Origin: Candidatus Neomarinimicrobiota bacterium
GTDB taxonomy: Bacteria > Fidelibacterota > UBA8477 > JABMPR01
Length of the DNA: 35,474 bases
Direction: 5' to 3'
NCBI GenBank assembly: GCA_034716895.1
Contig: JAYEKW010000086.1
Location: 5,175-40,648 of the forward strand
Shown here: positions 1 to 35,474 of the stretch, in pieces
Numbering within the stretch: position 1 is the first letter of the stretch
How the letters are laid out: every line of letters begins with the position of its first letter
Position numbers and translations under genes: made by a program
The notes under the pieces: model-generated
Seen by the model: only the letters and a program-made list of their open reading frames with translations
What the model was told of the DNA's origin: nothing
Databases searched by the model: none

Positions 1-854
1 CTGAGCATTTGGTCATTATCAGCAGTGGCAGTTGTGCTGCCTGAACCCACCAGGGTTACATTGTACCAGACTGGGTGTGATCGAGGGGTTGAGTTAAGGT
101 CACCATTGGTTTTGCTGTCCATTTCATGAGCTCGATTACCTGCATCCGCACCGACCATGGCAAACAGGAACTGCCCGCGACCCTGGTAACCTTCATCTAC
201 ATCAAATGCGTCATCACCAACGAACAGAACATTACAATATTTGAGATCCACAGTTCCCCCAAACATCTCAAAACCATCATCCAGATTTAGGGCAACTTCA
301 CAGTATTCAATCGTTGTTCCACGGCCAACCCCAGCGAGGGTAATTCCATTGATCTCATTGTCCTGACCAATGGAGCGACCACCGTGCCAAACCCGAACAT
401 AGCGCAATACACCTGAGTTATCATCGGCATTGGTTCCGCCGTAGGGGATTCCCTCAAGACCTTCCACGAAGCTGCTGCCACCATCCACGGCGATGGGTGC
501 ATCACCTAAAATGATAATTCCACCCCAATTACCTCGGGGATCCAGCATTTCATCTGCTGTTAGGACAGTTGTGAAGGTGATTGGAGCAGTGGCCGTTCCT
601 TCAGCCATGATTACAGCCCCTTTTTCGATAACGAGGGCAGGGGCTAGACCTGCACCATCATCTTCGTTAGCCTTGATCGTCGTGCCAGCCTGGATGGTCA
701 GAGTGACCCCTGGTTTGACAAAGACCTGTCCCGTAAGCAAATGTTCATCTGATGCATTCCATACTTCATCAGAGATGATTTCCCCGGTATGGTCGATAGC
801 GAACAGGCCAGAAACCAGTGTTCCGATCAGTAATAATAGTAAACTATTTTTCAT
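1..854 (-). CDS. Secreted beta-helix-like protein, C-terminus outside the window
   Basis: An open frame starts at an ATG whose last base is 854 and runs off the left edge without a stop, giving 284 codons here. The first residues (MKNSLLLLLIGTLVSGLFA) form a Sec signal peptide. The mature part has the alternating hydrophobic/Gly/Asp pattern of a right-handed beta-helix, with short motifs such as VTLTIQAGTTIKA, NWGGIIILGDAPI and NLDDGFEMFGGTVDLKYC. This type is common in FCB bacteria as a surface or secreted protein, often with a type IX sorting tail, but the tail would lie outside the window. The start codon is 7 bases after the stop of the TonB-dependent receptor gene, so the two are almost certainly one operon. 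The role is inferred from position: surface partner of the receptor, probably in phosphate or organophosphate capture. No catalytic motif was recognised. Confidence 0.8.
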   Translation of the reverse strand, partial: MKNSLLLLLIGTLVSGLFAIDHTGEIISDEVWNASDEHLLTGQVFVKPGVTLTIQAGTTIKANEDDGAGLAPALVIEKGAVIMAEGTATAPITFTTVLTADEMLDPRGNWGGIIILGDAPIAVDGGSSFVEGLEGIPYGGTNADDNSGVLRYVRVWHGGRSIGQDNEINGITLAGVGRGTTIEYCEVALNLDDGFEMFGGTVDLKYCNVLFVGDDAFDVDEGYQGRGQFLFAMVGADAGNRAHEMDSKTNGDLNSTPRSHPVWYNVTLVGSGSTTATADNDQML

Positions 855-861
855 TTGAGTC

Positions 862-3831
862 TTAACTCCTTTTTTGTTGTAGTTGATATTTCACTCCCAG
901 ACTGAATGCCAGTCCTGGCGAGTAAACTTTACGCAATTTTAGAGCACCTGACGACGCTTCGATATGTCCGAATCGTACTTGGGAATTGAGAATGTTTTTT
1001 ATTTTCAGACTGAATTTCAGTGATCCAAGCTTTTTTCCAGTCGTCATATTCAGGGAATGGAAAGGGAATTCATAGATGTCACCCACTTCACCAACACCTA
1101 CAGAACTGATGCGCTTGGTGTATGTATTATATGCCAAAGCGAAGGTATATCCTCCCGGTGACCGGTAGTCGATTGCTGCATTTACCATAACATTTGACTG
1201 ACCCTGCAGTGATCTGCTTTTTGTGGAAGATGAATTCGCGTAGCTCGTACCGTTAAATAGGTAGACCGTATCACTAACGGTGACTTCAGATTCTGAAATA
1301 GTTGTATTAAAGGATATACTTCCGAAACCTCTGGTTAATGGAATAGGCAGCTTTTTTCGCAACTCGAATTCAAGACCATAGGTGTGAGCTGTTTCTGCAT
1401 TTTGGAAGGTTTTGTAATCCAGATCAGGGGTCGAAATCATCGATACTTCTATGGGATTCTCAAATGTTTTAAAAAATGCACCCACTGAGATAAGCTCAGA
1501 TGCTGACGGGTAAAATTCGCTACGAAGGTCATAATTCGTAACTTCAGAATTCTTTAAAAATGGGAACCCAATGGCAACTTCACCTTGATAGAATTCCTGA
1601 TAAGCCATCGGTGCCAATTCTCTAAATTCCGGTCGCCCAACCGTTTGTGAATAGGCTGCTCTCACATTGAGTCCATCATCCTTTTTATAAATCAAATTGA
1701 GAGAGGGGAGTACAACCTGCTGTGTCAAGTGAGCCTTGGCAGGGTCACCATAGATTGTTGTGGCTGATGCACCTGTCACCGGATTATAGCTATCCAATTT
1801 CATGTTATAGTTTTCGTAACGCGCTCCTCCCTCAAACTGAAGTGACCAGGCACTTCTACTGAGAAGGGGGATGGATGCCATGGTATAGAAAGCCTTGGTC
1901 AGTTCCTGCGCTGTATAGCCATTGAATGCGTTTTTAGCAGTTTCGTCCAGCATCAATAACCCGTGAGTCCAATCCCCAGTAGCAGTATCACGTTCAAAAA
2001 AGTTCAGCGCATCAAATGATTGTCCAAATTCCATATCAGGGTAGATATTGAGGACCGAATCTGCCCAGCTTGAGCTGGATGAATTTGTAATGGCAAAGGA
2101 ACGCTTTTCGAAGGTTCTGGACTTATCCTGGTCCCTAAAACCCACTTTCAGCTTGATAGCATTTTGTATATCCAACGGGATTTTAAGTTCATAGTGCAAA
2201 TCGAATGATAGGTTGGCATCACTACCATCTGTAAAATCGCGATAGGCAATCTTCTGAGCCTGCCGGTCGATTATGTAATAGCTATAGGATGAGTCTGTAT
2301 CCGCATTAACAACACGCTCTGAATAGTTATGGGATGAATGATCGGGTTCATAGCGCGTCGATAGGCCTGAATTGTAATTCCATTCGATATTGTGTTGAGG
2401 TCCTAAAGTAAACTGGCTTGAACCACTGAGGCTGGTATTCTTAATCGTTTTTTCGATATAATGGTCACTGATAAAAATACCTGATTCAATATTGGGTGTA
2501 TAGCCTGTGGAAATTGTATGCTTGTCACTAGAGGTATGCGTGTAAATCCGTTGGAGCTTTATTTTGTGTTTATTCTTGTACTTAAGCCCAGCACTGATAT
2601 TTGCACCGAGATTTGTTCTGTATTCTGAAATCTCATTGCTACGCTCGGTGTAGGGATACAAATAGGCTGAATTCTCTTCATTATCGTCACCTGCTCGATT
2701 GAGGGCAAATTGAGAACTTTCCATGACCTGTGATTTGTAAGCATTCTTGAAAACTATATTGGTAAAGAAACCGTATTCTAAATGTTCGTTTATCTCATAT
2801 CGGTCTCCAAGATCAAACCCTGCGCTGAAGGGCTTACCAGTTTTGACTTTTGAAGCAATGAAGTTTGGAAGAGAGCCACGGCTATATTCACCGATCTGAC
2901 CGTACCACTGAATTGAATTCATCCCTTCCGGTTGATAATTTTGGGCAGGTGACAGTATTTGGTTTTGCGGAATATCATCTCCCAGAGCACGTGACCCATC
3001 ATCAAAACCAAAAAAATCATTTTTCCCTCTGGCAGTGCTTCGAAATGCTGCACCTGCGTATGAACTTGTGTTGTCGCTTAACGAGACGTTCAGGTTGATT
3101 AGACGTTCGTCTGGATATGCTTTGGTCTTGATGTTAATACTACCCCCAGCGAATACACCTGGAAGATCAGGGGTGAAGGTTTTCAAAACGACAATACTTT
3201 CTAATAAAGAACTGGGGAATAGGTCCAGGGGGACTGATTTTTTGTCCGGTTCAGGTGAGGGGATTGGGGCGCTATTCATTTGCGTGGAGGTATAGCGTTC
3301 GCCAAGTCCTCTAACGATGGGGAATTTCCCTTCCCTTACGGTTACACCAGGTAGGCGTTTTAACGCGTCAGCAGCATTAGAATCCCCCCTTCTGGACATT
3401 TCTTCTGCACCAATCGCATCCTCCATGTTGGATGATTCCTGACGCTCTTGTAACATTGAGAGTGCAGCCCCTGGTTTGGTTTCAGCCTCAACAACGACAG
3501 AACTGCCGCTAATGGCTTCCGCGCTCATAACAATATCCAGCCGATTGGTAATCCCGGCATTAAATTGAATGTTCTCAATATTTTTTATTTCATAGCCTAT
3601 ATATGAGACTCTTAGCGTATAGATCCCTGGTCTGATACTTCGGATTTCAAAGAATCCATCTAGATTTGAAGCTGCCCCAATTCCATTATCGAGGACGATA
3701 ACATTTGCTCCGATGAGCACTTCACCAGTTTCTGAATCAGTGATGATTCCCTGGAGACTGCCAGTGTTCTGTCCAAATCCCAGTGCTGGGAGGATGAGTA
3801 AAGTACTAAGTGCTATAATTATTTTGGTCAA
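862..3831 (-). CDS. TonB-dependent outer-membrane receptor with N-terminal carboxypeptidase-regulatory-like domain
   Basis: 989 residues. A signal peptide (MTKIIIALSTLLILPALGFG) is followed by a CarboxypepD_reg-like beta-sandwich at about residues 24-103 (GSLQGIITDSETGEVLIGAN start), a plug domain at about 125-240 (VRGLGERYTSTQMNSAPIP, GVFAGGSINIKTK) and a 22-strand-type barrel to the C-terminus. The start codon is TTG: an in-frame TGA lies six codons upstream, no ATG fits, and an AAGGAAG ribosome site sits about 6 bases before the TTG. Such receptors take up large or scarce ligands through the outer membrane using TonB energy. It is divergent from the pst operon across a 451-bp intergenic region and is followed by a secreted protein gene, so a phosphate-starvation role is likely. 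The ligand cannot be read from the sequence. Confidence 0.93.
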   Translation of the reverse strand: MTKIIIALSTLLILPALGFGQNTGSLQGIITDSETGEVLIGANVIVLDNGIGAASNLDGFFEIRSIRPGIYTLRVSYIGYEIKNIENIQFNAGITNRLDIVMSAEAISGSSVVVEAETKPGAALSMLQERQESSNMEDAIGAEEMSRRGDSNAADALKRLPGVTVREGKFPIVRGLGERYTSTQMNSAPIPSPEPDKKSVPLDLFPSSLLESIVVLKTFTPDLPGVFAGGSINIKTKAYPDERLINLNVSLSDNTSSYAGAAFRSTARGKNDFFGFDDGSRALGDDIPQNQILSPAQNYQPEGMNSIQWYGQIGEYSRGSLPNFIASKVKTGKPFSAGFDLGDRYEINEHLEYGFFTNIVFKNAYKSQVMESSQFALNRAGDDNEENSAYLYPYTERSNEISEYRTNLGANISAGLKYKNKHKIKLQRIYTHTSSDKHTISTGYTPNIESGIFISDHYIEKTIKNTSLSGSSQFTLGPQHNIEWNYNSGLSTRYEPDHSSHNYSERVVNADTDSSYSYYIIDRQAQKIAYRDFTDGSDANLSFDLHYELKIPLDIQNAIKLKVGFRDQDKSRTFEKRSFAITNSSSSSWADSVLNIYPDMEFGQSFDALNFFERDTATGDWTHGLLMLDETAKNAFNGYTAQELTKAFYTMASIPLLSRSAWSLQFEGGARYENYNMKLDSYNPVTGASATTIYGDPAKAHLTQQVVLPSLNLIYKKDDGLNVRAAYSQTVGRPEFRELAPMAYQEFYQGEVAIGFPFLKNSEVTNYDLRSEFYPSASELISVGAFFKTFENPIEVSMISTPDLDYKTFQNAETAHTYGLEFELRKKLPIPLTRGFGSISFNTTISESEVTVSDTVYLFNGTSYANSSSTKSRSLQGQSNVMVNAAIDYRSPGGYTFALAYNTYTKRISSVGVGEVGDIYEFPFHSLNMTTGKKLGSLKFSLKIKNILNSQVRFGHIEASSGALKLRKVYSPGLAFSLGVKYQLQQKRS

Positions 3832-4282
3832 TTTGTTCTTCCTTTTTCACACACATTTCAACACCACTATCTTTTGTCCTTCACGACGGCAGGAGGATGC
3901 ACTTGAAGTGTTAGCTGAATATTTTGGTTAGGTGAGTGAATCAGTAGAATATGATGAGGTTTCTGTGAGGAAGAACATGAGGGTGTAGTGACAAGAGTTC
4001 CAAAAAAAATAGCATGAGGGAGCAAAGCACCTGTGGTAATCTCGCTTTGTCATTTACAAACTGTCGTGCAAATTATAGAAATTGCCCGTCGTGAACAGCA
4101 GGTTGAGTGAAGATCATGGGATCACGGGAATTCTCAAAAAAACCAGAGCTATTCAGTATTTTCGAACCTATGATTTGATCGCAATCAATTCAAAATCTCA
4201 CCAAACACTCACACGAATCAAACATTCAAAACCCAGTATAGAGCGAGGTGTTGGGATAACAACTGATGAGGAGGAAAAGAAA
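3832..4282. other. Divergent intergenic region between receptor and pstS
   Basis: 451 bases separate the TTG start of the receptor gene and the chosen ATG of pstS. No convincing gene lies here. The pstS frame stays open upstream to 4082, but those 67 extra codons would precede a good lipoprotein signal and a good ribosome site, so they are treated as untranslated leader. The region should carry both promoters and the shared phosphate control site. A TTTGT/ACAAA inverted pair lies at 4046-4060, and CTGTCGTG (4061-4068) recurs as CCGTCGTG at 4086-4093. No canonical 11-bp-phased Pho box was found. Confidence 0.5.
4047..4079 (+). promoter_or_regulatory. Weak candidate promoter for pstS
   Basis: TTGTCA at 4047-4052 and TTTACA at 4053-4058 could serve as the upstream element, and TATAGA at 4074-4079 as the downstream element; the spacings are 21 and 15 bases, neither ideal. 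It would give a leader of about 200 bases before pstS. FCB bacteria often use promoters unlike the sigma-70 consensus, so this is only a suggestion. Confidence 0.2.
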
Positions 4283-5158
4283 ATGAAACGAATGATATCT
4301 ACTATTAGTTTAGCGCTATTGACCCTAGTGCTTATGAGCAATTGTGGTGGGGAAAAAGAATCTAAAAACGAAACAGCAACGGTCAAATACATCAGTATCA
4401 AGGGCTCTGATACCATGGTTCACCTGGCCAGTAATTGGGCTGAAGTCTATATGGATACCCATAAAGATGTAGATATTTCAGTGACTGGTGGTGGATCAGG
4501 AACTGGGATTGCAGCTCTGCTTAATGGAACAACTGATATTTGTATTGCATCTCGCAGGATTAAAAGTACAGAAGAAAAATTAGCATTGGAAAAAGGATTG
4601 GCTCCCAATGAGATCGTCACCTCTCGTGATGGTATTGCAGTGGTTGTGAATCCGGCTAATCCAATTAGTGAACTAAGTATTGAACAAATTGGTAAAATGT
4701 ATACTGGTGCCTATACATCCTGGAAAGAGGTCGGTGGACCGGATGAACCCATCGTTATCCTTTCCCGTGAATCAAGCTCAGGAACGTATGTCTTTTTTCA
4801 AAAAAGAGTGATGAATAAGAAGGATTACACACAGGAAGCCTTGCTCATGCCCTCAACAGCGGCAATTATCCAGAGTGTTGCTCAAGATACGTGGGCCATA
4901 GGTTATGTAGGACTTGGGTATGGAACACAAGCTGGTGAAAAAGTAAAAATGTTAGGTATAAAAGATGCTGCTGATACACCTGCCATCTCAGCTTCTGTGG
5001 CTACGGTCCAGGATGATACCTACAGCATTGCCCGACCCCTTCACTTCTATACAAATGGGACTCCCACAGGCGCGACAAAAGACTTTATCGATTTTGTGCT
5101 TTCTGAAGACGGTCAGGCTATTGTCATGGAAGCTGGATACGTACCTGTAAACTATTAA
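4283..5158 (+). CDS. pstS: Phosphate ABC transporter substrate-binding lipoprotein PstS
   Basis: 291 residues from the ATG at 4283. GAGGAGG at 4268-4274 is an excellent ribosome site, and the N-terminus is a lipoprotein signal (MKRMISTISLALLTLVLMSNC, with Cys as the lipidated residue). The mature protein has the PstS-type fold: ISIKGSDTMVHLASNWAE near the N-terminus, TGGGSGTGIAALLNGTTDI in the phosphate-binding loop region, RDGIAVVVNPANPI, and SRESSSGTYVFF in the second phosphate loop. It binds inorganic phosphate in the periplasm, tethered to the inner membrane, and delivers it to PstCA. It is the first gene of pstSCAB-phoU, with a 92-base gap to pstC. A longer in-frame start at 4082 is possible but would bury the signal peptide. 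Confidence 0.95.
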   Translation: MKRMISTISLALLTLVLMSNCGGEKESKNETATVKYISIKGSDTMVHLASNWAEVYMDTHKDVDISVTGGGSGTGIAALLNGTTDICIASRRIKSTEEKLALEKGLAPNEIVTSRDGIAVVVNPANPISELSIEQIGKMYTGAYTSWKEVGGPDEPIVILSRESSSGTYVFFQKRVMNKKDYTQEALLMPSTAAIIQSVAQDTWAIGYVGLGYGTQAGEKVKMLGIKDAADTPAISASVATVQDDTYSIARPLHFYTNGTPTGATKDFIDFVLSEDGQAIVMEAGYVPVNY

Positions 5159-5250
5159 TGTGGCGGGCATTATTCATATGAACAATTCCCATATTACCTC
5201 AATGTCCGTTCCCGCTCGTTTAATATCCACCGGGTTAATAATCAAGACTC

Positions 5251-6120
5251 ATGCACTCCTGGCGAGATAAAGCGATTTATACGGTACTGGTAGGAGCTGC
5301 TTCTACCAGTGTCTTGATCGTACTTCTGATTTTTGTTTTTTTGGGGAAAGAAGCACTGCCATTTATCAATGATCCGGGAATCTCAGATCTGTTTCATTTG
5401 AGGTGGATCCCTGTTTCTTTTAATGCAGAGCTTTTTGGCTTACTGCCTCTTATCACTGGATCTGTTCTGGTGACGTTACTTGCAACTGTTCTAATGATTC
5501 CTTTTGGCGTATTGGGAGCCATCTATATCGCAGAGATAGCAACTCAAGGAGAGCGTAGTTTCTTAAAACCCTTTATCGAAATATTAGCAGGGATCCCTTC
5601 TGTGGTCATCGGATTCTTTGGTCTTGTCGTCCTCAGCCCATTGATCAAGGATCTATTCGATCTGCCCACGGGGCTCACAGCTATTACAGGTGCTGTTCTG
5701 TTAGCCCTGATGGCCATTCCAACAGTGATCACTGTGAGCGAAGATGCTATTCAGAGTGTTCCGCGATCCTACCGCGAGGCTTCACTGGCTTTGGGGGCGA
5801 ATCGCTTACAAACCATCTTTAGAATAATTGTTCCAGCAGCACTTCCTGGAATAACTGCGGCAATCATGTTGGGTATGGGAAGGGTAATTGGCGAAACTAT
5901 GGCAGTCCTCATGGTGACCGGAAATGCTGCAAAGTTAACGCTGAATCCTTTTAGCTCAGTCCGTACGATGACAGCAACGATAGCTGCTGAAATGGGGGAG
6001 GTCGCCTTTGGCAGTCATCACTATCAAGCACTATTTTGGGTTGGAATTGTACTCTTGATAATGACCTTTGGGTTAAATGTGATCGCCCAAAAAGTCTTAA
6101 GAAAGTATCAGATGCGATGA
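5251..6120 (+). CDS. pstC: Phosphate ABC transporter permease PstC
   Basis: 289 residues with six hydrophobic segments and a MetI-type permease fold. The first membrane segment is at about residues 10-32. The cytoplasmic coupling loop is clear ([20 protein letters not shown], then VPAALPGI), as is the VIGETMAVLMVTGN segment of PstC proteins. It pairs with PstA to form the phosphate channel in the inner membrane. The length is slightly below that of the E. coli protein. No strong ribosome site precedes the ATG. Its TGA stop overlaps the pstA start in an ATGA arrangement, so the two are translationally coupled. Confidence 0.95.
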   Translation: MHSWRDKAIYTVLVGAASTSVLIVLLIFVFLGKEALPFINDPGISDLFHLRWIPVSFNAELFGLLPLITGSVLVTLLATVLMIPFGVLGAIYIAEIATQGERSFLKPFIEILAGIPSVVIGFFGLVVLSPLIKDLFDLPTGLTAITGAVLLALMAIPTVITVSEDAIQSVPRSYREASLALGANRLQTIFRIIVPAALPGITAAIMLGMGRVIGETMAVLMVTGNAAKLTLNPFSSVRTMTATIAAEMGEVAFGSHHYQALFWVGIVLLIMTFGLNVIAQKVLRKYQMR

Positions 6121-6968
6121 CCCCTTCAACTCAAGAGAAACTTGTCTTCAACCTGGTCAGGGGAGTTACCTACTCGGTTGTATTAATTGTTGGATATTTG
6201 CTCTTCGATATATTTATACAAGGGATTCCTACGATCAGTTGGGAGTTCTTAAGTGGTTTCCCTCGGCGAAGTGGAGCAGAAGGCGGCATTTATCCTGCCA
6301 TAATTGGAACGATATATCTGGTCTTTGGTGCCATTATTTTCGCCTTACCCCTGGGGATGGCTTCTGCGATCTATTTATCTGAATACGCCCTGCAGGGGAG
6401 CTTAAATCAGACAATTCGATTGGCTATTATTACCTTAGCTGGCGTACCTTCAATTGTGTTTGGGCTTTTTGGACTCGGACTATTCGTCCTCTTCTTTGGG
6501 TTTGGAGCCTCAATTTTAGCTGGGAGTTTAACCCTGGCATTTATGATCTTGCCAACGATTATTGTTTCTAGTGAAGAGGCGCTTCAAGCTGTTCCCATGG
6601 GTTTGCGGGAGGCTAGCCTAGCCCTGGGAGCAACCAAATGGCAAACTGTCTATACCAATGTTCTACCCTACGCCCTTCCCGGAATGTTTACGGGATCTAT
6701 TCTTGGTATCGGGAGAGCAGCCGGGGAAACTGCCCCAATTCTTTTAACGGTGGCGGCGTTTTTTCTCCCCCGGTTACCAAATTCAATCTTTGATCAGGTC
6801 ATGGCACTTCCATATCATCTCTATGTATTGGCTACGCAGCATCCTGATACTGAAAAAGTATTACCCATGCAGTATGGAACAGCTCTGGTGCTTATCATCA
6901 TTGTTGTATTTTTTAATTTAACAGCAATTGTATTGAGAAATCATTACCGAAAGAAAATCCAATGGTGA
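6117..6968 (+). CDS. pstA: Phosphate ABC transporter permease PstA
   Basis: 283 residues from the ATG at 6117, which overlaps the pstC TGA (ATGA). An in-frame start exists at 6036, but it would add 27 residues encoded inside pstC and is less likely. Six membrane segments are visible, with [20 protein letters not shown] in the first half of the permease domain, the coupling loop [20 protein letters not shown] and the PstA-typical [18 protein letters not shown]. It forms the channel with PstC. Its TGA overlaps the pstB start by 7 bases, so the whole block is one transcript. Confidence 0.95.
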
Positions 6969-7729
6969 AAAAAATAAAAGCCAAACTACAGGCAGAAAAA
7001 GTCAATTTTTTCTATGGTAGTAATCAGGCTTTATTTGATATCAATATGTTAATCCCTGATCGGCAGGTGACTGCCCTGATCGGTCCTTCCGGGTGTGGCA
7101 AATCCACTTTTCTACGGATGTTTAACCGCATGAATGACATTATTCCCGGGACACACCACTCTGGGAAAATCAGCATGAGTGGTGTGGATTTGTATGATTC
7201 CAAAACCGATGTAGTCAGATTGCGACGAGAGGTGGGAATGGTTTTTCAAAAATCTAACCCCTTTCCAAAATCCATTTATGATAATATTACATATGGACCA
7301 GGTATTCATGGCTTAAAGAACAAAATGAAACTTGATGAGATTGTGGAACATAGTCTAAGAGGGGCTGCCCTGTGGGATGAGGTCAAGGATCGACTTCAGG
7401 ATAGCGCTATGGCCTTATCAGGCGGACAACAGCAGCGGTTGTGTATTGCTCGAGCTCTGGCAGTTGAGCCAAAAGTGATTCTCATGGATGAACCGGCTTC
7501 TGCTCTTGATCCAAAATCCACAGCCAGAATCGAAGAATTGATTGGTGAGTTACGGGAAAAATACACCATCATTATCGTTACACACAATATGCAGCAGGCC
7601 TCTCGTGTCTCTGATCATACTGCTTTCTTTTTTGAAGGTGCCATGATCGAGTATGGCCCAACAGTACAGATATTTACAACTCCTCAACAACAAAAAACGG
7701 AAGATTACATTACTGGGAGATTTGGATGA
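6962..7729 (+). CDS. pstB: Phosphate ABC transporter ATP-binding protein PstB
   Basis: 255 residues, full length for the family. Walker A is GPSGCGKST at residues 41-49, the Q-loop glutamine is at 96 (VFQKSNPFP), the ABC signature LSGGQQQR is at 152-159, Walker B VILMDEP is at 172-178 followed by ASALDP, and the switch histidine is H208 (VTHNMQQA). The NRMND segment after Walker A and the [12 protein letters not shown] segment are typical of PstB rather than other ABC ATPases. It powers phosphate import through PstCA. The start overlaps pstA by 7 bases, and the stop overlaps the phoU start (ATGA). Confidence 0.97.
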
Positions 7730-8436
7730 TGGCTGGAGATAAAATGATACAACATTTACATCGGGAGATCGAGAATCTCAAAAAGAAAATTATTCAAGAA
7801 GCCACCCTGGTTGAAGAGAATTTGCGGGAGAGTATCAAAGCTTTATTAGAACGTGATGGTGAACTAGCCAGAAGAATCGTTAAACGAGATGATATTATTG
7901 ATGAGATGGAAGTTGAAGTTGAAGAGGATTGTTTAAAGATATTTGCCCTCTATCAACCAGTTGCCATTGATCTAAGATATATCGTTGCTTTTCTGAAGCT
8001 CAATAACGACTTGGAGCGTATTGGAGACCTGACGGCAAATATTGCGGCACGAGCAGCTTCTCTGTCAGTTCAGGATATCCTTGAAATACCCAGTCAGATC
8101 CCTGAAATGGCTGTGATCACTCAGAAAATGCTCAAGAACAGTCTGGATGCGTTAATAGATCTTGATGGGGAAAAAGCGACTGAAGTGATGGCTGAAGATG
8201 ATCGGGTCGATACTTTACATGAATCTATGTACCATGTGATCGGTGAACACATGCAGGAAAGCCCGGAAAGGATAAGCCAATGGATGGAAATTTTGGCCAT
8301 TTCACGCTATTTGGAACGTATTGCTGATCACTGTACCAATATTGCAGAAGATGTCGAATATATGCTTAGTGGGGAAATACACCGGCATGAATCAGAATTA
8401 TCAGAAAATACTGAAACACTTCTTAACACTTCTTAA
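7726..8436 (+). CDS. phoU: Phosphate signalling protein PhoU
   Basis: 236 residues from the ATG at 7726, which overlaps the pstB stop. A second in-frame ATG at 7744 has a GGAG site about 6 bases upstream and is an equally fair start. The protein has the two three-helix PhoU repeats, each with its metal-binding signature: [16 protein letters not shown] in the first and [14 protein letters not shown] in the second. PhoU is cytoplasmic, contacts PstB and PhoR, and turns phosphate-starvation signalling off when transport is active; no PhoR or PhoB gene is in this window. The last codons and stop lie within a 10-bp tandem repeat (8415-8444). A one-copy loss or gain would leave the ending unchanged, because two copies are enough to make the same stop. 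Confidence 0.95.
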
Positions 8437-8444
8437 CACTTCTT
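8415..8444 (+). repeat. Three tandem copies of a 10-bp unit (AACACTTCTT) at the phoU stop
   Basis: Three perfect copies of AACACTTCTT are followed by AACC. Read another way, TTAACA, TTAACA and TTAACC recur every 10 bases. The repeats lie just upstream of a TTGACA element at 8452-8457. TTAACA-type direct repeats with about one helical turn of spacing resemble PhoP-binding boxes known from Bacillus (which have 11-base phasing). This may be a control site for the next gene or a slipped-strand microrepeat. Confidence 0.7.
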
Positions 8445-8451
8445 AACCTTT

Positions 8452-8483
8452 TTGACATTCTGGTATCAAAGAAAGGTTATTAT
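8452..8483 (+). promoter_or_regulatory. Candidate promoter for the CBM9-like lipoprotein gene
   Basis: TTGACA at 8452-8457 is a perfect sigma-70 upstream element. The best downstream elements are TATTAT at 8478-8483 (20-base spacing) and GGTTAT at 8475-8480 (17-base spacing). It sits directly after the TTAACA triplicate, the position where an activator site would be expected. Confidence 0.35.
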
Positions 8484-8505
8484 AACTGAAATCATTGGAG
8501 TTGGA

Positions 8506-9309
8506 ATGTCAAAACACATGAACTATCTATTGATCATGGCTGTACTACTGGGACTTCAGTCCTGTAGCGGGACAAAATATCTGAGTGAACCGGCAACTGC
8601 TGATTTCCGGATCGATGGTGAACAGCTGGAGTGGGCGGGGCGCTTTGAAATTCCAAAAAATGAAAAATTTGCCGTGGGCATAAGTCATGATAAAAACTAT
8701 CTCTATGTGGCTATCAATAGTATGGACCGAAGCTTTGAGCGTCAATTGGCCATGCGGGGTTTAACCATCTGGGTCGATGCCAGAGGTAAAAAACATGAGG
8801 ACCTCGGTTTCAAATTTCAGAGCCTTATACCCATGGATCGTCGCCCAGGGTCATCTGAAAACCGGCGAAGTAGAATGGGTGCTGGAGAACGAGATGCGTC
8901 TATGTTTCGGAATGCTTCCCCTTTCAACGGCGATCTTGATCTCATCATTGTTGATGCTAAAGACCGGGAACGTTTGGGGCCAGCGGATCTGTTAGCTGTT
9001 GCTTTTTCAGGAGATGGTGGGTTTTTTATGGAATACCAAATTCCCCTGGCGCTTCTGGGGCAGGACTATGCACCGGGTCAGCCGCTTGGTGTGGGAATAA
9101 ATTCTGCATTTGATAAAAGCAATCTACCTGCCGGTGGTCGAGGGGGGATGTCTGGTGGTGGAATGTCCAGCGGTGGCCGAGGTGGTTCAGGTGGCGGTAA
9201 AAGAGGTGGGGGTCAAGGTGGTGGACGACCTGGTATGCCGGGGGGAAGCCGACCCGACCAAACTGACTTGGATGTTTGGATCAAAGTCGAGTTCACCCAA
9301 AATAAATAA
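8506..9309 (+). CDS. Lipoprotein with CBM9/DOMON-like domain and Gly/Arg-rich tail
   Basis: 267 residues from the ATG at 8506, with GGAG at 8497-8500 as ribosome site; an upstream in-frame TTG at 8452 is more likely part of the promoter. The signal ends in a lipobox with Cys at residue 20 (VLLGLQSC). Residues 30-200 look like a family-9 carbohydrate-binding/DOMON-type beta-sandwich: FRIDGEQLEWAGRFEIP, then SHDKNYLYVAINSMDRSFE, then GLTIWVDARGKKHEDLGFKF. Residues about 208-250 are almost only Gly, Arg, Ser, Met and Pro (GGRGGMSGGGMSSGGRGG), a low-complexity linker, followed by a final beta-strand segment (LDVWIKVEF). The ligand is unknown. It follows phoU by 69 bases and could be a phosphate-regulon member, but a terminal unrelated gene is equally possible. 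Confidence 0.8.
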   Translation: MSKHMNYLLIMAVLLGLQSCSGTKYLSEPATADFRIDGEQLEWAGRFEIPKNEKFAVGISHDKNYLYVAINSMDRSFERQLAMRGLTIWVDARGKKHEDLGFKFQSLIPMDRRPGSSENRRSRMGAGERDASMFRNASPFNGDLDLIIVDAKDRERLGPADLLAVAFSGDGGFFMEYQIPLALLGQDYAPGQPLGVGINSAFDKSNLPAGGRGGMSGGGMSSGGRGGSGGGKRGGGQGGGRPGMPGGSRPDQTDLDVWIKVEFTQNK

Positions 9310-9324
9310 TTGAACATGTGCCCC

Positions 9325-9359
9325 AAAAAAAAGAGGCCGCCATTGCTGACAGCCTCTTT
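9325..9359 (-). terminator. Rho-independent terminator of the PpiD-like gene
   Basis: AAAGAGGC (9330-9337) pairs with GCCTCTTT (9352-9359) around a 14-base loop. On the minus strand the stem runs into a tract of T residues (the eight A at 9325-9332 on the + strand). It ends the minus-strand gene starting at 11200, and may also stop + strand transcripts from the lipoprotein gene. Confidence 0.8.
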
Positions 9360-9382
9360 CAACACTTAGCTAATGTGAAATA

Positions 9383-11200
9383 TTAGAGCATGCGCAGACG
9401 ATTATCAGTTATGTCTGCACCCTCACGGAGATCTTCCAAATACTTGTTCCAGACCTCATTCTGACGGTTCTGAGTTAGACTCAGATACAAGGCATCATAG
9501 CTGGCTATGTAAGCTGCTTCATCAAAATCACTCCGAGCATTCAAGCGCACAATGACTGAGCCCCGAGGGGTGTCAAAAACCGGAGAGATATTACCAATTT
9601 CAGCATTTGCAAGAAAACCAAAGATCTCCTGGTAACGACCAAGCCCCCTGATGCTTGCATTACCCTGTGCTCCCTCAACTACTTGATGCAAAAGACCCTC
9701 ACGACCCTCGATCTGAACAGTGGACCAGTCGCTATCTGCATTTAAACTGGCTAGCAGATCGTCAGCGACAGATTTAGCCATCGCCTGTTTTTTCTGATTG
9801 GTAACATTGCGTTTGATGGTCACCTTTGCTTGATCATAAGGACGGTCACCAGCAGGTATTATCTCAGATAACTGGAATATTGCAAGATGATTATCATTTT
9901 GCAAAACTTTGCTGTGAGCCCCTATCTCAGAGAGATAAGCGAAGCGAACAGCAGACTGGAAGGATCCAAGTCCGGAGATATAAGTATCCTTTTGAAGAAG
10001 CTTATTGGACTTGCGCGCTGCCATTCCGAGTGAATCAACAGCCTGGTCAAATCCAATCTCATCTGCCAGAAATTCCAGATTCTTCAGGTCTCGTCTGATT
10101 TTGTCGCGAGTGGTTTCGCTGGGTCGTATCTCCACCAGAATATGACGGGCTTCAACCTCTGGAGTACCGTTCTCCACCCGGTTGGCTTCAACCTTGATCA
10201 GATGATAACCAAATTGAGTTAATACTGGACCAACAATTTCACCAACGGGAGCTGAAAAAGCAGCTTTTTCAAATGGAGGAGCCATTTTACCCTTGCCAAA
10301 CCAACCGAGGTATCCACCATTGGGACCTGTCGGTCCTTCTGAATGAATCTCAGCCATTGATTCGAAACTGGCACCATTAAGGATCTCATCTTTCACATCA
10401 TTGATCAAATTGAGAGCCCGGGTTGTGTCTGAATTCGTTGCTTTAATCTCGGTTGAAATGATGTTCAGGAAACGGGTTTCTTCCTGCTGAAAATCATCAA
10501 GATTCAGATCATAGTAATTTTGCAATTCAGCTTCTGAAACTTCAGTCTCATTGTCTTTCCAGAGGGAATTCTTTACAAAAAGATATTCCATGTCATAGAT
10601 GACCTCATTACGCATGTATTCAGCACGGACCTCAGCCTCTGATACCTGAGTCGTGGCAATTACTTTTTGCTGAAGTTTTTCCACTGGAACAATGGCAGCG
10701 ACCTGTTGACGCATGGCAGCAAAGAAATTGGCTGCTTCTGGAGCGTTGACTGCCTCCTGGTAGGCATTGTAGTCGAATTCGCCTGTTTCAGACATAAAGT
10801 ACTGTTGGATAGTGGGGTGGACGTTCTCGGTAAAAAAGTATTTGATCTCATCGGGGGAAACATGAATGCCCTGTTCCTCAATGGTCTGACGAATAAGGAT
10901 CTGAGTCACCATGGTCTCCCAGATCTGATCTGTCATTTGAATCATCTGTTGTTCATTGGGCTCAATACTATTTCTTTGTCTGAAATTTTCCCGCTCATTT
11001 TGCAAGGAACGCATGAAGTTCTCACGGGTCAGTTCCTCACCATTCACCGTAGTAAAGACGTTGGATTGATTACCACCGATAAGATCTGTAATATCGGCTC
11101 CTCCAACCAATCCACCGACACTCATGGTTAGCACGAAAACAACGACTAGAAAGATCATAATCCCAGCCATGTTGTCCCGCATTTTGTTCATCACACCCAT
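9383..11200 (-). CDS. ppiD: PpiD/SurA-type periplasmic peptidyl-prolyl isomerase
   Basis: 605 residues from the ATG ending at 11200, chosen because AGGAGG lies just upstream; a longer frame to 11281 lacks support. An uncleaved N-terminal membrane anchor at about residues 11-33 (MAGIMIFLVVVFVLTMSVGG) is followed by a SurA_N-like chaperone region (LTRENFMRSLQNERENFRQR) and a parvulin domain at about 235-330 with GPNGGYLGWFGKGKMAPPFE and GPVLTQFGYHLIKVEAN. A second, degenerate parvulin unit starts at VEARHILVEIRPSE. PpiD proteins hold and fold newly exported outer-membrane proteins in the periplasm. The length and architecture match PpiD (about 620 residues). It appears to be transcribed alone and ends at a good terminator. 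Confidence 0.9.
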   Translation of the reverse strand: MGVMNKMRDNMAGIMIFLVVVFVLTMSVGGLVGGADITDLIGGNQSNVFTTVNGEELTRENFMRSLQNERENFRQRNSIEPNEQQMIQMTDQIWETMVTQILIRQTIEEQGIHVSPDEIKYFFTENVHPTIQQYFMSETGEFDYNAYQEAVNAPEAANFFAAMRQQVAAIVPVEKLQQKVIATTQVSEAEVRAEYMRNEVIYDMEYLFVKNSLWKDNETEVSEAELQNYYDLNLDDFQQEETRFLNIISTEIKATNSDTTRALNLINDVKDEILNGASFESMAEIHSEGPTGPNGGYLGWFGKGKMAPPFEKAAFSAPVGEIVGPVLTQFGYHLIKVEANRVENGTPEVEARHILVEIRPSETTRDKIRRDLKNLEFLADEIGFDQAVDSLGMAARKSNKLLQKDTYISGLGSFQSAVRFAYLSEIGAHSKVLQNDNHLAIFQLSEIIPAGDRPYDQAKVTIKRNVTNQKKQAMAKSVADDLLASLNADSDWSTVQIEGREGLLHQVVEGAQGNASIRGLGRYQEIFGFLANAEIGNISPVFDTPRGSVIVRLNARSDFDEAAYIASYDALYLSLTQNRQNEVWNKYLEDLREGADITDNRLRML

Positions 11201-11969
11201 GTTGTTGTTCCTCCTGCGCTCACTATAGCGTATACAATTATTTGGATTAAAAAAAGCCGCCCAATATAGTTTGACACACAAGGGGTTGCAAGGGTGTCAA
11301 AGGGTGAATTGGGCTATTCTGAATTATGGTTGATACGCAGGTCACATGTCGTATTGCACACTTCCTTCACTGACAAATATTAGTAATACCATATTCACTT
11401 CAAAATGAGCCATAACTCCTGCATCTTTTCCATTTTCACTTTACTTCGATGAACTCAGCATAACACACTTAAAATGTTCACCATAGCTTCGCACTACATG
11501 CTACGCCTTGACAAGCAGCTATGCCTGCCTAAGCCGAAGTCGGTCCCCACGCAGGCAGGCTTCACATGTAAAGCGAAGCAGTGCGAATTTTCTATCGAAA
11601 ATCGCACGGGGAGTAAAAAAGAAAAACATGTCGCCAGTAGCTTGCAAAGCGTAGGGTGATATTTTGGATTTAATGTCTACTTTAGAACTGAAAATGGTGT
11701 ACGTCGGCGAACAAGGGTGATACAGTGTCTCAGCATGATGCACAAACTGAGCAGCGTCAGATAGGCGACAAAGATGACGAGTTTCATTCTGTAACAGACC
11801 CAATCAAGACGATAGAAAGATCGAGCAAATCTCTGGTTTTCTGGCTTATCAAAAAGCTATTGAAGAGCAGCTTATCGTTTATATTCGCGGGAACTAAGCC
11901 TGTCAGCAACCGTTAAGGGATTTATCGAGTCTGGAACAAGCACTTGAGGATCCTGGAAGGGATCAGAGT
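11201..11969. other. Long non-coding stretch with dispersed repeat and hairpins
   Basis: 769 bases without a convincing intact gene. The left end must hold the PpiD promoter. 11420-11560 matches a second place in the window (27515-27842). Inside it, GCCTGCC (11523-11529) and GGCAGGC (11554-11560) can pair. Another hairpin, GTGCGA-A-TTTTC/GAAAATCGCAC, lies at 11581-11607. Near the right end, the mobA frame is open from about 11778 to a TAA at 11895-11897 and reads protein-like (QISGFLAYQKAIEEQLIVYI), but has no start and is too short to name. Confidence 0.6.
11420..11560. repeat. Dispersed repeat, copy 1 (uninterrupted)
   Basis: Two blocks match copy 2 at 27515-27842: ACTTCGATGAACTCAGCATA near the left and CTACATGCTACGCC, GACAAGCAGCTATGCC and AAGTCGGT at the right. 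In this copy the blocks are joined by about 35 bases containing TTAA at 11469-11472; in copy 2 that TTAA is where a 174-base element is inserted. The repeat contains no open frame conserved between the copies. Confidence 0.7.
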
Positions 11970-12551
11970 ATGAAAACATCTCCCTGTAATTCATGTACTG
12001 CCATCATTCTAGCCGGAGGTAGTGCCAAAAGAATGGGGGAGGATAAACGCTTCCTCAAGGTGGGGCATGAGAATTTACTGGAGCGACAGATCAGCCTGTT
12101 AAAACAGCATTTTCATGAGATCATCATTTCTGCCAACGATCCAGACAAACTGGCCTACCTAAACTTACCTGTCATTAAAGATGGCCACCCCGGGAATGGT
12201 CCTTTGGAAGGTTTAACCACAGCCCTGGCGGCTACCCATACTGACTATAGTTTTGTAGTCGCTGTGGACATTCCCAACATTGATATGAAGCTGGTAGAGA
12301 AGATGCGCAGTCATCTGGATCATGTTTCAGCTGTGATACCCGTCTGTATTGACGGGCGGGAGGAGCCTTTATTCGCATTTTACAGCAAGAATTGTATCCC
12401 TATTTTCAGGGCGGCTTTGGAAAAGGGTGAATTAGCGATCCACAAGGCTTTAAATCGTTGTCCAGTCTATCATTTTCCGATGCGCGGCGAACGGCCCCTG
12501 GCCAATTTAAATCGGCCAGAAGATTATGAGGATTATCTCAAGGACAACTGA
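11970..12551 (+). CDS. mobA: Molybdenum cofactor guanylyltransferase MobA
   Basis: 193 residues. The nucleotide-binding signature is at the N-terminus (AIILAGGSAKRMGEDKRFL), followed by the GPLEGLTTALAA segment and the metal-binding aspartate in FVVAVDIPNID. EEPLFAFYSK and the C-terminal RPLANLNRPEDYEDY (the NxNxPEDL-like end) complete the family pattern. MobA attaches GMP to molybdopterin to make the guanine dinucleotide cofactor used by DMSO-reductase-family enzymes. The length is normal for the family. No other molybdenum-cofactor gene or molybdoenzyme lies in the window, so it is an isolated locus. The ATG follows GGAAGG by about 9 bases. Confidence 0.9.
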   Translation: MKTSPCNSCTAIILAGGSAKRMGEDKRFLKVGHENLLERQISLLKQHFHEIIISANDPDKLAYLNLPVIKDGHPGNGPLEGLTTALAATHTDYSFVVAVDIPNIDMKLVEKMRSHLDHVSAVIPVCIDGREEPLFAFYSKNCIPIFRAALEKGELAIHKALNRCPVYHFPMRGERPLANLNRPEDYEDYLKDN

Positions 12552-12788
12552 TCGCCGTAATTCTTATCAGGCTTTACCCATATAATAATAGATGTAACCC
12601 ACCTGAATTGTAAGTAGGAATAAGCTTGTATTTCAACTCCGAATCGATTACAATTTAATCCAACCCAACCCCCAAATAGTGTTCACGGCAAACCGGTTTG
12701 TTTATCCTGAATGACGTTATGAATTTGTCTGTTACCTGATTCCGGATTAAACTGTGAACGCAGAAAAAGCAAAAAGGCAATTAGCATT

Positions 12789-13772
12789 ATGAAAGCAAAG
12801 ATCACTCAGATCAAGAATTTCAAGAAGAATACTCACATCCAGGGATTTTTCCTGGTAAGGGAAAAACATTTACGAAGCACCCGAACCAATCATCCCTATC
12901 TGCAATTGCAGCTTCAGGATAATAGTGGTTCTATCGAGGCTAAAGTGTGGGAAGATGTTCCTGCATTTGAAAAATCCTTTGATGAGGGTGATGCAGTTGT
13001 TGTAAAAGGGCGGGTGAGCGAGTACGCCCAGCGTCTCCAATTGGAGATTGAAGATATCGGCAGAGCGATCCCTGAAAAACATGCTGATTATGGATTTGAT
13101 CTCACCAAGCTCATTCCCTCCAGCAAGTCAAGTATAAATCAGATGTGGCGCGAACTGGGTAAGATCATTAAAGAGATGAAAAATGATCATTTAAAGTCTC
13201 TTATAAGCAAAATATACAAAGAGCATGGAGCCGTGATCAAACAACACCCGGCCTCAATGAAACTTCACCATGCCTGGGTGGGGGGCTATCTGGAACATGT
13301 TTTTTCCATGGCCAGGTTGGGGGTCGTGCTGGCAGATCACTATGCAGTTGATCGGGATCTTCTGCTGACCGGGATTCTGCTGCATGATATAGGCAAGATC
13401 ATCGAATTGAATCCAGCCAGTAAGCCAGGCTACACAGACTCAGGAAAACTGCTGGGGCATATTGTGCTGGGGCGGGATCTGGCTCGGGATACCATGTCAG
13501 GAATCAATGGTTTTCCACCTGATCTACAGCTGAAAGTCGAGCACATGATCCTTGCCCACCAGGGGAAGTACGAATGGCAATCACCCAAACTCCCGAAATT
13601 CAAGGAGGCCCTTCTCCTGCATCATATAGATGAGTTGGATGCCCGGATGAATATGATGTCTGTCGCCATGGAACAGGATCAGGAAACAGGCGCCTGGACC
13701 AATCGATATAATTATTTCAGGGTGCCGCTCTTAAAGGGGGAACTTGATCCGGATGGAGTTGATCAAAATTGA
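12789..13772 (+). CDS. yhaM: YhaM-family 3'-5' exoribonuclease (OB-fold plus HD domain)
   Basis: 327 residues. Residues 1-95 form an OB-fold nucleic-acid-binding domain (FLVREKHLRSTRTNHPYLQL, then DNSGSIEAKVWED). Residues about 150-305 form an HD metal-dependent phosphohydrolase domain with its ligands in order: HHAWVGGYLEHV, LLHDIGKI, LGHIVLG, HMILAHQGKYEW and LHHIDELDARMN. YhaM/Cbf1 proteins trim RNA and single-stranded DNA from the 3' end in the cytoplasm. The length agrees with the family (about 310-330). The stop overlaps or abuts the start of the next gene, so the cluster to 15949 is probably one transcript. The ribosome site is a modest AAAAAGG. Confidence 0.9.
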   Translation: MKAKITQIKNFKKNTHIQGFFLVREKHLRSTRTNHPYLQLQLQDNSGSIEAKVWEDVPAFEKSFDEGDAVVVKGRVSEYAQRLQLEIEDIGRAIPEKHADYGFDLTKLIPSSKSSINQMWRELGKIIKEMKNDHLKSLISKIYKEHGAVIKQHPASMKLHHAWVGGYLEHVFSMARLGVVLADHYAVDRDLLLTGILLHDIGKIIELNPASKPGYTDSGKLLGHIVLGRDLARDTMSGINGFPPDLQLKVEHMILAHQGKYEWQSPKLPKFKEALLLHHIDELDARMNMMSVAMEQDQETGAWTNRYNYFRVPLLKGELDPDGVDQN

Positions 13773-14343
13773 TATGAGCATGTCTTTGGTAGAATATCGC
13801 CGCTTGGCTCTGATGTCGCTCTGGACTGGACTCATCGTCACCGTAGGAATAGTCTGCTCATTTATCCCCAATCTGGAGCTGGTGATTCTCTCAGCTTTTC
13901 TCGGTGGTGTGGCTCTGGGACCTAAAAGGGGTTTTATTGTGGCCGTGATCGGGGAGGCTGTTTTTTCTACTTTAAATCCCATTGGCTCAGGGTTGGGTTA
14001 CCCAATATTGCTTCTTTTTCAGGTGGTGGGTATTGGAATTGGTGGTGGGTTAGGCGGTTTGCTGGCACCAGCCATCAGATCGCTCCAACATCCAATTGCA
14101 AAAGCAGTTGCTCTGGGTGTCACAGGATTTGTGATTACCCTGATATACGATGTATTGACTGCGTTGAGCTTTCCGCTCAGCTCAGGGATGGTCGAGGGAA
14201 CCCTCTGGGGAACCATTGTTACGGGGCTGGTGTTTTTTATCATGCACATAACTTCAAATACCATACTGTTTGCTCTATTCGCTCCTATTTTAGTGCGTTT
14301 GGTTGACCAACAATTATTGATGCACGATCTGAGAAAGGACTAG
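13753..14343 (+). CDS. ECF-type transporter substrate-binding (S) component
   Basis: About 196 residues with five or six hydrophobic segments (LMSLWTGLIVTVGIVCSFI, LVILSAFLGGVALGPKRGF, GVTGFVITLIYDVLTALSF, GTIVTGLVFFIMHITSNTIL). The short GLGGLLAP and YDVLTA elements resemble ECF_trnsprt S components, which bind a vitamin or metal in the inner membrane and work with EcfA/EcfT. No EcfA or EcfT gene is in the window, so it would rely on a shared energising module elsewhere. Start choice is uncertain: ATG 13753 overlaps the previous gene by 20 bases, with AGGGGG 12 bases upstream; TTG 13744 and ATG 13774 are also possible. The ligand is not readable. Confidence 0.72.
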   Translation: MELIKIDMSMSLVEYRRLALMSLWTGLIVTVGIVCSFIPNLELVILSAFLGGVALGPKRGFIVAVIGEAVFSTLNPIGSGLGYPILLLFQVVGIGIGGGLGGLLAPAIRSLQHPIAKAVALGVTGFVITLIYDVLTALSFPLSSGMVEGTLWGTIVTGLVFFIMHITSNTILFALFAPILVRLVDQQLLMHDLRKD

Positions 14344-14344
14344 C

Positions 14345-15949
14345 ATGAGCTTGAGGGTATTTGTTTTGACACTGGTCAGTATGGTGTTCCCTCTATTCTC
14401 ATTGGCTCAACTAGACCATCCAGCCGTTGTGATTCAGGATGTTCCTGATTTTGGAGCAGTATCCGGAACATGGGGTCATCTGCAATTCTACCGCCCCTTT
14501 GGGTTTAAAGCTGTCGTACTGGATGAATGGCAGGATCTGGCCACCAGCTACCTCATAAATGGTGAGCCCCTCAATACTGATAGACAGGGCTGGCTACCGC
14601 TATTGGACCAGCGAACACTCTGGTCTCAGCTACACCCTGCTCTGACAACGGAAGCTGACACAACTGCTCCCTCATTACTAGTCAATTATCGTCAGGGTGA
14701 TGCTGATTTTAAGGATTTTACAGTTTGGTATCACAATAGCCTGGGCAAAGCCACCCGTTATGCCTGGAATTCAAAATTAAGGTCTCATCAGCGTTTTATA
14801 GGTGTTCAGCTCTATGATGAGCAACGTCACCAACTGCAGATTGAGAACCGGATCGATGATCAGGTTATCAAAGTGGAGCTGGGTTATGACCATCAGGTGA
14901 ATCCGCTTTATTTATATGAACTGGATACTGTACTGCAAGCCTGGAATTATAATGACAAACTGCAGCTTCGATCAGATCGGTGGTCCGGAAATCTGCATTG
15001 GCAGAATATTGATTCGAATTCAGTCGGATCAGAGTTCTTTGCCTGGGTGCAGGGTGGTATCTGGGAATGGCCTGCAGCTCAACGACATTCACTCAGCACC
15101 CTGGCCTATTTTGGACATCGGTTTCAAGTGAGAGAATGGTCTCCTGTGGAAATGAAGATCGGAGTCATTCGTAAGCAACTGGGTGGCGATGGAAGCATCC
15201 GCCATTTTATGGAAGTCAATCTCCCTCAATTCAGCAATCGGCATCTATCGGTAGAATTGGGTCTGAAAAATCTAGGCCAATGGCGTTTTCTGCCCAACGT
15301 GAAGGCTGGTTTGGATTATAAACCGCTCAATATTACTTACCAAACTCATCAACTTATTGATGAAAGAACCTTTAAACCTGAGTTAACTGCTACAACTGTA
15401 CACGAGCTCACATCGACCTTGAAATTTGCCGCATTCGAGATAAGTATGGGTGGGTGGCAGGGTCAAAATGACCAGGGATCTATCAGGGGGACACAGGGCT
15501 ACACGAGGTTGACTTTCCCCTGGGAGATGGAACTGAAGTTAGGCGGTTCAATGGTGGATCAAGCAACGGATTGGATCTGGGCTAAAAAGCAGGTATTATG
15601 GGAGCTCAACCAGGATGCCTTTCTATTCGATCAAGCGATGCATGTTCATTTAAATGTTTGGGGACGTCATCTATTTCAACCACAACAGGGTTTTCTTGAT
15701 CCTGATGACCTGGTGGTTCGACCCACTGATATTGACAGCGATGAGACGATCCTGCATCTGCTGAATTACTCTATCCAAGCTCAGGTCAGTACCCTAATCA
15801 TTGGGTTTACTGATACCAATATGCTTCATGATCCACTGTGGTCCCAATACGTGTCAGGTCTCCCAAATTCAGAATACACTATTATGGCCAATCAATTCAC
15901 TGAATCCAGATTTCGCTATATCTCCCTGATCTGGGTCTTTGACAATTAA
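14345..15949 (+). CDS. Putative outer-membrane beta-barrel protein
   Basis: 534 residues with a signal peptide (MSLRVFVLTLVSMVFPLFSLA). The rest has the alternating pattern of beta-strands rich in Trp, Tyr and Phe (FFAWVQGGIWEWPA, HLSVELGLKNLGQWRFLP) and ends in a strand with an aromatic near the terminus (RYISLIWVFDN), as in barrel proteins. No named family was recognised. AAAGGA precedes the ATG, which lies 1 base after the ECF S-component stop, so the two are coupled. A shared uptake route (outer-membrane channel plus inner-membrane binder) is a reasonable inference but unproven. Confidence 0.65.
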   Translation: MSLRVFVLTLVSMVFPLFSLAQLDHPAVVIQDVPDFGAVSGTWGHLQFYRPFGFKAVVLDEWQDLATSYLINGEPLNTDRQGWLPLLDQRTLWSQLHPALTTEADTTAPSLLVNYRQGDADFKDFTVWYHNSLGKATRYAWNSKLRSHQRFIGVQLYDEQRHQLQIENRIDDQVIKVELGYDHQVNPLYLYELDTVLQAWNYNDKLQLRSDRWSGNLHWQNIDSNSVGSEFFAWVQGGIWEWPAAQRHSLSTLAYFGHRFQVREWSPVEMKIGVIRKQLGGDGSIRHFMEVNLPQFSNRHLSVELGLKNLGQWRFLPNVKAGLDYKPLNITYQTHQLIDERTFKPELTATTVHELTSTLKFAAFEISMGGWQGQNDQGSIRGTQGYTRLTFPWEMELKLGGSMVDQATDWIWAKKQVLWELNQDAFLFDQAMHVHLNVWGRHLFQPQQGFLDPDDLVVRPTDIDSDETILHLLNYSIQAQVSTLIIGFTDTNMLHDPLWSQYVSGLPNSEYTIMANQFTESRFRYISLIWVFDN

Positions 15950-15951
15950 GT

Positions 15952-15973
15952 GAGATGTAGCCTACTACGTCTC
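15952..15973 (+). terminator. Short hairpin after the outer-membrane protein gene
   Basis: GAGATGTAG and CTACGTCTC form a 9-bp stem with one G-T pair and a CCTA loop, 3 bases after the stop codon. No T tract follows, so it may be a weak terminator or an mRNA 3'-end stabiliser. Confidence 0.35.
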
Positions 15974-16027
15974 TGTCAAACCGCGATCTTAACCTTTTTT
16001 CATGAATGAATATCTAAATCCCCAGTA

Positions 16028-16582
16028 ATGCAAAAAGATACAGATATTCTGCTCTTTGAGAAGGTACAGGACCGTGATCCGCAGGCTTTTGATCAAATTG
16101 TACGAGAATATTCCCCAGGGCTTAATAGTTTCATTCTCAGAATGGTATCCAATGTTGAAGATGCCCAGGATATCCTCCAGGATACTTTTGTCAAGGTCTG
16201 GGAGAAAAGTCATCAATTCAAGGGCAGATCGAGCTTGAAAACCTGGATCTACCGAATTGCCATCAACCTGTGCTATAGTCACTTAAAACGCAGGCAACGC
16301 TGGAGCTACACTTTTATGGAGGATATGAAAGTGCTCATCTCCGGGTCAGATCCTGTGAAAGAAACCGAATATCGCTTTCACTCCGAGATATTGGGTAAAA
16401 GCTTGGCGATTCTCACACCTCGGCAACGGGCTGTTGTGATCGCCAGGATCTATGAGGATCTGCCGTACGCGCAGATCTCAGATGCAGTCGGGTGTTCGGT
16501 GAATGCTGCCAAAGTACATTTTCACGAGGGAAAAAAACGAATAGAAGCTTTTATGAAAGCACAGGTAGGGGAAAATGGATAA
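16028..16582 (+). CDS. ECF-family RNA polymerase sigma factor
   Basis: 184 residues. Region 2 spans about residues 20-90 (VREYSPGLNSFILRMVSNVE, DAQDILQDTFVKVWEK, WIYRIAINLCYSHLKRR). Region 4 spans about 123-172 (LTPRQRAVVIARIYEDLPYA, then QISDAVGCSVNAAKVHFHEG). Regions 1 and 3 are absent, as in extracytoplasmic-function sigma factors. It would redirect RNA polymerase to an envelope-stress regulon. It is followed by a probable membrane anti-sigma gene overlapping by 8 bases, the standard arrangement. A TCTTAACCTTTTT tract about 40 bases upstream may be part of an autoregulated promoter, and the same string occurs at 8441. Confidence 0.93.
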   Translation: MQKDTDILLFEKVQDRDPQAFDQIVREYSPGLNSFILRMVSNVEDAQDILQDTFVKVWEKSHQFKGRSSLKTWIYRIAINLCYSHLKRRQRWSYTFMEDMKVLISGSDPVKETEYRFHSEILGKSLAILTPRQRAVVIARIYEDLPYAQISDAVGCSVNAAKVHFHEGKKRIEAFMKAQVGENG

Positions 16583-16988
16583 GTTGAACATAATATTTCA
16601 GGAGGAACGATCCGACGGACAAGCACCCCCATTGGATATCGATGAGGTCCTTCATGGAGTGCAGACCAGGATTAAAAGGAGAGCGCTTCGCCGGAAAACC
16701 CTCTATTCAGCACCTGTTGTGATTCTCCTGGTGATGATGGTGATCGTGGTGATGCCTGATCGTGGTGATGAATCGGTCAATCCCGGTGGGGAACTACTGA
16801 TGGCTGGTTGGGAAGATTCCTGGACCACAGAGCAAGGACTGTTGTTTGAGTCAGGAAATGACGTGGAGCTGTATGAACAAAGTGTGGATTATCTCATTGA
16901 TGAAAACTATTACTCATACATTGAAGATGCTGAAGAGTTGCTGGATGATGATCTGAAGGCGCTTATCGACTACTTAGAGGAGGTTTAG
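16575..16988 (+). CDS. Probable single-span anti-sigma factor
   Basis: 137 residues, overlapping the sigma gene by 8 bases. The N-terminal 36 residues are cytoplasmic (MDKLNIIFQEERSDGQAPPL) and end in an Arg/Lys cluster (RIKRRALRRK). One membrane span follows at about 43-60 (APVVILLVMMVIVVM), then an acidic periplasmic tail (YEQSVDYLIDENYYSYIED, ending LDDDLKALIDYLEEV). There is no zinc-binding HxxxCxxC motif, so it is not a ZAS-type anti-sigma. The role is inferred from gene order and topology. It is one base from the next start, so it is co-transcribed. Confidence 0.65.
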   Translation: MDKLNIIFQEERSDGQAPPLDIDEVLHGVQTRIKRRALRRKTLYSAPVVILLVMMVIVVMPDRGDESVNPGGELLMAGWEDSWTTEQGLLFESGNDVELYEQSVDYLIDENYYSYIEDAEELLDDDLKALIDYLEEV

Positions 16989-16989
16989 T

Positions 16990-17472
16990 ATGTCTAGAAA
17001 TATTTTAATTATTTTATTGATCATGATAGGAGTAAGTATTGCTCAACCGCCCCCTGGGGGAGCCGGTGGCTCTCGAAATATAAATGCAGTGCGCATCTGG
17101 AAATTGACTGAGATGCTGGAATTAACTGAGGAACAGACCGTCACTTTCCTGCCTTTGGTTCAGATCCATGAGCGAAAGTTGCGAAATATCCAACAAGAGA
17201 TGCAGGAGCTTAATCGAGCTGGTCATAAGCTCATCGATGAGCAGGATATTTCTCAAAAGGAAGTGGACAAATTGATCAAGCAGTATATCAAGAAACAGAA
17301 TGATATTCATAAGATCAAACATGATTTCACTCAATCACTCCCCAAGTATTTAACTCCCAAGCAGCAATTGCTGTATATCGGCTTTGAGGCTCGATTCAGG
17401 CAGGATCTACGGCAGTATATGAAGGACCGCCGAGGTGGAAACGTACAAAATCGTCGTGATAAACGACCCTAA
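16990..17472 (+). CDS. Spy/CpxP-like periplasmic protein with LTxxQ motifs
   Basis: 160 residues with a signal peptide (MSRNILIILLIMIGVSIAQ) and a Pro/Gly linker. The remainder is almost all helix, with the two hallmark motifs of the Spy/CpxP/ZraP family: LTEEQ (in MLELTEEQTVTFLPL) and LTPKQ (in YLTPKQQLLYIGFEARF). Between them lies a charged amphipathic helix (KEVDKLIKQYIKKQNDIHKI). Members are ATP-independent periplasmic chaperones or metal sensors. Its position after a sigma/anti-sigma pair fits envelope stress. The tail is basic and rich in Arg (MKDRRGGNVQNRRDKRP). Confidence 0.78.
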   Translation: MSRNILIILLIMIGVSIAQPPPGGAGGSRNINAVRIWKLTEMLELTEEQTVTFLPLVQIHERKLRNIQQEMQELNRAGHKLIDEQDISQKEVDKLIKQYIKKQNDIHKIKHDFTQSLPKYLTPKQQLLYIGFEARFRQDLRQYMKDRRGGNVQNRRDKRP

Positions 17473-17490
17473 CAACAGGAGATAGCAATT

Positions 17491-18477
17491 ATGAAACTCA
17501 AACAATGCTTAATAGTGAGTTTACTGGCATTGGGAATGCTTTGGTCTTGCACGATCAATGAAGTTGACGAAAGGGCTGAGATCGAGGATGCAATACTAGC
17601 TCTTATTGCAGCTGATGACAGCACGTATGGAATAGATGGCATGGAAGATGTTGATGAAACGGATCTATCATTAGGGAAATTGCCTGTTATCCAGCAGAGC
17701 GGATCGTCAGACAGGGTCAATGTGGTCATGGATTCCAGCTATATCTGGCGCTTTGGTCGAAGCGGAATGAGCAGTGAACGTGAGGTAACCGTTGAAGTGG
17801 AGGATGATAGCTCTGCCATCGCATTGATTACTCAGCAGATCACCGGAACATTTCATGCCCGTCAGTTTGTGCGGGTCTGGATCGATGAAAGGTCCTGGGA
17901 ACGCGGAGATTCCGTTCGATTTAGTGAAAAAGACATTGATATGAGCGTGAATCGGCGGGTTGCTTTTAGAAAACGAATGCTTCCCAATGGAGATGAACGA
18001 TGGGTGGCCATAGCCATGACCCTGGCCTATGGAACCAGTGGCGACGCTTTGGACATCCTGTCATTGGAATGGGTAGCCGAAGATTCAACCCGTGTTCTGA
18101 GCGATTTTGACCAGGTTTTCTACGGACGGGGAAATCCGTTGGCCTTTGCCATGTTTGGTGCCAATCAGATCGACGTGATCGTTAGTAATGATGTAGCTGA
18201 TGAAGCTGAAGCAGTTATCGGTAGACTCGGTTTCCATCCTCGGTTGAATGGTCCTGATCTGAGAAACCGTATCCACTTTCAGTATGTAGAGACCCTGGAA
18301 TCAGGTGACAAGGTTTACAGTCGCTCAATTCCACCTGTGCATCGACCACTGCGTCATTTCAAAGGCTTTGTAGAGGTTTTGGATTATCGCACACTCTTTG
18401 ATCATGATCATGTTGACTATACTGCAGCAACTGTTGGGTTCGTTTATACGATGAGGCGTCACATAAGACCAAGTTGA
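17491..18477 (+). CDS. Lipoprotein of unknown function
   Basis: 328 residues with a lipoprotein signal (MKLKQCLIVSLLALGMLWSC, Cys 20 lipidated). AGGAGA lies about 9 bases before the ATG. The mature part starts with an acidic stretch (EVDERAEIEDAILALIAADD) and then a beta-rich domain (SSAIALITQQITGTFHARQF, RMLPNGDERWVAIAMTLAYG, ALDILSLEWVAEDS). No family was recognised. It is the last gene of the sigma-factor operon, 18 bases after the Spy-like gene, and is followed by a strong bidirectional hairpin. It is probably an envelope component controlled by the sigma factor. Confidence 0.72.
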   Translation: MKLKQCLIVSLLALGMLWSCTINEVDERAEIEDAILALIAADDSTYGIDGMEDVDETDLSLGKLPVIQQSGSSDRVNVVMDSSYIWRFGRSGMSSEREVTVEVEDDSSAIALITQQITGTFHARQFVRVWIDERSWERGDSVRFSEKDIDMSVNRRVAFRKRMLPNGDERWVAIAMTLAYGTSGDALDILSLEWVAEDSTRVLSDFDQVFYGRGNPLAFAMFGANQIDVIVSNDVADEAEAVIGRLGFHPRLNGPDLRNRIHFQYVETLESGDKVYSRSIPPVHRPLRHFKGFVEVLDYRTLFDHDHVDYTAATVGFVYTMRRHIRPS

Positions 18478-18595
18478 TTTTATTCGGCGCTCTCCAGATA
18501 ACGTTACCCTACGTCTTAGCGAACCCCGTAGGGGTGTGGTAATCCATCTGCGCATCTGATACGATGGATAAATCTCCAAGTCTAGTGACAATTTT

Positions 18596-18630
18596 GAGAT
18601 CGCCACGTCGTTTCACTCCTCGCGAAGACG
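18596..18630 (-). repeat. Dispersed GCGAGgGAAACGA-type repeat fragment, copy 1
   Basis: The minus strand reads GTCTTCGCGAGGAGTGAAAC followed by GACGTGGCGATCTC. A related string occurs at 29171-29200 on the + strand (TGTCTTTGCGAGTGAAACGA then AGCAATCTCC). It belongs to a short repeat type seen between genes of many environmental bacteria; this is from memory and was not searched. Confidence 0.55.
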
Positions 18631-18683
18631 AATAAATACAAAGAAGGCCGGAATTCTCCGGCCTTCTTTGTATTTATTCGTCT
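18626..18683. terminator. Bidirectional terminator, perfect 27-bp stem with 4-base loop
   Basis: 18626-18652 is the exact reverse complement of 18657-18683, with loop ATTC. The core is AAGAAGGCCGGA/TCCGGCCTTCTT, extended by an AT-rich outer stem (AATAAATAC/GTATTTATT). It lies between two convergent genes (stops at 18477 and 18706) and can serve both. The outer AT stem supplies T-rich sequence on each strand. Confidence 0.85.
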
Positions 18684-18705
18684 CGGAAGACGCAATGTGA
18701 GATTG

Positions 18706-20691
18706 CTAGAAATGCAAACTACTATTCAATCCAAAGCCTATTCCTTTGGCATCAGTATTCAGACCATTAAAGAAGGATAGCGTGAAGCCTGTATCCAGGA
18801 ATCCAAAATGGAAGCCGCTTCCAAAAGTGTGAACTGGCTCGCCATACTGGTTTTGCTTATAGTAGCTGAAATCCAGCCAGGGAAACGCATATAGATTGAG
18901 TTGATAGGCGAATTGAAGATCAGGACTATAGCCAAACTGCGCTTCATCAGTAAATGCCTGCTCAAGTCCCACACCGATGAGGATTCTGGGGAGCGGTTGA
19001 TAATACGCAGTCAGGTTGAAGACAGTAGGCACATCAATACTGAATTCCTCCCCCGTCGCTATTGTAGAATCTGTGGAGTGTTGATATTGCTCAATACTAT
19101 CCAGTTCGGCATTTCCGGGTGCTGGCATGACCTGTTCAAAGGTCCAGACACTTCGAGTCACATCAGACCACTTATAAGTTGCTCCAATGTTTCTTAGTGC
19201 AACTTGAATTTCCACTTCCTGCTTCAGGAGTGGTTGAAGGTCAGCAATGAGACCAAGGTCGATACCGATACCAGGGTCAGAGACAGTACTTCCTGGATCC
19301 ATATCATCAGTATTAAGATCATCCAGATGACCATCGATCCCAGCTGCTGTCGCCCAGCCCTGTCCCGATGCAGTTACGTGAATGGAATCTTCTGTGAGCA
19401 CTACTTTGAATTCATCGCTCTCCATGCGCATGTAGCCGACTGCCTCCAAAACATTTAAAGCAATTCCTACTTTCAGGTTTCCATAGGGCGTTGAAATAGG
19501 ATGAGCATAGGAGAGACTGGATTTGATAACCAATGGAATTGCTTCGATCTCCAGACCACCATAGTCAAGAAATTTTGGCTCTGCTGCAGTTGAATCGTAA
19601 AACTCGATATCCTGCATGGGTAGTCCCAGAAAACTGCCGGGAAGCACCATCTTGATATGGGAAGTGAGTCCAACATTTACGCCAACTCTCCAAATTCTAA
19701 AACCAAAGAGGCTTTGGAATTCAGGTGAGATATTCAGGGCTAGATCCTGACCTGCAACTGTTTCCAGATAATCATTTTTCATGGACGCATCCCAGACGCC
19801 ACCAACTGTCCACCATTCCTTATACCAACCGGGTGTGAGCAGGGAATTCCTGACACTGAATTTGAAGTCCGGCAGCAGGTTCCAGCTGCTAAAACTATTA
19901 TAATCACGAGCCAGGTTAGCCGGGTTTGAAGCCAGCTCTTCCATGGAGCGGAACTGACGATGTTTGATCTTCAAGGCATTCGCTCTTGGTGCATAGACAG
20001 GTAGGGCAACCGGCAGGTCTTCCGCCAGCGATGGAACAACAGGCGCAATTTCTTCCGCTTTAACTTCGATGTATTCCATACCTGCCAGATCGCGGAGATA
20101 AGTATCAAATGCTTGAACGATAGAATCTGCACTGGCTTCGATCATGACTGTTTTTGTGAGAATATCATAGATCCTGAAATCACTGCTGTCTTCAGGGGCT
20201 ACAATGACATAATTGACACCACTGCTGTCAGTCGCCAATAGGTGACAAACAATATCAAGACAGTCATTGGCTTTGATAGCGATCAATGTTGGATCCTGAA
20301 TAGTGACATAATCCAATTGATCAAGACCAATTCCCTCCAGACCGTCATTGGACCAGTAGTAGAGAGTTCCCTTGTTCATTAGACCGGAGACCTGGATTGG
20401 TTCTGGCTCTTTCTGGATCCAGGCCATCACAGGTTCTTCAACTACCAGGGTATCAGCTTCTACCAGAGCACTGCTGTCAACTGCGGTTGAATCCAACACC
20501 ATCAATTCGGTGTCGGTAGTATCTGGTACTAGCTCAGTTTCAGTTTGTGCGAGTGTATCAGGGGATCCGTCGACTGTCTCTGTGACCTCAACATCCAGGT
20601 CATCCAGAGGTTCTGTTATTGTGCTATCAACCTGGGCAACCAGGAAAGTGGTCAGGGTCAAAATGGTCAGGATATTCGTGAGCGTTTTCAT
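18706..20691 (-). CDS. Outer-membrane beta-barrel protein, DUF5723-like
   Basis: 661 residues with a signal peptide (MKTLTNILTILTLTTFLVAQ). Residues 20-90 are acidic and rich in Thr, Asp and Val (DTTDTELMVLDSTAVDSSAL), a low-complexity linker. From about residue 255 a barrel-like region begins (NPANLARDYNSFSSWNLLPD) and ends in NSSLHF, with the terminal Phe typical of outer-membrane barrels. The NPAN...F-V-NSLLTPGWYKEWW style resembles DUF5723 proteins of FCB bacteria; this assignment is from memory. Its ATG shares one base with the stop of the upstream lipoprotein gene (TAATG), and GAGGAG lies just before, so translation is coupled. The role is unknown, perhaps in gliding, secretion or the cell surface. 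Confidence 0.7.
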   Translation of the reverse strand: MKTLTNILTILTLTTFLVAQVDSTITEPLDDLDVEVTETVDGSPDTLAQTETELVPDTTDTELMVLDSTAVDSSALVEADTLVVEEPVMAWIQKEPEPIQVSGLMNKGTLYYWSNDGLEGIGLDQLDYVTIQDPTLIAIKANDCLDIVCHLLATDSSGVNYVIVAPEDSSDFRIYDILTKTVMIEASADSIVQAFDTYLRDLAGMEYIEVKAEEIAPVVPSLAEDLPVALPVYAPRANALKIKHRQFRSMEELASNPANLARDYNSFSSWNLLPDFKFSVRNSLLTPGWYKEWWTVGGVWDASMKNDYLETVAGQDLALNISPEFQSLFGFRIWRVGVNVGLTSHIKMVLPGSFLGLPMQDIEFYDSTAAEPKFLDYGGLEIEAIPLVIKSSLSYAHPISTPYGNLKVGIALNVLEAVGYMRMESDEFKVVLTEDSIHVTASGQGWATAAGIDGHLDDLNTDDMDPGSTVSDPGIGIDLGLIADLQPLLKQEVEIQVALRNIGATYKWSDVTRSVWTFEQVMPAPGNAELDSIEQYQHSTDSTIATGEEFSIDVPTVFNLTAYYQPLPRILIGVGLEQAFTDEAQFGYSPDLQFAYQLNLYAFPWLDFSYYKQNQYGEPVHTFGSGFHFGFLDTGFTLSFFNGLNTDAKGIGFGLNSSLHF

Positions 20692-23690
20692 TAGAGCTCC
20701 TCCCCGTTGATCGTGTACGATACACTACCCCAGGTTCGTATGGTGAGGGAGTCAGTGGTAAAGAAGTGCGAGGGCAGGGCGTTTCCAGAGGCATCATCGG
20801 TTCGTCCCAGCAATTGCACTTCAGGTTTCAGGAATAATTTCTCCTCAAGCAGGGTCAACTTAGACTTAGACAAGATGATCTCCGTCAGTACGCGCTCCGC
20901 TGTTGGGTCAGTGTTTTCCTCGGGCAATAATTCTATAGTGAGTAGCGTATCAGGAGTGGGAGCATTGCCCGCTTCAATAGTCAGGCTATCAAAAGCAAGA
21001 CTATCATTGCTGGCCAGCACGACCACAGTTGCCCCAAACTCGAACATATTGGTCACATCGGCAAAAACAGCAAATTCCTCCAGACCGATCGTTTCATCTT
21101 CGGGAAGGGGAGAGTCCATGCTGGTGACATCCATTTCCAGGAATGGTGGATCCTCAATAATAAGCGAGAGCGGCACGTTAATATACATAACCGGACTCAT
21201 TTTTTGACCCTTGGCAATGGTGGCGGGATTCGAACCTCCACCAACAATGGCCTGGCCGCTGGAAACAATGAATTCAGGGTGCAGGTTTAAAAGTTCAGCT
21301 GCATTCACGTGAATCACATCATCAAGTGGAGTCAAACTGTGTGTCTCAGTGATCTCCACTGTATTTCCCAGTGAATCGGTAGCTGACAGATTCAGGGTCA
21401 ATTCAATGGGAATGGTAAAAGTACTATTGAAATCAATATCAATATTGACCTGCTCAAACATCAGATCCGAGACCATATCAGGCATTTCAATGACCTGCTC
21501 TGAGCGTTCGATTACCAGGGTGTCCGGCTCAATAAGACCAGTTACGCTTTCCAGGGCCAGATTGGTAATATCGACTTCGATGATAATTGAATCACCAAAG
21601 GTCAGGGTCATTTCCTCATCAGCTGGCAAGGAAACAGAAGAGACATAGTGGATGGCCTGTTCGACCCCAGGTGAGACATTGGTGAACATGAGTTTATACT
21701 CGGCCAGGTTCAAATTCGTGATCTGGGGATCCAGTGTCTCTTGCAGTCTGAAGGACATACTTAAAGGTTGATTGGTGGTACGATGAATGAATTCATCTAT
21801 CTGAAATTCAACATCAGCCACCACGCCGATCCGATTGGTCATGCTCAAAGCAAAATCACCGCTTTCAAAAACAGCTTCCAGAAGTTTGGTGCCTTCATCC
21901 AGAGCGATCTCATTTGAGTCAACCAGGGCATCCTGTGAGAAAAATCCAGTGACGGAGGCAAATTCCATATCAGAAACGACAATATCAACGATGATGGAGT
22001 CTTCCAGACCATACTTACCCAATTCCCCAGTGGGGGTGGTTACTAAAGTAGTGTAGGTTAATACTTGGGTTGCTGTGTCAGGGAATACCAGAGCAAAATC
22101 AGCAAGATCGAAATTTAATACATTTGAGGTGGGATTTGGTTCCAGGGTCAGACTGCCACTGAGTGGATTGGAATTTCCATCGACCAACTCCGGGATAGTG
22201 AGCGTGATGGTTGGCAGACCCAGAAATCCGGGTTGATTGACCTGATTATCAATGGTGATGGTGATGGCACCTGTGGAAATGTCAGCGTTAAGCAACTTAG
22301 AATCGGACTCAATGCTGATGTCTCCAGCTTCCTCGATCTCCTGAGCTTCGATAATACCGGTGATACTCTTGAAAAATAGATCGTCACCGGAGGTTTCTCC
22401 ATACAAGGCAATGCTCACCGTAACCTGGTCAGTTTGTTCGAGGGTAACCAGATCATCACCTGTATCCTCTGTATTGATCTGATAAGAGTAAAGTACTTCC
22501 TGCTGATCGACATCCATAACCAGGCTGTAATCGGCAATATTGCTAACATCCACTACGGTTTGATTGGCTGGAATTGGAATAGTGGTTGAAAAGGCCACTG
22601 CTGAGGGATCCTGGAGGGATTCAATGTTGATCACCAGTTCGGAGGAAACTTCCATGGCATTGACGATCTCAATTGCCAATGATCCTGACTTGATCACTGC
22701 TTCCTGGATCTTATTCTCAGAACTTGCCAGTTCGATATTGCCGCTTTCTGCAATGCTTTGGGAAGGGACTTTGGCAGTTGCACTGCTCACGACCAGATCT
22801 GAACCGGAGATCACGATATTAAAACTGGAATTTTTGGCCGTTTCATCGATAAGAATTGGAACGCCATTGGATCCTACAGTATGTCCGGTCACCTCGATCA
22901 GAATTTCACCGGGAAGGGTCATGCCGGTGAGATCCAAGCTTTGGGTGCTACTGTCCAATGAGCCGATGGGGTCGGACCAGGTCAGCAGTCCGCCGGGTAT
23001 GTTATTCGTATCCGGACCAACGATTTGCTGCAGCTGAATATTGATGGGTGAGCCCAAAGAGATAACCATATAATTATTGATCCTGACATCCAGGGTGCCT
23101 CCAGAGAAAGTAGCTGACGAGAAATCAGTGAATTCAAAAGGCTTGTTCACCGGCTCTAGATCACCTTCGGGTATTTCGGCCGTTGTGCCATTGGGAATAT
23201 CATTAACATCCGGAACAATTTCATTGAGCTTAAATGGGGCTGTTCTGGTTTCGGGAATATTGGATAATTCAATGGGACCCAGTTCTGATTGAATGTTCTC
23301 TTCAATAGGTGCCACACCGACTGCCTCAAAGGCACTGGATTGATTGATGGTTGAACCAGTTACGGTAACATCATCCACGGATTGTGCGAAAGACTGGGTG
23401 ATATCACCAAAGGCAAGTTGATCACCAACTTCCTGAGAATCCATCTCAGATGTGTCAGCATAGGCGAAGATGGTCATGGTATCACTACCATCCACATATA
23501 ATTGCTCCAGAATATTGTCCATATCCTTGAGTGTTTCCAGATTGACACTTTCCTTGATGAGCGGAAACTCAATTTTGTTGGTCCAGGTGGGAATCTTTGG
23601 CTCCTGCATAAGATCACAGGCAGTCAGGGCAAATAGTGCCAACATGGGCACAATAAGTTTAAGTTTTAATTTTAGTGGCTTTTGAATCAT
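20691..23690 (-). CDS. Large lipoprotein with four ~136-residue internal repeats
   Basis: 999 residues with a lipoprotein signal (lipobox LFALTAC). After a 290-residue N-terminal part, repeats begin near residues 310, 445, 582 and 717. Each has the pattern of a short linker such as SVTGLIEPDTL or SVTGFFSQDAL, then an acidic/Ser turn, then a strand of the type KLLEAVFESGDFALSMTN or KLLNADISTGAITITIDN. The regular spacing of about 136 residues suggests tandem beta-sandwich domains. The protein is strongly acidic. No family was recognised. It is the first gene of a two-gene operon with the barrel protein and overlaps its start by one base. A surface adhesin or a plug-like partner of the barrel is possible, but unproven. 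Confidence 0.72.
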   Translation of the reverse strand: MIQKPLKLKLKLIVPMLALFALTACDLMQEPKIPTWTNKIEFPLIKESVNLETLKDMDNILEQLYVDGSDTMTIFAYADTSEMDSQEVGDQLAFGDITQSFAQSVDDVTVTGSTINQSSAFEAVGVAPIEENIQSELGPIELSNIPETRTAPFKLNEIVPDVNDIPNGTTAEIPEGDLEPVNKPFEFTDFSSATFSGGTLDVRINNYMVISLGSPINIQLQQIVGPDTNNIPGGLLTWSDPIGSLDSSTQSLDLTGMTLPGEILIEVTGHTVGSNGVPILIDETAKNSSFNIVISGSDLVVSSATAKVPSQSIAESGNIELASSENKIQEAVIKSGSLAIEIVNAMEVSSELVINIESLQDPSAVAFSTTIPIPANQTVVDVSNIADYSLVMDVDQQEVLYSYQINTEDTGDDLVTLEQTDQVTVSIALYGETSGDDLFFKSITGIIEAQEIEEAGDISIESDSKLLNADISTGAITITIDNQVNQPGFLGLPTITLTIPELVDGNSNPLSGSLTLEPNPTSNVLNFDLADFALVFPDTATQVLTYTTLVTTPTGELGKYGLEDSIIVDIVVSDMEFASVTGFFSQDALVDSNEIALDEGTKLLEAVFESGDFALSMTNRIGVVADVEFQIDEFIHRTTNQPLSMSFRLQETLDPQITNLNLAEYKLMFTNVSPGVEQAIHYVSSVSLPADEEMTLTFGDSIIIEVDITNLALESVTGLIEPDTLVIERSEQVIEMPDMVSDLMFEQVNIDIDFNSTFTIPIELTLNLSATDSLGNTVEITETHSLTPLDDVIHVNAAELLNLHPEFIVSSGQAIVGGGSNPATIAKGQKMSPVMYINVPLSLIIEDPPFLEMDVTSMDSPLPEDETIGLEEFAVFADVTNMFEFGATVVVLASNDSLAFDSLTIEAGNAPTPDTLLTIELLPEENTDPTAERVLTEIILSKSKLTLLEEKLFLKPEVQLLGRTDDASGNALPSHFFTTDSLTIRTWGSVSYTINGEEL

Positions 23691-24157
23691 CTGACCCTCG
23701 GCTTTTTAGTAGTCATTATTAAATTTATTACAAAAAAAGACCCGATCTCTCAGGCTCTTACTCCATTCATGAAATGAGTATATCCAATTAAAATATCCCA
23801 TTTTTGAGCGGAAGAATCTAAGCCACCTCATGAGTATCTGTATATAAAATTTTCATTGGTATATCATTACCTGTCTGCATAGAGATCGATCAGCCTACTT
23901 AGATCATAGAAGAATGATATGTAACTGTAATAATAACAGATATGTAAGAGCTAAAATATCAGTGCAAATAAAAGTTGTGTCGCAGGTTTTGCAAATACAA
24001 ATTGTGAGAAGTGTCACAGGAAATAATGTTGAAACAATAGCCGTCAATGGCAATTGAACTGCTTGTTAGTGTATTTTTCAGTAGCGAGCACAATTGTTTA
24101 CACTAAGTTGGGGATCAGGAAAATTGGTCTTTCGCTCATTCATAAGAGGCTTACTAA
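23691..24157. other. Divergent intergenic region, no gene seen
   Basis: 467 AT-rich bases between divergent genes, expected to hold both promoters. GATATGTAA occurs twice around 23915-23950, flanking CTGT-AATAATA-ACAG, which can pair. GTGTCGCAGG and GTGTCACAGG lie about 36 bases apart near 23978 and 24014. No convincing promoter, RNA gene or open frame was recognised. Confidence 0.4.
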
Positions 24158-24949
24158 TTGTCTTCTGCAAAGCAAAACCAGGTCATGATCGGGACTTCGG
24201 GCTATTCTTATCCTGACTGGCAGGAGGTATTTTACCCACCGGGAATGGCCAAAGACCAGTGGTTGGTCCATTACGCAAAGCATTTTGAGTTTTGTGAACT
24301 GAATTTCAGCTATTACCGGATGCCTACAAGGAAACAATTGGAGAAATATCTGGAACAGCCTTTAAAATATGCGATCAAGGGACATCGTTCACTGACCCAT
24401 GACCGGGTTGGCTTTCCGAAAGCGCGTCTGGATTTCTTAGAGGCCGTTAGCCTCTTACAGCAGGATGATCATCTGGCGGCAGTGCTCCTCCAATTTCCAT
24501 ATTCTTTTGCCTACACACCGAACAATCGTAAGTATCTGCTCCAGCTCCTGGAAGACTTGACTGCTCTGCCTCTGGTCGTTGAATTTCGTCATCCCGATTG
24601 GATCAAAGACCGTGTGTTCGAGGAATTGAAACGTAGATCCTGGGGAATATCCATGATCGATTCGCCTCGCCTATCAGGGGGGATGCCCGATTATACAGCC
24701 ATCACTTCAGATATTGCGTACTTAAGATTTCACGGTCGTAATACTGCGAATTGGTGGACAGGAGACAATGTCAGTCGCTATGATTATGAATATAGTGAAG
24801 ATGAGCTCCAAGAATGGTTACCCAGAATAACAGATATGTCAAAGCAAGCCAAGACCACTTATGTCTCTTTTAACAATCATGCCCGTGGTCAGGCTATTAA
24901 AAACGCCAATCAGCTAAAAGCCATGCTTGATAAAGCGGAGATTAATTAA
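24158..24949 (+). CDS. DUF72 family protein (YecE-like)
   Basis: 263 residues from a TTG at 24158, supported by AGAGG about 9 bases upstream; an ATG at 24185 (MIGTSGYSYPDW) is the alternative and lacks a clear ribosome site. Family features: IGTSGYSYPDWQEVFYP at the start, FCELNFSYYRMPT, AIKGHRSLTHD, LLQFPYSF, PLVVEFRHPDWI, AYLRFHGRN and the C-terminal TYVSFNNHARGQAIKNANQL. DUF72 proteins have a TIM-barrel fold related to xylose isomerase-like enzymes; the reaction is unknown. It stands alone, divergent from the lipoprotein operon. Confidence 0.9.
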   Translation: MSSAKQNQVMIGTSGYSYPDWQEVFYPPGMAKDQWLVHYAKHFEFCELNFSYYRMPTRKQLEKYLEQPLKYAIKGHRSLTHDRVGFPKARLDFLEAVSLLQQDDHLAAVLLQFPYSFAYTPNNRKYLLQLLEDLTALPLVVEFRHPDWIKDRVFEELKRRSWGISMIDSPRLSGGMPDYTAITSDIAYLRFHGRNTANWWTGDNVSRYDYEYSEDELQEWLPRITDMSKQAKTTYVSFNNHARGQAIKNANQLKAMLDKAEIN

Positions 24950-25010
24950 GTAAAAAGTAAAAATATGAAATGCAGAATATATCTATTTTGATTTATGGCA
25001 AAGGAAAAAA

Positions 25011-25829
25011 ATGATGGCTAATGTAACACTTAATGCAATTGTTTCACAGAAGATCGAGGTTTCCCCTGGTCTAATCATTTTGCGTGTTGTGCCAGATGGC
25101 TGGGGGTTGCCAGATTTTAAAGCTGGACAATTTACCGTATTAGGACTACCGGGAACCGCGCCCCGGCACGAATTATCTGATCCTGAACCAGATTTGAAAG
25201 ATCCGCTTAAGTTCATTCGTCGAGCGTATTCTGTTTCATCTGCTTCTGTGACCAAGGAGTACATTGAATTCTACATCACCATGGTGAGATCCGGCGCTCT
25301 TACACCACGGATATTCGCATTGGAACCAGGTAACAGGATCTTTCTGTCACCTAAGTTCTCTGGTGTGTTTACACTGGATAGGGTCGATCAGGATTCAAAT
25401 ATAATCTTATTGGGTACTGGAACCGGTTTAGCCCCGTATATGAGCATGTTAAGAGCTGATCTACCCTGTAATGCACAACGCAAATATATCATCGTTCACG
25501 GTGCCAGGCATAGCTGGGATCTGGGATATCGATCTGAATTGAATACTATTGCCAATGTTTGTAATAATTTTACCTATATTCCCGCTATTACCCGTCCAGA
25601 TATTGAACACATCAACTGGGGTGGAGCCAGTGGCTATATCCAAGAATTGTGGCAAGCTGGGATCATTCAGGAAAAATCCGGATTGAAACCTGCTCCGGAG
25701 AATACACATATCTTTTTATGTGGGAATCCCAGTATGATCGATTCCATGGTTAATACTCTAGAATTAGAAGGTTTCATCGAACATAGTAATAAAGCACCTG
25801 GACAGATCCATCTAGAGCGATACTGGTAG
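25011..25829 (+). CDS. fpr: Ferredoxin/flavodoxin-NADP reductase (Fpr-type)
   Basis: 272 residues. The FAD-binding RxYS motif is R71-A-Y-S74 (FIRRAYSVSS), followed by the NADP-binding glycine-rich loop LLGTGTGLAPYMSML (about 133-147) and HIFLCGNPSMIDSM near the end. The last residues (HLERYW) carry the C-terminal aromatic that stacks on FAD in bacterial Fpr proteins. The insert between the FAD loop and RxYS (LPGTAPRHELSDPEPDLKD) is longer than in E. coli. It moves electrons between NADPH and ferredoxin or flavodoxin in the cytoplasm. AAAGGA lies 8 bases before the ATG. No ferredoxin gene is adjacent. Confidence 0.9.
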   Translation: MMANVTLNAIVSQKIEVSPGLIILRVVPDGWGLPDFKAGQFTVLGLPGTAPRHELSDPEPDLKDPLKFIRRAYSVSSASVTKEYIEFYITMVRSGALTPRIFALEPGNRIFLSPKFSGVFTLDRVDQDSNIILLGTGTGLAPYMSMLRADLPCNAQRKYIIVHGARHSWDLGYRSELNTIANVCNNFTYIPAITRPDIEHINWGGASGYIQELWQAGIIQEKSGLKPAPENTHIFLCGNPSMIDSMVNTLELEGFIEHSNKAPGQIHLERYW

Positions 25830-25842
25830 TAGTAGATATTTT

Positions 25843-26037
25843 GAGTTAGTGAGCATTTCCGGATCCTGAGTGATCTGAGTGTAACGAAGATCGTATCGAA
25901 GGGTGATGAGCTAGTGAGCATTTCCGGACCCTGAGTGATCTGAGTATAGCGAAGATCGTATCGAAGGGTGGTGAGCTGGTGAGCATTTCCGAACCCTGAG
26001 TGATCTGAGTGTAACGAAGATCGTATCGAAGGGTGAT
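25843..26037 (+). repeat. Three tandem 65-bp repeats with internal inverted repeat
   Basis: Copies start at 25843, 25908 and 25973, exactly 65 bases apart, and a fourth start (GAG) at 26038 decays at once. Differences between copies are single bases (GTAACGAAG versus ATAGCGAAG; GGATCCTGAG versus GGACCCTGAG). Each unit contains CCCTGAG and CGAAGGG, which pair, plus GATCT and AGATC inside. This resembles the short CCCTGAG...CGAAGGG hairpins scattered in many bacterial genomes. Confidence 0.85.
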
Positions 26038-26078
26038 GAGTTTGGAATTGAGATAATTAGGGGTTTGAAGATCACACG

Positions 26079-26729
26079 ATGAAAAAATTATGGGAAAAAG
26101 TGAGGATGTTTCAGGACGGTGAGATACCTGGTCCTAAATGGACAGACCCCTTATCCCTGAGTTTTCCGGTTGAGACAGAAATTGCCTTTATGGAATACTT
26201 TTTCAAACTGACCCTCACGCGATTTCGACCTGCTCTAGTCTTGGGTATGTTGCTCTACGGTTTATTCGGTGTGTTGGATTATTTATGGTTGCCGGAAGTT
26301 TTGGGCCCCTTTTTATTGATTCGATTTGGGATCGTTATGCCAATTGGTTTTGTGATCTACCTCGTCTCCTTCCGTGACATATTCAGGAAATTCTATCAAT
26401 TGTTCAGCATACTGTATATGCTGGCTGCCGGTATCGGTATCGTTATTATGACTCTCATTCAACCCCAATACACAGAGACCTATTATGTTGGGATCATTCT
26501 GGTTCTAATCTTTATCTACATCCTGTCCGGCTTGAGATTCTATTGGGCTGCTGCCAGTGGTGGGATCATTGTGATCAGCTATATCATTGGGATCCAATGG
26601 GTTACCAATGAACCCTGGTTCTATCACGTTGATAATTATTTCTTTTTAACGGGTTCTAATATGCTGTTGATGCTGGGGGGCTATTTTATGGAACTCTTTT
26701 ACCGGCGAGAATTTCTGCTGCAACGTTAG
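26079..26729 (+). CDS. Membrane sensor half of a histidine kinase (ends at an in-frame TAG)
   Basis: 216 residues. A short cytoplasmic start (MKKLWEKVRMFQDGEIPGPK) is followed by six membrane segments (ALVLGMLLYGLFGVLDYLWL, LLIRFGIVMPIGFVIYLVSF, FSILYMLAAGIGIVIMTLI, YVGIILVLIFIYILSGLRFY, ASGGIIVISYIIGIQWV, FLTGSNMLLMLGGYFMEL) ending in YRREFLLQR. This block resembles the six-span N-terminal sensor found in some adenylate and diguanylate cyclases. The TAG at 26727-26729 is followed in the same frame by LTQERETIKQINIGLEARVM and then the kinase half, so the natural protein was probably one piece. Without the kinase half it would be a membrane protein with no output domain. Confidence 0.75.
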   Translation: MKKLWEKVRMFQDGEIPGPKWTDPLSLSFPVETEIAFMEYFFKLTLTRFRPALVLGMLLYGLFGVLDYLWLPEVLGPFLLIRFGIVMPIGFVIYLVSFRDIFRKFYQLFSILYMLAAGIGIVIMTLIQPQYTETYYVGIILVLIFIYILSGLRFYWAAASGGIIVISYIIGIQWVTNEPWFYHVDNYFFLTGSNMLLMLGGYFMELFYRREFLLQR

Positions 26730-26786
26730 CTCACCCAGGAGAGGGAGACGATCAAGCAGATCAATATTGGTCTTGAAGCCAGAGTT

Positions 26787-27479
26787 ATGGATAGAACCAA
26801 CAAGCTCCAAGAGGAAGTCCTGGAACGTAAAGATGCCCAGGAAACTGCCCAAAATGCCCTGAAGCAAAAGGATGTTTTACTGCGAGAGGTCTATCACCGA
26901 ACCAAGAACAACATGAACGTGGTGATTTCATTACTTAACATGCAATCTGCTGAACAGAACAAACGTCCTGTCGAAGATGCCTTTTCTGCGATCTCAGATC
27001 GGATATACTCAATGTCACTGGTTCATGAACAGCTCTATCGCAGTGAGGATCTCAGTACGATTCGTTTTGATGAATATGTCAAAACTCTGGTTTCGCGATT
27101 GCACTATTCCATGCCAAAAGTGCCTGGTAACATCAGGGTTAGTTATGAATGTGAAGCCATTGAGATTGGTCTGGCTGAGGCAGTGCCGCTGGGATTGGCA
27201 GTGAACGAGATCGTTACCAATGCCTTTAAGCACGGATTTCCAGATGGTCGTAAAGGGCAAATTCAGATCCACATGAAAAACAACAAAATGGGTAACTTGC
27301 TGATCGAGGTTATTAACGATGGCCTGGTGTTCCTAAAAGATGTGAATATCGATAACCCGGAAACACTGGGTTTACATCTGATCAAGATGCTTATCCAGGA
27401 TCAGCTGCAGAGTAAGTTGAGCATCGTTTCAAATAAGAATGTCCGATATACAATAGAGTTACTACCCACAGAAGACTAA
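26787..27479 (+). CDS. Histidine kinase half (HisKA_2/HATPase)
   Basis: 230 residues from the ATG at 26787, in the same frame as the upstream sensor. Residues 1-30 are coiled coil. The phosphoacceptor is H37 in LLREVYHRTKNNMNVVISLL, the signature of the HWE/HisKA_2 type. The ATPase N-box is in PLGLAVNEIVTNAFKHGF (about 135-152), with the G-box at ETLGLHLIKMLI. The 3' end is intact with a normal stop (TAA). No strong ribosome site lies before 26787, so separate translation of this half is uncertain. No response regulator gene is near. Confidence 0.78.
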   Translation: MDRTNKLQEEVLERKDAQETAQNALKQKDVLLREVYHRTKNNMNVVISLLNMQSAEQNKRPVEDAFSAISDRIYSMSLVHEQLYRSEDLSTIRFDEYVKTLVSRLHYSMPKVPGNIRVSYECEAIEIGLAEAVPLGLAVNEIVTNAFKHGFPDGRKGQIQIHMKNNKMGNLLIEVINDGLVFLKDVNIDNPETLGLHLIKMLIQDQLQSKLSIVSNKNVRYTIELLPTED

Positions 27480-27514
27480 TACCAGTTGCACCTCCAGCCT
27501 GCACCCTAACTTCT

Positions 27515-27842
27515 TCAGCTTTTCCCATTTCTCTGTACTTCGATGAACTCAGCATACCACACTTAACCTGAATAATTCATAGCCACTAAGTCACCAAGAC
27601 ACAAAGTTTAATAAAATATATGCTTATCAAAAATTATCACTCACAGATGCAAATAATACTGTTTAAAATGACCTTGTTCATAACTTTAATACTTTTCGTG
27701 ACTTAGTGTCTTCGTGGCAATAATTCATGAATAATGCAGGTTAAAGTTCCTACCAGAGCTATCAGTCTCCACACTACATGCTACGCCCTGACAAGCAGCT
27801 ATGCCCGCCTATGCCAAAGTCGGTCTCCACGTTTGCAGTTAA
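27515..27842. repeat. Dispersed repeat, copy 2 (interrupted)
   Basis: ACTTCGATGAACTCAGCATA at the left and CTACATGCTACGCC, GACAAGCAGCTATGCC and AAGTCGGT at the right match copy 1 (11420-11560). The gap between the blocks is about 174 bases longer than in copy 1, and the extra DNA is the element at 27567-27740. Confidence 0.7.
27567..27740. mobile_element. 174-bp miniature inverted-repeat element with TTAA duplication
   Basis: Bounded by TTAA at 27563-27566 and TTAA at 27741-27744; the matching place in copy 1 of the host repeat has a single TTAA (11469-11472). The ends are inverted repeats: CCTGAATAATTCAT at the left and ATGAATAATGCAGG at the right. Next inside, GCCACTAAGTCACCAAGACA pairs loosely with CGTGACTTAGTGTCTTCGTGGC. 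The interior is AT-rich and has no open frame, so it would need a transposase from elsewhere. The 4-base TTAA target fits the YTAR targets reported for IS701-type elements; this family link is inference. Confidence 0.7.
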
Positions 27843-27945
27843 GTCTGTTGCAGTCTCACCGCTATTAAATATGGTTCATCATAATAGTGCATACCTGGAT
27901 ACAATCATTGAGATTTGGGGTCAATAAAATATTCTGGGGTATAAA

Positions 27946-28220
27946 GGTATAAGGGTTATAGAGGCTGTGTGAGAATAGGGACAACTCTTACCCCATGCTT
28001 TAGCTTGGGGGTGGGTATGATAACCCACTGATTCTTTGGGCTTTAGCCCAGTATTGTTGGGCTAAAGCCCTCCTTTTTGATATTTTTATAACCCCCAGGC
28101 TGAAGCCTGGGGTAAATATTAATAGTAACAGTACTATACGTAGATAACTAAAGATAATATTAGCAAGCAATTATTCCATTGCAATGAAGTTTTCACACAG
28201 CCTCTATACCCTTATATCCC
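27946..28220. mobile_element. Nested inverted-repeat element (MITE/REP-like), about 275 bp
   Basis: The outer ends pair: GAGGCTGTGTGAGAA at 27961-27975 with TTTTCACACAGCCTC at 28190-28204, extended outward by TATAAGGGTTATA and TATACCCTTATA. Inside, TTACCCCATGCTTTAGCTTG (27988-28007) pairs with CCCAGGCTGAAGCCTGGGGT (28093-28112). At the centre, GGGCTTTAGCCC (28038-28049) is the exact reverse complement of GGGCTAAAGCCC (28059-28070). There is no open frame. The GGCTGTGTGA end resembles termini of several transposon families, and the core resembles REP sequences mobilised by RAYT transposases. It could fold into a long cruciform or RNA hairpin. Confidence 0.7.
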
Positions 28221-28274
28221 TAACATCCTCGTCTACAGGTACGCATTTGGGGGAAGAGCCTTAAATATTTATTT

Positions 28275-29096
28275 CTATTGCTGTTCCAACTGAGTATAGT
28301 CTATTTCAGAGCCCAGGGCGCTATGTGGAATGAGATAGATCGCCAGGGTGATGACAGCGGCAGAAATGATCCAGATCTTGGCATTTCCAGTCTTTTTTTG
28401 CTGCCAGGCTGCCAGGACCCAGGCAATGAATGCCACCGCCGTTTTATTGTCGGTCAGGTCGTGTCCCCAGGGCCAACCCGTCCAATAGGCATCAAAAGCA
28501 TACTTTTGAACGATGGGGCCCAGAAATAAACCTCCCAGCATGAGAAAAAGTCCGGTGAGAAGTGTATATCGCAAAGCATAGGCACTTTCTACAAAAGCAG
28601 CCAGACCCGTTCGGGTAGCCATCAACATTGCAGAAAACATAAACAGAATATGGGGGATAAGAACAGCTGCTGGAACAGCACCCTTAAATCGTATAATCAC
28701 AGGTTCTTCGGACAAGCTAATTGACGCACCGGTGTCGGCTCGTAGATCAACGGTGTAAATAATCTTACCGGCTGGTGGCTGTGAGGGTAGATTGGCAATG
28801 AGGTGACCGTCATCCATCATAAATGGAGTCAAACGCCATTCATCATGACTTTTGAAACGTTTCCATTTCAGGGTGGCGCTGAATTCCGGTTTGGCAGCAC
28901 TCAGATCGATGACTGCATTCTCACCAGTATTCTGAGAACGGGGGAGATGGTAGCTGATCTCCTTGCCATTCAGGGAAATTTGACCTTTAACCGGATAGGT
29001 CGGGCCGGTGGCTCGCTGGTAGACAACAGATGAAAGAGTTATAAAGATAGCTAAAGCCCATAACAGACCAGCTTGAAGTTTAGTATTATCGGACAT
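28275..29096 (-). CDS. Conserved membrane protein of unknown function
   Basis: 273 residues. One N-terminal membrane segment (GLLWALAIFITLSSVVY) is followed by a periplasmic beta-sandwich-like part (VKGQISLNGKEISYHLPR, ATLKWKRFKSHDEWRLTP, KIIYTVDLRADTGASISL) and then four membrane segments from about residue 150 (AVLIPHILFMFSAMLMATR, YTLLTGLFLMLGGLFLGP, TAVAFIAWVLAAW, IWIISAAVITLAIYLIPHSA). The loop TGWPWGHDLTDNKTAVAFIA between the second and third is strikingly polar and looks conserved. Proteins of this look occur in FCB genomes, but I cannot name the family. AAAGGAA lies before the ATG. It is probably a monocistronic unit. Confidence 0.7.
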   Translation of the reverse strand: MSDNTKLQAGLLWALAIFITLSSVVYQRATGPTYPVKGQISLNGKEISYHLPRSQNTGENAVIDLSAAKPEFSATLKWKRFKSHDEWRLTPFMMDDGHLIANLPSQPPAGKIIYTVDLRADTGASISLSEEPVIIRFKGAVPAAVLIPHILFMFSAMLMATRTGLAAFVESAYALRYTLLTGLFLMLGGLFLGPIVQKYAFDAYWTGWPWGHDLTDNKTAVAFIAWVLAAWQQKKTGNAKIWIISAAVITLAIYLIPHSALGSEIDYTQLEQQ

Positions 29097-29118
29097 ATTT
29101 TATTCCTTTGTAAATGGC

Positions 29119-29200
29119 AACCACTGATTACACGGATTGCACAGATAAGTTATCATGTAAGCTCTGCTTGTGTCTTTGCGAGTGAAACGAAGCAATCTCC
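29119..29200. repeat. Two short dispersed repeat fragments between genes
   Basis: ACCACTGATTACACGGATTG at about 29120-29139 is of a string type often seen between genes of environmental bacteria. TGTCTTTGCGAGTGAAACGA with AGCAATCTCC at 29171-29200 matches the reverse strand of 18596-18630 in part. No gene is present in 29097-29265. Confidence 0.5.
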
Positions 29201-29265
29201 AATAGCATTTCAAGATGCTCAATTCAGACACGAATCACAGTACTCTGTGAAGGAGAATTTACTCT

Positions 29266-31050
29266 TTATAGTTGAACAATAAGGATGACTTTCTCTTCGC
29301 CTCTCAGGACTTCCACGGTGATACGCTGACCCAGTTTCACATCTGCCATACGCCCCATATAGTCATATACATTTTTCACTGAGCGACCCTCGAGAGAGAT
29401 CATGACATCACCTTTCTGCATACCAGCAAAAGCGGCGGGTCCACCAGGCACCACACCGCCCAGCAGAAAACCATTGGCATCTGCAGCGGCAAAGTCCGGG
29501 ATGATTCCCATTTTCACCTTTCCGCGTTTACCACCCTTTGGAGGTCCTTTGGGGCCGGCTTCCAGATATTCAAAAGCTGTTTCCCTGGAGGCGATATCCC
29601 TGACCAGTTCATAGGTGAAATCAGCAATTATCTTTTCACCTTTAAAATTGATGGTTTCGATATCATCAGCAGGAGTGTGGTATTCCTCGGTAATACCGGT
29701 GAAGAAAAAGAGGACCGGGATATCTTCAATATAAAAAGTTGCCTGGTCGGAAGGGCCGTAGCCATCGGGTGTCATGGACAGTTTGAAATCATGCCCTTTT
29801 GCCATTTCAGTCAAATAGGCTTCCATTCCTTTAGCGGTACCGGTTCCGCCAACGGTCAGGATCCGGGATTTTGGGTTCAAGCGACCGATCATATCCAGAT
29901 TGAACATCTGCTTGATCTGCTTGAGGTCGATCAAGGCATTTGAGGTAAAGAATTTTGACCCCAGGAGCCCCATCTCTTCAGCTCCAAAAGCCATAAACAA
30001 GATACTGCGTTTGGGCGTGGAGTTGCTCAAGGCCAGCTTCTCAGCAATTTCCAGAACTGCGGCAACACCAGAGGCATTGTCATCTGCGCCATTATGGACA
30101 GCGATGGTGTCTGGTTTCCGCGAACCGGAGCCTTTACCGCCCCAGCCCAGATGGTCATAGTGAGCACCGATAACGATAAATTCATCCTTTAAAATTGGAT
30201 CACTGCCTGGTAAAAGAGCCACAACATTTTGGGTCGTGACTTCCTGTTGAAGCACTTCAGTTGTGACCTTCACTTGAATATCAACTGCAAAACTTTGGGG
30301 AATCAGTTGTTCATTGAGTTGGGTCTCAAGCTCGAGGATGTTTTTCCCCTTGCTGGCCAGTAATTGGTCAGCCAATTCTCTTTTGGCATGAATAACAGGT
30401 AGGGCAGCCATGGAAAAGCTTCGATCGATGAGCAACTCCATCAGTTCGTCCTTGGCATCAAATTTATTGCCATTGACAAAAATGGCACCGGTTGCACCAT
30501 GGTCACGGGCGATGAGCATTTTGTGGCGCATGGAGGAATAGTTATCGTATTTGCTTCGGGCAGATTCATTCTCAGGATTACCGCGCAGGATCATGACCCA
30601 CTTATCTTTAACATCCAGATCAGTGTAATCATTCCATTGCATCGAGTCATTTTCGATTTGAAAACCATAGCCGACAAAGACCAGATCTGCCTCCAGGCTG
30701 GAGTTCATGGAAAACACGGTCGGGGTGTAATCCTCACCAACAGTAGCAGAGATCCCTGTTGCTTTAAAACTGTTATTCGGTCCCAACTTTACGGAAGTGA
30801 TGACATCAAAGTGCTGATAACCATCATTACCCAGGGGCATTAGTCCGAACTGTTTAAAATGATCACCAATATATTCAGCAGCCAGTTTACCCTGGGGAGT
30901 TCCGGGCTTCCGGCCTTCCAATTCATCGGATGCCAGGTAAGCGATATGGTCATACAGCTCGTTTTGACTGATTTTTGCCTGACTTGATTGCATGGGCAGG
31001 GAACATTGCAGAAGCAACATACTGATAATGGTAAGCATAATATATTTCAT
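29266..31050 (-). CDS. Secreted M28-family metallopeptidase with PDZ domain
   Basis: 594 residues. Lipoprotein signal with Cys 16 (MLLLQC). A PA-like insert lies at about 105-225 (ADLVFVGYGFQIENDSMQWN, GATGAIFVNGNKFD). The M28 peptidase domain follows with its zinc ligands in order: H297 in GAHYDHLG, D323/D324 in NGADDNASG, E358/E359 in FGAEEMGLLGS, D386 in NLDMIGR and H458 in EEYHTPAD. After a Gly/Pro/Lys linker (GPKGPPKGGKRGKVKMG) comes a PDZ domain at about 515-594 (GVVPGGPAAFAGMQKGDVMI). It is predicted to cleave amino acids or dipeptides from peptides outside the inner membrane. All catalytic residues are present. GAGGA precedes the ATG. The gene is divergent from the type IX-secreted protein gene. 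Confidence 0.9.
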   Translation of the reverse strand: MKYIMLTIISMLLLQCSLPMQSSQAKISQNELYDHIAYLASDELEGRKPGTPQGKLAAEYIGDHFKQFGLMPLGNDGYQHFDVITSVKLGPNNSFKATGISATVGEDYTPTVFSMNSSLEADLVFVGYGFQIENDSMQWNDYTDLDVKDKWVMILRGNPENESARSKYDNYSSMRHKMLIARDHGATGAIFVNGNKFDAKDELMELLIDRSFSMAALPVIHAKRELADQLLASKGKNILELETQLNEQLIPQSFAVDIQVKVTTEVLQQEVTTQNVVALLPGSDPILKDEFIVIGAHYDHLGWGGKGSGSRKPDTIAVHNGADDNASGVAAVLEIAEKLALSNSTPKRSILFMAFGAEEMGLLGSKFFTSNALIDLKQIKQMFNLDMIGRLNPKSRILTVGGTGTAKGMEAYLTEMAKGHDFKLSMTPDGYGPSDQATFYIEDIPVLFFFTGITEEYHTPADDIETINFKGEKIIADFTYELVRDIASRETAFEYLEAGPKGPPKGGKRGKVKMGIIPDFAAADANGFLLGGVVPGGPAAFAGMQKGDVMISLEGRSVKNVYDYMGRMADVKLGQRITVEVLRGEEKVILIVQL

Positions 31051-31190
31051 GAGAGTCCTCGACTTGAGATGGTTTTTATCACGATAGCAGTATAATTCTG
31101 CAGTAAGCTATTTCAATATATTTCATGATGTCGATATTCTCATTTGCGGAACCACATTTATTGCTTTGAAAACGTCATTTGCAAGATAAA

Positions 31191-31207
31191 TTATGGTGAC
31201 ACCATAA
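31191..31207. promoter_or_regulatory. 17-bp perfect palindrome, possible operator
   Basis: TTATGGTG-A-CACCATAA is an exact palindrome around one central base. A half site ACCATAAT recurs at 31229-31236, 28 bases downstream of its first occurrence (31201). It lies in the 255-base divergent region between the peptidase and the large secreted protein gene, about 100 bases before the latter. A dimeric repressor or activator could bind here; none is encoded nearby. Confidence 0.5.
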
Positions 31208-31305
31208 TAATATGCTGTATCAAACTGGACCATAATGCAGGTAGAAAACTTGAATCCCAGAGGAGGAGACAGGTTCGCTTGTACAATTTTAAAAAAGGGG
31301 TTACC

Positions 31306-34300
31306 ATGAGAAGAATGACAATGTTGACTGTACTCGCAATGCTAGTGTTTGCAGTTTCAACTACATTTGCCGGAACCATACTGGTGGTTGATGACGACAA
31401 TCGCTATAACAATGAAACAAGGATATATGCGGCTTTGACCAATTTGGGGATCGCCTACGATTCATACGATTGTGATATCACTTCAGCTAGTCCTGACTCT
31501 ACTGCCATGTCAGCCTATGATCTGGTGATCTGGTTTACCGGTGACGATTATACCGATCTTTATTTCTGGAATGCAGGTGAAGTGGATAATCCGCATATCA
31601 TCAATTATTTGGATCAAGGCGGCAACCTTTGGATGTTTGGGCTTAGTATTAGCTATGATCGTTATGGTGGTGCTGCTGACACCTTTGCTGTTGGTGATTT
31701 CATGTACGACTATGTCGGGATATCCTCTTATGATGCACAGTCAAGTTCCAATGATGGGGGACTTGGTGTAAGTGAATTAGACCAGACAACCAATGTGATC
31801 TCCAGTATTGATACCATTACCTGGAATACCGGTAGCGGGAATCTGAGTTATGTCGATGGGGGTACACTAACCGAGGATGCTGTTTCTCACTACGTCATGG
31901 GACCGGATACTTATCCATTGGCTGGTCTTTCTACTGTTCAAAGTCATACCACAGATACTTTCACTCTCTTCAGTTCCTGGTTTAACCCTTATTATTTTAG
32001 TTCCACTGCAGATCGCGATACCTGGGTATCAGATGTGATCGACTGGTTTGAACTGCCCGAAGACACCCTGGCCACAATAAGTCTGGTTGGACCGGCAGAT
32101 GGTTCATCTTATGTGATGGATGTGCTGGTCGGCAGCGGTATCGATCTCACCTGGGAAGACAATGGAGCCACCAGCTATACGGTCTATTTCAGTGCTGATA
32201 GTGTTCTGATCGATTCTGTGGAAGGTCTTACTGATACAACTACCTTTGTTGACCATGCAGCTCTAACAGCTCTAATGGGAGCGTCGGACTATATCGCTAT
32301 TGATTGGTATGTATCCGCTACAATGGGTGGTGCAACGGTAATTAGCGATCCCTTTACCTTTGCTCTCTCCAATCAAACTGAAACCATTCTTGTCGTAGAT
32401 GATGATGGCTATCAGAACTATGAATATTCTATCTATGAATCATTGCAGAGAACTCACTATGCTTTTGATAGTTACGATACTTATGCTATGGGCGGCAGTC
32501 CCGATGCAACTACTCTAGCTGCCTATGACCTGGTGATCTGGTATACTGGTAATGATGGGGGCGATCTATATTTCTGGGATGGAATTGAAGCAGACAATCC
32601 AGCAGTTATCAGCTATCTGGACAATGGTGGCCGGATGTGGATCAATGGACTTGATGTGTTGTATGACCGTTTCGGTGGTGCCCCTGATTCATTTGTACCA
32701 GGTGATTTTGCCTATGACTATATGGGACTCGCATCCTACAATGCCCAGTCTCGCGCAGATGATGGTGGCGGTGGTGCCCCGCTGATCGCGCGTTTGCCCA
32801 GTAGCACAGTTTCTGCACTGGATACAGTGACCTGGCGCTTTGCCACGGCCTGGTATATTGATGCTGTAACTCCCAATTACCGCGGTTTTGATGACTATAC
32901 TATGGGTCCGGATGACTACAGTCTGGCCGGTCAGGCCAATGTGTGTCATCATGTTGGTGATGACTTTATAGTGCTTAACTCGTTCTTCAATTTTCAACAT
33001 CTCAGTAATGATTCCACTCGTGATGTATTCATGAATGGCGTGATCAATTGGTTCAACCAAATCGCCAGCGCCACAGTGCCTACAGCAGCTGTTTTGACAG
33101 CACCGGCCGATGATACAAGCTTTGAAATATTTGTGACTGACACAGCCGATGTCGTGTTTAGCTGGGAGGCTTCCACCGATGCTGAAAGTGGTGTTGAATA
33201 CCGTTTTCTGCTAGGTGAGAGTGCTACAGACATTGCCGGTATCATTGTCAGCGATCAATCAGTTACTGAGTATGTCATGAATGAGCATGTCCTCTACAAC
33301 ATGATTCATGCTGATCAGGACACGCTGGAACTATTCTGGCAGGTCCTGACTTATGATGCGGACCACAACATCACTGAATCAGCCATAAATTCCTTTTTGG
33401 TCGTGCGTGATTATGGTTCAGGTCCGGCACCATTCTCTCTCATCAGTCCACATATTGGGGCGATGATTCGGGTTCATGAAACCAATGTTATGGATTATGA
33501 ATTCAGCTGGGAAACCAGTACTGATCCAGGTGGTTTGACTGTCGCCTATACCTTAATGCTCATTAATGAAGATGACTCAACGATCTTTGCTTTGGCAAAT
33601 GGAGATACGACTGTTTCGATCAGCTCAACCACCCTGCTGACATTATTTGGCGCTGAAACTGTCCTGGATCTAACCTGGGATGTGGTTGCCTCAAATAGTG
33701 CTATTGAAACGCATGCCATGGTTCCTTTCGATTTGACCCTGGTGCATGCATCACCACAGGAAATCTCAATTCTGGTGGTAGATGATGACAACCGCTATAA
33801 CAATGAAACCAAGCTCTATACAGCTCTGGATGATAGTTATTATCTCTACGAGACTTTTGATACAGATGCTGCCGGAGCTTCTCCTGATTCAGCGGATCTG
33901 GCTGGCTACGACCTGGTGATCTGGTTTGCCGGTGATGATGGCGTTGGTCTTTATTTCTGGAATGGTGCTGATGAAGATAATAGTGTGATTCCTCAATATC
34001 TGGATGCCGGTGGTCGGATGTGGCTATACGGTGCCGACTTTCTCTATGACCGCTATGGCTCAGCTCCGGATTTCTTCGGTCCTGGTGAGTTGATCTATGA
34101 TTATTTTGGTACCAGTGCATATCTGGCACAGGCCTGGGCTAATGATGATAATACTGGTCTGGAAATGCTGGTCAAAGCAACTGGCTCTGCAGTAACAACC
34201 ATGGATACTATTCGTTGGGGAAGCACCAGTGGTATTGTAAAATATGTGGATGGCTGTGCGCTGGGTGAAGGTGCCCTGGCAGACTTGAATTTCGGTCCAG

Positions 34301-35430
34301 CAGCGTATCAATTGGCAGATATGGCCAACTCCTACCACATGACTGATGGCAATTTCATCAGTATGTCATCCTGGTTCAATCCCTATTACATGGTTGATAA
34401 TGCAGCCCGGGCAAACTGGGTTGGTGATGTGGTAAATTGGTTCGAAAATACATTGGTACCGGAAGGTTTGACTGCTCCGGTATTGACCGCTCCAGCTGCA
34501 GGAACCCAGATCGCACTGAACGACTTGACAGATCAATTCACTTTCACCTGGGATGCTGTGAGTTCCACCGAAACTGTCTATTACCAGTTAGTGGTTGAGA
34601 GCGATGCAGTTGATGTGGTTCCCTATGTAAAAACCACTTTGGGAACAACATTGACCCTGGATGGTAATGATCTTTTTGATCTGGCCGGTTATGGAACTGA
34701 TGAACTGACCCTGACCTGGAAAGTGACAGCTCAGACTGCCATGGCTGCTTACTCTGTTTCTGCTGAGCAGTCTCATGCCTTTATTGAGGGGATTAACGAA
34801 GCCCCATTTGCTTTCGAATTGCTCATGCCCGTTGCTGATGATACACTGAGTATCGATACGCTGGGACAGTCCTTCACCTTTACCTGGACACCTTCCTTTG
34901 ACCCTGAAGGGGATGCCATCAATTACCAGTTCATTCTGGTTGGGGCTGCCGATACACTGATCAATGCAAATACAGCTGATACATCTGTTACTTTCAACGC
35001 AACAGAGCTGATCGATCTCATGGCTGGTGCTGAATCTATCACAACCTTCTGGAAGGTCTTTGCTCAGGATGGTGAATTCTCCACTGGAGCAGATCCCCGG
35101 ATGTTGTATCTGGAAAATCACGTGGTTGGGATTGATGAAAAGGTAATTCCTGAAGCTTATGCGCTGTATCAGAATTATCCCAATCCCTTTAATCCTACCA
35201 CAACCATTCGTTACGATCTGCCGGAAGCCGCCGAGGTTTTTCTCACCATATACGATATTAAAGGTCGTGTGGTGAACCAACTTCAGGTTGGAAGTCAGTC
35301 CGCCGGCAGTTATGCTTTACAGTGGAATGGTGCATCACAGGCAGGTCTGCAGGTGTCCACAGGTGTCTATCTTTGTCGGATCCAAACAGCATCATATTCA
35401 CATGTGATCAAGATGCTCTATTTGAAATAG
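31306..35430 (+). CDS. Large secreted protein with three ThuA/GATase-like repeats and type IX sorting domain
   Basis: 1374 residues from the ATG at 31306, with AAAAAGGGG just upstream and a signal peptide (MRRMTMLTVLAMLVFAVSTT, cleaved after FAG). The in-frame extension to 31144 lacks a ribosome site and is rejected. Three large repeats begin with ILVVDDDNRYNNET, ILVVDDDGYQNYEYSIYE and ILVVDDDNRYNNETKLYT (coordinates 31375, 32383 and 33769). Each contains YDLVIW, DLYFW or LYFW, NYLDQGG or YLDAGGRMW, and YDR, and ends in DWFE, NWFN or NWFE, like a class-I glutamine-amidotransferase-like (ThuA-type) fold. Between and after them are fibronectin-III/Ig-like modules (FTFTWDAVSSTETVYYQLVV). The end (NYPNPFNPTTTIRYDLPE ... 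VIKMLYLK) is a type A type IX secretion signal, so the protein is exported to the cell surface or medium. Confidence 0.88.
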   Translation: MRRMTMLTVLAMLVFAVSTTFAGTILVVDDDNRYNNETRIYAALTNLGIAYDSYDCDITSASPDSTAMSAYDLVIWFTGDDYTDLYFWNAGEVDNPHIINYLDQGGNLWMFGLSISYDRYGGAADTFAVGDFMYDYVGISSYDAQSSSNDGGLGVSELDQTTNVISSIDTITWNTGSGNLSYVDGGTLTEDAVSHYVMGPDTYPLAGLSTVQSHTTDTFTLFSSWFNPYYFSSTADRDTWVSDVIDWFELPEDTLATISLVGPADGSSYVMDVLVGSGIDLTWEDNGATSYTVYFSADSVLIDSVEGLTDTTTFVDHAALTALMGASDYIAIDWYVSATMGGATVISDPFTFALSNQTETILVVDDDGYQNYEYSIYESLQRTHYAFDSYDTYAMGGSPDATTLAAYDLVIWYTGNDGGDLYFWDGIEADNPAVISYLDNGGRMWINGLDVLYDRFGGAPDSFVPGDFAYDYMGLASYNAQSRADDGGGGAPLIARLPSSTVSALDTVTWRFATAWYIDAVTPNYRGFDDYTMGPDDYSLAGQANVCHHVGDDFIVLNSFFNFQHLSNDSTRDVFMNGVINWFNQIASATVPTAAVLTAPADDTSFEIFVTDTADVVFSWEASTDAESGVEYRFLLGESATDIAGIIVSDQSVTEYVMNEHVLYNMIHADQDTLELFWQVLTYDADHNITESAINSFLVVRDYGSGPAPFSLISPHIGAMIRVHETNVMDYEFSWETSTDPGGLTVAYTLMLINEDDSTIFALANGDTTVSISSTTLLTLFGAETVLDLTWDVVASNSAIETHAMVPFDLTLVHASPQEISILVVDDDNRYNNETKLYTALDDSYYLYETFDTDAAGASPDSADLAGYDLVIWFAGDDGVGLYFWNGADEDNSVIPQYLDAGGRMWLYGADFLYDRYGSAPDFFGPGELIYDYFGTSAYLAQAWANDDNTGLEMLVKATGSAVTTMDTIRWGSTSGIVKYVDGCALGEGALADLNFGPAAYQLADMANSYHMTDGNFISMSSWFNPYYMVDNAARANWVGDVVNWFENTLVPEGLTAPVLTAPAAGTQIALNDLTDQFTFTWDAVSSTETVYYQLVVESDAVDVVPYVKTTLGTTLTLDGNDLFDLAGYGTDELTLTWKVTAQTAMAAYSVSAEQSHAFIEGINEAPFAFELLMPVADDTLSIDTLGQSFTFTWTPSFDPEGDAINYQFILVGAADTLINANTADTSVTFNATELIDLMAGAESITTFWKVFAQDGEFSTGADPRMLYLENHVVGIDEKVIPEAYALYQNYPNPFNPTTTIRYDLPEAAEVFLTIYDIKGRVVNQLQVGSQSAGSYALQWNGASQAGLQVSTGVYLCRIQTASYSHVIKMLYLK

Positions 35431-35474
35431 GATTTGATGAACAGTACGATTAAAAATAAGTAAAATAATAACGG

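Follow-up and report, generated by a model that had tools for sequence, protein, structure and literature searches.

An interrupted histidine kinase frame

The DNA analysed here (the window, 35,474 nucleotides) lies on contig 86 of a draft genome of 3.45 Mb in 258 contigs that is 95% complete and whose close relatives are Candidatus Neomarinimicrobiota MAGs. Its forward strand carries, at 26079-27479, a frame of 466 codons in which a membrane sensor of six helices precedes a HisKA_2/HATPase kinase. Translation of 26079-27482 gave exactly one internal stop, a TAG at 26727-26729, before the TAA at 27477-27479 that ends the frame. The TAG closes the sensor half (26079-26726, 216 codons). The linker codons behind it (26730-26786) read LTQERETIKQINIGLEARVM and hold no ATG, GTG or TTG in 19 codons, so that 57 nt separate the TAG from the ATG at 26787-26789, the sole in-frame start that would keep the phospho-acceptor histidine in the product. 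An earlier note, made from the letters of the window, had described a kinase frame split by exactly one in-frame TAG, coiled-coil linker codons between this TAG and the ATG at 26787, and no other visible lesion; the translation confirms the single stop and the linker, and no further lesion was found anywhere in the 466 codons.

The kinase half (26787-27479) comprises the HisKA_2 phospho-acceptor and HATPase catalytic domains. Pfam identifies HisKA_2 with 81.1 bits against a gathering score of 22.3 (E 6.5e-23), and HATPase_c_2 with 28.9 bits against 27.4. The catalytic boxes are intact, including the H-box (REVYHRTKNN), the N-box (NEIVTNAFKHGF), NDG and a GLGL-type box, and Foldseek together with sequence search placed the HisKA_2/HWE kinases EL346 and LOV-HK (4r39/4r3a) nearest among solved structures. 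The read-through frame was modelled with AlphaFold2 (mean pLDDT 73, pTM 0.44), and the model was used for local features alone. It assigns helices to the sensor half at residues 31-70, 72-96, 106-127, 129-149, 154-176 and from 180 onward, and places residue 217, the position of the TAG, within one long helix (180-295) that would run from the last membrane span to the phospho-acceptor region. In the orthologues, as in the model, the linker runs on from the last membrane helix.

Upstream of the kinase gene lie what we take to be a DUF72-like gene and a reductase-like gene; downstream, and convergent with it, are presumably genes for a membrane protein and an M28-type peptidase. These conserved neighbours are intact in the window.

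The surrounding spacers are rich in repeats. Directly upstream of the gene, at 25842-26040, a 65-bp repeat stands in three tandem copies, and single pieces of it, 36-75 bp long, are found at eight other sites in the genome. Downstream, at 27563-27745, is a repeat of about 183 bp with palindromic ends (AACCTGaATAATTCAT.../...ATGCAGGTT). No fewer than 12 further copies, 98-99% identical, were counted in this genome and at least 30, at 91-94%, in the related genome G001; the remaining 17 genus genomes gave no match at E 1e-20. The repeat is a recently spread MITE-like element. A second dispersed repeat of about 250-400 bp, with internal hairpins and 22-nt terminal inverted repeats (27954-27975/28190-28211), occupies approximately 27866-28270; the genome has about 30 copies at 86-94%, and searches of the 18 remaining genus genomes at E 1e-20 gave none. 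Together, the two downstream repeats widen the spacer 3´ of the kinase gene to about 795 nt, compared with 10-244 nt in relatives.

Orthologues and the age of the stop

Four orthologues were found in the same genus, with identities of 72% (G016), 68% (G001), 51% (G015) and 50% (G010); for the sensor half the range is 43-73%. The G001 orthologue is divided over two contig ends (C71 and C10). The read-through frame aligns with these intact genes over its full length, which rules out a chance concatenation of two open reading frames. In G015 and G010 the gene sits between the same neighbours as in the window. The upstream ones are also shared by contig C71 of G001, and the downstream ones by contig C10 of G001 and by G016. 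The disrupting stop is missing from the orthologues at the syntenic locus: all four read through the site, with CAG in G016 and G001, CAA in G010 and GAG in G015. Related genomes therefore do carry a sense codon here, a comparison that the earlier note had proposed. That note had also named the two halves as separate genes at other loci as evidence against an interrupted kinase, and no such arrangement, nor any stand-alone sensor as sister of a split kinase, was seen in 19 genomes of the genus or a 245-genome sample of the phylum. A first scan of genome contigs with the sensor alone as query gave no match.

As a side observation on the linker, the G016 orthologue (L031:7672-9045) lacks 14 residues directly before the phospho-acceptor histidine that are present in all other copies. 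Fourteen residues amount to two coiled-coil heptads, and linker length thus varies by whole heptads.

Given the codons in the orthologues, the TAG is best read as a single C-to-T transition on the window's own lineage, and since the gene is in one piece in every relative found, a fresh nonsense mutation is favoured among the four options that the earlier note had listed without preference. We put the probability at roughly three in four (0.74) that this is a very recent nonsense mutation, present either as a young null allele or within-population polymorphism or as a just-fixed pseudogene. In this scenario, a glutamine codon CAG would have become TAG very recently on the species' own lineage, in the helical linker that joins the sensor of an orphan six-helix HisKA_2 histidine kinase to its catalytic part. 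Termination by RF1 would leave a membrane sensor without a kinase, and kinase signalling would be lost in cells with the TAG allele. We infer that the allele is real and null, and either polymorphic within the population or just fixed as a pseudogene.

How young the stop may be was estimated by neutral simulation on this gene. With substitutions as the only source of lesions, the probability of seeing no further one fell to 0.06 at 5% neutral divergence; with an assumed rate of frameshifting indels included, it was 0.05 at 3%. If the gene now evolves neutrally, these values put the age of the stop below about 3-5% neutral divergence, within the last few percent of its lineage.

Counts insensitive to the saturation of silent sites give no sign of relaxation, and the relative-rate test none of acceleration, in the window copy relative to its intact sister G016. 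Where the other four sequences are invariant, the window copy has two changes in the sensor and four in the kinase, compared with five and six in G016; changes assigned by the outgroup G001 number 13 against 16 and 14 against 21 (window against G016). In branch models, dN/dS on the window branch is 0.34 against 0.035 for the sensor (2dlnL 6.0) and 0.20 against 0.09 for the kinase (2dlnL 2.9). However, pairwise dS between the window copy and G016 is saturated at about 2, a raised branch dN/dS is also seen for the kinase half of the intact G016 gene, and omega is likewise up on the window branch for the unbroken neighbour gene at 29266-31050. Together with the relative-rate counts, which disagree with the branch models, these observations lead us to read the higher branch omega as estimation noise and to set it aside as proof of decay.

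Rival readings: consensus error, split gene and readthrough

Under the main rival to a recent nonsense mutation, the organism has CAG, and the TAG stems from an error of consensus or assembly, or from a minority strain, in this metagenome-assembled genome. The genome is a draft in 258 contigs, only one base is concerned, and the rest of the gene looks functional, all of which would fit an error. An in-frame codon-pair model was run on a 426-kb sample of the genome. It returned 19 stops flanked on either side by coding-like sequence. Most of these appear to separate ordinary tandem genes, a start codon lying no more than nine codons away, and a few have short or poor-scoring flanks; the TAG at 26727-26729 is the sole stop in the 426 kb with long, well-scoring in-frame flanks and no start in 19 codons. 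A second kinase flagged as broken by a TAA (G000 C135) proved to end normally at that codon, and none of the genome's other HATPase domains contains a true in-frame stop. Judged by these scans, the draft genome shows neither widespread gene breakage nor frequent errors, though it may contain a single one. As the 426-kb sample contained no comparable premature stop and the conserved neighbours are intact, we regard a consensus error as unlikely, and less likely than a recent nonsense mutation.

Could the TAG be decoded? RF1 is present in the genome (500 bits) and TAG terminates 6 of the 24 genes in the window, which speaks against general recoding, in line with the earlier note's remark that several normal genes end in TAG. 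A suppressor tRNA, which that note had suggested looking for, is not among the 43 tRNA genes found (all tRNA matches covered with ARAGORN, in a genome 95% complete): none has a CUA anticodon. A suppressed or recoded TAG is thus not supported. A more limited possibility is a regulatory leaky stop, in which the TAG is maintained and partly read through to give a low level of full-length kinase. Both halves of the gene still look constrained (2dlnL 4.2 against omega 1 for the kinase half on the window branch), a near-cognate tRNA-Gln(CTG) exists, and many in-frame stops of bacteria have been suggested to be read through (PMC7918605). Yet the same constraint is predicted by a very recent mutation, the absence of the TAG from every relative leaves no sign of persistence, and release factor, tRNA complement and ordinary use of TAG as a terminator all weigh against decoding. 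We therefore hold a leaky stop to be improbable, and its stronger form, fixed in the species with the sensor lacking a kinase as main product and full-length kinase made under readthrough only, to be more doubtful still.

The remaining possibility is a deliberate two-piece kinase, that is, a stand-alone membrane sensor and a soluble kinase translated from the ATG at 26787 by re-initiation or from a start of its own. What speaks for it is the ATG itself, which lies upstream of an intact HisKA_2 domain and is derived in the window copy, relatives having Ala or Lys codons there. However, the Shine-Dalgarno energy before this ATG is -2.4, equal to the median of 80 internal ATGs, while many genes of the window reach -5 to -7. 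In native E. coli gene pairs, re-initiation coupling is almost gone at about 20-38 nt, with longer-reaching synthetic coupling systems also cited (PMC10666635). The 57-nt gap exceeds this native range, and re-initiation at 26787 was rejected on the length of the gap and the background-level Shine-Dalgarno sequence. Moreover, the split arrangement occurs in no relative, and the cut would fall in a helix that is modelled as unbroken from the membrane to the phospho-acceptor region. With no early start codon, no CUA tRNA and RF1 in place, the two-piece and suppressor options of the earlier note are both unsupported, and we consider a functional split kinase the least probable reading of the locus.

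A recent nonsense mutation also has well-described precedent. In bacteria, in-frame stops about as long-lived as a population polymorphism are described as widespread, and one example is a TAG/CAG case (PMC7918605). The window gene is like these cases in that one CAG-type codon has become a stop while the rest of the gene looks constrained; it differs in that its TAG has been seen in one genome only, hence with no evidence of persistence.

The sensor module and its relatives

In its phospho-acceptor and ATPase domains, with all boxes, the kinase matches the HisKA_2/HWE kinases (PF07568/PF07536; EL346, LOV-HK 4r39, 4r3a, 5epv; PhyK NF051872), but it carries a six-helix membrane sensor in place of LOV or PAS domains. 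The G016 orthologue stays well under the NCBIfam equivalog cut-offs, with 93 of 750 bits for PhyK and 67 of 450 for LOV kinases.

The sensor has no Pfam model above cut-off. The nearest family is MASE8 (PF20968), for which the G010 orthologue reaches 20.2 bits and a weak homologue in G016 25.0 bits, against a cut-off of 26.2; no member attains the curated cut-off, and the window's own sensor gave no MASE8 match at E up to 1. No paper on MASE8 turned up in the collection of papers searched.

Homologues of the module in other Neomarinimicrobiota are attached to PAS-HisKA-receiver hybrid kinases (L112, L115), other hybrid kinases (L111, L116), a PAS array (L118) and a SpoIIE-type phosphatase (L120). 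The earlier note had likened the sensor to the N-termini of some nucleotide cyclases, and a related six-helix module is indeed found on a protein with a Guanylate_cyc (class III cyclase) domain in another genus of the phylum (L117 in G231; profile match E 1.3e-25). Exchangeable six-helix membrane modules on cyclases are established, with a receptor role proposed (PMC4821796). Class III adenylate cyclases likewise have a six-helix module joined directly to the output by a helix, whereas the output of the window gene is a kinase. By these matches, the phylum has shuffled the module between several kinds of output: kinases, a cyclase and SpoIIE phosphatases.

The window copy itself is probably an ordinary, young, broken or polymorphic gene and not a gene of a new type. 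If a nonsense allele, it would be a further short-lived in-frame stop in environmental bacteria, and the case cautions against treating the two halves as separate genes in annotation. The sensor module is common to HisKA_2 and hybrid kinases, a class III cyclase and SpoIIE phosphatases, so a ligand identified for one might help to understand the rest; this gives the finding a modest value beyond this locus.
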